In this document: positions 1 through 62,283 of the stretch, in pieces
Numbering within the stretch: the first letter of the stretch is position 1
Layout of the letters: every line of letters begins with the position of its first letter
Assembly (NCBI RefSeq): GCF_963677875.1
Contig: NZ_OY782563.1
Coordinates: forward strand, 1-62,283
Reading direction: 5' to 3'
Length of the DNA: 62,283 nucleotides
DNA from: Thiomicrorhabdus sp.
GTDB lineage: Bacteria > Pseudomonadota > Gammaproteobacteria > Thiomicrospirales > Thiomicrospiraceae
Notes under the pieces: generated by a model
Database searches by the model: none
Told to the model about the DNA's origin: nothing
The model's input: the letters and a program-made list of their open reading frames with translations, nothing else
Program-made: the position numbers and the translations under genes

Positions 1-815
1 TTGTTCAACGCATGTCCGGATTTAAAAGCAACAAATTCTCCGACAATCGGGTGACCGATCATATACAAATCGCCTACCGCATCCAGAATTTTATGGCGTA
101 CGAATTCATCTTTATCTCTGAGACCTTCTGCATTCATCACGCCCTTATCATCCAGACCGATGGCATTTTTCAAACTTGCGCCCAAGCCAAGATTCCGCGC
201 ACGCAGCATTTCGATATCTTTCATAAAACCGAAGGTTCGCGCACGACTGACTTCTTTGAAATAAGAGGTGCATGAGAATTCCAGCACCATATTTTCTGCT
301 GTTTCCTGAAATGCCGGATGCTCGAACTGGATTGAAAAATCCAGACGGTATCCATCGTAAGGACGAAACTCTGCCGTGCCGCCCTTGTTATTTTCCACCT
401 TGACCGGCTTCAGGATGCGGATAAATTTTTTCGGCTCTTTCTGAATTTTGATCCCGGCGGACTGCAACAGAAAAATAAAATGCGAGGCACTGCCGTCCAT
501 AATCGGCACTTCGTCCGACGTCAGTTCAATGTAAATATTATCAATTCCGACACCAGCCAGTGCAGACATCAAATGCTCAATAGTGACGACTTTGGTCACT
601 TTCTCATCATGCTGATTGACAATCGTCGTACACAGCGTGGTTTCACCGACAATTTCCGGGGAAATCTTAAATTCGACAACAGGATCCAGATCAACTCGAC
701 GGAAAACGATTCCGGTATCTTCCGGCGCAGGCACCAGAGTCATCACCGCTTCATGGCCGGTATGCAAACCGATGCCTTTCGCCTTAATCTTATTTGCTAT
801 GGTTCTTTGATTCAA
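1..815 (-). CDS. lpxC: UDP-3-O-acyl-N-acetylglucosamine deacetylase LpxC (C-terminus outside window)
   Basis: Zn-dependent deacetylase for the first committed step of lipid A synthesis in the cytoplasm. Only the first 271 codons lie in the window; the family is about 305 residues. Translation shows the LpxC signatures: GIGLHTG near residue 14, the zinc ligand His81 in IEHLMSA, PIMDGSA near 104, RHKILDAVGDLY near 240 with the other two zinc ligands (His241, Asp245), and KSGHALN near 265 with the catalytic His. The reading frame has no ATG at the family start; TTG at 815 preceded by GCGAGG is the best start, giving MNQRTIANKI, which aligns with the usual MIKQRTL beginning. It is the last gene of the dcw cluster, 143 bp after ftsA. 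That gap contains a perfect AGCCGC/GCGGCT hairpin (842-855) and A+T-rich -10-like sequence but no ftsZ remnant. Confidence 0.95.
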   Translation of the reverse strand, partial: MNQRTIANKIKAKGIGLHTGHEAVMTLVPAPEDTGIVFRRVDLDPVVEFKISPEIVGETTLCTTIVNQHDEKVTKVVTIEHLMSALAGVGIDNIYIELTSDEVPIMDGSASHFIFLLQSAGIKIQKEPKKFIRILKPVKVENNKGGTAEFRPYDGYRLDFSIQFEHPAFQETAENMVLEFSCTSYFKEVSRARTFGFMKDIEMLRARNLGLGASLKNAIGLDDKGVMNAEGLRDKDEFVRHKILDAVGDLYMIGHPIVGEFVAFKSGHALN

Positions 816-958
816 AACTACAAACCTCGCTCTTCAATACAAGCCGCCCGCGGCTCTAGTGTTTTATATTATTCTTTAACAGACTGATCCAGAATTCCTC
901 GACGCAACGCCGTTCGCAAAATCGGCTTTGTCGCTTTTCATGTCGGGAAGTCATAAGA

Positions 959-2197
959 TCAGAAACTGTTTTTAAACCAGTTTTTCATCCGCTCGAACAT
1001 CGAGGCGGTGTCCGACAAGCGGTTCCGAGCCGGTTCGGTCGGTAAATCACTGTGTTCCTTAGCGTACATCAACAAGCCGACCGTCGTCGCATAAGCCGGG
1101 CTGTTCACTTCTTCACTCAAACCGCTGACACCGTCTGGATAACCAAGACGAACTGGCATGTGAAAAACTTCTTCGGCCAATTCGACCGCACCTTCGACCA
1201 GAGAGCTTCCGCCGGTCATAACCACTCCAGCCGCCAGAACATCTTCAAAACCGGAGGAACGCAGTTCGTTCTGAATCAGTTGAAACAGTTCTTCGTAACG
1301 CGGCTCAATGACCTCAACCAGTGTGCGCCGAGATAGACAACGTGCCGGACGATCACCGACACTTGGAACTTCAATTTCTTCATCCCGGTTAATTAACTGC
1401 GGCAAGGCACAGGCATATTTCAATTTGATTTCGTTTGCAGCCTGGGTCGGAGTTCTCAAAGCGACGGCAATATCATTAGTAACCTGATCACCAGCCACCG
1501 AAATAACGGCCGTATGGCGAATCGCGCCACTATGGAAAACCGCAATATCCGTCGTTCCGCCGCCGATATCTACCAGACAGACACCCAGCTCTTTTTCATC
1601 TTCGGAAAGAACCGATTCACTGGACGCCAACTGCTCCAGAATAATGTCTTCAACCTCCAAACCGCATCGCTCGACACACTTGGCGATATTTTGCGCGGCA
1701 CTGACCGAACCGGTCACCATATGCACACGAGCTTCCAGACGCACGCCGGACATGCCGATCGGTTCGCGAACGCCGCCCTGATTGTCGATAATATACTCTT
1801 GGGCCAGAATATGCAGAACACGCTGATCACCGGGAATCGCCATGGTCTGAGCGGCATCCATCACACGCTCGATATCGTCGTATTGAACATCTTTATTGCG
1901 GATGGCCACCATCCCGTTGGAGTTAAAACTCTGGATATGACTACCGGCAATACCGACATAGACCGATTCGACCGTATAGCCAGACATACGCTCGGCTTCA
2001 TCGATGGCTCGTTGAATGGATTCGACGGTTGAATCAATATTGACGACGACGCCTTTTTTAAGTCCTCTTGAAGGATGAGTCCCCATACCGATAATTTCGA
2101 TTTCGCCATCGGATTTAATCTTGCCGATAACCGCGGCGATTTTGGAGGTTCCGATATCAAGACCGACAACAACATTCGAAGCCTGCTTACGAGCCAT
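959..2197 (-). CDS. ftsA: Cell division protein FtsA
   Basis: Actin-like ATPase that tethers FtsZ to the inner membrane and recruits the divisome. At 412 residues it has normal family length. The N-terminal phosphate loop GLDIGTSKIAAVIG (residues 13-26), the second phosphate motif VDIGGGTTDIAVF near 209 and the adenosine motif TGGSSLVEG near 333 are all present. The C-terminus ends in an amphipathic helix (MFERMKNWFKNSF), the membrane-targeting sequence. ATG at 2197 is the start. It follows ftsQ by 84 bp, a gap that holds a GGGGAT/ATCCCC hairpin. In most proteobacteria ftsZ would be the next gene; here lpxC follows directly. Confidence 0.97.
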   Translation of the reverse strand: MARKQASNVVVGLDIGTSKIAAVIGKIKSDGEIEIIGMGTHPSRGLKKGVVVNIDSTVESIQRAIDEAERMSGYTVESVYVGIAGSHIQSFNSNGMVAIRNKDVQYDDIERVMDAAQTMAIPGDQRVLHILAQEYIIDNQGGVREPIGMSGVRLEARVHMVTGSVSAAQNIAKCVERCGLEVEDIILEQLASSESVLSEDEKELGVCLVDIGGGTTDIAVFHSGAIRHTAVISVAGDQVTNDIAVALRTPTQAANEIKLKYACALPQLINRDEEIEVPSVGDRPARCLSRRTLVEVIEPRYEELFQLIQNELRSSGFEDVLAAGVVMTGGSSLVEGAVELAEEVFHMPVRLGYPDGVSGLSEEVNSPAYATTVGLLMYAKEHSDLPTEPARNRLSDTASMFERMKNWFKNSF

Positions 2198-2281
2198 TCA
2201 TTCTTACCTTTTTCAACGCTTCTTTCACGAGACATCCAACGGGGGATAAAGCCGTAAATCCCCAACCGGGAAACACCACCG

Positions 2282-2986
2282 TTATTTGTCTTTTTGACCT
2301 ACTACAAACCCATTACTATAGCGTAAATCATACCGGCGTGCTGAGTTTCTTAAATCGTCTGATAAAACCGGCAAAGCTCTGAGGAAACGTTGCAGATGTT
2401 CCTGCCAGTTTTCGTCACTTAAAACCACTTGTACCCCATTCTGCATCGCGATGTCCCAAACCCCGTCATCGCGCAATATCAGAGAAGCAATAGCAAGATC
2501 GGCCTTTTTCATCAACGGCTGAATCTTCGTCAACATCAGGAGAATTTCGGAAGAACGGCTGAGATCACCTTCCAGACGAATCAAATTGGTGAACTCGGAA
2601 ATATCATTCGGGTAGAAGACCACTCCTTCTCTGTTCACCAGACCTTCATTCCCCCAGCGAGCCACCGGAAACTGTTCTTGAAGACGGATATACAGCTGAT
2701 CCGGCCAGCTTCGAGTCACCGTAACCTTATCAACCCAGTCCAGCCGAGCCAGATCACCTTGAATTTCATCCAGAGGGACTTGCCAGAAAGAACGCCCCAG
2801 ATAAGGCTGCATCGCGGTTTTAATCTCCTCGGAACGAACATGGTGCAAAGGCGTCAAAACTTTAAAACTCTGAATCGGCTTAAAAAAGGGCGAATCTTCC
2901 TTACTGGAATAAACCAGCAACAAGCCGACTGCAGCAAGCAGCACCAGCAACAGAAAAATACGCAGCAACCTTTTTTTCACAACCAA
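2282..2986 (-). CDS. ftsQ: Cell division protein FtsQ
   Basis: Bitopic divisome scaffold that binds FtsB/FtsL. The 234-residue product has a short basic cytoplasmic tail (KKRLLR), one transmembrane helix (about residues 9-27, very Leu-rich) and a periplasmic part with a POTRA domain (about 40-110; RLDWVDKVTVTRSWPDQL is the typical POTRA end) and the FtsQ beta domain. It starts 2 nt after the ddl stop, so translation is probably coupled. The order ddl-ftsQ-ftsA is the standard dcw arrangement. Confidence 0.95.
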   Translation of the reverse strand: MVVKKRLLRIFLLLVLLAAVGLLLVYSSKEDSPFFKPIQSFKVLTPLHHVRSEEIKTAMQPYLGRSFWQVPLDEIQGDLARLDWVDKVTVTRSWPDQLYIRLQEQFPVARWGNEGLVNREGVVFYPNDISEFTNLIRLEGDLSRSSEILLMLTKIQPLMKKADLAIASLILRDDGVWDIAMQNGVQVVLSDENWQEHLQRFLRALPVLSDDLRNSARRYDLRYSNGFVVGQKDK

Positions 2987-2988
2987 TC

Positions 2989-3906
2989 TTACCCGTCTTT
3001 TTCACTCAGAGTCGTCAACAAGATTTCTCTGACCAACGCTTCAAACGACATTCCTCTTGCACGCGCTGCCATTGGAACCAGACTGTGATCCGTCATGCCC
3101 GGAACCGAATTCAACTCGATCAACCAAGGCTGCCCCTGCTCATCAAGCATTAAATCAACCCTTCCCCATCCTCTGGCCCCGATCACATCAAAGGCCTGCA
3201 GTACCAGTTTCTGAATAGCCAATTCAGTCTCCGGCTCCAAACCGCAAGGGCAAATATATTGCGTATCGTTGGCACGATACTTTGCTTCGTAATCGTAAAA
3301 ATCACGCGGCGTCTGTAAACGAATCAGCGGCAAGGCTTCTCCATTAAGAACCCCACCGGTATATTCTCTGCCGGTAATCCACTGTTCGATCAGTATTTCG
3401 TGATCAAATTCCTGCGCGTAGGCAACCGCCTCCTGCAATGCTTCCAGACTGTAAACCTTGCGCATTCCGATACTGGAACCTTCGTGGCACGGTTTCACAA
3501 TCACGGGAAAATCCAGATCAAAGGCCTGCAGATCAAGCGGCATCGACTCACTGACCCGAACAAACTTCGGCGTTGGCAAACCGGCACCAAGCCACATCCA
3601 TTTGGTTCGCAGCTTATCCATCGCGATCGCCGAAGATGCCATAGGGCTGCCGGTAAAAGGAACATCCAGATCATCCAGAACCGCCTGAACAACCCCGTCT
3701 TCCCCCCAGCGACCATGCAGTGCAATAAAGGCACGGTCGTATTCTCTGGCGACGGCCTGCAGATCATCAATCGACTTGACATCCAAACCATACGCGTCGA
3801 TTCCCTGAGATTTCAGGGCTTCCGTAACGGCCTTACCGCTTTTGAGAGAAATTTCGCGCTCGGCTGCTTTGCCGCCCATCAATACAGCCACTTTTCCAAA
3901 CGGCAT
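2989..3906 (-). CDS. ddl: D-alanine--D-alanine ligase
   Basis: ATP-grasp enzyme that makes the D-Ala-D-Ala dipeptide used by MurF. The 305-residue protein has the N-terminal VAVLMGGKAAEREISLKSG motif, ALHGRWGEDG near 64, the ATP-grasp loop KPCHEGSSIGMRKV near 139, and the metal-binding end IELNSVPGMTDHSLVP near 265. Length and motifs match the DdlB type found in dcw clusters. It lies 13 bp after murC; no murB gene separates the two, unlike many dcw clusters. Confidence 0.96.
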   Translation of the reverse strand: MPFGKVAVLMGGKAAEREISLKSGKAVTEALKSQGIDAYGLDVKSIDDLQAVAREYDRAFIALHGRWGEDGVVQAVLDDLDVPFTGSPMASSAIAMDKLRTKWMWLGAGLPTPKFVRVSESMPLDLQAFDLDFPVIVKPCHEGSSIGMRKVYSLEALQEAVAYAQEFDHEILIEQWITGREYTGGVLNGEALPLIRLQTPRDFYDYEAKYRANDTQYICPCGLEPETELAIQKLVLQAFDVIGARGWGRVDLMLDEQGQPWLIELNSVPGMTDHSLVPMAARARGMSFEALVREILLTTLSEKDG

Positions 3907-3919
3907 AGCTCTTTCCTTC

Positions 3920-5305
3920 TTACACTTCTTGTTGTGATTGCCAGGCTTTGGAAACCTGCCCGATATCCCCGGCTCCCATTACCAAAACCAGGTCATCATT
4001 CTCGAATAAATCTTCCGCCAGAGTTTCCAGCTGCTCGAAGTCCTCGGCATAAAATCCCTGGCCACCCCTCAAACGGGCCGCCTGCAGCAATGCCTTGGAG
4101 TCAAACTTCGGTAGATGCGCTTCTCCGGCGGCATAGACTTCCGTCAAAATCACCAGATCAGCCAGTAATAACGCCTGCACAAAATCGTCAAACAGGTCGC
4201 GGGTTCGCGTATAACGATGCGGTTGAAAAACCAGAACCAGGCGCTTATCGGGAAAAGCCGTTCGGGCAGTCGTCAGGGTTGCAGTCAATTCAGTCGGATG
4301 GTGCCCGTAATCATCAACCAGCGTCACATTTTTGCTTTTAATGCAACGTTGAGGATAGACTTCAAAACGTCGGCCGACACCGCCGAACTCCAACAATCCT
4401 TGCTGAATAGCATCAATCGAAACATCCAACTGCAAACCGACAGCGATTGCCGCCAACGCATTTAGAACGTTGTGTTCACCGGGCGTATTCAATCTTACCG
4501 GAAAGCATTCAACCCCATCAAGGCAAACATCGAAACTCATCTGTAATCCATCGGCCTGAACGTTAACGGCCCGGAGATCCGCTTCTTCGGAAAACCCGTA
4601 GGTCAAAATTTTACGAGTCAATTTCGGGAGGATATTGCGAATATTTTCATCATCGATACAAAGGATTGCCAAACCATAGAAAGGCAAGCGGTGAATGAAC
4701 TCAACAAAGGTATTTTCCAGATTTTGATAATCGCCCTGATAGGTGTCCATATGATCTTCGTCGATATTGGTCACAACCGACATCATCGGCGACAAATGCA
4801 GGAAAGAAGCATCCGACTCATCGGCTTCGGCAACCAGATAATGGCTCGATCCCAGGCGAGCATTGGAGCCGACCTGATTCAGTTTCCCACCGATAACGAA
4901 CGTTGGATCAACGCCGCCCTGAGTCAAAACAGCAGCGGTCAGGCTGGTCGTCGTCGTTTTGCCATGCGTCCCCGCAATCGCAATCCCGAAGCGCATACGC
5001 ATCAATTCAGCCAGCATCTCCGCCCGGGGAATCACCGGAATACGCGCATCTCGCGCCCAGCTCACCTCGGGATTATTCGGTGCAATGGCGGTTGAAACCA
5101 CAACAACATCCGATTGCTGAACATGTTCGGCCGCATGACCAATCTGCACTTTGGCTCCGAGAGACTGTAAGCGCTCCACTGTCGCATTACACCGGATGTC
5201 CGATCCGCTGACGACATAACCGAGGTTCAGGCATACCTCAGCAATGCCTGCCATCCCGACACCACCGATACCGACGAAATGAATCTGCTTAACTTGGTCT
5301 TTCAT
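3920..5305 (-). CDS. murC: UDP-N-acetylmuramate--L-alanine ligase MurC
   Basis: Cytoplasmic Mur ligase that adds L-Ala to UDP-MurNAc. The 461-residue protein has the N-terminal Rossmann motif GIGGVGMAGIAEV, the ATP loop GTHGKTTTTS (about residues 114-123), and DDYGHHPTE near 345, diagnostic for MurC. In the standard cluster it follows murG directly; here about 14 kb of unrelated genes lie between them, so murC begins its own transcription unit (murC-ddl-ftsQ-ftsA-lpxC). The 217-bp gap upstream is A+T-rich with promoter-like sequence but no box I can name. Confidence 0.96.
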   Translation of the reverse strand: MKDQVKQIHFVGIGGVGMAGIAEVCLNLGYVVSGSDIRCNATVERLQSLGAKVQIGHAAEHVQQSDVVVVSTAIAPNNPEVSWARDARIPVIPRAEMLAELMRMRFGIAIAGTHGKTTTTSLTAAVLTQGGVDPTFVIGGKLNQVGSNARLGSSHYLVAEADESDASFLHLSPMMSVVTNIDEDHMDTYQGDYQNLENTFVEFIHRLPFYGLAILCIDDENIRNILPKLTRKILTYGFSEEADLRAVNVQADGLQMSFDVCLDGVECFPVRLNTPGEHNVLNALAAIAVGLQLDVSIDAIQQGLLEFGGVGRRFEVYPQRCIKSKNVTLVDDYGHHPTELTATLTTARTAFPDKRLVLVFQPHRYTRTRDLFDDFVQALLLADLVILTEVYAAGEAHLPKFDSKALLQAARLRGGQGFYAEDFEQLETLAEDLFENDDLVLVMGAGDIGQVSKAWQSQQEV

Positions 5306-5522
5306 TGAGGAGCGCTCTTCCTATGCCATTTTTAATCGGCATATGATACAACGCTTTGCATCGGTAATAAATTTAAAGCATGAATAAGAATGATTGAAAG
5401 GAAACATTCGGGAACTCAAATGTCGGCAAATCAAATGGCGCGGTCTGCTCATAAGAAGCGAGCAGTCGAAACAGGATGGTGCGCCCAAATCCGGCAAGAA
5501 TTCGGGCGACCGACCAGAAGGA

Positions 5523-6752
5523 TTAGAGCAGCATCTCTCTGGCTTCCTCAACCGAGGCGACCAGACGATCGATGTCGTCGAAGTTATTGTAAACCCCGAA
5601 AGAGGCACGAACCGTAGCAGGCACCTTAAAATGCTGCATAACCGGCATGGCGCAATGATGGCTGGCGCGAACGGCAATCCCGTCCTGATCCATCAGTGTT
5701 GCCATATCATGCGGATGGACACCATCAACAATAAAGGACACCACTGCACCTTTATGATCCGCTTCACCGATAATTTGCAATCCATCGATCGATTGCAGCT
5801 TTTCGGTTGCATAAGCCAGTAAACTTTCCTCATAAGCAGAGATATGACTCAGGCCAATACCTTGAATAAAACGCATCGCAGCGGCCAGCCCGATGGCCCC
5901 CGAGATATGCGGCGTTCCAGCTTCGAATTTGTAAGGCAGGACATTGTATTCCGTCTTATCGAACGTCACCGAATAAATCATATCCCCTCCGCCCTGATAC
6001 GGCGGCATGGCTTCCAGCAGCGCTTCTTTGGCATACAGAACACCGATCCCGGTCGGCCCGTACATTTTGTGACCGGACAAGGCATAAAAATCGCAATCCA
6101 AATCCTGAACATCAACCGACATATGCGGTGTTGCCTGGGCACCATCCACCAGAATTTTCGCCCCGACGGAATGAGCGATTTCCGCCATCTCCTTTACCGG
6201 GTTAATCGTACCAAGCGCATTGGACATATGAGTTACAGCCAACAGTTTGGTTTTTTGCGAAACCAGTCCTTTCAACGCATTCAGACAGACTTCGCCTTTC
6301 TGATTCATCCGCAAAACGGTCAGATGGATACCGATCTGATCGCGTAGCAATTGCCACGGAACAATATTGGAATGATGTTCCATTTCGGTCACAATCACTT
6401 CATCGCCTGCCTGCAGTTGACTCCGCGCCCAGCTATGCGCCACCAGATTAATCGCCTCGGTCGTACCACGAACAAAAACAATCTCCCGCGTCGAAGCCGC
6501 ATTGAGAAATGCCCGGGTTGTTTCACGCGCGCCTTCGTAAAGTTCGGTGGCTCTCTCACTAAGGCCATAAACGCCGCGATGGACATTCGCATTCTGCAGG
6601 CGGTAGTAATCGTCCAGCGCTTCAATCACCGACAAAGGTTTTTGCGAGGTCGCTCCATTATCCAAATACACCAAAGGCTGACCATTTTCCAGCTGCTGCA
6701 ATATTGGGAATTGCGCCCGAACCTGAGAAAAATCGACTGTTGAATTCTGCAT
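5523..6752 (-). CDS. sufS: Cysteine desulfurase SufS
   Basis: PLP enzyme that takes sulfur from cysteine for Fe-S cluster assembly. I chose the ATG at 6752 (MQNSTVDFSQVRAQFPIL, 409 residues) rather than an upstream in-frame start that would run into sufD; this leaves 2 nt between the genes. The PLP lysine lies in LSGHKMYGPTGIGVLY and the catalytic cysteine in VRASHHCAMPVM near the C-terminus, so this is the group II (SufS/CsdA) type. No sufE or sufU partner is found in this cluster. Last gene of the sufBCDS operon. Confidence 0.95.
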   Translation of the reverse strand: MQNSTVDFSQVRAQFPILQQLENGQPLVYLDNGATSQKPLSVIEALDDYYRLQNANVHRGVYGLSERATELYEGARETTRAFLNAASTREIVFVRGTTEAINLVAHSWARSQLQAGDEVIVTEMEHHSNIVPWQLLRDQIGIHLTVLRMNQKGEVCLNALKGLVSQKTKLLAVTHMSNALGTINPVKEMAEIAHSVGAKILVDGAQATPHMSVDVQDLDCDFYALSGHKMYGPTGIGVLYAKEALLEAMPPYQGGGDMIYSVTFDKTEYNVLPYKFEAGTPHISGAIGLAAAMRFIQGIGLSHISAYEESLLAYATEKLQSIDGLQIIGEADHKGAVVSFIVDGVHPHDMATLMDQDGIAVRASHHCAMPVMQHFKVPATVRASFGVYNNFDDIDRLVASVEEAREMLL

Positions 6753-6754
6753 GG

Positions 6755-8059
6755 TTATCCGTTCAATTTTTGTAACTGATGAGACAATTCCGCCATCAGC
6801 CAACTGCGAACAGCTACCTTGGATAAGTCTTCCAGAGGTTCTAACAGGAAAGCTTCGGTAATCATGCGGATGGCATCTTCACGATGAATACCGCGTGCCT
6901 GCAGGTAAAAAATCTGATTTTTATCAATCTGTCCCGTGGCAGAACCGTGCGAACACTGGACATCGTCAGCATAAATCTCCAACTGAGGCTTGGTATCCAT
7001 TTTCGCCTTGTCCGACAACAACAGGTTTTTATTGTCCATCTGACCATCGGTCTGCTGTGCTTTTCGATCCACACGAATCATACCGTTAAACACCCCGACG
7101 GCTTGTTCAAACAAAACAAATTTATGCAGCTGACGACTCAGACCGGCAACCTCGTTATGCTCGGTATAAGTTCGCGAGTCAACGGTCTGGCCCGCCGATG
7201 CCAAACAAGCGCTGTTCTGATTGCTCTCAATGTGTTCACCATTCATATACAAATGATTTTGGTGCCGTGCAACTTGAGAACCGGTCGAGATAAACCAGCT
7301 ATTGAAAACACTGTTTTCCGCCTGCTCGATATACTGATTGGAAAAGTAATAATCCTGCGCGTCCATCTGTTGCATGACAATTTGATTCGCACGTGCGTGC
7401 TTGGCGACATCAATCAAAGTCACATTGCTGCAGAAGCTCACACCGTTCAAAGAGACGTGCCGCTCGATCCAATTAATTTCGGAATTTTCGCCGAGACGCA
7501 CCAGGTTTCGACTGTAATCCGCCTGATTGCCGTCGTGCATAAATAGAACAAACAGCGGCATTTCAAGCGATGCATTGTTGGCCAGCTGAAGCACAAAACC
7601 ATCCTGCATCAGCGCCGAATTCAAATTAGCGAAAGGTTCATCCGCAATGGCATCACGCTTACCGAACAAAGCACTGGCCGACTCATCTGCAGCCAGCCAA
7701 TCGGCCGAGGCATTGAAGCGAACCCCTTTTGGAAGCTGCGACACATCATCCGACAAAGACGCCTGAAAACGTCCGTTGACGAAAACCAGCTTAAAGACCG
7801 CAAAATCCGGCAGATAAGCCGCCACTTGATCAGCAGTGACCGAAGGAACCTCTCCGACGGCAAACAGATTCTGTAAAAAGCCGGTCAAGCGCGTATATTG
7901 CCAATCTTCATCTTTTTGCGTCGGAAAGCCATCGGCAGCAAGACGTTCGCCGGCTTTGCGACGAAGCTCCGCAACCGTTTCACAGGAGTGCAGATTTTTA
8001 GATTGAGACAGGTAAAAATCGACCGCTTTCTGCGCGACCGGAGACATTTTTCTACTCAT
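6755..8059 (-). CDS. sufD: Fe-S cluster assembly protein SufD
   Basis: Scaffold subunit of the SufBC2D complex. The ATG at 8059 has a GGAG box six bases upstream and gives 434 residues; an alternative GTG at 8074 overlaps the sufC stop. The C-terminal half has the parallel beta-helix features shared with SufB: DVQCSHGSATGQIDKNQIFY and QARGIHREDAIRMI near residues 360-400. Sits between sufC and sufS in the same order as in other suf operons. Confidence 0.94.
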   Translation of the reverse strand: MSRKMSPVAQKAVDFYLSQSKNLHSCETVAELRRKAGERLAADGFPTQKDEDWQYTRLTGFLQNLFAVGEVPSVTADQVAAYLPDFAVFKLVFVNGRFQASLSDDVSQLPKGVRFNASADWLAADESASALFGKRDAIADEPFANLNSALMQDGFVLQLANNASLEMPLFVLFMHDGNQADYSRNLVRLGENSEINWIERHVSLNGVSFCSNVTLIDVAKHARANQIVMQQMDAQDYYFSNQYIEQAENSVFNSWFISTGSQVARHQNHLYMNGEHIESNQNSACLASAGQTVDSRTYTEHNEVAGLSRQLHKFVLFEQAVGVFNGMIRVDRKAQQTDGQMDNKNLLLSDKAKMDTKPQLEIYADDVQCSHGSATGQIDKNQIFYLQARGIHREDAIRMITEAFLLEPLEDLSKVAVRSWLMAELSHQLQKLNG

Positions 8060-8070
8060 GGCAGCTCCGA

Positions 8071-8829
8071 TCACGCGTCTTGGTGCTGTTGGATAATATC
8101 GTCGTAACCGTGTTCTTCCAACTCGTGAACCAGTTCGAAACCACCCGATTTGACAATCCGTCCGTTATACAAAACATGAACGTGATCCGGTTTGATATAG
8201 TCCAACAGACGCTGATAGTGAGTAACAATAATAAAACTGCGCTCAGGCGTTTTCAAACTGTTTACCCCGTTGGCCACCAGACGCAGGGCATCGATATCCA
8301 GCCCGGAATCCGTCTCGTCCATAATGCACAGTTTCGGTTCAAGCAGTGCCATTTGGAAAATATCGTTACGTTTTTTCTCACCTCCGGAAAAACCGACATT
8401 TACCGAACGATCCAGCAGATCGGCACGCATATCCAGCAGATCGATTTTTTCTTTGGCGTACTCATCAAAGTCAAACATATCCAAAGCCGGTAACCCCTGC
8501 TCTTCACGCACGGCATTTACCGCAGTTTGCATAAACAGCTTGTTGCTGACGCCCGGAATTTCCACCGGATACTGAAACGCTAGAAACAGTCCTTTACGCG
8601 CACGCTCTTCCGGATCCATCTCCAGTAGATCTTCCCCGGCAAATTCGATCACCCCTTCGGTTACTTCATAATCGTCGCGACCCGCCAAAACGCTTGCCAA
8701 CGTACTTTTTCCGGCGCCGTTTGGACCCATGATTGCGTGAACTTCTCCAGGCTTGACTTCGATATTCAAGCCTTTCAGGATTTGCTTGTCTTCAATTTCC
8801 GCTTGTAAATTTTCAACTTTCAACAACAT
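8071..8829 (-). CDS. sufC: Fe-S assembly ATPase SufC
   Basis: ABC-type ATPase that drives conformational change in SufBC2D. The 252-residue protein has Walker A GPNGAGKST (about residues 35-43), the SufC-typical signature SGGEKKRNDIFQMA near 149, and a Walker B ending in ETDSGLDIDAL. It is soluble, with no membrane partner gene beside it, as expected for SufC. 54 bp after sufB. Confidence 0.96.
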   Translation of the reverse strand: MLLKVENLQAEIEDKQILKGLNIEVKPGEVHAIMGPNGAGKSTLASVLAGRDDYEVTEGVIEFAGEDLLEMDPEERARKGLFLAFQYPVEIPGVSNKLFMQTAVNAVREEQGLPALDMFDFDEYAKEKIDLLDMRADLLDRSVNVGFSGGEKKRNDIFQMALLEPKLCIMDETDSGLDIDALRLVANGVNSLKTPERSFIIVTHYQRLLDYIKPDHVHVLYNGRIVKSGGFELVHELEEHGYDDIIQQHQDA

Positions 8830-8883
8830 TGTTATGATCTTCTTTTAAATTTTTAAATTCGGTTAATCGTTGCGGCGGGAAAC

Positions 8884-10383
8884 TTATCCCACCGAACCTT
8901 CAAGACTGATCGCCAACAGCTCTTCGGCTTCCTGTGCAAATTCCAGAGGCAACTCGCTGAAGACCTCTTTGCAGAAACCGTTTACGATCATTGAAATCGC
9001 ATCCTGTTCGCTGATGCCGCGCTGCTGACAATAAAACAACTGATCCTCACCGATGCGCGAAGTCGTAGCTTCATGTTCGATCTGCGCGCTCGAATTCTCC
9101 GCTTCGATATACGGAAAAGTATGCGCACCGCATTTGTCGCCGATCAACATCGAATCGCATTGCGTGAAGTTACGTGCGCCTTCCGCAGTCGGTGCAATTT
9201 TAACCAGCCCTCGATAGGTATTGTCGCTGTGCCCCGCCGACAGCCCTTTGGAAATGATGGTGCTGCGGGTATTTTTTCCAAGATGGATCATCTTGGTTCC
9301 GGTGTCGGCTTGCTGGCGACGGTTGGTCAAGGCGACGGAATAGAATTCACCGATGGAATTGTCACCCTTTAGAATACAGCTAGGATATTTCCAGGTGATT
9401 GCCGATCCGGTTTCCGCCTGAGTCCAGGACAGTTTTGAGTTATTCCCCTCGCAAATACCGCGTTTGGTTACAAAATTCAGAATACCGCCTTCGCAGTTTT
9501 CGTCGCCCGGATACCAGTTTTGCACTGTCGAATACTTTACTTCGGCATCCTCATGCACAATCACTTCGACCACTGCGGCATGCAGCTGATAAGTGTCGCG
9601 AACCGGTGCAGAACAACCTTCCAGATAACTGACATAACTGCCTTTTTCGGCAATCAAAATGGTACGCTCAAACTGACCGGTTTTGGCTTCGTTAATACGG
9701 AAGTAGGTCGAAAGATCAATCGGACAACGAACGCCTTCGGGCACATACACAAAGGTTCCATCGGAAGCGACCGCAGAGTTCAGGGCTGCAAAGTAGTTAT
9801 CGTGATAGGGAACCACGGTACCGATATACTTCTGAACCAGCTCGGGATAATCCTGAACGGCCTCGGAAAAGGAACAGAAAATAATGCCCAGTTTTGCCAG
9901 CTCTTCGCGCTTGGTGGTTGAAATCGAAACCGAATCAAAAATCGCATCCACCGCGACATTCGCATCATCGTCGTAAATCGGAACGCCAAGCATTTCAAAC
10001 GCTTTGGCAACTTCCGGATCGATTCCTTCCGCCTCATCTTCCGTCGAACAGGTTCCGGCGCAACTACCGCATTCCGGCGCCGAATAGTAACTGTAATCCT
10101 GATAATCCAACGGCGTATATTCGGCCTTGGCCCAATGTGGCTCAGTCATGGTCTGCCAATGCTTAAAAGCCCGCAAACGAAATTCCAGCATCCATTCCGG
10201 CTCGTCTTTCTTTGCCGAAATGGCGCGAACCACCGCTTCATTGATCCCCTTCGCAAAGGTTTCCACCTGAGTCCGGGTTTCAAACCCTTCGCGATAGTTC
10301 AGGTTCTTCTGCAATACGCTTGTGATCTCTTCATATTCCGATTCCACCGAGGTTAAATCGGTCACATTTGCTAATTCAGCCAT
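8884..10383 (-). CDS. sufB: Fe-S cluster assembly protein SufB
   Basis: Scaffold subunit on which the Fe-S cluster is built. At 499 residues it has normal length. Typical SufB stretches are present: [59 protein letters not shown] and the C-terminal [18 protein letters not shown]. First gene of the operon, read from a promoter region with IscR-like and Fur-like sites (separate entries). Confidence 0.97.
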
Positions 10384-10405
10384 GAAACTTTACCGTCTAA
10401 ATTTA

Positions 10406-10430
10406 ATTCCAGAGTATTTTAGTAGGTTAT
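10406..10430 (-). promoter_or_regulatory. IscR type-1-like box upstream of sufB
   Basis: A 25-bp imperfect palindrome, 23 bp before the sufB start. Read on the minus strand it starts ATAACCTACT and ends ACTCTGGAAT. Aligned by eye to the published IscR type 1 consensus (ATASYYGACTRWWWYAGTCRRSTAT) it agrees at about 20 of 25 positions. A site this close to the start would overlap the promoter. Whether the genome has an IscR/Rrf2 regulator cannot be told from this window. Confidence 0.45.
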
Positions 10431-10489
10431 TAATTCAATGTCTACGCTTTGGGCATTTTATTGATATAAAAAACCAAACAACTTTGCAA

Positions 10490-10512
10490 GAATGATAAAA
10501 AAATAATCATTC
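10490..10512. promoter_or_regulatory. Fur-box-like inverted repeat upstream of suf operon
   Basis: GAATGATAA and TAATCATTC flank a run of A residues, forming an A+T-rich inverted repeat with 8 of 9 arm positions matching. It resembles the GATAAT/ATTATC pattern of Fur boxes and lies about 105-130 bp upstream of sufB. E. coli suf is controlled by both Fur and IscR, so the pairing with the IscR-like box makes sense. By-eye match only. Confidence 0.35.
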
Positions 10513-10518
10513 TCATTT

Positions 10519-10546
10519 GTACCGGATTTATCCGATCATCCGGTAC
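10519..10546. terminator. Hairpin at the end of the G3E-like gene
   Basis: A perfect 9-bp stem, GTACCGGAT/ATCCGGTAC, with a 10-nt loop overlaps the stop codon of the G3E-like gene. No immediate T run follows on the minus strand (the first T-rich stretch is about 18 nt on), so it is a weak terminator or an mRNA-end protecting hairpin. Confidence 0.4.
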
Positions 10547-11324
10547 GGCAGGCATGCAGCATCGACTCCAACCAGGCAGGATCAAAATCGACCCCCTGCA
10601 GACAGAGCATTCCCAAAGCGGGCTGATTGAAATCCTGACTTTCGGCGGCATAGATATCGATGCGCTCGACACCGGCTTCCACAGCCACCAGGTTGTCGTA
10701 CTCCAACGTATCAAATACTCCCTTCGCTCTAAGAATCTGCATCCCCAGACTGCGGCGGGCATTGTCCAGCACCATCATTAAATGGTCAAGTACGACCTTT
10801 CCCAAATCGAAACGAAAGGTTTGAATTTGCACGGAATTCCAAAAACATTTTTTAGATTGGAGAGTTTGCGGAGAAGAAGAAAATTGAGGGAAATCCAAGG
10901 TATGGCGCCCCCAGCGAAACAGTTTAAGTCCGGGATATTGATCCATGACTCGGTTTGTCCAACGATTTTGCTCAAGAAGAGAAACTTCGTCGGCAAATGC
11001 CAGTACCATAGCATCGCTGAACGGCAGCAGCGAATTCAGGCGCTCTGCCGCCCAGGAATTCGCCTCTGGTGGTGCGCTACGGGCATCCACCACACAGAGA
11101 ACTCGACAAAACGTCTCTTCACTTGCATCAAGGCGCTCAAGGAATCCCTCTTCGCCACGATCAATCACAAAGCTCGGTTTGCTCTTGGCAACCGACAGCT
11201 TCCCGAAAGCTTCATTCAGGCCGTACTCCTTGCGCAGAAAAGAACCAAACCGCCCTTTCCCACTCCCCGGCAACCCGGTAATCCAGTACAGCTCGGCTAA
11301 GTCTTCCAAGCGCCTGTCAGTCAT
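10536..11324 (-). CDS. Degenerate G3E (CobW-like) family protein linked to ZnuA
   Basis: The 262-residue protein resembles the G3E GTPase/metallochaperone family: an N-terminal P-loop-like GLPGSGKG (about residues 17-24), a VVDARS strand near 77, the helix/strand pair ending YPGLKLFRWG near 140, and a CobW C-terminal domain with ILRAKGVFDTLEYDN and a final GVDFDPAWLESMLHAC. Key features are missing: the P-loop lacks the final Ser/Thr after GK, the guanine-specificity NKxD is replaced by FADE, and no CxCC metal motif is present. Its ATG overlaps the znuA stop by four bases, implying co-translation. A role in zinc handling is inferred from context; GTP hydrolysis seems unlikely. Confidence 0.7.
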   Translation of the reverse strand: MTDRRLEDLAELYWITGLPGSGKGRFGSFLRKEYGLNEAFGKLSVAKSKPSFVIDRGEEGFLERLDASEETFCRVLCVVDARSAPPEANSWAAERLNSLLPFSDAMVLAFADEVSLLEQNRWTNRVMDQYPGLKLFRWGRHTLDFPQFSSSPQTLQSKKCFWNSVQIQTFRFDLGKVVLDHLMMVLDNARRSLGMQILRAKGVFDTLEYDNLVAVEAGVERIDIYAAESQDFNQPALGMLCLQGVDFDPAWLESMLHACRTG

Positions 11325-12277
11325 TTTTTTTGCTCGAAGCAGTTCTGCATATGGCGAGCCAGTTCACCGATAAATCGGTCATAACCGCTAAAGGCTTTGC
11401 CGTCGGGCGCGTAGGTGATGCCCATCGGATCCAGCGTTTCCGTACCGACATCCAACCCTCGGGTCACGGCGGAAATACGTTTTTCAGGGAATTGCGGCTC
11501 TTTAAAAATACATTGAACCTGACCGTTTTGCACCCGTTTTCTCAATTCGAGAATCCGTTTAAGGCTCGGCGCAATTTCCGGATTCAGGCGAATCGAACCG
11601 ACACCATTCAAACCGTAGCGATGCTCAAAATAATGGAAGGCATCGTGCAAAACTAAAAACGGCACCTCCCGATAGGGCTGAAGACTTTGCTTGATCTGCT
11701 CGTCCCTGAGAGCAATTTTCGCCAGCCACTCGTCGGCGCGACGCTGAATATCATCGGCCGATCCCGGTTTGAGGCGCTGTAATTTTCGGGCTGCTTCGGC
11801 AATCAGTAGACGGGCGTTATCAACCGACATCCAGATATGTCCATCGTAAGAGGGCATTTTTTTCCGATCGCGTTCCGCCTCAGCATGATGAACATGACCG
11901 TCCTCTTCGGAATGAACATGCGTGCCTTTCTGCCAGATGCCACCGGCACGAAACGGCAAGGTTTCAATGCCTTCAAGTTCGGCCATATTCAATTTCCGCT
12001 CTACCGGCACCTTAATTTTCTGCGCCCAGGCGTCCACCGGTGTTCCAACCGTTACCACCAGGTCGCTGTTATGCAAGGACTGCATGTGCGACGGTTTCAA
12101 CTGAAACCCATGCGGAGAAGCCCCCGGTGTCAACAACAGCTGCATTTGATCCTCTTCATCCAGAAGAGGTGCGATCATTCCCGCCAGAGGCGGAATCGAT
12201 ACGGTAATATTTATTGCCTGAGCTGCCACAACCGGTAAAAACCAAATACCGAATAGCCATCCTAATCGCTTTTTCAA
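11321..12277 (-). CDS. znuA: Zinc ABC transporter substrate-binding protein ZnuA
   Basis: Periplasmic zinc receptor of cluster A-I. The 318-residue precursor has a signal peptide (about 1-21, ending AAQA). Zinc-binding histidines appear in ASPHGFQL near 59, in the mobile His-rich loop (HVHSEEDGHVHHAE, about 118-131), in DGHIWMS and in HDAFHYFEHRYG. The His-rich loop is typical of ZnuA rather than manganese receptors. Divergent from znuCB with a 141-bp shared upstream region, in which I could not recognise a Zur box. Confidence 0.93.
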   Translation of the reverse strand: MKKRLGWLFGIWFLPVVAAQAINITVSIPPLAGMIAPLLDEEDQMQLLLTPGASPHGFQLKPSHMQSLHNSDLVVTVGTPVDAWAQKIKVPVERKLNMAELEGIETLPFRAGGIWQKGTHVHSEEDGHVHHAEAERDRKKMPSYDGHIWMSVDNARLLIAEAARKLQRLKPGSADDIQRRADEWLAKIALRDEQIKQSLQPYREVPFLVLHDAFHYFEHRYGLNGVGSIRLNPEIAPSLKRILELRKRVQNGQVQCIFKEPQFPEKRISAVTRGLDVGTETLDPMGITYAPDGKAFSGYDRFIGELARHMQNCFEQKK

Positions 12278-12418
12278 AACTTTACTTCCCTGGAGTTAAA
12301 AACTCGCTAAAATAAAAACTCGATCCAAAATCCGGCCTCTCACGGTCTCGGATCCACCCAATATTCATTGTCGTCGCCCGCTGTAGCCTAATACCGTGCA
12401 ACGACCAAGACCATTGCT

Positions 12419-13237
12419 GTGAGTCACACTTTGCACACTATTCCACTAATCGAAGCCAAGCATTTGAGCCTCAGTTTCGGAAAACAGCCGATACTGGAGA
12501 ATGTCTCTCTCAATATCCATCCGCGCGAAATCGTTACCTTGATCGGCCCGAACGGCGCCGGAAAATCCACTCTGCTGAAAATTCTCCTCGGACTCCTGCC
12601 GCCGGACGGGGGCAAGGTGGTGCGTAAACGTCACCTGAATGTCGGTTTCATGCCGCAGAAAATTCAAATCGATCCAACCTTGCCGATGACCGTCGAGCGC
12701 TTTCTCCAGCTCGGACTGAAAACGGAAAAACGCGGCCTGTTCCAACGAAAATATAGTACCACAAACCTGGAAAAGTACGTTGAGGAAGTCAACATCGGTT
12801 ATCTTTTGAAACAACCGATTCAAAAGGTTTCCGGCGGGGAGATGCAACGTATCCTGCTGACCCGCGCTCTGTTGAGAGAGCCGGATTTACTGGTACTTGA
12901 CGAACCGGTTCAGGGTGTTGACCTACAGGGGCAGACCGAACTTTATCAATATCTTAACCGGTTGCGCCACCGCGAAGGCTGCGGAATTCTGATGGTTAGC
13001 CACGATCTGCATATTGTTATGAAACACACCGATCAGGTTTTATGCCTGAACCGGCATATGTGTTGCTCAGGTCATCCGCACAACGTTAGTCAATCCGCCG
13101 CCTTCCGCGAACTATTCGGCGAGCATACGGAAGAAATTGCAGTTTACGAACATCACCATGACGAAGTGACTTGCGATCATTCTCACGGCCACAGCCATAT
13201 CCACATGGATAGCGACAGGCATGGAGACGAAAAATGA
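12419..13237 (+). CDS. znuC: Zinc ABC transporter ATP-binding protein ZnuC
   Basis: ATPase of the zinc importer. GTG at 12419 starts a 272-residue protein with Walker A GPNGAGKSTLLK (about residues 43-54), signature VSGGEMQRILLTRAL near 138, and Walker B LLVLDEPVQGVD. The C-terminal tail is His-rich (YEHHHDEVTCDHSHGHSHIH), which may buffer or sense zinc. The stop overlaps the znuB start (ATGA). Confidence 0.95.
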   Translation: MSHTLHTIPLIEAKHLSLSFGKQPILENVSLNIHPREIVTLIGPNGAGKSTLLKILLGLLPPDGGKVVRKRHLNVGFMPQKIQIDPTLPMTVERFLQLGLKTEKRGLFQRKYSTTNLEKYVEEVNIGYLLKQPIQKVSGGEMQRILLTRALLREPDLLVLDEPVQGVDLQGQTELYQYLNRLRHREGCGILMVSHDLHIVMKHTDQVLCLNRHMCCSGHPHNVSQSAAFRELFGEHTEEIAVYEHHHDEVTCDHSHGHSHIHMDSDRHGDEK

Positions 13238-14028
13238 TCGAAATCACTCAGTTTCTGCTCTTCGCACTCCTCGGCGGCATCGGCCTGGCATTGATCTCAG
13301 CCCCGCTTGGCGTGTTCATGGTCTGGCAAAGACAATCTTACTTCGGTGCGACTCTGGCTCATTCAGCCTTGCTGGGCATCAGCCTCGGTCTGCTTCTCGA
13401 AACCGACCTGACGATCACAGTTATCGTGGTTTCCATGCTGATTGCTTGGGGAATTTTTTCCCTCAGTCACAGTAAACAATTGTCATCCGATACCCTGCTA
13501 GGCATACTGGCTCACAGCAGTCTGGCACTCGGTCTGGTTCTGATCAGCCTGCAAAACCGGGTACAGATCGATGTCATGGGCTATCTGTTCGGCGACATCC
13601 TCAGCATTACCGAAACCGATCTCTGGCTGATCGCTTTTACCGGTATCTTGATCCTGCTATTCTACTGGCGCCACTGGCGCGACCTGCTGAACATCACTCT
13701 GAATCCTCAACTGGCTCAGGTTGAAGGTACAGCCGTAAAAGCCGTACAACTTCAATACATTCTCTTGCTGGCATTTATGATCGCGCTTTCCATGAAAATC
13801 GTCGGAATTCTGTTGATCACATCACTCCTGATCATTCCTCCGGCGGCGGCGCGGCGCATCTCCGATACTCCGGAAAAAATGTTGCTGATCAGTATGCTGA
13901 TCGGTTTATTATCCGTTCTTGGCGGCCTGGTTGCCTCTTACCAGTTCGACCTGCCTCCGGGCGCCGCTATCGTCCTGTCGGCCACCGCTTTTTTTGCCGT
14001 GCTGCAATTAAAAAAAGCGCCGGTGTAA
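13234..14028 (+). CDS. znuB: Zinc ABC transporter permease ZnuB
   Basis: Membrane subunit of the ZnuABC importer. The 264-residue protein is hydrophobic throughout, with seven or eight predicted helices, and carries GVFMVWQRQSYFGATLAHSA near residue 26 and the permease/ATPase contact region LLIIPPAAARRISDTPEKM near 195. Translationally coupled to znuC. Its stop codon lies within the loop of a bidirectional terminator. Confidence 0.94.
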   Translation: MIEITQFLLFALLGGIGLALISAPLGVFMVWQRQSYFGATLAHSALLGISLGLLLETDLTITVIVVSMLIAWGIFSLSHSKQLSSDTLLGILAHSSLALGLVLISLQNRVQIDVMGYLFGDILSITETDLWLIAFTGILILLFYWRHWRDLLNITLNPQLAQVEGTAVKAVQLQYILLLAFMIALSMKIVGILLITSLLIIPPAAARRISDTPEKMLLISMLIGLLSVLGGLVASYQFDLPPGAAIVLSATAFFAVLQLKKAPV

Positions 14029-14039
14029 AGGCGCTTTTT
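14012..14039. terminator. Bidirectional rho-independent terminator between znuB and folA
   Basis: Perfect 10-bp stem AAAAAGCGCC/GGCGCTTTTT with an 8-nt loop. It gives a U run on both strands, so it can end znuCB (plus) and thyA-folA (minus). Confidence 0.85.
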
Positions 14040-14075
14040 ATCAGGGAATATTTCCGGAAACGGATCGTGATAAAA

Positions 14076-14564
14076 CTAATCGCGATCCAAAGTCACAAAA
14101 TCAAAGGCATAACGGTGACGCTCATCGACAGGATGGTTCTCGCGCTCTATCTCCCGCCAGGGAAAAGCCCGCCAATCCGGAAAATGCGTATCGCCGTCAA
14201 TCTGCGCATGGATCAATGTCAGATACAGACGATCGGCACGCGGTAACATCTGTGCGTACAACTGACCGCCTCCCATAATAATCGCCTCCTCGACCTCACC
14301 GAGACTCTGCAAAGCGTCATCGACCGAAGAGAATACCTCTACCCCATCCAGTTGCAATTCAGTATTACGGCTGATGACGATATTCGGACGGTTCGGCAAA
14401 GGACGCGAACCAATCGATTCGAAGGTTTTACGCCCCATAATGACCGGTTTGCCAGTCGTCTTGGCCTTGAAGTGGCGTAAATCGTCCGGCAAATGCCACG
14501 GCATATCATTATCCAGGCCGATAACGCGTTCATCGGTCATAGCCGCAATCATGGCAATTTTCAT
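14076..14564 (-). CDS. folA: Dihydrofolate reductase
   Basis: NADPH-dependent reduction of dihydrofolate. The 162-residue protein has the type I DHFR start [34 protein letters not shown] with the catalytic acid (Asp in PDDL), [13 protein letters not shown], and [13 protein letters not shown] near 96. Its start overlaps the thyA stop by four bases. Pairing with thyA is common, since thymidylate synthase makes the dihydrofolate that this enzyme recycles. Confidence 0.97.
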
Positions 14565-15394
14565 ACCGACACCGTCGCTTTGATATGTTCGTGCGCCTGA
14601 TAATTCAACAGCTCGAAATCCTCGAACTTGTAATCGAAAATCGATTCCGGTTTGCGTTTGATTAGCAGAGTCGGCAAAGGCAAAGGTTCGCGCTGCAATT
14701 GAACTTTCGCCTGCTCAATGGTGTTGTTATAGAGATGGACATCCCCACCGGTCCAAACAAATTCGCCGACCTCATAACCGGCTTGCTGCGCCATCATATG
14801 GACCAGAAAAGCGTAGCTGGCGATATTGAACGGCACGCCGAGGAAAGTGTCGGCACTGCGCTGATACAGCTGACAAGACAATTTACCGCCGGCGACATAG
14901 AACTGGAAAAAAGCGTGGCAGGTCGCCAGCGCCATCTTACCATCCTGCACATTCTGCTGCGGACTTTTGGATTCGTCCGGCAAATCAGCCGGGTTCCAGG
15001 CCGTCACAATCATGCGTCGGCTGTTCGGATTACTTTTAAGAGTTTCAACCACTTCGGCTATCTGATTGATCACTTCGCCATTCGGAGACTGCCAGGCGAC
15101 CCACTGTTTACCATACAAAGGCCCCAGATCACCGCTTTCAGTCGCCCATTCATCCCAAATGCGCACGCCGTTATCTTTCAAGTATTTGATATTGGTATCA
15201 CCGGATAAAAACCACAGCAATTCATGCAAAATTGAACGGATATGCAGTTTCTTGGTTGTCATCAAAGGAAAGCCCTTTTGCAGGTCGAAACGCATCTGAT
15301 AACCGAATACCGAGCGCGTACCGGTACCAGTCCGGTCTCCTTTATCGGTACCATTTTCAAGAATATGGGATAACAACTGCAAATACTGCTGCAT
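14561..15394 (-). CDS. thyA: Thymidylate synthase ThyA
   Basis: Converts dUMP to dTMP using methylene-tetrahydrofolate. The 277-residue protein matches Thy[20 protein letters not shown], the Arg pair in [12 protein letters not shown], the catalytic Cys in [33 protein letters not shown] and the C-terminal IKATVSV. The residue before the catalytic Cys is Thr rather than the usual Pro. 24 bp after lgt. Confidence 0.97.
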
Positions 15395-15418
15395 AAAACT
15401 CTCTTTTCTCTAACACTC

Positions 15419-16228
15419 TTAAACCACTGCGGACTGCACGGGCTGTTTACGATTATAAGCCCAATAGACCAAACCTGCGCCGAATAGAACCATCGGCAGG
15501 GACAGAATCTGCCCCATGGTTACCCAGCCCCACAGCAAATATCCAAGCTGGGCATCCGGAACCCGCCAGAACTCGACCGTAAAACGGAAAATACCGTAAC
15601 CGATAAGGAACACCCCTGCCACACTGCCGGCCGGCCGAGACTTACGCGCATAGACCGCCAGAACAATAAACAGAACGACACCTTCGAGAAGCGCTTCCAA
15701 CAGCTGAGTCGGATATTTTGAAACCGTAGCCTGCAAATGCGGATCATACACCGCCATACCCAAAGGGGAATCGGTAACCTTGCCCCAAAGCTCGCCATTA
15801 ATGAAATTACCGATTCGTCCGGTAAGCAGACCAATCGGAATCAACGGTGAAACAAAGTCGGCTACCTGAAACAGCGATTGTTGCGTTTTACGGGCAAAAA
15901 GCACCATGGCGATCGTCACCCCCAGCAAACCACCGTGGAACGACATACCGCCTTCCCAAACACGGAACATTGCCATCGGCTCTGCCAGATAGTGACTCAA
16001 GTCGTAGAAAAGGATATAACCGATACGCCCGCCGAGAATCACCCCCATCGCCACATAGAACAGCAAATCGCCGACCATTTCCGAATTCCAGGGCGGACGG
16101 CGTTTGCTGCGAATCACGCCATAAAGCCAGCCGCCGCCGAAAGCGAGCAGATACATTAAACCGTACCAGTGAATTTGAATCGGCCCCAGAGCCAAGGCAA
16201 CCGGATCAATAGACGGGTAATTCCACAT
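15419..16228 (-). CDS. lgt: Prolipoprotein diacylglyceryl transferase Lgt
   Basis: Inner-membrane enzyme that transfers diacylglycerol to the lipobox cysteine. I start it at the ATG at 16228 (MWNYPSIDPVALALGPIQIHWYG, 269 residues). The signature GRIGNFINGELWGKVTD is present near residue 135, with FHGGLLG before it, and about seven membrane helices. lgt next to thyA is a frequent gammaproteobacterial arrangement. Confidence 0.95.
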   Translation of the reverse strand: MWNYPSIDPVALALGPIQIHWYGLMYLLAFGGGWLYGVIRSKRRPPWNSEMVGDLLFYVAMGVILGGRIGYILFYDLSHYLAEPMAMFRVWEGGMSFHGGLLGVTIAMVLFARKTQQSLFQVADFVSPLIPIGLLTGRIGNFINGELWGKVTDSPLGMAVYDPHLQATVSKYPTQLLEALLEGVVLFIVLAVYARKSRPAGSVAGVFLIGYGIFRFTVEFWRVPDAQLGYLLWGWVTMGQILSLPMVLFGAGLVYWAYNRKQPVQSAVV

Positions 16229-16340
16229 AAGCAAGGCGCTCTTCGTTGCAATCAAAATTGCTATGCATAATATCAAAAAAAGCGCAATGGAATCGGAGAA
16301 TCCGGCAGGACAAACAAGAAACTTAGATGACAGAAAATTT

Positions 16341-16370
16341 CGGGGCAGAATCAGAGCGCCCCGGATTTTT
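16341..16370. terminator. Terminator after the chemoreceptor gene
   Basis: Stem CGGGGC/GCCCCG with an 11-nt loop, just after the chemoreceptor stop. T-rich sequence follows on both strands (AAATTTTCTG on the minus side). Confidence 0.7.
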
Positions 16371-18408
16371 AGATACGAAATTGCTTGACCAGCGTTTCCA
16401 ACTGATCGGCCAGACCTTTCAAGCCATCGCCGTAACGCTCGGTATTTTCCGAACGGGAAACCGTTTCTTCGGACACTTCATGGATCTGAACAATATGCCG
16501 CTTCACGGTTTCTGCCAGCTGAGACTGCGACTGAGCTGCGTTCAGAACCTGCTCGCTCATTTTCTGGATATCATCCATCAACACCGACACCGGCTGGAGA
16601 GTATCACGGGTTTTCATTACCGCCTCACAGCTTGACTTGGTCGCCGCCTTACTGGCTTCAACCACCGAGACCGTCGACAGCGTCGCGCTGCGAATCTTAT
16701 CGATAATCGCCTCGATCTCGACGGTCGATTCCTGAGTACGCTGCGCCAGACCGCGCACTTCATCGGCCACCACAGCAAAACCGCGTCCATGCTCTCCGGC
16801 ACGAGCCGCTTCAATAGCTGCATTCAAGGACAGCAAATTCGTCTGCTCGGCAATTTCTTTGATCACGCTGACCACCGTGCCGATCAGCTCACTGTCGGCT
16901 CTAAGCTGAATGACCGATTCATTCATCGCCCGCATGCCCTGAGACAGCTTTTCGATCTCTTCGGCAGCCACTCCGACCATTTCACCGCTCTGCTTGACCC
17001 GATCCGTTGCCTGATCGGTTGCTCTTGACGTATTGCGCGAATGATCTTCAACCGAGGCCGCCTTAAGATGCATCTCCGACACAGAGTGCGAAAGATCTTC
17101 GGTTGCCGAGCGCTGCTGCTGACTCCCCAAACGGGCATCGTGAGTAATGTCCAATAAGCGTTTGGAGGAAAGATCCAGCTCATCAACCGTCAGGGCAACT
17201 TCCTTCAGCATCTGGCGAATTTTTTCCATAAAGTCGTTGAAATAACGCGCCATTTCTCCCATTTCATCCGTGCTGTTTACCGGCAAGCGACGCGTTAAAT
17301 CACCTTCGCCTTCGGAAATATCCCGCATGGCATGCGAAACGGTTTTGATCGGTTCGATAACCGAACGAGTCACGCGCCGCGAAATCAGCATCCCTACCAA
17401 TTGTCCGGTAATTGATAAAGCCAACAGCAGAACAATATTATTCCAACTGCTGTCGATCACCTCGCCGCCCAACTGCCGCACTTCGGACACACTGCGGGTA
17501 GAGATGCGATTCAGCTCGGCTTCCATTTCACGGAAAATCGGTTCGATCTGATTTTGCGCAATCCACAAATCCATCCGCCACTTCGGGCTTTCGTGAATGC
17601 TTCGCAACACCTGATAATTCTGCAAATAGTTTTTAGAGAGTCCGGTCAGAGCTTCCAAACCGCTCTCCTCTTCCAATGTCAGCTCCTGAACATCGGCCTG
17701 CCGGTTCAGATCCGTCAGTTGCGAATCGAAATACCCTAGATAATCTTCGGTCATTTTCCGCATGGAATCATTGCGAAACGCCATATAACCGCGCACCGAC
17801 GACATCACATTCAGCCAGGTTTTCTGCAGTTCAATCAACCGCCCGAGCAGTTGGCGGCGATCCGGCGAATATTCGGACAATTCAGAATCCAGCATTTCAC
17901 TGAGAATTTGCTGCATCCGCGTTGCTTGCGGATTCATACTCTCATCTACATAAGCAAACCCCGGAAATTTCAACGACGCCTGACTTTGCACCTGTTGAAT
18001 GTCGGCGATGTACGGAGTCAGACTTTCCAACAGAGTCTGTAATTGGCGATAGGAATCAGTAATTTCCGAACCGGCGGAAGGAGTTGGCTCATCAACATCT
18101 TCGTGCAGACGGTCCTTGATGGTTTCGGCCGCACTTCGCACACTGGAATGATAAAGTTCCAGATTCGTCTCTTCACCGGTTGCCAGAAACATGCTTAAGG
18201 CATTCATCCCTTTTTCCAGCTCAAAGGAAACGGATTGTGCTTCAATCGCCACCGGCTGCTTCTGTTCAACGACCTCGGAAACCTTTTCCCGAACCAGAAA
18301 CAAATTCACCGCCGCTTGAATGGTAATCAGCGCCAAAGCAAACCAGATCACTCCGAAACCGAAGCGAATTTTCTGCTGGATCGTCAAGCGATGTAAAAAC
18401 TGATCCAT
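16369..18408 (-). CDS. Methyl-accepting chemotaxis protein with long helical sensor
   Basis: Transmembrane chemoreceptor of 679 residues. A first membrane helix (about 17-38) is followed by a periplasmic domain of roughly 285 residues that is almost all helical and polar, consistent with a double four-helix-bundle (HBM-like) sensor. A second helix (about 323-343), a HAMP domain and the cytoplasmic signalling hairpin follow. The hairpin tip [20 protein letters not shown] begins near residue 521. There is no C-terminal CheR-binding pentapeptide. The ligand cannot be told from sequence. No chemotaxis genes are nearby, so it is an orphan receptor. Confidence 0.93.
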
Positions 18409-18696
18409 AGTATCAACCTTCTCTTAAAACCTGCGGTACCCGAAATTAGCGGGAATGACTTAATTGAAAAAGATAAAGCAAAGCCGATGCCAGCATTTTT
18501 TATGCCCGCCGGACAACAATGAAAAGCCTCTCTTTAAAAACAACGGCAGAAAGGCTGTTTTCTTAAAAGAAAAGCTAAGGAAAAGCAAGAAAAGGAAATG
18601 CCAAGGAAAAGCAGGGAGAACAATACGGAAAAACGATAAAAGAACTCAAAATCCGCCAAATGCAGCCAGCCCTTCGGGCCGCCGGAAGCCGGAAAT
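18409..18696. other. Intergenic region, no gene seen
   Basis: Between the divergently placed ends of the chemoreceptor and SDR genes on the minus strand. It holds a possible weak hairpin (AAAAGCCT near 18523 with AGGCTGTTTT near 18552) that could end the SDR transcript. The small plus-strand reading frame here has a basic, low-complexity product and no convincing start; I do not call it a gene. Confidence 0.5.
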
Positions 18697-19476
18697 TTAT
18701 CTGACAGGATAGTTACCGCGCGCGATCAGACCGCCGTCGAGCGTCAAAATGGAACCGGTCATCCAAGCCGCCTCATCCGATAGCAGGTAGGCGGTTGCTT
18801 CACCCATCTCTTCGGTAGTGCCGTAGCGACCCAACGGCATCCGATTACACCACTTCTTTTCCATCGCCGGTTGCGACAGGATCGCTTCGGTACGTTCAAC
18901 CGGGACGACGCCTGGTGCCAAAACATTGACGCGAATACCGTGTTGCCCCCATTCCGCCGCCTGAACCTTAGTCATCGCATCCAATCCGGCCTTGGAAGCG
19001 GCATAAGCAGAAAACCACTCACAAGTCGCCTGACCGTGAATACTGCTGTTATTGACAATTGCTCCGCCGTGGCCGGCAGAGATACAGGCTTCGGCAAACG
19101 CGCTGCTAAGACGGTAAGGCGCCAGTAGATTAACCGCGATGGTTTCGGAAAATTGCCGCCCTTTCACATCATTCAAAGCGGTCACTTTACTGACAATACC
19201 GGCGTTATTAACCAAGGCATCCAAGCCTGCGAATTTTTGCCACGCCTGTTCAAAGAATGCTCCCAAACCTTCCGCATCTCGAAAATCGCATTGCAACGCA
19301 ACCGCTTCGGCACCAAGCTTCTCCACCGCCGTAAGCGTCTTTTCAATTCCGCTTTCATTACGGTTGTAATGCAAAACCAGACGACAGCCTTTTCCGGCGA
19401 GAACTCGCGCCATGCCAGCACCGATCCCGCTGGAAGCTCCGGTAATCAGAACCCGTTTGTTTTTCAATCCTCGCAC
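18697..19476 (-). CDS. Short-chain dehydrogenase/reductase, substrate unknown
   Basis: NAD(P)-dependent oxidoreductase of the classical SDR type. GTG at 19476 has a GGGAG box upstream and begins 2 nt after the murG stop; it gives 259 residues. Motifs: cofactor loop TGASSGIGAGMARV near residue 12, NNAG near 86, catalytic Ser in NNSSIH near 137, the YAASK tetrad near 153, and GGLIARGN at the end. Co-transcription with murG suggests an envelope-related role, but this is position only. Confidence 0.9.
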   Translation of the reverse strand: MRGLKNKRVLITGASSGIGAGMARVLAGKGCRLVLHYNRNESGIEKTLTAVEKLGAEAVALQCDFRDAEGLGAFFEQAWQKFAGLDALVNNAGIVSKVTALNDVKGRQFSETIAVNLLAPYRLSSAFAEACISAGHGGAIVNNSSIHGQATCEWFSAYAASKAGLDAMTKVQAAEWGQHGIRVNVLAPGVVPVERTEAILSQPAMEKKWCNRMPLGRYGTTEEMGEATAYLLSDEAAWMTGSILTLDGGLIARGNYPVR

Positions 19477-19478
19477 CG

Positions 19479-20552
19479 TTACGCTCCCTGCTGACAATGA
19501 TTTTTAAGCATCTCCAGAATCACACCGACGATTTTCTCGCTGGCCTGAGTCGGCGCTTTTTGACGAATGGCGTCGGAGGCGACACTGCGTTTCTCTTCCC
19601 CCCAAACCAGCAAACGATCTCGCAACAACTCGGGAGTCAAATCATTCTGCTGGATAATTTCCCCACCCTGTAAATCGACCAATGCCTGCGCATTCGCTGT
19701 CTGATGATCATCAACCGCGTGCGGATAAGGCACCATAATCGCCGGACGTGCCGCAGCCATCAGCTCACTGACCGTCAAAGCACCTGAGCGACACAAAACC
19801 AAGTCTGCCTGCTGGTAGGCTTCAACCATATCATCAATAAAAGCAAGAATTTCCGCCTGAACACCTGCTTCGGCGTAAGCTTCGCGGGCTTCCTGCAAAG
19901 TTTTTTCACCCGTTTGGTGACGCACTTGAGGGCGCTGCGCTTCCGGCAATAAAGCCAACGCCTTCGGCAGCGTCGTATTCAACGCCAAAGCACCGCGACT
20001 GCCGCCGAGAACCAAAAGATGCCACGGTTTGCGCCGAGCCACCGTCGGCAAAGACTCCAGACCGGCACGAACCGGATTACCAAGCAGCATCACTTTTTCA
20101 CCACGAAGCGCTTGCTGAGGGAAAGCACTGATAATTCTGTTCGCCAATGGCGCCAGTAATTTATTGGTTAAGCCAGGTATGGCATTTTGTTCATGTAAAA
20201 CCAGTGGTAATCCCAGACTCTTTGCCGCCAGGCCACCTGGCCCGCAGACAAATCCTCCCATCCCAAGAACCAACTGCGGTTGCAGCTTTTTCATCAAGCG
20301 ACGGGCCTGCCACCAAGCCTGAGCCACTTTCATCGGTGCTTTCAACCAGCCAAGCAAGCCGTTACCGCGTAAGCCGCGTATTGGGATTTCATAAAATGGC
20401 AAACCGGCCTTTTCCACCCATTCGCGCTCCATCCCTCCCTTGGTTCCCAACCAGACGGTTTCGACGCCGTGAGACTTCAGAGCCTCTGCCAGAGCCAGAC
20501 CGGGAAAAACATGACCACCGGTTCCGCCGGCCATCACCATTATTCTAGCCAT
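19479..20552 (-). CDS. murG: UDP-GlcNAc--lipid I transferase MurG
   Basis: Peripheral inner-membrane glycosyltransferase that makes lipid II. I chose the ATG at 20552 (MARIMVMAGGTGGHVFPG), which overlaps the ftsW end by 8 bases and gives 357 residues, the usual length. GMGGFVCGPGG near residue 100, HEQNAIPG near 125 and SGALTVSEL near 262 are typical MurG motifs. Confidence 0.96.
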   Translation of the reverse strand: MARIMVMAGGTGGHVFPGLALAEALKSHGVETVWLGTKGGMEREWVEKAGLPFYEIPIRGLRGNGLLGWLKAPMKVAQAWWQARRLMKKLQPQLVLGMGGFVCGPGGLAAKSLGLPLVLHEQNAIPGLTNKLLAPLANRIISAFPQQALRGEKVMLLGNPVRAGLESLPTVARRKPWHLLVLGGSRGALALNTTLPKALALLPEAQRPQVRHQTGEKTLQEAREAYAEAGVQAEILAFIDDMVEAYQQADLVLCRSGALTVSELMAAARPAIMVPYPHAVDDHQTANAQALVDLQGGEIIQQNDLTPELLRDRLLVWGEEKRSVASDAIRQKAPTQASEKIVGVILEMLKNHCQQGA

Positions 20553-21693
20553 CCTTTTCCTCCTTGAGTGCAGCGGCTCGGGTTTCGAAATCGACACGTA
20601 ATACAACGGCCACAGCAATACTCAGCAGCAACAGGCTGCTCCCGCCGTAACTCATAAACGGCAAGGTCAGACCTTTGGTCGGGAAAGCTCCGAGGTTGAC
20701 CCCCATATTGATCCCGGCCTGAAGAATAATCCAGATCCCGATCCCATAGGAAATCATGCCACCAAAAAAACGCTCGGAAGTAATGGCTTTGTGGCCGATG
20801 CGGAACAGACGTTGCAAAATCCCCAGATACAGCAGAATCAAAGCCACGACTCCGACAAAACCAAATTCTTCGGCATAGACGGAAAACAGGAAATCAGTAT
20901 GCGCGTCCGGTAAATACAGCAATTTCTGAACACTGCCACCAAGGCCGGTGCCGAACCATTCGCCCCGGCCGGAAGCAATCAGTGCCTGAGTCAATTGATA
21001 GCCACTGCCGAACGGATCCTGCCACGGATCGAGAAAACTGCTCACCCGTGCCATTCGATATTCCGAGGTGGTCACCAGCACCACCAGAATGGTCACCATC
21101 GGCAACACAGTCAGGACGAAATAACGCCAGGGCGCACCGGCAATCAGTAACATTCCGGTAATCATAACCGCGATAACCAGCGTACTGCCGTAATCCGGTT
21201 CCATGAGAAGCAGAATCGCCATAAGACCGAACGGCAGAGCCAGTCGGATAACCGCTTCGAAACTTTCGCGTACGGCATTGGCATGCCGGTCAAGATAACC
21301 GGCCATAAAAATGACGATCACCAGTTTCATAAATTCCGAAGGCTGAAAGTTCATTACCACCAACGGCAACCAGCGCTTACTCCCGTTGATCTCCCGTCCG
21401 AAAATCAAAACCGCAATCAATAAAAAAATGGCTAAAAAGAACAACTTTCCTCGATGCTTGGCCCAGAAATCAACCGGAATTTGGAACAGAACATAACCAA
21501 AAGCAGCTCCCATTCCCATCGAGATCAACTGACGCCAGAAATAGTGATCCGCATCGCCGAAACGCGATTCGCTGATCGCCACAGAACTGGAAGCGACCAT
21601 CGTCAGACCGAGGATGCACAGCGCCGAAATCAATCCCAGCAGCCAGAAATCCAAGGGCCATTTTCTGCTCGCTTCGCGCCAGGCCTCAATCAC
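20545..21693 (-). CDS. ftsW: Lipid II polymerase FtsW
   Basis: SEDS-family septal peptidoglycan glycosyltransferase that works with FtsI. 382 residues with about ten membrane helices. SEDS motifs: INGSKRWL near residue 105, QPSEFMKL near 118, and the C-terminal PFMSYGGSSLLL near 344. Sits between murD and murG as usual. Confidence 0.96.
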   Translation of the reverse strand: MIEAWREASRKWPLDFWLLGLISALCILGLTMVASSSVAISESRFGDADHYFWRQLISMGMGAAFGYVLFQIPVDFWAKHRGKLFFLAIFLLIAVLIFGREINGSKRWLPLVVMNFQPSEFMKLVIVIFMAGYLDRHANAVRESFEAVIRLALPFGLMAILLLMEPDYGSTLVIAVMITGMLLIAGAPWRYFVLTVLPMVTILVVLVTTSEYRMARVSSFLDPWQDPFGSGYQLTQALIASGRGEWFGTGLGGSVQKLLYLPDAHTDFLFSVYAEEFGFVGVVALILLYLGILQRLFRIGHKAITSERFFGGMISYGIGIWIILQAGINMGVNLGAFPTKGLTLPFMSYGGSSLLLLSIAVAVVLRVDFETRAAALKEEKDG

Positions 21694-21695
21694 CG

Positions 21696-23027
21696 CTATT
21701 CTCCCTGCAAATCCATAACCAGACGGCTGAACACTTCACCGCGATGTACATAACTTTCAAATTGATCGAAACTGGCGCAGGCCGGAGAAAATAAAACGAC
21801 ATCTCCTTCTTGTGCCGTTTGCGCCGCCAGCCGTACCGCTGCCGACAAGTCCGCCACCGGTCGCAAGTCCACGCCCTGAAGAGCCTGGCCGATGATCGAC
21901 TTATCGCGACCAAACAAAATGGTTTGCTTGCAGTACTTTTCCACAGCCGGTTTCAGAGAAGAAAAATCGGCTTCCTTACCGACGCCACCAGCCAGCAGGA
22001 TCAAACGTCCTTCACTCTGCTCACCGAGGCTTTGGATCGCCGTCACCGTCGCACCGACATTGGTGCCCTTGGAATCATTGATCCAGTCCACTCCCTTCCA
22101 GGTCGCCACATGCTGCGTCCGATGCGCCAGACCGCTGAAGTTCTTCAGAACATCCAGAAAATGTTCTTCGCAGACCGAAAAAGGATGACATAGCGCCATC
22201 ATTGCCAGAGCGTTCAAAAGATGATGCCGCCCCTGCAAACGAAGCTCTTCGACCGCAACCAGAGGCTGATGGTGATAACCCAGCCAGCGTTTTCCTTCAC
22301 ATTCCACCAGGCCGTAATCACAATTCTGCAAAGGACAATCCAGGCCAAAGCGCAAAATTTTTGCATGGTGGAAAACGCCATTGACACTGAAATCAATCGG
22401 TAGAACCGCATAATCCGTATCGGCAAAAACCTGTGTTTTGGCCTGAATATACGCTTCCAGATCGTCATAACGATCCATATGATCTTCAGAGATATTCAGA
22501 ACGGTTGAAGAAACCGTGTGCAAAGAATAGGTGGTTTCCAGCTGAAAGCTCGACAACTCTACGACGAACACATCGTAAACGTTTTCATCAAGCAGCAAAT
22601 CCAGCACCGGCTGGCCGATATTACCGCCGACGGCAACTTTGTAGCCAGCTTTTTCCAACGCCATTCCGGTCAGGGTTGTTACGGTGCTTTTACCGTTGGA
22701 GCCGGTAATCGCCACGACCGGAACGCCGACCGCCCGCGCGAAAAGTTCAATATCGCCAATCACTTCCTTGCCCAGCTTGCGCAAAGCCACAACCCAGGGC
22801 TCACTTTTGGCAATGCCCGGACTCAACACAATACAGCGAAAACGATTCAACCAGCTACCGGGAATTTCTCCCAAAGCAATCTCCAATTCAGGACATTGCT
22901 GCCTTATCGCTTCAACATCCAAATTTTCCCGCGTATCGAAAGCCAGACATTTCACTTTCTGAGCTTTAAAATAGCGTAATACCGATAGTCCGGTTATCCC
23001 CAATCCCGCAACCAGATACATAGGCAA
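21696..23027 (-). CDS. murD: UDP-N-acetylmuramoylalanine--D-glutamate ligase MurD
   Basis: Adds D-Glu in peptidoglycan precursor synthesis. 443 residues with N-terminal LVAGLGITGLSVLRY, the ATP loop GSNGKSTVTTL near 108, SSFQLETT near 159, the NISEDHMDRYD stretch near 180, and GLAHRTQHV with NDSKGTNVGAT near 300. Two bases separate it from ftsW. The 78-bp gap from mraY holds only short imperfect repeats. Confidence 0.96.
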   Translation of the reverse strand: MPMYLVAGLGITGLSVLRYFKAQKVKCLAFDTRENLDVEAIRQQCPELEIALGEIPGSWLNRFRCIVLSPGIAKSEPWVVALRKLGKEVIGDIELFARAVGVPVVAITGSNGKSTVTTLTGMALEKAGYKVAVGGNIGQPVLDLLLDENVYDVFVVELSSFQLETTYSLHTVSSTVLNISEDHMDRYDDLEAYIQAKTQVFADTDYAVLPIDFSVNGVFHHAKILRFGLDCPLQNCDYGLVECEGKRWLGYHHQPLVAVEELRLQGRHHLLNALAMMALCHPFSVCEEHFLDVLKNFSGLAHRTQHVATWKGVDWINDSKGTNVGATVTAIQSLGEQSEGRLILLAGGVGKEADFSSLKPAVEKYCKQTILFGRDKSIIGQALQGVDLRPVADLSAAVRLAAQTAQEGDVVLFSPACASFDQFESYVHRGEVFSRLVMDLQGE

Positions 23028-23105
23028 TCCTTCGATAAATCTAAGGCCGCTGCTACGGCTCTTACTTGTTATATTGCGTTATACAATCTCTACTTGAATT
23101 CACGT

Positions 23106-24188
23106 TTAACGGAGTTTCAAACTGGCCAGTCCGATCATCACCAAAATAATGGTGATGATCCAGAAACGCACAATGACTTTGGACTCATGCCAGCCTTTCT
23201 GTTCAAAATGGTGATGCAACGGCGCCATCAGAAAAATTCGCTTGCCGCGCAATTTATAGGAGCCGACCTGCAGAATAACCGATACGGTTTCTGCAACAAA
23301 AATGCCTCCCATGATGACCAAGACCAGTTCCTGTTTGACCGCCAGCGCCATGGTTCCCAAAGCCGCACCAATTGCCAGTGAGCCAACATCGCCCATAAAG
23401 ACCTGCGCCGGGTGAGCGTTATACCACAGAAATCCGAGCCCGGCGCCTGCCAAAGCCGCTGCAAAAATCGTCAGTTCGCCGACTCCGGGAACATACGGGA
23501 TATTCAGATAATCCGAAAAGTAGACATGCCCGGAAAGATACGCAAAGACCCCCAAAGCGGCAGAAATCATGACCGTCGGCATAATCGCCAGACCATCCAG
23601 ACCATCGGTCAGGTTTACCGCGTTGGAAGTGCCCACAATCACAAAGTACCCGAAGACAATGCTCCAGATGCCCAGGTCAATCACCGTGTCTTTCATATAT
23701 GGAATCAACAACTGCGTTTCAGCCGGTACCGTGGCCAGAATATACAAGGCAGCGGCAGTCGCAAAACCGATAATCGATTGCCAGAAATACTTCGTTCTCG
23801 CCCGCATACCGTTTGGATCGCGATAGACCACCTTTTTATAATCATCAATGAAACCGATAACCCCGAAGGCCAGCATGGATAGAGTTACGATCAACAAATA
23901 GTGATTGGTCAAATCGCCCCACAGCACCACCCCGGCCGTTACCGAGAACAGAATCATGGTTCCTCCCATCGTCGGGGTTCCGGTCTTCACCAGATGGGTT
24001 TGCGGACCGTCCTGCCGAACCGCCTGACCAACTTTTAAACGTTTCAACCAGCGTATCATGGTTGGAGCAATCAAAAACGACAGTATCAGAGCGGTGAGAA
24101 TACTCATAATCGCCCGCATGGTAATGTAGCTAAACACCCCGAAACCGGAAATATACTGTTGCAGATATTCGGTTAAATAGACCAGCAT
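23106..24188 (-). CDS. mraY: Phospho-N-acetylmuramoyl-pentapeptide transferase MraY
   Basis: Integral membrane enzyme that makes lipid I. 360 residues, about ten helices. MraY motifs: [11 protein letters not shown] near 70, GFIDDYKKV near 112 (catalytic Asp pair), [10 protein letters not shown] near 190, [15 protein letters not shown] near 263, and APLHHHFE near 322. Confidence 0.97.
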
Positions 24189-24213
24189 AATTTTCTCTTC
24201 GCTCTATGATGCA

Positions 24214-24240
24214 CCACGCTTTGCAAAGCGCTTCGTGCCA
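24214..24240 (-). other. Intercistronic hairpin upstream of murF
   Basis: In the 85-bp gap between mraY start and murF stop, GCAC ... GTGC flank the perfect palindrome CGCTTTGCAAAGCG (24217-24230). There is no T run directly after it, so it may stabilise or process the mRNA between murF and mraY rather than end transcription. Confidence 0.4.
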
Positions 24241-24273
24241 GTTCCAAAAACCCAAAGGTTCCGCGTTGTTTTT

Positions 24274-25755
24274 TTATTGTCCGGAGGGGAATGCGTCAAA
24301 CAAAGCCTGACTGACAATTTCCATCTTCGCCGAGCGGGAACCCTTAACTAATATATTGATTTTGTGTGATTTCCGGAGAAGGCTTTCCAACTCGGAAATC
24401 ATTTGCTGATGATCGAAAAATCGGCGACCATCGCCATGAAAAACATTCAACATCGGAGCTGTTGCGTCCCCGAGCAACCACAAATGCTCAATCCCGATCT
24501 GATTGGCAAATTCAGCAACCGCATTATGGCCTTTTTCGCTATCTTCACCCAATTCAGCCATAGCGCCAAGACAGACCATTGAAACGCCTCCGATATCCTT
24601 CAAGGCTCGCATCCCGGCCTTTACCGACTCCGGATTGGCATTATAGCTATCATCAATCAGATAGCCGAATTCCAGACGCCGTGGCTGCAAACGACCGCCA
24701 ACACCGCTAAAAACCTGCAAGACCGGAGCCATTTTCAGCCACGGCAAACCGGCGGCGTAACCGACAGCAACACAGGCTGCGGCATTATAAGCGTTATGAG
24801 CGCCAAGCACTGGCATTTTGATCCTGTGCGACTCGCCAGCATATTCAATCACAAAATCAACGCCTTCAGCATCTGTCTCAATCGTGATAAGGCGAATATC
24901 CGCCTCTTGCGCTTGACCGAATTTCAACACCCGGCACCCTTCCTGTCGCTGTAGCTTGGCAAGCCAGAAAGCATACCCTTCCGATTCGCAGTTAATGACA
25001 GCTACGCCGTTGCGGTGGAACCGATTCAAACCGTTAAAAATTTCGCCCTTGGTTTCAATCACTCCCTGCAGACTGCCAAAGCCTTCCAGATGAGCCCCGG
25101 ACGCATTATTGATCACAGCGATATCCGGTTTGGCCAATTCGGTCAAATACGCGATTTCTCCGGGATGATTCGCGCCCATTTCGATTACCGCATATTGATG
25201 CCACGGACGCAGTTTCAGCAAAGTTCGCGGCACACCCAAGTCATTATTCAAATTGCCTTCGGTTGCCAGAGTTTCACCTGACGCGGAAAATAATTGACTC
25301 AACAGCGTTTTGGTTGTGGTTTTACCATTGCTCCCCGTCACGGCAACCAGGGTTTTAACCGGCATTTGCAAACGGTGCCAGGCAGCAAACAAACCCAAAG
25401 CCCGCCGGGTATCTTCCACGCTCACCACCGGAACAGCTGTTTCCAGATTTCGCTCCGCCAACACAGCCGCCGCACCTTGAAGAACCGCTTGCTCGACAAA
25501 ATCATGGCCGTCAAAACGCTCCCCGCTCAAAGCAATGTACAAAGCCCCGGGAGCAATGGTTCGACTGTCGGTACTGATCGAATCGAAACGCACCCTTGCC
25601 GGATCGGCCAACGCCCCAGACTCCAACACAGCCTCTTCGCCAAGCGCCAGCAGCAAATCGGCCAATGACCAGGAGAACGCTTGAACATCCGCCGACTGTT
25701 CCAAGGTTTTTAACCTCGCTTGCGCTTGCGTCAATATCTGCTCCGGTGACTTCAT
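24274..25755 (-). CDS. murF: UDP-N-acetylmuramoyl-tripeptide--D-alanyl-D-alanine ligase MurF
   Basis: Adds D-Ala-D-Ala to the precursor. 493 residues, about 40 longer than E. coli MurF, because of an N-terminal extension (KSPEQILTQAQARLKTLEQS) before the core FDSISTDSRTI. The ATP loop is AVTGSNGKTTTKTLL near 138, with EMGANHPGEI near 192 and DDSYNANPES near 370. The start is uncertain; a later start would trim the extension. Confidence 0.94.
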   Translation of the reverse strand: MKSPEQILTQAQARLKTLEQSADVQAFSWSLADLLLALGEEAVLESGALADPARVRFDSISTDSRTIAPGALYIALSGERFDGHDFVEQAVLQGAAAVLAERNLETAVPVVSVEDTRRALGLFAAWHRLQMPVKTLVAVTGSNGKTTTKTLLSQLFSASGETLATEGNLNNDLGVPRTLLKLRPWHQYAVIEMGANHPGEIAYLTELAKPDIAVINNASGAHLEGFGSLQGVIETKGEIFNGLNRFHRNGVAVINCESEGYAFWLAKLQRQEGCRVLKFGQAQEADIRLITIETDAEGVDFVIEYAGESHRIKMPVLGAHNAYNAAACVAVGYAAGLPWLKMAPVLQVFSGVGGRLQPRRLEFGYLIDDSYNANPESVKAGMRALKDIGGVSMVCLGAMAELGEDSEKGHNAVAEFANQIGIEHLWLLGDATAPMLNVFHGDGRRFFDHQQMISELESLLRKSHKINILVKGSRSAKMEIVSQALFDAFPSGQ

Positions 25756-25785
25756 TCCGTTCTTCCCATTTTCTGCATTATTCCC

Positions 25786-27360
25786 TTAAGCATCCGATGC
25801 CGATCTTTGCTGCATTTCAGGTGTTTTCGGCGAAGTGGCTGAACGGCAAAATCGCTTAACCACTCCGGCATCACTAAAAGGGTATTTGTTGCCGGCGATT
25901 TCCTGATAGGCCTCATGCCCTTTGCCGGCCACAACGACCAAATCGTCATCATCCGCCTGTTGCAAAGTCCACTCAATCGCTTCGGCACGATCCTCGAGGC
26001 GCGTAACCGCGGCCCGGGGTGAAAAACCTTCGCAAATTTCATCCAGAATAGCGTCCGGCCGTTCATCACGCGGATTGTCGCTGGTCACAACCACTCGATC
26101 CGCCAATTGTTCGGCAACCTGAGCCATCAGCGGCCGCTTTCCTTTATCCCGGTTGCCGCCGCATCCGAAAAGCACCCATAACTTTCCTCGCGAAGCCGAC
26201 AGATGCTCACGCACTGCCAGCAACACCGAATGCAAGGCATCTGCCGTATGCGCAAAATCCAACACGACGGCCGGTTGTTCGCACAAGCGCTGCATTCTAC
26301 CGTCCACCGGTTTCAGACGACAGGCGCCAGCCACCAGGTCGGGCCATGCAAAGCCGTTAGCAAGCAGAACACTCAAGGCACACAATACGTTCTCCGCGTT
26401 AAAGCGCCCAAGCAAAGACACTTTCAACTCGGCCTCGACACCGGCAAAATGCAGATGCATCAGCATGCCTTCGGGATACAGCTGCAAACGACGGCAGAGT
26501 AAAAAGCTCTTGCTCTCGCTTTGCACTTGTTGGTTCGCTTCGCCTATCGCATAACCGAAACAATGCGCTAGGCTGTTACTTTCACACAGCTCCCGACCGG
26601 TTTCATCGTTCAAATTAAGCACCTGTGCCGTCGAGTCAAAACCAGTAAAGAGACTTTTCTTCGCTTCGCGATAAGATTCGACACTGCCGTGAAAATCCAG
26701 ATGATCGCGGGTAATCTGCGTCAAAGCGGTCGTTTGAAAACATACACCGTCAACCCTGCCTAAACTCAAAGCGTGGGAAGACACTTCCATCACCACCCAC
26801 TCATATCCTTGATGCAGAAAACCTGCCAACAGGCGCTGTACGGAAACAACATCCGGTGTGGTATTCTGTGTCGGCGTCAACGCACGCCAATTGCCGTTTC
26901 CAAGCGTCCCGATCAAGGCCGCTCTGAATCCTAAATGTTCCAGAAGCTGAACTGTGTAAAAAGCGCTTGAAGTCTTACCGTTGGTGCCGGTAATTCCGAC
27001 AACTTTTAAATTCCGACTTGGAGAATCGTAGAACCAGTCAGCCAAAGCGGCCAGAAATTCGGTTAGATGTTCACACCAACAAAAAACACATTGCCCAGCC
27101 TGTCGCTTCCAGAGAGAACGCTCTTCGCCCTCCAGCGGCCGATCGCTTAACACCCAACCAGGCTGTTTATCCAATACCTGCGCTAAAAATGCCAAACCGT
27201 GTTTTTGTGTTCCCTGCAAGGCAATAAAAGCATCACCGGGCTCCACTCCGCGTGAGTCGAGATGCAACTGCCCAATCAGGCGGTCATCGAGGGAGTTTTC
27301 ACACCGAAAGGCCATCCCGCCAGCCTGAAAAAATTCCTCGATCTGCTTCAGAGTTTTCAT
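25786..27360 (-). CDS. murE: UDP-MurNAc-tripeptide ligase MurE (meso-DAP type)
   Basis: Adds the third stem residue. 524 residues with GITGTNGKTSSAFYTVQLL near 116 and the DNPRDERP motif near 430, whose DNPR indicates meso-diaminopimelate rather than lysine. Its first codon overlaps the ftsI stop by four bases. 30 bp separate it from murF. Confidence 0.95.
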   Translation of the reverse strand: MKTLKQIEEFFQAGGMAFRCENSLDDRLIGQLHLDSRGVEPGDAFIALQGTQKHGLAFLAQVLDKQPGWVLSDRPLEGEERSLWKRQAGQCVFCWCEHLTEFLAALADWFYDSPSRNLKVVGITGTNGKTSSAFYTVQLLEHLGFRAALIGTLGNGNWRALTPTQNTTPDVVSVQRLLAGFLHQGYEWVVMEVSSHALSLGRVDGVCFQTTALTQITRDHLDFHGSVESYREAKKSLFTGFDSTAQVLNLNDETGRELCESNSLAHCFGYAIGEANQQVQSESKSFLLCRRLQLYPEGMLMHLHFAGVEAELKVSLLGRFNAENVLCALSVLLANGFAWPDLVAGACRLKPVDGRMQRLCEQPAVVLDFAHTADALHSVLLAVREHLSASRGKLWVLFGCGGNRDKGKRPLMAQVAEQLADRVVVTSDNPRDERPDAILDEICEGFSPRAAVTRLEDRAEAIEWTLQQADDDDLVVVAGKGHEAYQEIAGNKYPFSDAGVVKRFCRSATSPKTPEMQQRSASDA

Positions 27361-29309
27361 CGCTGCGCCGCCACAAGCTGGGTTTCCGTCTCAACCTGAT
27401 CAGGCGGCACATTGCGCAGTCTCAAAGCCTGCTCCATGACTTCCTTGAAAACCGGAGCAGCAACGGCACCACCATAATAAATACCGCGTGCCGGTTCATT
27501 GATTGCCACCACCATCACCATATTCGGATCAGAGACCGGCACCACTCCGGCAAACAGCGACATATAGGTATTTTGCTGATAACCGCCGCCCCGACTGGTT
27601 TTATGCACCGTTCCTGTTTTCCCGGCCACCCGATATCCCGGAATCTGCGCCAAAGGCGCCGTTCCCTTTCTGGACACCACCGACTCCATCATCAGTAACA
27701 CGTCCAATGCCGATTGTGGCTTGACCAACTGAGCACCCTGCGGCGGCTGTTTCAATTTAATCAAACTTAAAGGCAACATTTCGCCGTGATTGGCAAACAA
27801 CAGATAAGCATGCGCCAAAGACAGAATATTGATATTAAAACCGTAACCGAAGGAGGCCGAAGCCTGATCGATGGGCTGCCATTGCTGGGCGGGTTTCAAA
27901 TAGCCGTTATTTTCTCCGGGCAAATACAAACCGCTTTCCTGCCCGAAGCCGAGTTCCTTCCAGAATTCGCGCTGTTGATCCGCCGTCAGCTTCAAAGCAA
28001 TTTTCGACGCACCGACATTACTCGACTTCTGAATAATATCGTGCGGAGTCAGTTCGCCGTAATTATGGGTATCAGTAATCCGCTCACCCTGAATTCGCAC
28101 CGAACCGGGAGCGGTATCAATCAAGGTATCCGTTGTAATCACCCCTTCATCCAGAGCCTTGGCGATGACGAACGGTTTAATCGTCGAACCGGGTTCGATT
28201 AAATCGGTAATTACCCGATTTCGAATCGCCCGCCCCTTACGTTGCGACGAGTCATTCGGATTATAGCCAGGCAGACTGACCATCGACAGAATCTCACCCG
28301 TCTTGGCATCCAGCACGACTGAAACGGCCGAACGCGCCTGATGCTTGATCATCGTCTCCTTCAAAGCCTTGTAGGCGAAATGCTGAATACGTTCATCCAA
28401 GCTCAACACAATCGGTTTTCCGGCTTCCGAAGCTTTGACGTCGCGAACGAAATCCACTACATGTCCGGCACGATCCTTGATCACCTGCTTCTTGCCAGGC
28501 TGCCCGCTTAACCAGTCTTCGTACGCCAGTTCAATTCCTTCAAGACCACGGTCATCAATATTGGTAAAACCGACCAGGTGCGCACTACTTTCGGCCGCAG
28601 GATAATAGCGTTTATATTCATCCTGCGTATAGACACCGTAAAGATTCATGTCGTCGATCCGCTCGGCAATTTGCGGCTGCAGGGCGCGCTTCATATATAA
28701 AAAACGCCGCTTTTCATAAGCTTCGATTCGCTTGCGAATTTTTGACTCCGACTCTCCCAGCGTACGCGCCAGCTGGGAGAAACTGTGACGATAACGCTCA
28801 ATCAAGCGCATATCTACCCACAAGGAAGGCGAATCTTTATTGATAACAATTTTGCGATCGCCCCTTTGCAGAGTCATTTCAATCAACTTCAGGTATACGC
28901 CAGGTAACTGAAGCTCCTTCAGCACCTGCAAACGTTGGGAATCATTTACCTGAGTGATAAAACTGAGCTTCTTATCACGATTTTTCTCTGCCAGAGCAAC
29001 CAGTTCAGCATCGTTCATTCCGAGCGTATTCAAAAACGTCCGGTAATTGCGATCATATTCCAGCAGAATTTTCGGATCGACCCAGACCGATGCCATAGGC
29101 GTACTAAGCGCCAGCAACATACCATTACGATCGTAAATTTCGCCCCGCGGAGCCGGGATTTCGATATTTCGGACGTGGCGCTTATCACCTTCGTTTCGCA
29201 GAAAATCCGTTTTAAGAACCTGAACGTAAAACGCGCGTACCGCCACCACCAGAAAGCCGATGACAATCAGGTAAAAAACCACCTTGTCGCGTCGAAATTC
29301 ACTGTCCAC
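27357..29309 (-). CDS. ftsI: Septal transpeptidase FtsI (PBP3)
   Basis: Class B penicillin-binding protein that cross-links septal peptidoglycan. 650 residues. One N-terminal membrane anchor (about 11-30), dimerisation domain with RGEIYDRNG near 55, and the transpeptidase triad: Ser375-x-x-Lys (GSTIKPF), SSN at 429-431, and KTG at 564-566. Starts 11 bases inside the end of ftsL. Confidence 0.97.
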   Translation of the reverse strand: MDSEFRRDKVVFYLIVIGFLVVAVRAFYVQVLKTDFLRNEGDKRHVRNIEIPAPRGEIYDRNGMLLALSTPMASVWVDPKILLEYDRNYRTFLNTLGMNDAELVALAEKNRDKKLSFITQVNDSQRLQVLKELQLPGVYLKLIEMTLQRGDRKIVINKDSPSLWVDMRLIERYRHSFSQLARTLGESESKIRKRIEAYEKRRFLYMKRALQPQIAERIDDMNLYGVYTQDEYKRYYPAAESSAHLVGFTNIDDRGLEGIELAYEDWLSGQPGKKQVIKDRAGHVVDFVRDVKASEAGKPIVLSLDERIQHFAYKALKETMIKHQARSAVSVVLDAKTGEILSMVSLPGYNPNDSSQRKGRAIRNRVITDLIEPGSTIKPFVIAKALDEGVITTDTLIDTAPGSVRIQGERITDTHNYGELTPHDIIQKSSNVGASKIALKLTADQQREFWKELGFGQESGLYLPGENNGYLKPAQQWQPIDQASASFGYGFNINILSLAHAYLLFANHGEMLPLSLIKLKQPPQGAQLVKPQSALDVLLMMESVVSRKGTAPLAQIPGYRVAGKTGTVHKTSRGGGYQQNTYMSLFAGVVPVSDPNMVMVVAINEPARGIYYGGAVAAPVFKEVMEQALRLRNVPPDQVETETQLVAAQR

Positions 29310-29646
29310 TCTCTACCTCGGAAACTTGTGCGGATTGGGGCGGAAGAATGACCGTCTCATAATGGTCTTTCTCGGATGTCATATGCAAGCGGCTACGCGC
29401 AATCTGTTCAACCCGTATCGACGAAGTCAAATGCGTTTTCTCCAGCATCAAGCGCCCCCACTCTTCACGAGCTTTCAGCGCCTGTTGCATCACATCGTAA
29501 TACTGCGATTCCAGATAGCGAATCTCATATTGAATTTTCACTATGGCGATCAAACTGCCCAGAATCGCGGCCAGAAATATAAATAGAAAAAGCCCGCGCC
29601 ATTTAAACGCAATTAAATGGGCAGGCATTGGGAATCGATTGATCAT
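29299..29646 (-). CDS. ftsL: Cell division protein FtsL
   Basis: Small bitopic divisome protein that pairs with FtsB and FtsQ. The ATG at 29646 has an AAAGG box and gives 115 residues; a TTG 33 bases earlier lacks a good ribosome site. One membrane helix (about residues 19-38), then a periplasmic coiled coil (LESQYYDVMQQALKAREEW...). Position before ftsI and the fold identify it; sequence alone is weakly conserved. Here it follows ftsZ rather than rsmH. Confidence 0.88.
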   Translation of the reverse strand: MINRFPMPAHLIAFKWRGLFLFIFLAAILGSLIAIVKIQYEIRYLESQYYDVMQQALKAREEWGRLMLEKTHLTSSIRVEQIARSRLHMTSEKDHYETVILPPQSAQVSEVESGQ

Positions 29647-29679
29647 CTTAAACCTTTGGCAAGCGAATGGCGTCGACAA

Positions 29680-29700
29680 TTCGAAGGTTGCGGCTTCGAA
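29680..29700 (-). other. Hairpin between ftsZ and ftsL
   Basis: TTCGAAG/CTTCGAA perfect 7-bp stem with a 7-nt loop, lying 13-33 bases after the ftsZ stop. No T run follows. It could be a processing or partial attenuation point that lets abundant ftsZ mRNA be separated from the low-level ftsL-ftsI mRNA. This is inference. Confidence 0.4.
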
Positions 29701-29712
29701 CCGTCCTTCGCC

Positions 29713-30942
29713 TTAGTCCGCTTGACGACGCAGGAAAGCCGGGATGTCCAAATAGCTGGAATCGTTTCCTCCCGACGAGGCAACACTACCGTTCACAGCC
29801 ATTTTCGGACGGACAATTTCCGGTTCCTGTGCCAGCATATCCGGTCTGATTGATTCGGTCGAACCAAACGCAGGTTCGCTTTTAACCGTTTCAACAACCG
29901 GTTCCGGCTCGGCAACCGGCGTAGCGTCTACCGCAGCTGCCGTCGCAGATTTGACGAACTGAGGTTTATTGGAAGAGATTGCTTCGGTCGGAACCAAGCC
30001 TGTCGCGACAACGGTCACGCGAATGTCTTCGGTCATGCTTTCGTCAAGCGATGTTCCGATGATTACGCGGGCATCCGGAGCAGCCACCTGATCGATAACG
30101 TCACCCACTTCGTTGAATTCTCCCAGAGTGAAGTCCAAACCACTGGTAATGTTGACCAACAAACCTTTTGCGCCGGACACCGCAATATTATCCAGCAGAG
30201 GATTGGCAATCGCTTTTTCAGCTGCTTTGATCGCACGGTCGTCACCTTTCGCATGACCGACACCCATCATCGCCATTCCGCGCTCGCCCATAACCGTGCG
30301 CAAATCTTCAAAGTCGACATTGATCATTCCCGGACGGGTAACCAATTCAGAAATCCCCTGAACTGCGCCGTATAAAACTTCATTAGCGTAATCAAACGCC
30401 TTAGCCAGAACAAAATCGCGTCCAAGAACTTTTAATAACTTATCGTTCGGAACCGTAATCAGGGAATCGACATGCTCGGCCAGCTCTTCAATACCGGCAT
30501 CGGCCACTTTATTACGGCGCTCAAAACCGAACGGCTTGCTGACAACACCAACCGTCAGAATGCCCATTTCGCGGGCAGCCTGCGCAACGACAGGAGCCGA
30601 ACCAGTCCCGGTTCCGCCGCCCATTCCGGCAGTGATGAAAACCATATCGGCACCGCGTAAAGTCTCTTTGACTTTTTCGATGTCCGCTTTGGCTGCTTGC
30701 TTCCCTTTTTCAGGATCCGCTCCGGCTCCCAGCCCGTTTTCACCCAATTGCAGGCAAAGATCCGCAGGAGAGTGTTCCAACGCTTGCGCATCCGTATTGG
30801 CACAAATAAATTGCACCCCTTCCACATTTGAGCGCACCATGTAATCAACAGCGTTACCGCCGCCGCCACCTAGACCGATGACTTTAATGACCGGCATGCC
30901 GGGCTTGCGTAAATCCGTTGTTTCTGTTCCGATAAATTTCAT
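29713..30942 (-). CDS. ftsZ: Cell division GTPase FtsZ (displaced location)
   Basis: Tubulin-like GTPase that forms the Z ring. 409 residues with VIGLGGGGGNAVDYM near 22, the tubulin signature GGGTGTG at 108-114, the T7 synergy loop NVDFEDL at 208-214, a variable linker (about 320-395, Pro/Glu/Val-rich), and the conserved C-terminal peptide YLDIPAFLRRQ that binds FtsA and ZipA. Nothing is degenerate. Its place is odd: directly after rsmH (49 bp, with AAGGGG before ATG) and before ftsL, instead of between ftsA and lpxC. Confidence 0.98.
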   Translation of the reverse strand: MKFIGTETTDLRKPGMPVIKVIGLGGGGGNAVDYMVRSNVEGVQFICANTDAQALEHSPADLCLQLGENGLGAGADPEKGKQAAKADIEKVKETLRGADMVFITAGMGGGTGTGSAPVVAQAAREMGILTVGVVSKPFGFERRNKVADAGIEELAEHVDSLITVPNDKLLKVLGRDFVLAKAFDYANEVLYGAVQGISELVTRPGMINVDFEDLRTVMGERGMAMMGVGHAKGDDRAIKAAEKAIANPLLDNIAVSGAKGLLVNITSGLDFTLGEFNEVGDVIDQVAAPDARVIIGTSLDESMTEDIRVTVVATGLVPTEAISSNKPQFVKSATAAAVDATPVAEPEPVVETVKSEPAFGSTESIRPDMLAQEPEIVRPKMAVNGSVASSGGNDSSYLDIPAFLRRQAD

Positions 30943-30991
30943 GACGACGATTCCCCTTGATCAACATGATTTCTAAATAAGCTAATTAAAA

Positions 30992-31933
30992 TTACTCCGC
31001 TGAACCGATCCGTTCGGCAACCCGCAACACAGCGCTTCGGGATCGTGCATTCAAGCGGCACTCTTCTGCAGATGGAAAGACAGGCTTTCCGATTCTCTTC
31101 AACACCGGTTCAACCACTTCAATTTGAATGGGTGAATCGGGAAACAAATCCTGGAACCTCGATTGATCCCGGATAAACACCTTGACGATCCGATCTTCCA
31201 GAGAGTGGAAACTGATTACAGCTAATCGCCCCTGCGGTGCCAGCACCTCAATCGAGGCCTGCAATACATTCTTTAAAACATCCAACTCGCGATTGACCGC
31301 TATGCGAATCGCCTGAAAGGTTCGCGTTGCCGGATGTTTATTTTTTTCGGTTTTAGGAGAAGCTCTTCTGACCAGCTCCGCCAGATCCAGGGTGGTGTTC
31401 AATTTATTTTCCGCCATTGCCTCTTTTATCTGCCGGGCAATGCGTCCGGAAAAACGCTCTTCACCATAATTCTGCAAAGCCAACTTAAGGGTCTTTTCAT
31501 CCACATCCGCCAGCCATTGCTTGGCACTCATCCCGCTTTCATTATTCATACGCATATCCAACGGCCCTTCACGCATGAAACTGAAACCTCTTTCGGCATC
31601 ATCCAATTGCGGCGACGAAACCCCGAGATCAAGCAACAAACCGTCGATTTTGCCAAGCAGTCCACGATCGCGGCAGTAATCCGCCAGCTGTTCAAAACTG
31701 CCATAGACGATTTCAAAGCGCGGATCATCAAAATGCTCTTTGGCAAAAGCTATCGCCTGCGGATCCTGATCGATGGCAATCAAACGACCTTTTTCGCCTA
31801 AACGGGAAAGAATCGCTTTTGAATGCCCTCCTCTCCCAAAGGTTCCGTCAACGTAAATGCCGTCTTCCTTAATATTCAATCCGGCAATCGACTCTTCCAG
31901 CAAAACGGAAAAATGCTTTAAACCTTCCGACAC
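30992..31933 (-). CDS. rsmH: 16S rRNA (cytosine-1402-N4)-methyltransferase RsmH
   Basis: Formerly MraW. 313 residues with HFSVLLEESIAGLNI, the SAM-binding GTFGRGGHSKAIL near 31, LLLDLGVSSPQLDDAERGFSF near 101 and the C-terminal ISFHSLEDRIVK near 243. Modifies the ribosomal P site together with RsmI, which is also in this window. 13 bp after mraZ. Confidence 0.97.
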   Translation of the reverse strand: MSEGLKHFSVLLEESIAGLNIKEDGIYVDGTFGRGGHSKAILSRLGEKGRLIAIDQDPQAIAFAKEHFDDPRFEIVYGSFEQLADYCRDRGLLGKIDGLLLDLGVSSPQLDDAERGFSFMREGPLDMRMNNESGMSAKQWLADVDEKTLKLALQNYGEERFSGRIARQIKEAMAENKLNTTLDLAELVRRASPKTEKNKHPATRTFQAIRIAVNRELDVLKNVLQASIEVLAPQGRLAVISFHSLEDRIVKVFIRDQSRFQDLFPDSPIQIEVVEPVLKRIGKPVFPSAEECRLNARSRSAVLRVAERIGSAE

Positions 31934-31946
31934 CTTTTTCTCCGTT

Positions 31947-32405
31947 CTACAAACTCAGACTGGCCAAGGATTCGGAAACTTCGTTGGACATGGCAACATC
32001 CAGCATTTCCGGACGACTGGCATCCCACGCTTCTTGAGACCAGAGTTCGAATTTATTCCCCTGTCCCAGCAAAATAGCCGGCTTACCGATTTTGGCATGC
32101 TCTCTCAACAGACCGGGAAGCAAAATTCGCCCTTGCGAATCAATTTCCATTTCCGAAGCATGTCCCAACAAAAGCCGTTGATACAAGCGCGCCTGCGGGT
32201 CAACATTAGGCAAAGACATCAACTTACGCTCAATCACTTCCCATTCGTCCAGCGGGTAAATCAACAAGCACGGGCTGTGCAGATCAATCGTCGCCACCAG
32301 CTGATTATCGCTGGCCTCCGCGATTGCCTCACGATACTTCTTAGGAACCGCCATGCGTCCCTTTGCATCGATATTGACCGAATTGATCCCTCTAAAAAAC
32401 AGCAT
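31947..32405 (-). CDS. mraZ: Transcriptional regulator MraZ
   Basis: AbrB-like DNA-binding protein that represses the dcw promoter. ATG at 32405 gives 152 residues, the usual length: two MraZ repeats, each with a conserved DxxGR (NIDAKGRMAVPKKYRE near 10 and EIDSQGRILLPGLLRE near 87). A longer in-frame start would place the promoter inside the gene and is rejected. First gene of the cluster; autoregulation is indicated by the box array upstream. Confidence 0.96.
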   Translation of the reverse strand: MLFFRGINSVNIDAKGRMAVPKKYREAIAEASDNQLVATIDLHSPCLLIYPLDEWEVIERKLMSLPNVDPQARLYQRLLLGHASEMEIDSQGRILLPGLLREHAKIGKPAILLGQGNKFELWSQEAWDASRPEMLDVAMSNEVSESLASLSL

Positions 32406-32409
32406 AACA

Positions 32410-32470
32410 CCAAATTTCGCCACTTTTCCCCACTTGATGCCACTATATTGATTATCCCTGCCACTGTCAA
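32410..32470 (-). promoter_or_regulatory. dcw (mraZ) promoter with four MraZ boxes
   Basis: On the minus strand, TTGACA (32470-32465), a 17-bp spacer and TATAGT (32447-32442) make a near-consensus sigma-70 promoter. From the -10 box downstream, TGG occurs four times at exact 10-bp intervals (complement at 32440, 32430, 32420 and 32410), three of them in AGTGG(C/G) and the last in TTTGGTG. Known MraZ operators are TGGGN repeats separated by 5 bp, so this is very likely the MraZ site. Its position at and after the -10 fits repression. Confidence 0.85.
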
Positions 32471-32495
32471 CCACCTCCGTAAGGGAAATTTTCAT

Positions 32496-33054
32496 TACAA
32501 GACAATAACTTAGCGCGCAACCGGTAAAAACCTATAACAAAAAGCAAGAAATATTTATACTTATTAATCAAATAGTTAAGAACGACTTAAAAACTCAACA
32601 CTTAAGAGAAGGGCAGAAGACCTTAAAAAACTTCCGTTAATTTTACCCACAGGCCTAGGAAGCAAAAACCAACCATATATAGTGCTATTTAAAAAAACAC
32701 ACACAAAATAGAGTATAAAAACCTACCTGACGACCAAAAAAAGAAAAGCAAAACTTTTTTATCCATCCCACCTATAGAAATTTCAACTGCAGAGAAAAAT
32801 CCCTTGATAGAGATATTCACCGTCAAGCAGAGAGCAGCCAGAAAGCTTCACAAATCCGATGTTTAAAAAGCGCTGTAGAAAAGGTGTGTAGAAGAGATTG
32901 TCCGGTCAAAAAACCAAAAGTGGGAACAGGGACAGAAAACAAAGTGGGGAATTTTCCCAAAAAAGCCTTGTATCAGAACAAAACGAAGACAAAGCCTCTA
33001 TTGAGAGGCCCTGATAGAACCGACCGGCGAAACCAGTCAGAAAGAAAAAAAGAA
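32496..33054. other. Long noncoding leader between rnpB and mraZ
   Basis: About 560 bp with no credible gene. The plus strand is very rich in A and poor in T, so any minus-strand RNA would be U-rich. It holds the rnpB terminator (separate entry) and otherwise no element I can name. Confidence 0.6.
32993..33009 (-). terminator. rnpB terminator
   Basis: Stem GCCTCT/AGAGGC with a 4-nt loop, followed on the minus strand by TTTGTCTTCGTTTTG. Lies about 45 bp past the 3' end of rnpB. Confidence 0.65.
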
Positions 33055-33434
<380 letters not shown>

Positions 33435-33502
33435 CGGCGATATATTAACTCAAAGTTCAGGCAAACACCAGCGGGAACACTACTGTAGCCGGATGCTTCA
33501 TG

Positions 33503-34804
33503 TCATTCTTTCTGTACGGCTTGCAACGCCTGAGCGACTTGGATACGAAACAGATAGGCAACCGGCGAATTCACCATCAATGCAAAAGGTTGCCACTCGC
33601 CTTTCCTGACGATATAACCCGCCAGACAGCTGACCCCTTTCAAAGTACCGGTTTTCGCATAGATTCCCGGCTCGATTTCAGGCAACAGATAACGCCATGG
33701 CAAAAAGGCGTTCAGAACATCCAGCAACTGCTGTGGAGTCAGATGATTTTCTTTCGATAAACCGGCACCGTCTTCCAGACGGTAATCAACCCAGTGAAAA
33801 CGCTCCTTCAACCATCGTGTATAGAAACGAGCGACCTTTTCACTGTCTGCCGGAACGCCCAGAGTATCGGCCGCCAGATTCAAGGCCAGTTGATTGGCGA
33901 TAAAATTGGTGGAATAAGCCAGCATGGAACGGATCACTTCACCCAACGTGTGCGAATTACGATAGGTCACCAGTAAATCATCAAGGTGCTGACCGGCATC
34001 GATCCCGGACACACGACTCTCCTGTTCCAATTGAATGCCTTTCTGTTGCAGAAACAGAGAAAACAACTCGCCGAAATAACGACTGCCGGTTTTTGGTTTC
34101 GTTCCCAGATTGAAACGTTCGGCACCTTTGAAAGGGTGAAGTCGCCACTGTTGCCGAGCCACTTGTTCCGACAAAGCCGTCAACGGTGTTTGCGGTTCTG
34201 CGCTGACCCACTGTTTCGAATTACGCCGGATATAAATACTGTTGAAGTTGGCAGCCAGTGCCGAGGGAACAGCATCATACGGATTGGAAGTCTCTCCGGT
34301 TCCGGGCAGAACGGCTTCAGGTCCATAATAGCTGTCATCCAATAACAGGCGCTGCAAACGACGAATGCCTCTTTCCCGTAGCGAAGTCGCCAGAGCTTCG
34401 GCCATCAGAACCAGTTCTTCGGAAACCAGAAACGGATCACCATAGCCTTTTATCAACAGATCAGGGGCCGCGTCTTCGTGTTCCAGCAGATAAAATTCCG
34501 TTTTAAACCGATAATCTTCCCCCCAGTGATCCAGCGCCATCAAAGCCGTCACTAATTTCGTGGTCGAAGCGGGAATAAAGGCGCGATCGGCACGAATATT
34601 CTGCAAATCCTTGCCATTGGCATCACGCCACAGCAAACCGGCTTTCGGATTGTCATGCAACTTGTCAAGAGTACCCGAAACCGTGTTGGCAGCCTGAATG
34701 GATCCGCAAGCCATCAACAGGCTCAGAAAGATGGAAACCATGAAAAACGGATAGGCAATCCCACCTTTCGCGCCATACTCAATTCGCTGAACCCTCTTCC
34801 CCAT
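33503..34804 (-). CDS. dacB: D-alanyl-D-alanine carboxypeptidase/endopeptidase (PBP4, S13 family)
   Basis: Periplasmic enzyme that trims or cleaves peptidoglycan stems. ATG at 34804 (MGKRVQRIEYGAKGG, 433 residues) is preferred over upstream in-frame codons, which would cover the divergent promoter region. A membrane/signal segment spans about 17-38 (MACGSIQA end). Active-site motifs: Ser80-x-x-Lys83 (PASTTKLVTALMAL), SxN in YSTNFIANQLA, and KTG in YAKTGTLKGVS. The large insertion after SxxK is typical of family S13. Confidence 0.92.
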   Translation of the reverse strand: MGKRVQRIEYGAKGGIAYPFFMVSIFLSLLMACGSIQAANTVSGTLDKLHDNPKAGLLWRDANGKDLQNIRADRAFIPASTTKLVTALMALDHWGEDYRFKTEFYLLEHEDAAPDLLIKGYGDPFLVSEELVLMAEALATSLRERGIRRLQRLLLDDSYYGPEAVLPGTGETSNPYDAVPSALAANFNSIYIRRNSKQWVSAEPQTPLTALSEQVARQQWRLHPFKGAERFNLGTKPKTGSRYFGELFSLFLQQKGIQLEQESRVSGIDAGQHLDDLLVTYRNSHTLGEVIRSMLAYSTNFIANQLALNLAADTLGVPADSEKVARFYTRWLKERFHWVDYRLEDGAGLSKENHLTPQQLLDVLNAFLPWRYLLPEIEPGIYAKTGTLKGVSCLAGYIVRKGEWQPFALMVNSPVAYLFRIQVAQALQAVQKE

Positions 34805-34922
34805 TCTTCCATCCTGTTCTGGAGCCCAAAAGAAGATGTTATTATACGCACACGCCCGGGAACCGCTATGCTTCTGTTTACCGGACAAATAAATAAAACG
34901 ATGGGCTTTCCGGAAAACAACC

Positions 34923-35294
34923 GTGAACACTTGCAACCAGACAATCAAACATTCTTTCTGCACTCCCTTATGCAAAACCTTGCTGTTCGGTTTTATCTGG
35001 GCAGCTGTTTTCGCCGCTTTCATACCGGCAGGCAAAATTACCGTCTGGCAATACAGTATTTTACTCGGCTCGGTACCGGCGACGCTGCTCTGGGACATCT
35101 TCAACCTGCAGAGTGCAACTGTGCAGATCCTCAGCGCGCTGGCAAATGCCATAATTCTCTTCATTCCGTATTTCTATTTTCGATCGACCGGGGAAGAGAG
35201 CAAATGGTTATGGCTGACTTTTTCCGCCTACGGGCTGATCAATGCAGCACTTGGCTTCACAATGATCATCAGTTTACGTGGCGGGCATCTGTGA
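34923..35294 (+). CDS. Small four-helix membrane protein, unknown function
   Basis: GTG-started frame of 123 residues with four predicted membrane helices (about 19-38, 42-62, 66-86 and 93-117). I do not recognise a family. Its stop (TGA) overlaps the GTG start of rsmJ by four bases, so the two are probably co-translated, which supports it as real. The start has only a weak ribosome site. Divergent from dacB across a 118-bp region. Confidence 0.6.
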   Translation: MNTCNQTIKHSFCTPLCKTLLFGFIWAAVFAAFIPAGKITVWQYSILLGSVPATLLWDIFNLQSATVQILSALANAIILFIPYFYFRSTGEESKWLWLTFSAYGLINAALGFTMIISLRGGHL

Positions 35295-36076
35295 TAGCCG
35301 TTAACGATAAGATCTACACCGAACAAAGTCGCGCAATCAGCGATCGGTTTTCAATTCCCCTGCTGTCAGAGGTAGCGCAAACACCCGAATTTCTTCTCGA
35401 CTGGAAACTCAACGGAAACACCCCGGTTCTGGAATTGAACGATGGTGGCAAGGCTCCGATTTCAATCGACTTTCTAAATGGCAGGAAAGCCCATCGACGT
35501 CAATTCGGTGGCGGAAAAGGGCAACCGTTGGTCAGAGCCATGGGACAGCTGGAGAGCGGACTGCCGAACATCATCGATGCCACGGCCGGCATGGGCAGCG
35601 ATAGTTATGTACTGGCTTCGCTGGGGTTTTCCGTCACACTGATCGAGCGCAGTCCGGCGGTAGCGGCTATTTTATTCGATGCCTTGCAGCGTGCCGCTTT
35701 AAGCAATGAACCGGACATTCTGCAAAGTGTACAGAGGATGCAATTGATTCAAGCCGACAGTGCCCGGTATTTGTCGACAACCTCGAAAACGGCGGATGTC
35801 GTCTACATGGATCCGATGTACCCGCATAAAAAGAAAAAAGCTGCGGTTAAAAAAGAAATGGCGATGTTGCAGAAAATGCTGGGAGCCGATACCGATAGCG
35901 AAAAACTCCTTGCAGCGGCTTTGCGCACCGCTACCTATCGAGTGGTCGTCAAGCGCCCCAAGGGAGCCGAGCCGATTTTTCATCCGCAAATCCGTCCAAG
36001 TACGGAAATCAGCAGCCCCAACACCCGCTACGACATTTACTCGATCAAAGCTCTCAAATCGTCAGGACAATTGTAA
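35291..36076 (+). CDS. rsmJ: 16S rRNA (guanine-1516-N2)-methyltransferase RsmJ
   Basis: SAM-dependent methyltransferase, formerly YhiQ. GTG at 35291 begins VIAVNDKIYTEQSRAISDRF and gives 261 residues. The reading frame is open far upstream, but that part has no homology-like character and overlaps another gene. Motifs: FGGGKGQPLVRAMG near 78, IDATAGMGSDSYVLASLG near 97, and YMDPMYPHKKKKAAVKKEM near 173, typical for RsmJ. Confidence 0.93.
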   Translation: MIAVNDKIYTEQSRAISDRFSIPLLSEVAQTPEFLLDWKLNGNTPVLELNDGGKAPISIDFLNGRKAHRRQFGGGKGQPLVRAMGQLESGLPNIIDATAGMGSDSYVLASLGFSVTLIERSPAVAAILFDALQRAALSNEPDILQSVQRMQLIQADSARYLSTTSKTADVVYMDPMYPHKKKKAAVKKEMAMLQKMLGADTDSEKLLAAALRTATYRVVVKRPKGAEPIFHPQIRPSTEISSPNTRYDIYSIKALKSSGQL

Positions 36077-36090
36077 CCGCCTGGAATAAC

Positions 36091-36957
36091 TTACTGCTCC
36101 GCCAGAAAATCTTTTAATTCCTGCGTCCGCTGATAAACCGCTTTTTTCTTGCGCCCGCAGTATTCACTGACAATTTCGGCAATCTGTTTTACAGGCAGCG
36201 CCTGTTTAAGCAGCAGGCGGATCAGGTCATCATCGGCATTCTCTTCCGGCTCCGAAGTCATTTCCGCCCCGGCAAGCATGACAACAAACTCCCCTCTGAC
36301 GCGATCGGGATTCGCTTCAAAATAAGCCACAAGCTCTCCCAGATCATCGCCCACGAACTGCTCGTACTGCTTGGTCAATTCTTTTGCCGCTACCGCCTGC
36401 CGGTCAGCCCCAAACACCTCAAGCATCGCTTGCAGACTTGCCTGCAGACGGTGTGGTGATTCGTAAAAAACCATGGTCCGACGCTCTGTGACCAAAGCTT
36501 GCAGCGCCTGCAAACGCTTCGGCGCCCTCGCTGGCAAAAAACCTTCGTAACTGAAACGGTCTGTCGGCATGCCTGCCGCACACAAAGCGGTGATCACCGC
36601 ACTTGGTCCGGGAACAGGCACCACACTCAGGCCAACATCTCTCAGGGCTTTGACCAGATGATACCCCGGATCATTGATCAGAGGCGTCCCGGCATCGGAA
36701 ATCAAGGCCCCGTTCTCGCCTTGCAGCAAACGCTCCTGAATACCCGCAATTCGCTCCCGTTCATTGTGATCATGCAGGCTGATCAACGGTTTATTAATCG
36801 CAAAATGCAGCAATAACGGCTTACTGTGGCGCGTGTCTTCAGCGGCAATCCAATCAACCGACGACAACGTCTCAATTGCACGCTGAGAGAGATCCTTAAG
36901 ATTGCCGATCGGCGTCGCCACAATAAAAAGACTACCACTCTGCTTGCTTGATTCCAT
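36091..36957 (-). CDS. rsmI: 16S rRNA (cytidine-1402-2'-O)-methyltransferase RsmI
   Basis: Modifies the same P-site nucleotide as RsmH. ATG at 36957 (MESSKQSGSLFIVATPIGNL) gives 288 residues. Tetrapyrrole-methylase fold motifs: VATPIGNLKDLSQRA, AEDTRHSKPLL near 39, SDAGTPLINDPG near 82, PVPGPSAVITALCAAG near 105 and FYESPHRL near 153. Convergent with rsmJ, divergent from lpoA, the gammaproteobacterial order. Confidence 0.96.
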   Translation of the reverse strand: MESSKQSGSLFIVATPIGNLKDLSQRAIETLSSVDWIAAEDTRHSKPLLLHFAINKPLISLHDHNERERIAGIQERLLQGENGALISDAGTPLINDPGYHLVKALRDVGLSVVPVPGPSAVITALCAAGMPTDRFSYEGFLPARAPKRLQALQALVTERRTMVFYESPHRLQASLQAMLEVFGADRQAVAAKELTKQYEQFVGDDLGELVAYFEANPDRVRGEFVVMLAGAEMTSEPEENADDDLIRLLLKQALPVKQIAEIVSEYCGRKKKAVYQRTQELKDFLAEQ

Positions 36958-37147
36958 CTGATTTCCGTTTTGTAAAGCCTGAAAAAATGTGTTCTGTGCG
37001 AATCCGCTCACTCCGGAAAGCCTGTATCAAACGGCAAAATGAAATCGCCGGCAAAAAGAATTTTCGTCACGGCGTTTCAAATAACACTTCGACTGCGGGA
37101 ATGGGATATAATCGCCACCTAATAACAGACAACTATTTTATAGAAAA

Positions 37148-38719
37148 ATGACAGACAAGACCGTTTTTTCCCGAGCCTTATCTTTTAGCAAGCCATTTTC
37201 CGTTGCCATGTTTTTTGCATTGTCGGCCTGTTCCATTCCGCCAAAAGTACCTCCTGTCGAAAAACATCAACCGACCACTCCGGTCAAACCGCCGCAATCT
37301 AAGCAGGAAGAACCGGTTTTGGAAACCATCGGTATCCATCAACCCGGCGTCGATCTACCACAGAGCCTGCCGGTCGATGGAGAGGGTGAATCGGATCTGC
37401 AGCAACAGATTAACCGCGCCAACTTAAGCGGAGACTGGATTAACTATCTTGAATTGAACCAACAGCTCTGGCAAGCTTCCGACGACGAAGCCCGTGAAAA
37501 AATCGAATACGACGTCTGGCAAAATCTGCAATTACTTTCCGACAGCAGCGTTGAACAGCTCCAACAAGAACCGTCTCGCATCGTACAAAGCTGGATTCAC
37601 CTTTTGAAGGCATCCCGCAGCAGCGCAGACCGATTGGAAAACAATTTGCGCCAGGTACGCCAGGAAGAACCTTTCGCCATCTACCAGGCACATTTACTTC
37701 CTCACCTGATTGACCGGTTCAGCGATCTGACCAGTTACCACAACATCGCGGTACTTCTTCCCCTTCAAGGACGCTATCAGCAGGTAGGCGAACAGATTAA
37801 AGAAGGCATTCTAAAAGCATATTTTGCTTCCGAACGCAGTGGAAGAATTCAGTTTTACGACACATCCAACCCGATGCTGGTTGAAAACACCTACTATCAG
37901 GCCAAGCAAGACGGTGCCGACATGATCATCGGCCCGCTGCTGAAAGAATCCATTCAGCAGCTGATTCCGCTAAACGATGCAGACATTCTTGCCCTGAACC
38001 GGGTCGAGGATGCCCCTTTCACCGAATTCAGCTTCAAATCCGCTAACGAAACCGGACAGCTGATTCAACGCTTAAACGCCTACGGTTACCGTAACCTCGG
38101 AATTTTGGCACCAGAATCCGCCACTCAACTGAAACAAGCGCAAGAATTGAAAAACCGCTGGGAAACCGAACCTGGCCAGCACGCCGTTCTACAGACTTAC
38201 CCGGATAACAACCCCAGACTGAGAAGCGTTTTCAGCGATTTGATTAACGAAAACGCCAGCAGCGAACGTTATCAGACCTTGAAACGTATCACTCAACAAA
38301 ACATCGAATTCTTCCCGCGAATTCGTCAGGATCTCAATGCCATTGTGGTCATTGACGAACCGCAACGCATCGCTGTATTTAAGCCTCAATTCGCCTACTA
38401 TCAGGTTAAAATTCCCGTCTTCTCCTCTTCCGAAGCCGCACCAAAGGTTCTCACCAACGCGCAACAGCTGCACGATTTAAAAGACCTGCAATTTCTCGCC
38501 GCACCCGCCTCGGTCGACCCCGGCGAACTGGAAACCCTGTTTGAAGCTTTCGGATGGGACAGCTTCCTGGCCGCGACCCATCTCTCCATACTGCGCGCCG
38601 GCGGCCAGATATCCAACGGAAAAACCGGAAAGCTGTATCTGAATCCGCAAACCAATCAGATCGAACAACTGCTGATCTGGGCAACCTACGACGGCGAAGG
38701 GAAAATTCAAGCGCAATAA
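37148..38719 (+). CDS. lpoA: Outer-membrane lipoprotein LpoA, PBP1A activator
   Basis: Periplasm-facing lipoprotein that stimulates PBP1A. 523 residues with a signal sequence and lipobox LSAC at 25-28 (acylated Cys28), a Pro/Lys-rich linker, a helical TPR-like N-domain, then a periplasmic-binding-protein-like C-domain starting near VLLPLQGRYQQVGEQIKEG (about residue 205). The position between rsmI and yraN matches other Gammaproteobacteria. Confidence 0.93.
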   Translation: MTDKTVFSRALSFSKPFSVAMFFALSACSIPPKVPPVEKHQPTTPVKPPQSKQEEPVLETIGIHQPGVDLPQSLPVDGEGESDLQQQINRANLSGDWINYLELNQQLWQASDDEAREKIEYDVWQNLQLLSDSSVEQLQQEPSRIVQSWIHLLKASRSSADRLENNLRQVRQEEPFAIYQAHLLPHLIDRFSDLTSYHNIAVLLPLQGRYQQVGEQIKEGILKAYFASERSGRIQFYDTSNPMLVENTYYQAKQDGADMIIGPLLKESIQQLIPLNDADILALNRVEDAPFTEFSFKSANETGQLIQRLNAYGYRNLGILAPESATQLKQAQELKNRWETEPGQHAVLQTYPDNNPRLRSVFSDLINENASSERYQTLKRITQQNIEFFPRIRQDLNAIVVIDEPQRIAVFKPQFAYYQVKIPVFSSSEAAPKVLTNAQQLHDLKDLQFLAAPASVDPGELETLFEAFGWDSFLAATHLSILRAGGQISNGKTGKLYLNPQTNQIEQLLIWATYDGEGKIQAQ

Positions 38720-38761
38720 ACCTCTGCGAAAATGTATGGAAAACAACCTCAAGGGAGTAAA

Positions 38762-39103
38762 GTGTTCGCAATCGGTAAATGCAAGGAAACCCAAGCCCGA
38801 AAATGGCTTGGCAAACAAGGCTTAAGCTGCCTTGAAGAAAACTTTCGGTGCCGAGGAGGAGAAATCGACCTGATCTGCCTTCACGACGACTGTCTGGTTT
38901 TCATTGAAGTCAAATACCGCAAAAACCTTGAACATGGTCACCCAAGCGAGTTTGTTACAGCCGATAAACAGCGTAAAATCCGCCATTGTGCCGAGGTGTT
39001 TCTGCAAAGCCATACTCAATATCAAGCGCATGCCATGCGCTTTGATGTCATCTCTTTCTGCGGCTCGAATCCTCAACCGGAATGGCTGCAAAACGCCTTC
39101 TGA
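38762..39103 (+). CDS. yraN: YraN family (UPF0102) endonuclease-like protein
   Basis: 113 residues from a GTG at 38762 with GGGAG upstream; an ATG 30 bases earlier lacks a ribosome site. The family core is clear: RKWLGKQGLSCLEENFRC, GGEIDLICLHDDCLVFIEVK with the Asp and Glu-x-Lys of a PD-(D/E)XK nuclease fold. The function in the cell is unknown. Follows lpoA as in Pseudomonas and E. coli. Confidence 0.9.
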   Translation: MFAIGKCKETQARKWLGKQGLSCLEENFRCRGGEIDLICLHDDCLVFIEVKYRKNLEHGHPSEFVTADKQRKIRHCAEVFLQSHTQYQAHAMRFDVISFCGSNPQPEWLQNAF

Positions 39104-39126
39104 CACCAACCGAAACGCTTGAAGTT

Positions 39127-41547
39127 TTACGACGACTTGGCCGATTCCGCCGTTAATACCAGCTTCTGCGTTCTTAAAATCGAATCCGGATTCAAGCTGA
39201 TCGCATCAATTCCCTGCTCGACCAGAAATTCGGTATAATCCGGGAAATCGGACGGGGCCTGACCGCAGAGCCCGATATGTCGTCCGTTACGCTTGGCTCC
39301 CTCAATTGCCATTGCCACCATTTTTTTGACGCCCGGATCGCGCTCATCATAATCAAAAGCAACCTTTTGCGAATCCCGATCAACGCCGAGAACCAATTGC
39401 GCCAAGTCATTGGTACCGATCGAAAAACCGTCGAAATACTCGGAAAACTCGTCAATCAATAAAACATTATTGGGAATTTCACACATCATATAAACCTGCA
39501 GACCATCCTGACCTCTGACGAGACCGTTGGCTGCAAGGTTCTGCAGAACCAGCTTCGCCTCTTGAACCCGGCGACAGAAAGGCACCATAATGATGACGTT
39601 CTTCAGCCCCATCTGTTGACGCACCCTTTGCAGAGCCTGACACTCCAAAGCAAAGGCTTCGGCGAAATCAGCATCGTTATAACGCGCCGCACCACGGAAA
39701 CCGATCATCGGATTCTCTTCCTTCAGCTCGAAATCCTTCCCACCAAGCAGATTGGCGTATTCGTTCGACTTGAAATCGGACAAACGAATCACAACCGGCT
39801 TTGGATAAAAAGCCGCTGCCAGTTGACCGATACCTTCCGACAAAGTCTGCGTGAAAAAACGGGCTCCGGATTCATAACCAGCCATCAAACCGTCCAATTC
39901 CATTCGGGCTTTATCCGACGTCACTTTATGCGGATACAGTAATGCCATCGGATGCGCCTTGATCTGATTATTGATGATAAATTCCATCCGCGCCAGACCA
40001 ACTCCATCGTTCGGCAGGCGATTAACGTTAAAAGCCGACTGCGGATCGGCAAGGTTCATCATCAATTGCGTTTTCGGCTTCGGCAAATCGCTTAAGTCCG
40101 TCTGGATAACCTCGAATTCCACCTGCCCGGAATAGACATTCCCCTGATCCCCCTGAGCGCAGGAAACGGTTATCCAACTGCCGTTCTCAATTTTCGCCGT
40201 TGCATCGACGCTGCCGACTACCGCCGGAATCCCCAGCTCCCGGGCAATGATTGCTGCATGACAGGTTCGCCCACCCCGGTTGGTTACCAACGCCGAAGCC
40301 ATTTTCATAACAGGCTCCCAATCCGGTGTAGTCATATCCGAAACCAGAACTTCCCCCGCCTGAAACGTTGAAAGTTCCTCCACCGACTCAATCACTCTGG
40401 CACGTCCAGAGGCAATTTTGGTGCCCACGGCACGACCACTGACCAAAGCCGAATCCGGCGTTCGGCACAAATGGAACTGCTCCAATTGATGCGCTTGCTT
40501 CTGAGAGACGACGGTTTCCGGACGAGCCTGCACAATAAACAGTTCACCACTAACACCATCCTTTGCCCATTCAATATCCATCGGACGGTCGGTGCCTGCC
40601 TGTTTGCTGTAATAATCTTCAATGATCAGAGCATATTCGGTCAGCTGCAAAACTTCCTGATCACTTAAACAGAACCTTTTACGATCCATTTTTGAAGTGG
40701 CGATGTTTTTCACCGCTTCACGCCGGTTTTGATCCGAAGAATAAACCATTTTGATTTTCTTGCTGCCAAGATGGCGCTTCAAAACACAACGATGCCCCAA
40801 CTGAAAAGTCGGTTTATGCACCATGAATTCATCGGGGTCCACCGCTCCCTGAACCACATTTTCGCCAAGACCGTAAGCACCGGTAATCAACACGACCTGA
40901 TCAAAACCGCTTTCGGTGTCAACGGTAAACATAACCCCCGAAGACGCAAGATCGGAACGAACCATTTCCTGAACGCCGATCGAAAGCGCCACTTCAAAAT
41001 GGTCGAATCCCTGATCGATGCGATAATGAATCGCACGATCGGTAAATAAACTGGCAAAACAACGTCGACAGGCATCGACGAATTCAGCATATCCGGAGAT
41101 ATTCAGATAGGTATCCTGCTGTCCGGCAAAACTGGCATTCGGTAAGTCTTCCGCCGTTGCGGAACTGCGAATCGCCAGAGAAGAACCCGCTCCGATCTCC
41201 TGCATCAATGCATCGTAAGCCCAACGCATTTCATCCTGTAGCGCCAGCGGTAATTCGGCCCGATAGATCAGTTCGCGAATCTGCGCGCCACGTCTTTGCA
41301 AATCCGCAGCATCCTGCGGATCGAGCGCATCCAGAAAATCATGCAGTTTCGGCCACAGTCCGTTTTCTTCCAGTAAATATCGATAGGCTTCTGCCGTAAT
41401 GGCAAAACCGCGCGGAACCGGAACACCAAGCGGTGTCAGGTTGCAGAACATCTCTCCAAGAGAAGCGTTCTTACCGCCAACCAGAGGAATATCCTCAAGC
41501 GTTAAAACAGAAAAGTTCTTAATATAACGAAGATTCTCACCTGACAT
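39127..41547 (-). CDS. ppsA: Phosphoenolpyruvate synthase
   Basis: Makes PEP from pyruvate and ATP with release of AMP and phosphate. 806 residues, normal length. N-terminal ATP-binding domain (VGGKNASLGEM near 23, RSSATAEDLPNASFAGQQDTYL near 126), swivelling domain with the phosphorylated His in GGRTCHAAIIARELGIPAVVG near residue 425, and a TIM barrel ending with GLCGQAPSD near 760. Points to gluconeogenesis from C3 compounds. Single gene transcription unit. Confidence 0.97.
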   Translation of the reverse strand: MSGENLRYIKNFSVLTLEDIPLVGGKNASLGEMFCNLTPLGVPVPRGFAITAEAYRYLLEENGLWPKLHDFLDALDPQDAADLQRRGAQIRELIYRAELPLALQDEMRWAYDALMQEIGAGSSLAIRSSATAEDLPNASFAGQQDTYLNISGYAEFVDACRRCFASLFTDRAIHYRIDQGFDHFEVALSIGVQEMVRSDLASSGVMFTVDTESGFDQVVLITGAYGLGENVVQGAVDPDEFMVHKPTFQLGHRCVLKRHLGSKKIKMVYSSDQNRREAVKNIATSKMDRKRFCLSDQEVLQLTEYALIIEDYYSKQAGTDRPMDIEWAKDGVSGELFIVQARPETVVSQKQAHQLEQFHLCRTPDSALVSGRAVGTKIASGRARVIESVEELSTFQAGEVLVSDMTTPDWEPVMKMASALVTNRGGRTCHAAIIARELGIPAVVGSVDATAKIENGSWITVSCAQGDQGNVYSGQVEFEVIQTDLSDLPKPKTQLMMNLADPQSAFNVNRLPNDGVGLARMEFIINNQIKAHPMALLYPHKVTSDKARMELDGLMAGYESGARFFTQTLSEGIGQLAAAFYPKPVVIRLSDFKSNEYANLLGGKDFELKEENPMIGFRGAARYNDADFAEAFALECQALQRVRQQMGLKNVIIMVPFCRRVQEAKLVLQNLAANGLVRGQDGLQVYMMCEIPNNVLLIDEFSEYFDGFSIGTNDLAQLVLGVDRDSQKVAFDYDERDPGVKKMVAMAIEGAKRNGRHIGLCGQAPSDFPDYTEFLVEQGIDAISLNPDSILRTQKLVLTAESAKSS

Positions 41548-41590
41548 AACACCTCCTGATGTTAGATTCCGCGGATTTCAAAACGTCTGC

Positions 41591-42289
41591 CTATTGACGC
41601 AATGGCAAAGGTTTTTCCACCACCAGCCTGACCGTTCTCTGGTTTTCAGTCAGATCAACCACTTCAAAACCGCATGCCTTCAGCATATAAATCAGATCCT
41701 CGGTGTGATAGCGGTTATGTTCGAGGAAATGCTGGAACACTCCTTCAATGGCACACTTCTCAACCGGTTCCTTCCACAAGGCCCCCTCTGGAAACTTGTG
41801 TTCAAGATAAGCTTCCAAAGGTTGACGAACCAGATCGATCAGACAAAAACGTCCACCGGGCTTCAGCCAGGCGAACACCCGTTGAAACAATCTTACGGGT
41901 TGATTTAACTCATGGATCAGCATATTGGCCATAACCGCAGCGACCTTGCCTTCGGAAAACAGATCCCGCGGATCGTTCAAATCATCCAGCAGCATTCGGG
42001 CATTCTCCGGCAAGGGTAACTGAGCCACCAGCATATACTCCGCAGCCTCGACCCCGATGACGGTATTTTCCGGATAACGCAAAGCCAGATCGTTGACAAA
42101 CTGGCCGATTCCCGCGCCGAGATCCATAATCAAATCACCATGGTCGATCACCGATCCCATCTGAATATTCCAAAATTCCCAGAAGTCGATATCATGGCGT
42201 CGCTCATAGCTGCGTGTGATCATTTCCCGGGCATGATCGCCATCCCCACCGTGGTGCTTCAGAATTTGCGCTTGAGTTTTCTCAATCAT
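41591..42289 (-). CDS. SAM-dependent methyltransferase, substrate unknown
   Basis: Class I methyltransferase of 232 residues. I start at the ATG at 42289, which has a full AGGAGG box; an earlier in-frame ATG does not. Motif I is DLGAGIGQFVNDLAL near 68; HELNQPVRLFQRVFAWLKPGGRF near 120 is a typical post-motif region. 71 bp after the AddA-like gene, on the same strand. No family-specific substrate motif recognised. Confidence 0.8.
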   Translation of the reverse strand: MIEKTQAQILKHHGGDGDHAREMITRSYERRHDIDFWEFWNIQMGSVIDHGDLIMDLGAGIGQFVNDLALRYPENTVIGVEAAEYMLVAQLPLPENARMLLDDLNDPRDLFSEGKVAAVMANMLIHELNQPVRLFQRVFAWLKPGGRFCLIDLVRQPLEAYLEHKFPEGALWKEPVEKCAIEGVFQHFLEHNRYHTEDLIYMLKACGFEVVDLTENQRTVRLVVEKPLPLRQ

Positions 42290-42360
42290 TACCGCCTCCT
42301 CATTGAATTTTTTTCGGCCAAACCACTTCTGCGGCGACCATTTTGCCAAACGGTTGGCAA

Positions 42361-45300
42361 CTATTCTGACACAGAATTTGCCGTCAAATCTTGAGGGACC
42401 TCAAGCCATTGATCGACATATGCGAAATACAACACCCACTTCTGCGGTCTCTGTTCGAGTTGCCTGAACAATTCGCCGTAACGTTGTAACTGAGGCTGAT
42501 ATTCCGCCATCTTACTCCGCAGAAACGTCTGCAAGTCCTCCGCATCAAACACACTGGTTTTATAGTCAACGATCCAACGTATTCCCTGCTGATCGATAAA
42601 GGTCCGGTCAACGATATGATTCCGTACCGCCTGATCTTCTTCCAGAGAACTCAACGCCAACTCCGTAGCCGACGCCTGATGAGAGCAATCGACGGCCCAG
42701 CGCAGATGCACGTTATTACACGCATTCAAAAGACAACGCAACACCCGCTGTTCGGCGCACTGCAAAAGCTCGCCCGTCAGTCCCTGCTGCACCAGCCAGC
42801 GGCGATAAATCGGCTGTGCCTGACGAATTTTTGCCTCAGTCCAGTCTTCCGTTCCCTGCTCAACCCGCAACTCCAACAGGCGATGCACCAGATTCCCCAC
42901 CGAGGTATTCAAAAGCGCAGAGCGAGCCTCTTCTCCCAAAACAGCAGATGCCGATTTCTTCCCTTCCGTATCGGGCAAAGTTTCGCACTGCCAGGCCAAT
43001 CGACTCAAATCTTCACCTTTGATATCGGACAGCGCGCAGCTCTCATCAGCATTCAACCGGGAAACTTTCGGGATAGCTGCCGTTTCGGCAAGCACTTCCC
43101 GGTTCGGCTCGTCATACGCCTCGACCAGAGAGTGAAACACCTTGTCGACCACCGGCCACATCACATCCAGCAACGAATCCGGTTGCGCTCTCGGAAGCTT
43201 CAAACGTCCTTCGCTGTCTAACTGAATGGAATAATCGACTTGCCCAAACAGGTGCAAATGCCGTTTGGCCCGGGTACAGGCAACATACAACAGACGTGCC
43301 AGTTCGTAGCGCTGTTTCTGTTTTTCAAAACCGCGTAGCAACTGGCTCAGATAAGACGTCGGCTGCCCCTTCGGATCAAGCGGGGCAAACACCAATCTCT
43401 CTTCCCCCGCTTCGGACAAAAACTGGAACCATGAAATCAACGCACCTTCATCCCCGCGCGGTTTACGCCCCAGAGATGGCAGAATAACCGTATCAAATTC
43501 CAGCCCCTTGGATTTATGCATCGTCATCAGTTCGATCGCCGCACTTTCTTCGCTGCCATCCGCTTCGGCGTACAGTACATCGACAAGCTGCTGCAAGGCG
43601 GATCGATCCACCGTTTCGTGATCATGGAGCCCCAAAGCCCGACAATAGACGTCAACATTTTCCACAGCCAGATCATTTTCAACCGTCATGGCACCTTGCA
43701 ACAAGAGCCAGGTTTCGCGAACCAATTGGGAAAACGGCACTCTGCCCAATTGCGACAGAGCATTTTTTAACACGGCAAACGCGTGTTCCGGACGGGCTCT
43801 TTGCGACACTGAGGCCAACCTCGCCGACCAGGAAGACCAGACCGTCTTATAAGGCTGGTCGCCAATCAGATTCTCTAACTCGATCAATGACAACCCAACC
43901 ATCGGAGATCTTAGTACAGCGATCCAGGCAGCCCGGTCGCCCAAATGCAGCAATGCCCGGCTGAGTGCCAACACATCCTGAATTTCCTGGCGCTCCGACA
44001 AAGCTTCCAGCTCCACCGCCCGAAAGGCGATTCCGCGCGCTTTCAGCTCAACTGCAATCGGCATCAGATGTGAACGGGAACGCCCGAGGACCGCTAACTG
44101 GCCGCCAGCCTGATCGTTCAACGCACTTTCGATGACGGCAACCACCTCACGGACTTCGTCCTGCGGCGACCGGTTCAAAGCCCAATGCATCTGAACCGCC
44201 GGAGAAACATCTCCGGAAAAAGCGCGCGAATCACTATAGGCTACGGCGCCTTTCTCAATCAGGCTACGCTCAGGAAAGATGCGTTTAAAACTCTGATTAA
44301 TCCAATCAACCACACCACCGGTGGAACGGAAATTCACTTGCAATCTCAGCGGAACAAGCGGCACCGTACCGATTTCCCCTTCCCAGGCTTTCAGAAAGTT
44401 CCCAACCTCAGCCTCCCGGAACCGGTAGATCGACTGCATCGGATCTCCAACCAGAAACACACTCCGGCCGTCCTCCCTCTGCCAACCGGCCAGCAGCTTC
44501 TCCAGCAGGCGGAACTGCTCGCGGCTGGTATCCTGAAACTCATCCACCAGCAGATGGTGGATCTGGTAATCCAATTGCTGTGCCAGATCGGTCGGTTCTT
44601 CATCGCTTCCCAAAGCTTGCACGGCCGCCTGAGCAATTTCGATGAAATCCGCCTCACCTCGATTTTGAAACGCCAGTTTCAGGTAAGCGGCGCTGAGTTT
44701 CAGAAGAGTAAGCAAAGCCTGCAGGCTTTGCCATTGCGAATCCGAATAGCACGGATCCGGCAGCGTTTTTAACGCAGCCAGACTTTCCCGAATTCGGCCC
44801 TGCAACCCGTCCTTTTCCTCTAAAACGCGTAAAATTTCACTCATCGCGTCCTTACACCGCTTTGCTTCACCTTTTCCGCTGGGGAAGCCTTCGTTCTTGG
44901 TCAGGCGTTTGCGAAAACCTTTACCGTCTTTGGTTAGAAGCCAATCCGCCAGTGTTCGCCATTGGCCAATTCCTTCGCGATTCTCCGAAAACGGCCAGCG
45001 CGAAGCAATCGACTGCAATCCAGGCTGATTATTTGCTTGCGCAAAATTTGCCAGTTCACAAGCTTCCGCAAACAGCGAAGCACTGTTTTCCAACACCTGC
45101 AAATGGATTCGCAATTCCTGATGAACCACTTCTTCCAAGGCCGCTTCCAAAAGTTCTCTGGCTTGCGTTGCCGATTCTTCGTGACCGTAAGGCAACAGAG
45201 ACGCCATCCACTGATCTCGCTTGGCCAACATTGAAATCAGTAGTGCTTCGGCCCGGTTATAACGGCCGTTTACCAGCTGCAGAAGTACCGCTACAGAGGC

Positions 45301-45858
45301 TTCCGCTGCGGAGCTTTTCAAGACGGTCCTGACGGCTTCGCGGTAGAGTGTTTCCGGATTTCGGGCAATTGTCGACTGAGTCCCCATTTTCGACAACAGT
45401 GGCATCTGGCCGACCAGATAACCGTTCAGACCATCGATGGTTTTGATACGCAGGCGGTTTGGGTTATCCAACAGTCGCCATGCCTTTTCCGCATCGCGCT
45501 GCAGTGCTTTCTGCGCCAGAAACCAGTTATTCTTATCGACCAGCTTCGCTTGCGGATCCAGCGGCAGAAGACCGGCGTTCAACAGTTTGAAGACCCTTTC
45601 TCGCATTTCTGCCGCCGCTTTTTTGGTAAAAGTCACCGCCACGATCTGCTCCGGTGCTTCAACCTGAGACAGCAAGACCAGAAAGCGTTGTGCAAGAAGC
45701 GAAGTTTTTCCTGATCCCGCTGGCGCCTGAACAATATAAGAAGCCAGCGGGTGAATCGCACACAATCGCTCTGCGCCATCGATCAGAGTCTGGTCGGCCT
45801 CAACGCCGAAACGTGCCGACAAAAACTCAGCGGCCTGATGTATTTGCGCCTGGCTCAT
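42361..45858 (-). CDS. AddA-like UvrD helicase/PD-(D/E)XK nuclease
   Basis: Double-strand-break processing enzyme, 1165 residues. Superfamily 1 helicase motifs: Walker A QAPAGSGKTSLLAQRF (about 44-59), VTFTKKAAAEMRERV, VDEFQDTSREQ (Walker B), GDPMQSIYRFREA, TMHKSKGLEFDTVILPS (motif V), and ARLLYVACTRAK (motif VI). The C-terminus has a RecB-like nuclease core with WIVDYKTS. Its start overlaps the stop of the upstream nuclease gene by four bases, so the two form one complex, as AddA/AddB do. No recB, recC or recD seen here. Confidence 0.9.
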   Translation of the reverse strand: MSQAQIHQAAEFLSARFGVEADQTLIDGAERLCAIHPLASYIVQAPAGSGKTSLLAQRFLVLLSQVEAPEQIVAVTFTKKAAAEMRERVFKLLNAGLLPLDPQAKLVDKNNWFLAQKALQRDAEKAWRLLDNPNRLRIKTIDGLNGYLVGQMPLLSKMGTQSTIARNPETLYREAVRTVLKSSAAEASVAVLLQLVNGRYNRAEALLISMLAKRDQWMASLLPYGHEESATQARELLEAALEEVVHQELRIHLQVLENSASLFAEACELANFAQANNQPGLQSIASRWPFSENREGIGQWRTLADWLLTKDGKGFRKRLTKNEGFPSGKGEAKRCKDAMSEILRVLEEKDGLQGRIRESLAALKTLPDPCYSDSQWQSLQALLTLLKLSAAYLKLAFQNRGEADFIEIAQAAVQALGSDEEPTDLAQQLDYQIHHLLVDEFQDTSREQFRLLEKLLAGWQREDGRSVFLVGDPMQSIYRFREAEVGNFLKAWEGEIGTVPLVPLRLQVNFRSTGGVVDWINQSFKRIFPERSLIEKGAVAYSDSRAFSGDVSPAVQMHWALNRSPQDEVREVVAVIESALNDQAGGQLAVLGRSRSHLMPIAVELKARGIAFRAVELEALSERQEIQDVLALSRALLHLGDRAAWIAVLRSPMVGLSLIELENLIGDQPYKTVWSSWSARLASVSQRARPEHAFAVLKNALSQLGRVPFSQLVRETWLLLQGAMTVENDLAVENVDVYCRALGLHDHETVDRSALQQLVDVLYAEADGSEESAAIELMTMHKSKGLEFDTVILPSLGRKPRGDEGALISWFQFLSEAGEERLVFAPLDPKGQPTSYLSQLLRGFEKQKQRYELARLLYVACTRAKRHLHLFGQVDYSIQLDSEGRLKLPRAQPDSLLDVMWPVVDKVFHSLVEAYDEPNREVLAETAAIPKVSRLNADESCALSDIKGEDLSRLAWQCETLPDTEGKKSASAVLGEEARSALLNTSVGNLVHRLLELRVEQGTEDWTEAKIRQAQPIYRRWLVQQGLTGELLQCAEQRVLRCLLNACNNVHLRWAVDCSHQASATELALSSLEEDQAVRNHIVDRTFIDQQGIRWIVDYKTSVFDAEDLQTFLRSKMAEYQPQLQRYGELFRQLEQRPQKWVLYFAYVDQWLEVPQDLTANSVSE

Positions 45859-48602
45859 TCTTCGCCTCCCTCTACGGACAAACCGCTTTGCATCAAAGCT
45901 TCCGGAAGGCGCAAAGCCAATCGGCCGGCAGCATAATCCATGTCAGAAAGCTTTCGGAAACACAGGCGCGCATCCCCTTGACGAATGCCATTTGCCAAGA
46001 CCTCAACCTGAGTCCGCAAACTTGCCAGAAAATCGTCCCAGCGGACTTCGAAAAACTCACCTCCTTCCTTCTCCGCCAACCGAGAAAAAAGCAGCACCGA
46101 ACGCGAAGACGGTAACGCGGATCCATCATCCGCCAGCGCATTGAATCTGACGCCATCGTCGGAGTGCAACAAGGCATAACCGATGGCGGTGACCGGCAAT
46201 TCCGGCGGTACGGCAAACAAATAAACCGCTAATTGCGGCGCCTGAATTTCATCCTGCAAAAGTCCGTTGATGCTGGCGCGACCGGTTTTATAATCGATGA
46301 TGACAGCTTTACCATCCGCTTCATCGATCCGATCGACAATCACCTTGAAAATCAAGCCACCGATTTCCAGTTCGTGACGAGCTTCCGTCTGAATCACCCG
46401 GAAATTTTCGCGCTCGCGTTCAATTTCCAGCCAGGCAAGACAAAGCTCGAAGACCCGCGAACGCTCCAACTCCAGCAACACTTCACTCTGCACCTCCTGA
46501 AACTCCTTAAACGCTTCGGCGATCAATGTCTGCAAACGCTGTTGCAAATCAGCATCACTTAAAGCTCTCAGCCCCTTCAAGTCGACAGTCTGTTGCCAGA
46601 ACAATTCCATCACGCGATGCAGCAGAATTCCCTGATTGGTCTGCCCCAGATTTTCTTCGACGTCGAGCAAACCGTATTTTGCGCCAAGCCGGTAATCGAT
46701 GTAAGCCATCAGGGGACACTGACTTTGTGCCTGAAGAATACCGCTCCCTCCCGGAGCCTGAGAACCAATCGGCAGTTCGCCCCCGCGCACGTCTTCAACC
46801 CATTCGCTGGCAAAGCGGCGTGATCGGCGATTGAGAACTCCCAAAGAAGGCGTATCTGCCAGCGGCAACTCCGCCAACGGTTGCCAGTTTTTCAGCAAAG
46901 GACTGGGAAGAAGCTGTGCATCCCCCTGCCATTGCGGATAGCTGAAAACCACTTCTTCTGTACTTGCAGCCAGACGCTCGCTCAAAGTCAGGGCATAATT
47001 TAATTCACGCTGGGCGTCGCAACGCGGCAAACGAAAGTCACGTTGCAGTCCCATCGGCAAAAACGGATTCGGACTTGCCGCCCTCGGCCAGGCTTCATGG
47101 TGCAGCCCAAGCATCCACAGGGCGTCGAAGTGCTGTCCGCCCGCTTCCAGCATCCCCATAATCTGAATCGGAGCTGCCCCCACCGACTGCGGTTGATGAA
47201 TTTGTTCGCGCAAGTAACGTCCGAAGACCCCCATCCAGCGACTCGGGGCCTGTTTTCCGAAAAGATGCAGATTGGAAAATGCCAGCAACGTATTTTCAAA
47301 AGCGCTTTTCTGCTGATATTCGCGGCTTGATAGAGTTCTTGAGCCCGGCCATTGCAAGGCATCGAGACAGAAACGCACCCTTTCAACGAATTCATCCTGC
47401 GACAAACGGCTGCCACATGTGGATTCAGCGAGCAGGCGTAAAGCCTTAAACAAGTTTTTTGGCATGGGATTAAAACCACTTTCTTCCTGGCGTTTCTGCA
47501 AAGCATCCAGCAGATTCGGCCATTTGAACTGCGCCCACTGCAGACGGCGAATTTCCAGATCCGCCTGGTGGCGGCTCTCAAGAGAAGCCAGATTATATGG
47601 CGAAGTCAACCAGCGACTCCAATCTTGAAACGCCACCGTTTTATCCGGCTGCAGAAACAGCTGAAGCCCCAGCCATGCCTGCTGTACCAGCGGCACCTCA
47701 AACAAGGGTTCGCCAAGAGAAATGTTATAGGGCCTGGCAGCATCGGGATTCTGCGAATTCAACAAAGCGTCGGAAGCCAGAAACAGCTGCTCGTCGAGCT
47801 GCTGCTGCAACAAGGCCTTATATTCGTTCAAATCCGGGGCGACCAGGGCGATTTTAATTTGTGCGACCGGCTTATCTCTTTGCAACTCCTGCCAGCGCTC
47901 CAAACTCCATGCCACAGCCTGAGCCGCTTCCTCTCGCTGATTCTGTGCCGCAAAACCATAGCGGACTTTTGCCGGATTTTCATCCGCAGCTTCCTCGACG
48001 ACTTCAGCACCACGCGCTTCTAAAACATCCAGCCAGCGACGCATAAAAGGCGTAATATCATCAAAACCGCATAAGAAAACCTTGCCAGGCAAGGCTCCCA
48101 CTCCACGCTTTAACCAGCCTAAACGCCGTACGTGAAACTCGCTTTCATCAATCCAGCCGTGTTCGTCCATTTGCCGCTTGTAAGCTTCCATCACCCGAAT
48201 GAACAGACGCGATTCCTGCGAAAGAAACGTCTCTTCACGCCAAGACGGATCAAGCCATTCCGCTTCCAGCTGTCGAGCCTGATAAAGCTGCTTCAACGTT
48301 GCCTGCCAGTTCAACAGAGCGGAACCTTCCTGCAACGCATCCTCTTCGGTCTGGAGTATCTTCTGCAAGCACTGCTCCAGAAGCATCTGAGCCTCAAACG
48401 CACTCAAAATGCGTTCCGGCAGTTCGTCGAGAGCCAAATCACCACTAAGCAAAGCTGCGTCATACCACTGTTCCCACCACTGAGACAATGTCATGATCAC
48501 AGGGGTTTGCGCAACTGCAGCGCCTGAGTTTGCAAGAAACAGCTGCTGTTTCAAACTCATCGAAAGCCGACTGTTGGCCGTGATATAGAGTGTTGAACTC
48601 AT
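45855..48602 (-). CDS. AddB-like PD-(D/E)XK nuclease, DNA repair
   Basis: Partner of the AddA-like helicase, 915 residues. The N-terminal part is helicase-like but without a clear Walker A; the C-terminal quarter carries the nuclease core (LLHRVMELFWQQ, then VIIDYKTGRAS). This matches the family annotated as probable DNA repair protein that pairs with a UvrD/RecB-like gene. No cysteine cluster for an Fe-S site is evident, unlike Bacillus AddB. Confidence 0.85.
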   Translation of the reverse strand: MSSTLYITANSRLSMSLKQQLFLANSGAAVAQTPVIMTLSQWWEQWYDAALLSGDLALDELPERILSAFEAQMLLEQCLQKILQTEEDALQEGSALLNWQATLKQLYQARQLEAEWLDPSWREETFLSQESRLFIRVMEAYKRQMDEHGWIDESEFHVRRLGWLKRGVGALPGKVFLCGFDDITPFMRRWLDVLEARGAEVVEEAADENPAKVRYGFAAQNQREEAAQAVAWSLERWQELQRDKPVAQIKIALVAPDLNEYKALLQQQLDEQLFLASDALLNSQNPDAARPYNISLGEPLFEVPLVQQAWLGLQLFLQPDKTVAFQDWSRWLTSPYNLASLESRHQADLEIRRLQWAQFKWPNLLDALQKRQEESGFNPMPKNLFKALRLLAESTCGSRLSQDEFVERVRFCLDALQWPGSRTLSSREYQQKSAFENTLLAFSNLHLFGKQAPSRWMGVFGRYLREQIHQPQSVGAAPIQIMGMLEAGGQHFDALWMLGLHHEAWPRAASPNPFLPMGLQRDFRLPRCDAQRELNYALTLSERLAASTEEVVFSYPQWQGDAQLLPSPLLKNWQPLAELPLADTPSLGVLNRRSRRFASEWVEDVRGGELPIGSQAPGGSGILQAQSQCPLMAYIDYRLGAKYGLLDVEENLGQTNQGILLHRVMELFWQQTVDLKGLRALSDADLQQRLQTLIAEAFKEFQEVQSEVLLELERSRVFELCLAWLEIERERENFRVIQTEARHELEIGGLIFKVIVDRIDEADGKAVIIDYKTGRASINGLLQDEIQAPQLAVYLFAVPPELPVTAIGYALLHSDDGVRFNALADDGSALPSSRSVLLFSRLAEKEGGEFFEVRWDDFLASLRTQVEVLANGIRQGDARLCFRKLSDMDYAAGRLALRLPEALMQSGLSVEGGEE

Positions 48603-48625
48603 AAAGATTTATTTCTCCCGGAAAA

Positions 48626-49444
48626 TTACTGCAGAAAATTGATCCAGCGATGACCATGTTGCTTTAACAGCTGTTTCGCCTGCGAAGTGCGCGGAAAATG
48701 CGCTTCGACCAGCTTCCAGAAATTTGCCGAATGGTTTGCATGAACACGGTGACAGAGTTCATGCACCATGACATAATCCACCACCCAATCGGGAGCCTGA
48801 GCCAGACGCCAGTTAAACTGCAGATCGCCATTGGCGCGGCAACTTCCCCAGCGTCCCTTATAACCTTTGATCTCAACCTTTCCGAAGTCGACACCAAGGC
48901 GTTGCGCATAGAGCGGAAGTTTCAACTGCAACCGCTCTTGAAGCTCCCGGCGCATTCGCTGTTCCAGCCAGCTTTTGACCGCGACGGAACGCGCCGCATC
49001 GGAAAGCTGCGGATGACAACTCAGTTCCCAATCACCTTGGGTATTCTGCACTGCCGAAAGAACCTTTTTATTCGTCTGCCGCCCATCTTCAAGCACAGAA
49101 AAACCCTGCCGTCTTCCAAACAATTCAAAGTCGCCATGTCGATGCCAAAGAGATTCCTCTCGCTTGGAAAGGGATTCGCAAACCGACAGGTAGTGCTGTT
49201 CCAGCCACTTACTTCTCGCTTTCAGCAAGGTTGAAAGAGCCTGTTTTTCCAGATGCGAGGGAACTTCCAGAATCACTTGCGAGTCGCGAATTTTTAACGC
49301 AATTGACGCTTTTCTTCTGCTGTAAACAATCGGCAGGCGATGTTCTCCGTCGGGGCATTGCAGAGGCCAGGCGGCAAGCGATTCACTCGACCGGCGCTTC
49401 CCGGGCAAACGGTTGTCAGAGGGGCTCTTTCGATTGAAAAACAT
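48626..49444 (-). CDS. YgjP-like zinc metallopeptidase (M48-related)
   Basis: 272 residues from the ATG at 49444, which follows a TATAAAGT -10-like sequence and GGAA. The zinc-binding motif HELCHRVHANHSANFWKLV (HExxH) is near residue 220, preceded by KGRWGSCRANGDLQFNW, which defines the DUF45/YgjP family. Cellular substrate unknown. Divergent from the pseudouridine synthase gene. Confidence 0.88.
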   Translation of the reverse strand: MFFNRKSPSDNRLPGKRRSSESLAAWPLQCPDGEHRLPIVYSRRKASIALKIRDSQVILEVPSHLEKQALSTLLKARSKWLEQHYLSVCESLSKREESLWHRHGDFELFGRRQGFSVLEDGRQTNKKVLSAVQNTQGDWELSCHPQLSDAARSVAVKSWLEQRMRRELQERLQLKLPLYAQRLGVDFGKVEIKGYKGRWGSCRANGDLQFNWRLAQAPDWVVDYVMVHELCHRVHANHSANFWKLVEAHFPRTSQAKQLLKQHGHRWINFLQ

Positions 49445-49543
49445 CGCTTCGATTCCATTCAAGAACAGATACTTTATACTATTCCGATCAGAGTCGGTTG
49501 AAAATTCCATTCCGACCGACCACAGCGAAACAAGTTCTAAATT

Positions 49544-50455
49544 ATGCCTCAAACGCCGCACGCACAACATTTCCATGCCGAGTTGACCATTCCTCAATCA
49601 GCCTTGCAAACCCTGTCCGAGTTACAGGTTTTCAGCAACAGCGAACTAAAGCGCCTCGCACAGCAGGGAGCCGTCTGGGTCAGCCGCTTCGATGAACAAC
49701 ACCTACGCCACCGCAAGCCGGAACGCCTTCGGCGCTTGAAAACGCCATTGAAAATCGGGGATCGATTAGACCTGTATTATCATCCCCAGGCAAATCAGCC
49801 CTGTGACAGAACGCCGCATCTCATCGCCGATTATCAAGATTATTCCATCTGGCTGAAACCTCGCGGTACCTTCTCCCAAGGATCAAAATATGGCGATGCC
49901 TGCACCCTATACCGTTGGGCAGAAGTTCAGACTTCTCGCCCTTGCTGGATCGTCCACCGGCTCGACCGTGCGACTCATGGCCTGATGCTACTGGCTCATA
50001 ACAAAAAAAGCGTTCAAGTCCTGACCGCTCTTTTTGAGCAGCGGCAAATCGAAAAACGTTATCAGGCCAATGTCCACGGTCACCTTGAACAGCCGCTGAA
50101 AATCAATGCACCAATCGATGAACGCCATGCTCTCAGTCATATTTTGCCGCAGAAACGGTTCATGCATAACGAAGCGCCCTGTACTCGTGTGGAAGTCAGA
50201 ATCGAAACCGGCCGAAAGCATCAGATTCGCAAACACCTCCATTCTGTCGGCCATCCGATCATCGGCGACCGTTTGTACGGCGACCATGAGCTTGACCTCC
50301 GAACCTTTCAAGCACTTGATCTGCAACTGACCGCCAGTTTCCTGCGCTTTGAATGCCCGTTCAGCCGCGAAATTCGCGAATTCGAACTGGCCGAAAATCA
50401 GCTCGACCTGCTTGCTCCGACGGCAGCGCCCTCTTTAAACTCCGACTCAGTTTAG
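49544..50455 (+). CDS. RluA-family pseudouridine synthase
   Basis: Isomerises uridine in RNA. 303 residues with an S4-like N-terminal part (QVFSNSELKRLAQQGAVWVS), catalytic-site motif IVHRLDRATHGLMLLAHNKKS with the conserved Asp near 145, and the family motifs KRYQANVHG and ETGRKHQIRKHLHSVGHPI. RluA/RluC/RluD cannot be separated by eye, so the target site is left open. Confidence 0.88.
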   Translation: MPQTPHAQHFHAELTIPQSALQTLSELQVFSNSELKRLAQQGAVWVSRFDEQHLRHRKPERLRRLKTPLKIGDRLDLYYHPQANQPCDRTPHLIADYQDYSIWLKPRGTFSQGSKYGDACTLYRWAEVQTSRPCWIVHRLDRATHGLMLLAHNKKSVQVLTALFEQRQIEKRYQANVHGHLEQPLKINAPIDERHALSHILPQKRFMHNEAPCTRVEVRIETGRKHQIRKHLHSVGHPIIGDRLYGDHELDLRTFQALDLQLTASFLRFECPFSREIREFELAENQLDLLAPTAAPSLNSDSV

Positions 50456-50466
50456 GGAGAAAGCAG

Positions 50467-50868
50467 ATGTACTTCACGCTCGATCTTGTCATCAAAGGCA
50501 GCTATTACTATCAGGCGCAGAGCCTCTTTGAACGCAAGGAATTACACGAGGGAAAGCCGCTTTTACCTGTCCGCGAAGCCGATAACCCACACGATCAGAA
50601 CGCCGTCCAGCTACTCTATGCACAAGACAAACCGCTGGCGCCGGCGCTGATCGGTTACCTGCCGCGGCAAATCGCCGCCGTTCTCCGTAGCAAGCGGGAT
50701 CTGCAAAGTATCCGTTCAATTCGGCTGCTGCGCATCCACCATCAAGAAAACCGCTTGCAACTGATCTGCCGCGTCAAACTCAACCAGCCGTGGAACAGGG
50801 CTCTGCAACTGTTACTGCTGGCCGCTTGGCTTCAGTTTTCGAAAAACCTGTCCCCTGACCGCCGCTGA
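50467..50868 (+). CDS. Stand-alone HIRAN domain protein
   Basis: 133 residues from the ATG at 50467 (AGGGAG upstream), 11 bp after the pseudouridine synthase. It matches the HIRAN pattern: GSYYYQAQSLFERKEL, LLPVREADNPHDQNAVQLLY and LIGYLPRQIAAVL. HIRAN domains bind DNA 3' ends, often in repair helicases; here it stands alone. Co-transcription with the upstream gene is likely. Confidence 0.8.
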   Translation: MYFTLDLVIKGSYYYQAQSLFERKELHEGKPLLPVREADNPHDQNAVQLLYAQDKPLAPALIGYLPRQIAAVLRSKRDLQSIRSIRLLRIHHQENRLQLICRVKLNQPWNRALQLLLLAAWLQFSKNLSPDRR

Positions 50869-51011
50869 AACGCCCCTGACAATTCTCAAACACGCTGAAA
50901 TCCCCTAATTACATTTACCCGAACAACGCGAAAAACAGGATTCGATTTAGCCTTACCCAGAGCAGATGTTAAAATCCGTAGCATCCATCAAAAAACAGAG
51001 ATCGAATTCCT

Positions 51012-51887
51012 ATGACGCTTTCCATCGAGCAATGCATCGAACAACTGCAAGCCAGCGGCGACTATCAGATATTACGCAAACTCAAACCTAGAGACCACTT
51101 CCACGCTCCAGCACAGGAAACGACTCACCGCGTCTGCCTGATCGACACCGAAACCACCGGCCTGGATACCCAGAGTTGCGAAATCATCGAACTCGGTTAT
51201 CAGCTGATTGAATTCGACTCTCACGGTCGTTTCTACCGTGTCCTGGCTGCAAAAAACTTTCTGAATGAACCAGAAGGTGAAATCAGCAGTGAAGTGACGC
51301 AGGTCACCGGCCTGACCCTGGAAGACGTCAAGGGACATTCCATCCCCTGGGACGAAGTGGAAACCGACATGCAGCAGGTTCAACTGTGCGTCGCCCATAA
51401 CGCCGCATTTGACCGCCCGGTACTGGAACGCTACTCGGAAGTTTTCGTCGATAAAATCTGGGGGTGTTCAGTTGCCCAGATCGATTGGCAGAAACTCACT
51501 GATGTCGGTTCGCGCAGTCAGGAGTTTCTCTGCTGGAAAGTCGGTGGATTCTACTACGGCGCTCACCGCGCTCTGGACGATGTTCAGGCTCTGACCGAAC
51601 TGCTCTCGCAACCAGTCGGCACCGAGGAGAAGTCAGCCTTTTTCTATCTGCTGAAAGCCGTCCGCAGCAGCAAATCACTCGTCAAAGCGACCGGTGCCCC
51701 CTTCGAAGTCAAAGACGCATTACGCAGCCGAGGTTATCGCTGGAACGCCTCCGAACGCGTCTGGCAAAAAGTCATCGAACAGGCCGAGCTGGAAAGCGAG
51801 ACGCACTGGCTGAGAGAACAGCAATGCCACTCGCCATTCGTTCAGAAACTCAAGGCCACAGACACCTTCTCGATTCGAGCCGGATAG
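51012..51887 (+). CDS. DnaQ-like 3'-5' exonuclease (DEDDh)
   Basis: 291 residues. Exonuclease motifs: ExoI IDTETTGLDTQSCEIIELG near 45 (Asp, Glu), ExoII VAHNAAFDRPVLERY near 130, ExoIII YGAHRALDDVQALTELL near 178 with His and Asp. The C-terminal 80 residues form an added domain with SRGYRWNASERVWQKVIEQ, seen in some DnaQ-like repair nucleases. Located next to the HIRAN gene, so a repair role fits. Separate from polymerase III epsilon by size and C-terminus. Confidence 0.88.
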   Translation: MTLSIEQCIEQLQASGDYQILRKLKPRDHFHAPAQETTHRVCLIDTETTGLDTQSCEIIELGYQLIEFDSHGRFYRVLAAKNFLNEPEGEISSEVTQVTGLTLEDVKGHSIPWDEVETDMQQVQLCVAHNAAFDRPVLERYSEVFVDKIWGCSVAQIDWQKLTDVGSRSQEFLCWKVGGFYYGAHRALDDVQALTELLSQPVGTEEKSAFFYLLKAVRSSKSLVKATGAPFEVKDALRSRGYRWNASERVWQKVIEQAELESETHWLREQQCHSPFVQKLKATDTFSIRAG

Positions 51888-52045
51888 GCAACTGAGCGAA
51901 GCAATCACGATTTTCGTGCGCTTTAAGGGGCAAATAAAGTTTTTTGATTAGCCAGTTTTGCAGCTTTGGTGTTTACTGAATCCGGTTTCAACATAGACTG
52001 CGTTATTCGCGCACTATCCGTTATTTGGCTATCAAGGAGAACAAC

Positions 52046-52540
52046 ATGGCAAACATCACCTTAGGCGGCGAACCGATTGAAACAAGTGGCGAGCTTCCGG
52101 ACATCGGCTCCCAGGCACCGGACTTCACGCTGGTCGCGCAAGACTTAAGCGAAAAAAGTCTGCAGGACTTTCGCGGAAAAACCGTCATTATGAATATTTT
52201 CCCCAGCATTGACACCGGCGTTTGTGCGGCCTCCACACGCTCATTCAATGCCAATGGCGCCGAACGCGCCGAAGTTCTGTGCATTTCAATGGATTTGCCG
52301 TTCGCTCTGGAACGTTTCTGCGGAGCTGAGGGCTTGAATAAGGTGACGACTCTCTCCGCTTTCCGTTCGCCGGAATTCGGCCATGACTACGGTGTTTCAA
52401 TCTCAACCGGGCCGATCAAAGGCCTGCTGTCGAGAGCGATTGTCATCATCAACGGCGAAGGCAAAGTTATCTATACCGAGCAGGTTCCCGAAATCGCTCA
52501 AGAACCGGATTACGCAGCGGCCCTGGCAGCTTTGGACTGA
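52046..52540 (+). CDS. tpx: Thiol peroxidase Tpx
   Basis: Atypical 2-Cys peroxiredoxin that reduces lipid hydroperoxides. ATG at 52046 with AGGAG gives 164 residues. The peroxidatic Cys lies in PSIDTGVCAASTRSFN near 58, the resolving Cys in ERFCGAEGLNKV near 93. Monocistronic. Confidence 0.95.
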   Translation: MANITLGGEPIETSGELPDIGSQAPDFTLVAQDLSEKSLQDFRGKTVIMNIFPSIDTGVCAASTRSFNANGAERAEVLCISMDLPFALERFCGAEGLNKVTTLSAFRSPEFGHDYGVSISTGPIKGLLSRAIVIINGEGKVIYTEQVPEIAQEPDYAAALAALD

Positions 52541-52562
52541 CTCGTTAGAGAGTCTTAAATCG

Positions 52563-52589
52563 AAAAACCGTTGCCAGGACGGCAACGGT
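52563..52589 (-). terminator. Terminator after dgkA
   Basis: Perfect 9-bp stem ACCGTTGCC/GGCAACGGT with a 5-nt loop. On the minus strand it is followed by TTTTTCG, so it ends the dgkA transcript. It also lies after tpx but lacks a T run on that strand. Confidence 0.8.
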
Positions 52590-52612
52590 ATGACACTTTA
52601 CCGCATGAGCCT

Positions 52613-52990
52613 TTACAGACTTCCCATGACTTTGGAAATAATAAACCCGATCCAGACCACCGCAGCAATGAAAAACGACAGAAACACCGCTGCTGAAGCC
52701 TGATCCTTGGCTCGTCCCGATAGCTTATGGTATTCATCTCCAATCCGATCCACAACCGATTCAATCGCCGTGTTCAACAATTCAACCAATAAGACAATCA
52801 TCAAAACGGCAATCAAAATAGCCCTCTCGAAAGCGCTTTCGCCGATCCAAAAAGCCGCCGGCAGCAAAACGGCAAACAGCCAAACCTCCTGCCGAAACGC
52901 AGCCTCGTGTTTCCAAGTCGATTTAAATCCTTTCCAGGAATAACCGGCTGCATACACAACCCGTTTTAAGCCTTTATGCGGCGATTTCAT
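52613..52990 (-). CDS. dgkA: Diacylglycerol kinase DgkA
   Basis: Small trimeric membrane kinase, 125 residues, three helices (about 32-48, 52-68 and 97-120). Family motifs: YSWKGFKSTWKHEAAFRQE near 16, VELLNTAIESVVDRIGDEYH near 68 with the catalytic Glu, and SGRAKDQASAAVFLS. Recycles diacylglycerol in the inner membrane. Confidence 0.95.
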   Translation of the reverse strand: MKSPHKGLKRVVYAAGYSWKGFKSTWKHEAAFRQEVWLFAVLLPAAFWIGESAFERAILIAVLMIVLLVELLNTAIESVVDRIGDEYHKLSGRAKDQASAAVFLSFFIAAVVWIGFIISKVMGSL

Positions 52991-53018
52991 CCTTGATCCT
53001 CTACCATTTTAAACTCAT

Positions 53019-54791
53019 TCAATGCATTGATTTATTTTGAGCGGGCACAATCGGTACAGGCGAATCGCTAACCGAAAAAACTTTCGCCACTCCCCGTCCG
53101 CGATAATCCGCCGCTGCCTGCCAGACTCCACTCTGCCTGACCAGCAGCTGGACGTCGCCGAGATAATCATTTCGCCGCAAACGATACCCCAATGCGGTTA
53201 AAGCTTTTTGTGTCTCCGGAGCCAGTTCCGGGTGGTAATCAATCCGGTTCTTCGGCCACAACTGATGGTGAACGCGTATGGCATCAACCGCATTCTGAGC
53301 GCCCATCCCCTTCCCGATATCCCGATCCAGTACATTCAGAATCACCTGAAAGACCGAAGTGATAATCGTTGAACCGCCCGGCGTTCCAACCACGGCTTTC
53401 ACCTGTCCATTATCGAGAACCAGTGTCGGAGACATGGATGACAGCATTCGCTTACCGGGTACAATTTCGTTCGCCTGTCCGCCGGTGACGCCAAAGACAT
53501 TCGCCACCCCCGGTTTGGTCGAAAAATCGTCCATCTCATCATTCATCAGAAAACCGGCGCCTTCAATCACAACCCCGTTGCCGAACGGCATGTTCAGCGT
53601 ATAGGTATTGGATACCGCATTCCCTTCGCTGTCGACAATCGAAAAATGCGTCGTTTCCGGTGACTCAGCCAGTCCCGGCCGAACTTTTTCACTATCGGAA
53701 ATCGCTTGAAAATTGACGCTTGCGGCGCGTTTTTGCAGATATTCCCGACTCAGCAGACGCTCAACCGGCACATCGACAAAATCACTGTCACCCAGATATT
53801 CGGCACGGTCCGCATAAACCCGTTTCTCCATCTCGGCAAAAAAATGAGTCTTCAAAGCCATCGAATCCAAGAGTTGATTTCCGGTTTTTGCTTTCTCTTG
53901 CGCCTGCCGATATTGATTTTTCAGCAGATCATGCATCTGCAACAACTGGCCCAGCGCAATGCCTCCGGAACTCGGCGGGGGAGCAGAAAGCACCGTATAA
54001 CCGTTCCAATCAAAGCGAATTGGCGCTCTCCACTTGACCCGATAGCCTGCCAGATCCTGCCGACTGATCAAACCTTTCTGCATCTGCATGGTTTTAACAA
54101 TCAGCTCGGCGGTGCGCCCGTGATAAAAGTCTTCGGCTCCTTGCCGCGCAATACGCTTTAAGGTTTGTGCCAATTCCGGCTGACGGAAGCGCTCACCGCT
54201 TTTCAACTCTCCGAAATAAGCATCGAAATTCAGCTTCTCATCACTTTTTCCGGCAATCCAGGATTGATACCAGCGCCGTCTGTCTTCAAGAGACGGGGCA
54301 ACGACAAAACCGTTTTTCGCCAGTTCGATGGCAGGTTGCAGCACTGTCTCCCAAGAGAGGCGTCCAAAACGCTGGTGCGCCTGCCAGAACCCCATGACGG
54401 TTCCCGGGACACCGCTGGCTTTGGCTCCGATCAAAGAGGCAAACGGAATGACTTCGCCCTCAGCGTCCAAATACATATCACGAGACGACGAACCCGGCGC
54501 GGTTTCCCGATAGTCGAGAAAGTGCGCCTGCGGCGGCGTCGCCTTTTTCTCACCTATGAACAGTGTCATAAAACCGCCACCGCCTAAATTACCGGCTTCG
54601 GGATACGTCACGGCCAGGGCAAACCCTGCGGCCACGGCGGCATCCACCGCATTGCCGCCCTGATGCAAAATTTTCTCGGCGACTTCGGCTCCATAACGAT
54701 CCGGCATGGCCACAGCCGCCTGCGACGCATAAACCGGCGTAAATTGCAGGCTCAACCAGCCGATCAGCAAAACGGATAAATAAATTCTCAT
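53019..54791 (-). CDS. ggt: Gamma-glutamyltranspeptidase
   Basis: Periplasmic Ntn hydrolase that cleaves gamma-glutamyl bonds such as in glutathione. 590 residues with a signal peptide (1-22, ending VYA). N-terminal GNAVDAAVAAGFALAVTYPEAGNLGGGGFM is typical. Autocleavage and catalysis use the Thr in SPETTHFSIVDSEGNAVS near 380. NTYTLNMPFG and LSSMSPTLVL complete the active site. Tandem with dgkA but 28 bp apart. Confidence 0.95.
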   Translation of the reverse strand: MRIYLSVLLIGWLSLQFTPVYASQAAVAMPDRYGAEVAEKILHQGGNAVDAAVAAGFALAVTYPEAGNLGGGGFMTLFIGEKKATPPQAHFLDYRETAPGSSSRDMYLDAEGEVIPFASLIGAKASGVPGTVMGFWQAHQRFGRLSWETVLQPAIELAKNGFVVAPSLEDRRRWYQSWIAGKSDEKLNFDAYFGELKSGERFRQPELAQTLKRIARQGAEDFYHGRTAELIVKTMQMQKGLISRQDLAGYRVKWRAPIRFDWNGYTVLSAPPPSSGGIALGQLLQMHDLLKNQYRQAQEKAKTGNQLLDSMALKTHFFAEMEKRVYADRAEYLGDSDFVDVPVERLLSREYLQKRAASVNFQAISDSEKVRPGLAESPETTHFSIVDSEGNAVSNTYTLNMPFGNGVVIEGAGFLMNDEMDDFSTKPGVANVFGVTGGQANEIVPGKRMLSSMSPTLVLDNGQVKAVVGTPGGSTIITSVFQVILNVLDRDIGKGMGAQNAVDAIRVHHQLWPKNRIDYHPELAPETQKALTALGYRLRRNDYLGDVQLLVRQSGVWQAAADYRGRGVAKVFSVSDSPVPIVPAQNKSMH

Positions 54792-54897
54792 GCTTCGCTC
54801 TCTCGTAAACTCAGAACAATCGAGCTTATCCTACCCTATTCACCGGGTAGAACCTAAATCAAAACAGGGATTTGGCAGAAACAGGCGCTGGAAAAAC

Positions 54898-56016
54898 CTA
54901 GGTCGTCTGCTTAATCGGGGCCAGATTCTGCAAGAACTGCTTGGCGGCGTGAGGCCAGCGAAACTCCGGAATGGAAGCGGCAATCGGCTTTCGATCCAAC
55001 TGCAAAGCTGCGGAAATCGCCTCGTCCAGATTTTCACTGAGGCAACCATTCACTCCCTCTTTCAGGATGTCTTTCGGCCCCGTCACTGGAAAAGCCGCTA
55101 CCGGCGTGCCGCTGGCAATCGCTTCAAGATTGACGACACCGAAAGTATCGGTTTTTGAAGGGAAAACAAAAACGTCGGCACTGGCATAATATTTTGCCAG
55201 TTCTTCACCACGCTTCGCTCCGACGAATTTCACTTCGGGATAGGCATTTTGTAATACATCCAGATCCGGACCTTTGCCAACGATCAATTTGGTGCCGGGC
55301 AGCTCCAGATCAAGAAAAGCGCGGAGATTTTTTTCCGGAGCCACACGTCCGACATACAACATTACCGGTCTCGGCAAGCCAAGATCAGTCCGACGTTCCG
55401 GATTAAACAAATCGGTATCGACCCCACGACTCATCAAGCGCAGGTCGTGAAAACCTTTTTCTTGAAGTTCTTGGAGAATCGACTCTCCGGGAACCAGCGT
55501 GCACTGGGCAGGTTGATGAAATCGTCGCAGAAAACGATATACCCAGGATTCAGGAATCCACGGAAATCGCTTGTGAATGTATTCCGGATATTTGGTGTGA
55601 TAACCGGTAGTGAACGGCAGGCCGTGTTTCAGAGCCAGTTTTCTGACCGCCCACCCCAAAGTACCTTCAGTGGCAATATGAATGGCATCCGGCTGAAAAT
55701 CGAGCAAACGTTCTTCAAGGTCTGGCGCACGCCTGACCAGACGGATTTCGGGATAAGTCGGCAGAGGAAAGCAAGGATACGGCTGAGGCTGAATCACATC
55801 GACCTCGACACCTTGCGCCGTCAGCTCCTTTACCAGATGATTCAAAGTCGTTACAACCCCGTTCACCTGCGGCTGCCAGGCATCACTGACCAGTGTCAGA
55901 CGGCGAATCGCCCGATCATCGCCTGTACGAACCGTTTCCGGGAGATTCGACTTTACTTGAGAAGAGCGCGTGGTATTCATTGAACTGGCTTTTTCGACCA
56001 CAATCACCTTACTCAT
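54898..56016 (-). CDS. GT4 family glycosyltransferase
   Basis: 372 residues from an ATG with AGAGG. GT-B fold: N-terminal VSDAWQPQVNGVVTTL, and the C-terminal nucleotide-binding part with LYVGRVAPEKNL near 219 and the E-x7-E type motif SKTDTFGVVNLEAIASGTPVA near 288. This resembles sugar transferases that build glycolipids on diacylglycerol or phosphatidylinositol (MgtA/PimB-like), but the acceptor is not known. No membrane segment is seen. Confidence 0.85.
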   Translation of the reverse strand: MSKVIVVEKASSMNTTRSSQVKSNLPETVRTGDDRAIRRLTLVSDAWQPQVNGVVTTLNHLVKELTAQGVEVDVIQPQPYPCFPLPTYPEIRLVRRAPDLEERLLDFQPDAIHIATEGTLGWAVRKLALKHGLPFTTGYHTKYPEYIHKRFPWIPESWVYRFLRRFHQPAQCTLVPGESILQELQEKGFHDLRLMSRGVDTDLFNPERRTDLGLPRPVMLYVGRVAPEKNLRAFLDLELPGTKLIVGKGPDLDVLQNAYPEVKFVGAKRGEELAKYYASADVFVFPSKTDTFGVVNLEAIASGTPVAAFPVTGPKDILKEGVNGCLSENLDEAISAALQLDRKPIAASIPEFRWPHAAKQFLQNLAPIKQTT

Positions 56017-56242
56017 TCCACAACCTCTTTACCAACATCTGCAAATTATTATGACGCTTAGGGTAAAAGATTCGCATGCTGAATACATGAAGGATATGTG
56101 ACAACTACGTAAAATTATTTGCAAGCAAAACCATTCAAATTATAGTCAGGATTTACTTCGAAACACGAAACGCTTTCTCGGTACAATGACAGCATCGCAG
56201 TTCGATAGCTCACCCTCAAAATAAACACTCCAAGGAGGAAAT

Positions 56243-56857
56243 ATGAAACAGTCGACTCGCATCGCCTCAATCCTGTGCCTGGCGCTTGCCTGCACGGCTC
56301 CGACCCTTCAAGCAGCCGAAGTGGAAAATGCACCGCAAATGGAGCAGAGCAACCATGATAAAGATTACGCAAAAACCATTGCTGCTTTCCGCAACGCCGC
56401 GAAATCAACCGCTTTTTTCAAACACTCCTACGGATATGCCGTTTTCCCGACCATTGGTAAAGTCGGCTTTGTCATTGGCGGTGCTTACGGTCAAGGACGC
56501 GTGTATAAGCAGGGACAATATGCCGGAATGACCGAAATGACCCAGGGCTCAATCGGTTTTCAGCTTGGTGGCCAGGCATTCAGCCAAATCATCTTTTTCC
56601 AGGACAAACGCGCCTATGACGAATTTACCAGCGGAAACTTCGAATTCGGCGCCCAGGCCTCTGCCGTAGTGGTGACAGCAGGCGTCGCCGCAGAAGCCTC
56701 GACCAAAGGCACCTCTGCCACAGCGAATGCCGGTAACGACTATGTCGCGGCGGAAGGACAATACTACAAAGGAATGGCCGTCTTCACGATCGCCAAAGGC
56801 GGTTTGATGTACGAAGCCGCGATTAGCGGACAAAAATTCAATTTCTATCCGAAATAA
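56243..56857 (+). CDS. SYLF-domain lipid-binding protein (secreted)
   Basis: 204 residues with a full AGGAGG site and a signal peptide (1-23, ending LQA). The rest is the SYLF/Ysc84 fold: YGYAVFPTIGKVGFVIGGAYG near 64, GSIGFQLGGQAFSQIIFFQD near 100, and YYKGMAVFTIAKGGLMYEAA at the end. Eukaryotic SYLF proteins bind phosphoinositides; the bacterial role is unclear. Last ordinary chromosomal gene before the integrated element. Confidence 0.88.
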   Translation: MKQSTRIASILCLALACTAPTLQAAEVENAPQMEQSNHDKDYAKTIAAFRNAAKSTAFFKHSYGYAVFPTIGKVGFVIGGAYGQGRVYKQGQYAGMTEMTQGSIGFQLGGQAFSQIIFFQDKRAYDEFTSGNFEFGAQASAVVVTAGVAAEASTKGTSATANAGNDYVAAEGQYYKGMAVFTIAKGGLMYEAAISGQKFNFYPK

Positions 56858-56904
56858 ACACCGGCTACCGCAGTTGCACCTGTGGATAACTCTGTATAAA
56901 ACTC

Positions 56905-56937
56905 AAAGGCGTCCGAATTTTCAGACGCCTTTTTTAT
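56905..56937 (+). terminator. Terminator after the SYLF gene
   Basis: 9-bp stem AAAGGCGTC/GACGCCTTT with a 10-nt loop, followed by TTTTA on the plus strand. Confidence 0.85.
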
Positions 56938-57061
56938 TTCCTATACCGCTTCCCGCTCTCCCAACCCTGCCAAGGCTTGACCAAGCCATGCGGAACCCTC
57001 TGCCGATAAAATCCTATCTCCCGACAAACATGAAAATAACCGCAAAAACCTTTCGGCAGAA

Positions 57062-57099
57062 AACAAAAAAGCCCCGTCAGTTTTCACTAACGAGGCTTT
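57062..57099 (-). terminator. Terminator of the tRNA-Arg gene (minus strand)
   Basis: On the minus strand a 14-bp stem (two G-U pairs) closed by a GAAA tetraloop: AAAGCCTCGTTAGT pairs with ACTGACGGGGCTTT, then TTTGTTT follows. It lies 7 bp past the tRNA 3' end, where the original tRNA-Arg transcript would stop. Confidence 0.85.
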
Positions 57100-57105
57100 G
57101 AATAA

Positions 57106-57152
57106 TGGCGCGCCCGAAGGGAGTCGAACCCCTAACCGCTCGGTTCGTAGCC
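57106..57152 (-). tRNA. tRNA-Arg(ACG) 3' half, attachment site of the element
   Basis: On the minus strand the sequence from the anticodon loop (CTACGAA, anticodon ACG) to the CCA end matches tRNA-Arg: CCGAGCGG, T-loop GGTTCGA and GCGCGCCA. The 5' half is absent; beyond the anticodon loop the sequence is A+T-rich and the 5' strand of the anticodon stem no longer pairs. The break in the anticodon region is typical of integrase crossover sites. The functional tRNA, rebuilt by the element, should lie past the right edge. Confidence 0.85.
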
Positions 57153-57161
57153 CAAAACACT

Positions 57162-57189
57162 ACTTATATTAATCAATAACTTATATTAA
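57162..57189. repeat. Paired direct repeats next to the att site
   Basis: ACTTATATTAA occurs at 57162-57172 and again at 57179-57189, 17 bp apart, about 10 bp inside the element. Spacing and position fit arm-type integrase binding sites. No integrase gene is in the window. Confidence 0.45.
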
Positions 57190-57257
57190 ATTTTCCCCCA
57201 GAAATGTCTTTTTTCATCCCTTTTAAATCGCGCTTTTCATTTTTCTTGGGGGAAAAA

Positions 57258-57593
57258 TTAATCATCTAAATCAAGCTGTTTATAGTTAATTCCCAAAGCT
57301 TCAGCAAAAGCTTTTTGAGTTTTAACACCTACTCTTTCAGGGTGTTTTTCAATGTCAGATATTCTTGTTTGAGACACTTCCAATTTCTCGGCCATTTCTT
57401 TTTGTGTAAATCCTAAATGTTTTCTCCATGCGGCATAAAGAGATAAATCTTTTTCAAACATTAAATCTACTACTTCTTGTGGAAAATAGATTTTTTCATT
57501 TGTTAAAGATAAATATTCCTCATAAGGTAAAACGGCAAAAGCTGGTTTACCACCCTGCTCAATGATTTGTACATTAGTATGTGCGTTCATCAC
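57258..57593 (-). CDS. Antitoxin with Phd-like start and XRE helix-turn-helix
   Basis: 111 residues. The N-terminal 30 residues (VQIIEQGGKPAFAVLPYEEY) look like the Phd/YefM antitoxin core, and the C-terminal half is an XRE HTH (LGFTQKEMAEKLEVSQTRIS near 60-79). It overlaps the end of the toxin gene by 20 bp, toxin first, as in HigBA systems. Likely neutralises the toxin and represses the operon. A+T-rich. Confidence 0.8.
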   Translation of the reverse strand: MMNAHTNVQIIEQGGKPAFAVLPYEEYLSLTNEKIYFPQEVVDLMFEKDLSLYAAWRKHLGFTQKEMAEKLEVSQTRISDIEKHPERVGVKTQKAFAEALGINYKQLDLDD

Positions 57594-57834
57594 GTTTTTT
57601 CACCTCTTCAATAAAAACAATTTCAATTTCATCATTAACATTAAAAAAGACTCTAAAGTCTCCAACTCTTAATCTATATTCATAATCATGGTTTTTTAAA
57701 GCTTTAACATTTTTTGATTTTTGAAATTCTGGTAACTCATCTTTAACGGCTAATCTAATTTTATTAGCCATGATTTTATTTTTAAGTTTCATCAATTGTT
57801 TTAAAGCTTTCTTTTCCCATTCAACTTTAAACAT
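57574..57834 (-). CDS. RelE/ParE superfamily toxin
   Basis: 86 residues from ATG 57834 (MFKVEWEKKALKQLMKL); an upstream in-frame start adds an unlikely tail. The RelE-like pattern is present: LKNHDYEYRLRVGDFRVFFNV with the basic cluster, and IEIVFIEEVKKRDERTY at the end. It may cut mRNA on the ribosome or inhibit gyrase; the sequence does not decide. First gene of the pair. It lies directly inside the att site, where toxin-antitoxin pairs often stabilise elements. Confidence 0.8.
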   Translation of the reverse strand: MFKVEWEKKALKQLMKLKNKIMANKIRLAVKDELPEFQKSKNVKALKNHDYEYRLRVGDFRVFFNVNDEIEIVFIEEVKKRDERTY

Positions 57835-57998
57835 AAGTTTTACACTCAAATTATTTTCATAATGACCATTATAACACAAAAGCTATATTTTTATAATATA
57901 AAACCATATTATTAAATATAGTCTCTTTTTAGAAATGATTTTACATATCAAATGCTAATAGTTATCATTAGAGAGAAATAGGCTTAATTGGTATTTAT

Positions 57999-58601
57999 AT
58001 GCACTCTTTTCTTTCTGAATATCATTTTGATCATCCCATTCACTATTTTTTATTGGTTTTTGTTGCTATTACCTATTTTTATTTATTCTTTTTTCACTTT
58101 GATAATCGATTCCTGATTGCTTTGTTGCGGCGAATAAAATTTCGATCGAAATCTAAAAACCCAACTTATCAATACAAGCCTGTTTATAAATTTATGACTA
58201 ATCGCGAATATCAGTTTTTGCTTGCGCTGCAAAAAGTCTGTTCTGATGAGGTTTTTATTTTTCCGAAGGTTCGTTTGGTGGATTTGATTTTGCCTGATGT
58301 TGATAAGGATTCTGATCCAGATCTTTGGGTTCAGCTTTTTACTACTTTGGCATTGGAGCGTGTTGATTTCGTTATGGTTGATCGCAGTATGAATATTATT
58401 CAATTGGTATTGCTAGATGTTAATGAAATCGGTGTAACTGATATTTTAGATAGAAAAAGATTGTTAGACCTCTTTGCTGAATCTGCCGGATTAGCTTTTG
58501 TTACCTATCCGGCCAGGCTTAAATATGATTTGGATGACTTGAAACAGTCGATCCTTATTGATTCAGGTAAAACCAGATTTTTGCGCGATAAGCAATTATG
58601 A
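57999..58601 (+). CDS. Membrane-anchored DUF2726-like protein
   Basis: 200 residues. One hydrophobic segment (about 14-34), a basic stretch, then a soluble part resembling DUF2726 (FLLALQKVCSDEVFIFPKVRLVDLI near 68-92, VDFVMVD near 121). DUF2726 is thought to be nuclease-related; whether this protein is active is unknown. Its stop overlaps the repressor stop by six bases (convergent). Confidence 0.7.
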   Translation: MHSFLSEYHFDHPIHYFLLVFVAITYFYLFFFHFDNRFLIALLRRIKFRSKSKNPTYQYKPVYKFMTNREYQFLLALQKVCSDEVFIFPKVRLVDLILPDVDKDSDPDLWVQLFTTLALERVDFVMVDRSMNIIQLVLLDVNEIGVTDILDRKRLLDLFAESAGLAFVTYPARLKYDLDDLKQSILIDSGKTRFLRDKQL

Positions 58602-58874
58602 GGTTTTTAGTTTTTCTGCTGTGTCTTTTGTCATTGGGCTAATCTGCCCTGCTTCAGGGAATTCTTTTCCTGTTAATATCCAGTCTTCATACTCTGGATA
58701 CTTTTCTGCAATTTTTTCTATTAACTCAAATTTTGGGTATTGTCTGCCGTTCTCTAAATTCGTAATTACTTGCCCTTTTAAGCCACAGTGAATTGCAAAG
58801 TCAATTTGTGACATTCCAGTGCTTTCTCTTACTTCTTTAAGTCTCTTTTTTATTTCTTCTAATTTTTTTGACAT
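58596..58874 (-). CDS. XRE/CI-like phage repressor
   Basis: 92 residues: an HTH (TGMSQIDFAIHCGLKGQVIT near 19-38) followed by YPKFELIEKIAEKYPEYEDWILTG, common in small phage repressors. It is divergent from the phage early genes with operator-like repeats between. Likely keeps the prophage silent. Confidence 0.8.
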   Translation of the reverse strand: MSKKLEEIKKRLKEVRESTGMSQIDFAIHCGLKGQVITNLENGRQYPKFELIEKIAEKYPEYEDWILTGKEFPEAGQISPMTKDTAEKLKTS

Positions 58875-58888
58875 ATATGCACTTTTTT

Positions 58889-58952
58889 ACTTGTAAATTT
58901 ATACATAATATGTAAATATGTGCTTGTAGGAATTTACAAGTATATATTTACA
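58889..58952. promoter_or_regulatory. Repressor operator array
   Basis: TGTAAAT occurs at 58892-58898 and 58911-58917, and its reverse complement ATTTACA at 58932-58938 and 58946-58952. Outer arms extend to ACTTGTAAATT (58889-58899) and AATTTACAAGT (58931-58941), an 11-bp inverted repeat. They lie just upstream of the repressor gene and about 80 bp before the first early gene, the expected place for both promoters. Confidence 0.65.
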
Positions 58953-59014
58953 ATGTGAATTACCTTAGTTCTTTTCCCGATTATCGCATTAATCGGGGCT
59001 TTTACCCAAATTCA

Positions 59015-59027
59015 GACGAGGTACGAA
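59015..59027 (+). promoter_or_regulatory. Ribosome binding site motif GACGAGGTACGAA of early gene 1
   Basis: GACGAGGTACGAA ends 3 bases before the ATG at 59031. The last 10 bases recur before the ssDNA-binding gene (59780-59789) and all 13 occur inverted in the hairpin loop region (60294-60306). The conserved block is larger than a Shine-Dalgarno box needs. Confidence 0.75.
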
Positions 59028-59030
59028 AAA

Positions 59031-59381
59031 ATGACAAATAAATTAATGTTAAGAGAGATTATAGGCAATATTACTTTTAAGGCTGAGATTACTCCCTCAA
59101 ATACTCTTTTATATCGTTTGCGTAATGGCTGCTTGAATATTACTGGTTCTGATATTAAGGCTGAGTGGTCAGACGGCAAAAAAACCTCTCTTGATTTATA
59201 TCAAGGCTCTACAAAAATTGTTCTAGGTTTTTTAACTGATAATCAAGTTATTGAATTTGAAGATTTCAAAGAGCTTTCTTCAATTGCTTATCAAAAATAC
59301 ATTTCTCAATTAAGTAATTACCAAAGCTCTTTAATTGGCGATATTGAAGAGGAAGCCCTTCAAATCGTGGAGGGTGAATAA
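59031..59381 (+). CDS. Phage early protein, unknown function
   Basis: 116 residues, no family recognised. Mixed alpha/beta character, C-terminus rich in Glu (GDIEEEALQIVEGE). First gene of the early operon, followed by the next with no gap. In filamentous phages this place is usually held by the replication initiator, but 116 residues is too short and no HUH nuclease or Tyr motif is visible. Confidence 0.7.
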   Translation: MTNKLMLREIIGNITFKAEITPSNTLLYRLRNGCLNITGSDIKAEWSDGKKTSLDLYQGSTKIVLGFLTDNQVIEFEDFKELSSIAYQKYISQLSNYQSSLIGDIEEEALQIVEGE

Positions 59382-59774
59382 ATGACTATAGTCACTCCTG
59401 AAATAGTCAAAACAGCCCACGTTAAGCGCGGCAATACCTTGGCTCAACTTCATCAAGCAAAAGCCCAAATAGAACGTTTTAAGTCTGAAGCAAGCCAAAA
59501 TCCTGAGTTTAGATACGGTTATCAAGTTGTATTTGAAATACCTAGTGTGTCTCCTTTCCCAAATTCCGCTTATTCGTTCCCCGATTCAAGCGTAATAACT
59601 CAATTTTTCAGCAAAATGCCCATGAACTTAAAACCCAAAATGGTCGCGTATGACCCTTTAGCTAGGTCAATCACTATCAAGGGCTTTTTTGTCGATTTTC
59701 TTTTAACAATGATGATTGAAGATTTTTACCTTTTCAGTCAACACAAAAGCAACAACCAATTAATACTTAACTAA
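59382..59774 (+). CDS. Phage early protein, unknown function
   Basis: 130 residues starting right at the stop of the previous gene (TAAATG), with GGAGGGTG before it. No family recognised. The C-terminal third has a hydrophobic stretch (GFFVDFLLTMMIEDFYLF) that may be buried or membrane-associated. Precedes the ssDNA-binding gene by 17 bp. Confidence 0.7.
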   Translation: MTIVTPEIVKTAHVKRGNTLAQLHQAKAQIERFKSEASQNPEFRYGYQVVFEIPSVSPFPNSAYSFPDSSVITQFFSKMPMNLKPKMVAYDPLARSITIKGFFVDFLLTMMIEDFYLFSQHKSNNQLILN

Positions 59775-59791
59775 TCGTAGAGGTACGAAAA

Positions 59792-60154
59792 ATGAAAATG
59801 CAAATGCAAGCAGAAATAGTAAATGTGTCATTCGGTTCTTTTCAACCAACTGACGAAAACGGAAAACCCAGCGGTGACGTAATTAAATACGGTTCTGTTC
59901 AATATCTGGAACCAACCGAACCTAATGAATCATTCGCTGGTAAACGTGTCTCAAAAATGAAAATCATTGGTAATGAAAATGAAGACCTAACCCAAATTGC
60001 AAGCCGAATCCAAAGCGAAATCGTGCAAAAAGGAAGCCCGTTATTAATGAATCTAGAAGGTGGTCAAAAGTTAGAGCAGATTACAAAAAACGGAAAAACA
60101 GAAACAGTGCCGTTGCTTGTAATCACTGGATTTGAATTAAAACCGACTAAATAA
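59792..60154 (+). CDS. Single-stranded DNA-binding protein of filamentous phage type
   Basis: 120 residues, beta-rich and without cysteine or membrane segments. KYGSVQYLEPTEPNESFAG and PLLVITGFELKP at the end resemble inovirus ssDNA-binding proteins that coat the viral strand before assembly. The identification rests on character, length and position ahead of the coat genes. The start has the AGAGGTACGAAAAATG motif shared with early gene 1. Confidence 0.65.
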   Translation: MKMQMQAEIVNVSFGSFQPTDENGKPSGDVIKYGSVQYLEPTEPNESFAGKRVSKMKIIGNENEDLTQIASRIQSEIVQKGSPLLMNLEGGQKLEQITKNGKTETVPLLVITGFELKPTK

Positions 60155-60181
60155 GAGGGTGTCCAGTCGAGGGCGAAAAAG

Positions 60182-60209
60182 GGTTAAAACCAAGTTTTAA
60201 TTCTTTTTT
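60182..60209 (+). terminator. Terminator after the ssDNA-binding gene
   Basis: GGTTAAAAC pairs with GTTTTAATT (7 Watson-Crick plus 2 G-U pairs), 3-nt loop, then CTTTTTT. Ends the early operon. Confidence 0.75.
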
Positions 60210-60251
60210 GTCCAACCAAGCGATAGCGCGGAAGCTGGCAAAGCTAATGAG

Positions 60252-60341
60252 TTAATTAAAAAGGTGGTGTTTGTGGTGTCGAGTCTGTCTTGATTCGTAC
60301 CTCGTCAGATTCGGGGTTATGAATGCCACCTTTTTAATTAA
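60252..60341 (+). ncRNA. Nested hairpin with loop antisense to two early-gene ribosome sites (candidate)
   Basis: Outer stem: TTAATTAAAAAGGTGG (60252-60267) is a perfect 16-bp inverted repeat of 60326-60341. Inside it, TCGAGTCTG (60279-60287) pairs with CAGATTCGG (60306-60314), 9 bp with two G-U, and leaves an 18-nt loop, 60288-60305. Twelve bases of the loop (TTCGTACCTCGT) are the exact complement of 59016-59027, the ribosome site of early gene 1; ten match the ssDNA-binding gene site. As plus-strand RNA this would be an antisense loop. It may instead act as DNA in the viral strand. No promoter identified. Confidence 0.5.
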
Positions 60342-60373
60342 TTTGAGAATTTAAAAATGGGGTTACTGGCTTT

Positions 60374-60539
60374 AATAGATGCTCAATGGGGGCTGGGGAG
60401 AATCCCCAGATAGGCCGGAGGCCGTAGACTTTTCAATCTCAACTCCACACGGCTAGATTGGCACGCGTTCACGGTATCAACCGCCACCGCTTCCATCTAT
60501 TCGCGTCTAGCCAGCCCCTTCAAGCCCCTTGTGGGCTTG
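60374..60539 (+). other. G+C-rich multi-hairpin region, candidate phage origin or packaging signal
   Basis: Several stems in an otherwise A+T-rich element. Local: CTGGGGA/TCCCCAG (60393-60409, 3-nt loop), GGCC/GGCC (60413-60423), CAAGCCC/GGGCTTG (60521-60539, 5-nt loop). Long-range: AATAGATG (60374-60381) with CATCTATT (60494-60501), GGGGCTGG (60389-60396) with CCAGCCCC (60511-60518), GGCTAGA (60451-60457) with TCTAGCC (60506-60512). No gene. Filamentous phages keep their origins and packaging hairpin in such an intergenic region. Confidence 0.55.
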
Positions 60540-60575
60540 AGCGTCGCGGACTCATTACATAGTTGGAGTTAAAAA

Positions 60576-60698
60576 ATGAAATCTACTTTTAATCGACTTG
60601 ATGTATTTCGTACTGAATATGTAAGACAACAAGAAAAAGAAGTAATCCGCAAAAGCGTTTTTCAGCGTTTTTGGGGATTCCTTTTTGAAGGGGTCTAA
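60576..60698 (+). CDS. Small phage protein, 40 residues
   Basis: ATG with TTGGAG upstream; stop TAA is joined to the ATG of the next gene (TAAATG). The product is basic and polar with an aromatic C-terminal end (FQRFWGFLFEGV). Function unknown. First gene after the noncoding region, ahead of the structural genes. Confidence 0.6.
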   Translation: MKSTFNRLDVFRTEYVRQQEKEVIRKSVFQRFWGFLFEGV

Positions 60699-60953
60699 AT
60701 GCGATATTTGATTACCTGTGATGTGGAAAGCTCCGAAGACATTAGCATACAGTCACCCTCTTTAGGTGGTGAACCTTATGTAAGTTGTCCGGTTGGAACT
60801 TTGCAGGTAATTGAATATTCGCCGACAGTATCAGAATTAACCCTAACCGAGATCAATCAATATCTTGCGCCTATTTTCATGCTGGTTTTTGTTGCTTGGA
60901 CATTAGGTTTAATTTTGAAGTTTCTTAAATCTCATATCCCATTTTTTAAATAA
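60699..60953 (+). CDS. Small phage membrane protein upstream of the coat gene
   Basis: 84 residues: a soluble N-terminal 50 and one C-terminal membrane helix (APIFMLVFVAWTLGLILKFL). Similar small proteins with one helix lie before the major coat gene in many inoviruses; minor virion or assembly role is inferred. Confidence 0.65.
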   Translation: MRYLITCDVESSEDISIQSPSLGGEPYVSCPVGTLQVIEYSPTVSELTLTEINQYLAPIFMLVFVAWTLGLILKFLKSHIPFFK

Positions 60954-60971
60954 TCCTGAGGAGGGTTTCTC

Positions 60972-61280
60972 ATGTTTGTATCTAACGAAGACAAGATCGG
61001 CAATGGTGCGTCTCATATTGCAATGAAAGACGCAGTTGCAAAAGCGGCACAAAAGAAAGGTTTGATGTCACGTGTTGCTGCCAAAGTGGGTGTAGGTGTA
61101 GCGGTTGTAACTGCTGGCCTATCGTCTGCAATGGCTGCTGTAGTTGACACTACGGCAATGGATGCTCATGTCGCTGGTGTTCAATCGGACATTACGACAC
61201 TAGCAGGTTATGGCATCACGATCATTCTTTCGATCATGGCCGTTGTCATTGTTTACTCGCTACTTAAGCGCGGTAAATAA
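60972..61280 (+). CDS. Major coat protein of filamentous phage (pVIII-like)
   Basis: 102 residues with GAGG before the ATG. A long basic leader (about 1-55) ends with a hydrophobic stretch and the leader-peptidase-like site SSAMA. The mature part would be about 47 residues: an acidic N-end (VVDTTAMDAHVAG), a membrane helix (ITTLAGYGITIILSIMAVVI) and a basic C-end (SLLKRGK). That is the pVIII layout; the leader is longer than in Ff phages. Confidence 0.85.
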   Translation: MFVSNEDKIGNGASHIAMKDAVAKAAQKKGLMSRVAAKVGVGVAVVTAGLSSAMAAVVDTTAMDAHVAGVQSDITTLAGYGITIILSIMAVVIVYSLLKRGK

Positions 61281-61283
61281 CAA

Positions 61284-61361
61284 ATGTTGTCTGTGCAAGA
61301 TATTTACGTTCTCGGCTGTTTATTGGCCTTGGCGGTTATGTTTGCACAGGCTTCACGCTAG
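61284..61361 (+). CDS. Tiny hydrophobic protein (pVII/pIX-like minor coat candidate)
   Basis: 25 residues (MLSVQDIYVLGCLLALAVMF followed by AQASR), one membrane helix, 3 bp after the coat gene. Ff minor coat proteins pVII and pIX are about 32-33 residues of this type. No clear ribosome site; translational coupling to the coat gene is possible. Confidence 0.5.
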   Translation: MLSVQDIYVLGCLLALAVMFAQASR

Positions 61362-61379
61362 CCCGAAAGGGCTTTTTTT
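61360..61379 (+). terminator. Terminator after the coat genes
   Basis: AGCCC/GGGCT stem with a GAAA tetraloop and seven T. It overlaps the stop of the tiny hydrophobic gene. Ff phages also have a terminator between gVIII and gIII. Confidence 0.85.
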
Positions 61380-61420
61380 CTTCAAACTCTTTTTGAGATG
61401 ATAAAAATAAGATTAATTTT

Positions 61421-62283
61421 ATGAAATTTACTTCTAATACTTTATTGATTTTATTTTTATCATTTATATCTTTTGATGCTTTTGCCCTTGCGGGTTATAA
61501 AAATTCTTGTTGTGTTGGTTATACTGCTGATTCAAGTGGTGCTACAAGTGGTTGTAGAGATGCTGCTACTCCTGGTACAAAAGCTGACAAGATTTATCCT
61601 TATTTGAATGGTACCAGTGCTAGTACTAACTATTACCATTTATGTGCTATACCTGCAGGCGAATCTTATTCAGACGAATATGCTTGGGCGATTGGTGATA
61701 ATGATCAAGATGGTATTCAAAATCAATATGATGAAGATCCTTATGTTGTTAGACCGGTTCTTTCCGAAGATACTCCTGACGACGATGGTGACGGCATCTC
61801 TAATGAAAATGATAAATGTCCTAATCAGATCGGTATCGGCCAAGATGGAACTGGTTACTATGCTTTAGACGGATGTTGGCACGGCTATGATTACGACGGC
61901 GACGGTCTTTATAATTACGAGGATCCCAATCCTGAAGTAATTGATCAGCCGGATTATGACACATCCGGTGGCGACACATCCGGTGGCGACACATCCGGCG
62001 GCGACACATCCGGCGGCGACACATCCGGCGGCGACACATCCGGCGGCGACACATCCGGCGGCGACACATCCGGCGGCGACACATCCGGCGGCGACACATC
62101 CGGCGGCGACACATCCGGCGGCGACACATCCGGCGGCGACACATCCGGCGGCGACACATCCGGCGGCGACACATCCGGCGGCGACACATCCGGCGGCGAT
62201 ACACCAGAAGACGACACACCAGAAGACGACACACCAGAAGACGACACACCAGAAGACGACACACCAGAAGACGACACTTCTGT
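61421..62283 (+). CDS. Adsorption-type phage surface protein with DTSGG repeats (C-terminus outside window)
   Basis: Open from ATG 61421 to the window edge, at least 287 codons without a stop. Signal peptide about 1-23 ([15 protein letters not shown]). A cysteine-containing domain follows (Cys31, 32, 46, 72, then KCPNQ and GCWHG). Three Asp-rich calcium-site-like segments, [31 protein letters not shown] and [15 protein letters not shown], resemble thrombospondin type 3 repeats. From 61958 come 16 DTSGG units, then five DTPED units. Position after the coat gene and the glycine-rich linker fit the pIII adsorption protein. No ribosome site is clear. Confidence 0.75.
61958..62197 (+). repeat. 15-bp tandem repeat, 16 copies (DTSGG)
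   Basis: Unit GACACATCCGGCGGC. Units 1-2 carry GGT instead of GGC at the fourth codon; units 3-16 are identical. The low divergence points to recent expansion or homogenisation. The unit is a multiple of three, so changes in copy number keep the frame. Confidence 0.95.
62198..62272 (+). repeat. 15-bp tandem repeat, 5 copies (DTPED)
   Basis: Unit GACACACCAGAAGAC, first copy with GAT. Related in period and first six bases to the DTSGG unit but with a changed second half. After it the frame continues DTS to the window edge. Confidence 0.93.

Follow-up and report, generated by a model that had tools for sequence, protein, structure and literature searches.

Can the loop of a phage hairpin hold back translation of the phage's own genes by base pairing? 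This question is raised by a long hairpin in a filamentous prophage of Thiomicrorhabdus sp., whose loop carries the complement of ribosome sites that belong to the same phage. We analysed a window of 62,283 nt, meaning the whole stretch of DNA under study, which is an entire contig (C2, NZ_OY782563.1) of a genome of 2.58 Mb.

A filamentous prophage interrupted by the contig end

The last 3.7 kb of the window is the first part of the prophage, here called W, which breaks off at the contig end inside a 15-nt tandem repeat of its minor coat gene. This repeat occupies 61955-62283, with GDTSG units followed by a second unit type. The remainder of W is most likely the start of contig C3 (locus L007), which holds, in order, an open frame for the putative end of the minor coat gene, a small membrane gene, Zot, secretin, Rep and integrase. 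Zot-family proteins are inovirus assembly ATPases, and the whole genome has one Zot match. On C3 the W secretin is split into two open frames (1729-2379 and 2460-3182) and so is Rep (3331-3735 and 3698-4750), from either decay or sequencing error.

The features that the argument needs are these:

59015..59027, plus strand: site 1, GACGAGGTACGAA, ahead of gene 1 (start 59031), 13/13 complementary to the loop
59031..59381, plus strand: gene 1, 116 aa, the first gene beyond the divergent repressor gene and called 'early' solely from its place
59780..59789, plus strand: site 2, GAGGTACGAA, ahead of the putative ssb gene (start 59792), 10/10 complementary to the loop
59792..60154, plus strand: putative ssDNA-binding gene ('ssb'), 120 aa, named from its place and size
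60155..60575, plus strand: intergenic region holding the hairpin, 421 nt
60249..60344, plus strand: long hairpin, outer stem 60252-60267/60326-60341, inner stem 60279-60287/60306-60314
60288..60305, plus strand: apical loop, 18 nt; 60294-60306 (TTCGTACCTCGTC) complements the ribosome sites, with its last base already part of the stem
C3:613-625 (L007), one base upstream of the start codon of Zot: site 3, GACGAGGTACGAA, an identical 13-mer

A family search with gene 1 gave nothing above cut-off, and its structure model (pLDDT 36) was given no weight. The putative ssb had no match above cut-off in Pfam or PHROG and its beta-rich model is of low confidence (pLDDT 63), too weak to carry weight for kinship with gene V protein. 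Between gene 1 and the HTH repressor gene on the minus strand, overlapping inverted repeats at 58888-58952 are candidate operators; in the related prophage described below, a repeated palindrome, AACTCCA-TGGAGTT, occupies the corresponding position. Two small overlapping genes adjoin the prophage, at 57258-57593 and 57574-57879 (minus), and from their translations we take them to resemble an HTH antitoxin and a RelE/HigB-type toxin.

A hairpin that folds on the plus strand

The first-pass annotation of this hairpin had described a perfect 16-bp outer stem and, within it, an inner stem with an 18-nt loop. Both are present: the arms 60252-60267 and 60326-60341 are 100% complementary, and 60279-60287 pairs with 60306-60314 around 60288-60305. 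RNA folding of 60210-60360 gave z = -5.77, and none of 200 shuffles folded as well. When GUACCUC was held open, the RNA fold paired 60249-60277 with 60316-60344 and kept the inner stem, with many G-U pairs and at a cost of 1.0 kcal/mol.

The hairpin folds at -41.4 kcal/mol on the plus strand versus -25.4 kcal/mol on the minus strand, and the homologous hairpin of the related prophage R at -34.2 versus -21.2 kcal/mol. Among the 28 consensus pairs, 10 are G-U in W and 9 in R, with 6 common to both phages. Because the plus strand folds far better, a minus-strand site or a symmetric cruciform is argued against. The bias does not tell RNA from viral ssDNA; M13 5500-5580, which we take to hold the packaging hairpin of that phage, has the same one (-55.1 versus -39.2 kcal/mol, 5 G-U).

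A scan for sigma-70 sites and for terminators with loops of 3-8 nt predicted neither a plus-strand promoter nor a terminator at the hairpin; a terminator-like site lies after the coat gene, at 61360-61373. Rfam scores at the hairpin stayed below gathering, the best being a microRNA model, presumably of plants or animals, with 25.6 bits versus 90. Very strong G+C-rich hairpins lie directly ahead of Rep in both phages (W, L007 on C3, ~3200-3330; R, L005, ~2390-2480) and are candidates for the plus-strand origin or for a terminator after secretin; with a stronger hairpin at that place in both W and R, the hairpin studied here is less likely to be the plus-strand origin. The other half of the intergenic region, 60376-60560, is also G+C-rich and structured, lacks an evident counterpart in R, whose intergenic region has only 214 nt, and is a possible minus-strand origin.

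The loop complements three ribosome sites in W

Complementarity to the starts of gene 1 and ssb had been reported in the first-pass annotation, and both matches were confirmed. At gene 1 it covers 12 nt (59016-59027), or 13 nt (59015-59027) when the stem base of 60294-60306 is counted; at the putative ssb, the first 10 nt of TTCGTACCTCGTC complement 59780-59789, within a site that reads GTAGAGGTACGAA in full. A third site, at Zot on contig C3, had been missed. The 13-mer GACGAGGTACGAA occurs three times in the 2.58-Mb genome (two forward, one reverse), all in W: one copy each at gene 1 and Zot, and an inverted one in the hairpin. A control with the reversed word gave 0. Likewise, GAGGTACGAA followed by 0-4 nt and ATG has three copies in the genome, all in W, with 0 for the control. 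Five of the seven bases that the sites share (GAGGTAC) are Shine-Dalgarno core, and the motif is absent at the W secretin and at the Zot of R.

A related prophage keeps the hairpin and changes loop and sites together

We found a homologous hairpin in R, a prophage of Thiomicrorhabdus cannonii (G023:C5; L005, minus strand), a genome of the same genus as the W host. The Rep of R is 61% identical to the second W Rep piece and its ssb 47% identical to that of W, and the two Zot proteins have 23% identity over 136 positions. The first early gene of R does not align with W gene 1 and weakly matches W gene 2 (31% of 39). Unlike the split W copies, the secretin and Rep of R are each one frame.

The R hairpin lies downstream of ssb and is identical to that of W in 57 of 106 columns. 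With the W structure imposed on the alignment, 93.2% of cells are paired. Two-sided changes fall on 8 of 39 stem pairs, a number reached by 3 of 500 shuffles (mean 4.1), and slid versions gave 1-2. The consensus fold leaves the 18-nt loop open, and the longest invariant block, GTACCTCG, lies inside it. The pairing letters are thus predicted to be open in W and in the two-sequence consensus; in R's own minimum-energy fold they are hidden, ACCUC being buried against GGGGU, and the open form costs 6.5 kcal/mol.

The 14.9-kb R stretch holds five copies of GAGGTAC. Four stand at gene starts (first early gene, ssb, secretin and a small gene that follows Rep), and the fifth is the inverted copy in the hairpin. 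An unpaired loop stretch complementary to the ribosome sites of at least two messengers is found in both phages, with 13, 13 and 10 nt in W and at least 7 exact nt at each of four sites in R.

The letters differ between the phages in a matched way. In W the sites read GACGAGGTACGAA (gene 1, Zot) and GTAGAGGTACGAA (ssb) facing the loop TTCGTACCTCGTC; in R they read AAAGAGGTACTAA (gene 1, ssb), GGTGAGGTACCAA (secretin) and AAGGAGGTACCAT (small gene) facing TTGGTACCTCGCC. The letter after GAGGTAC is G at all three W sites, opposite a loop C, and T, T, C and C at the R sites, opposite a loop G, so that it is paired in 7/7 sites, two of them as G-U. At the R secretin, 13/13 positions pair with the R loop (one G-U); R gene 1 and ssb have an AAA in common that is unpaired with it.

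Loop-only duplex energies were better with a phage's own loop than with the loop of the other phage in 7/7 cases, the seven not being independent where sites have letters in common. For W the own and cross values were -19.9 versus -15.5 (gene 1), -16.8 versus -13.4 (ssb) and -19.9 versus -15.5 (Zot); for R they were -14.9 versus -12.4 (gene 1), -17.0 versus -14.6 (ssb), -24.0 versus -12.9 (secretin) and -16.7 versus -12.1 (small gene). Dimer folding, a method that cannot represent loop-loop pairs, gave no gain for the sites. The genes that carry the motif are barely or not at all recognisable as homologues between the two phages, so simple inheritance of a single ribosome site does not account for the pattern.

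For the first-pass annotation, related phages whose ribosome sites change while the loop does not change to match would have counted against its proposal. In the one relative compared, the letters that differ favour its proposal: loop and site letters match in 7/7 sites and the stem is kept by compensatory changes, with the exact matches of R not significant when taken alone (P 0.09 and 0.83).

The match exceeds chance in W

A chance of roughly one in ten thousand had been suggested for the 13-base match; for the broader question this overstates the case. We shuffled the W intergenic region 5000 times at the dinucleotide level and compared it with 13 phage start regions: a best exact complement of at least 13 had P = 0.0014 and a third-best match of at least 10, in the same set, P = 0.0018. 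The feature in W is thus beyond chance at the 0.001-0.002 level before any relative is considered. Among 75 host start regions the longest exact match to the W loop was 8 (one at 8, one at 7). By duplex energy, none of the 75 was as strong as W gene 1 or Zot and one was as strong as W ssb; for R, the numbers were 1 for secretin, 3 for ssb, 6 for gene 1 and 8 for the small gene.

We then scanned 35 loci blindly for the place that matches most ribosome sites. In W this place was the hairpin loop, with matches of [13,13,10], and in R it was exactly the homologous loop, with [10,8,7,7]. None of the 33 other loci reached 13 with its second match or 10 with its third, a set in which five are fragments of ~3-5 kb, some share a genome and L018-L020 are largely non-phage. 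Second matches of 10 occurred in L019 and L020. A prophage in G024 reaches the same [10,8,7,7] as R, though within its secretin gene, and L070 and L074 had single matches of 22 and 16. The scan gave no comparable loop/site match in M13, IKe, Pf3, Cf1c, VGJ or four Pf phages. Loops before ssb in Pf4 and Pf1 look Shine-Dalgarno-like by eye and were set aside, since the best place there matches only two start regions, with 8-9 nt.

Beyond W and R, the genomes and collections searched held no further carrier of the arrangement. Searches with ssb and Rep in viral_contigs, and with ssb in genome_contigs, returned no relatives; ssb in 62 family genomes and 369 class genomes returned W and R only. The loop pattern had 0 matches in viral_contigs and 4 in genome_contigs, namely R and records titled Acidobacteria, Chloroflexi and Puniceicoccales. 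A covariance model of both hairpins, run on the 62 family genomes, found W, R and a weak match on the opposite strand of W. Zot was found in 5 of the 62 family genomes; of these G024 and G039 were inspected and G060 was left out. Rep in 398 phylum genomes gave 22 places in 18 genomes outside its own, all distant; stretches at 18 of the 22, plus G222, were taken in and 3 were left out. The genus has a third filamentous prophage (L032, G024:C1:278000-296000) with a Zot that resembles that of W by eye; it is without a gap after its putative ssb gene and so was not comparable.

A possible antisense brake and its alternatives

The explanation that we favour, with a probability of about 0.42, is that W is a Pf1-related filamentous phage in which the loop of a plus-strand RNA hairpin blocks the ribosome sites of the phage's own genes. 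The hairpin, downstream of the early and ssb genes, would be copied into plus-strand RNA by a transcript that spans gene 1, gene 2, ssb and the hairpin and might extend to 61360-61373. Its open loop, UUCGUACCUCGU, would act as an antisense 'anti-ribosome-site' and pair with GAGGUACGAA where ribosomes bind the messengers of gene 1, putative ssb and Zot, keeping them off; pairing with gene 1 and ssb could be in cis or in trans, and with Zot it would be in trans. Because the hairpin comes from the very genome and transcript that carry the genes under its control, more copies would mean stronger repression, as a negative feedback. Letters, predicted structure, three sites in W and conservation with matched changes in one relative are the observations from which we infer transcription, pairing in cells, repression and its purpose. 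The antisense proposal of the first-pass annotation thus gains matched changes in R, compensation in the stem and a third target, Zot; the best fold of R, which hides the key letters, weighs against it. As for purpose, the annotation had suggested timing of the change from replication to packaging. The sites in W (early gene, ssb, Zot) and in R (early gene, ssb, secretin, small gene after Rep) fit general dosage control equally.

Much of the same pattern could come from one phage protein, such as the putative ssDNA-binding protein, that recognises GAGGTACNAA at the ribosome sites and for which the inverted copy in the hairpin would be a further site or a decoy. A shared protein motif explains the matched letters nearly as well as base pairing does, R gene 1 and ssb have 13 letters in common of which three are unpaired with the loop, and in Ff the gene V protein is described as binding an mRNA operator and repressing translation of gene II (excerpt of PMC5405960). 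Such a protein would, however, meet the complement of its motif in the loop and not the motif itself, since it is the plus strand that folds (G-U makes up 9-10 of the 28 consensus pairs). The sites also lie exactly on the Shine-Dalgarno core at the seven starts, and two of the deviations of R from the loop complement are wobble-compatible. Our analysis makes this alternative unlikely, if far from negligible. Nearly the same weight goes to the idea that the hairpin is an ssDNA packaging signal whose loop is kept for packaging, the ribosome-site match being a by-product without regulation. It is a long plus-strand hairpin in an intergenic region, M13 5500-5580 has the same strand bias and G-T/G-U pairs, and the role of origin could fall to the other strong hairpin, ahead of Rep; in M13 the packaging signal is regarded as a hairpin that the pV coat leaves exposed (PMC10480500). 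This leaves unexplained the W sites of 13, 13 and 10 nt and the matched changes in R; the scan showed no match of this kind in the nine phages named above, M13 included, and as a sole explanation we find it rather unlikely. The hairpin might serve in packaging in addition to regulation, or in packaging only.

To our knowledge, there is no precedent for an ssDNA hairpin loop that pairs with the ribosome sites of messengers, which counts against the idea that the loop acts as DNA in the hairpin of progeny strands. This idea uses the same letters and structure as the RNA reading. With DNA parameters the G-T-rich apex becomes weaker, and the apex predicted for W takes another form, with two arms. 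A packaging hairpin would be both exposed and abundant, according to the excerpted text of PMC10480500. The exposed hairpin of each finished, coated ssDNA genome might then double as an antisense whose loop catches early and assembly messengers at their ribosome sites, and in this way the phage would count its progeny by base pairing; we consider this very improbable. Chance, aided by the Shine-Dalgarno core, is hardly more credible. Any ACCTC loop would match many ribosome sites, R taken alone is not significant, in 2 of the 33 other loci (L019, L020) one place matches two ribosome sites with at least 10 nt each, the four numbers of R recur in G024, and longer single matches (22 and 16) exist in L070 and L074. 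The shuffle probabilities for W (0.0014 and 0.0018) speak against it, as do the failure of all 33 loci to reach 13 at a second site or 10 at a third, the independent choice of the homologous loop as the best place in R, and own duplexes that beat cross duplexes in 7/7.

Relation to known systems

Hairpin loops that face several ribosome sites are known. In Staphylococcus aureus RNAIII, UCCC loops pair with the ribosome sites of several mRNAs (PMC3861533, as excerpted). The likeness lies in a hairpin loop with anti-Shine-Dalgarno letters that faces several ribosome sites; W differs in being a single hairpin, in a filamentous phage, directed at the phage's own genes, with longer exact matches (13, 13 and 10 nt), and in being known from sequence alone. 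Kinship in sequence with RNAIII is not expected, and we claim no membership in a known RNA family. With Ff gene V control of gene II, W has in common translational feedback in a filamentous phage at the ribosome-site region (PMC5405960, in excerpt); the Ff agent is a protein whereas the one proposed for W is a nucleic-acid loop, and the sites are on other genes. T4 gp32 is another ssDNA-binding protein described as repressing translation (excerpt of PMC535899).

Like the Ff packaging hairpin, that of W is a long plus-strand intergenic hairpin, with the same strand bias as M13 5500-5580. Unlike it, the W hairpin lies after ssb and not after gene IV, its loop complements ribosome sites and its packaging role is putative. 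W and R also resemble the Pf1-like phages (Primolicivirus). A tblastn search with R Rep, to which the W piece is 61% identical, found 25 phage records, 23 of them covering at least 80% of the query, with 21.8-23.9% identity among the matches listed, and the order ssb - coat - CoaA - Zot - Rep - integrase is similar. They differ in that the intergenic region of W and R follows ssb (in Pf it precedes ssb) and in having a secretin gene of their own, judged from the annotation of the Pf records. Pf1, Pf4-type, Pf8 and 62-2 have no comparable loop.

Among open-licence PubMed Central titles and abstract openings, a body of text that most subscription papers lie outside, we found no report of a filamentous-phage RNA of this kind. 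A loop against several ribosome sites is a kind already known; what would be new is its occurrence in a filamentous phage, which is plausible and unproven. Because two natural sets of loop and sites with different letters exist, direct testing is possible. Translational control in filamentous phages, as described in the excerpts cited, is the work of the ssDNA-binding protein. Collectively, the arrangement in W and in the diverged R points to an antisense translation brake that may be built into the phage. If true, a loop that addresses several of the phage's own ribosome sites would be a second solution to the same control problem.
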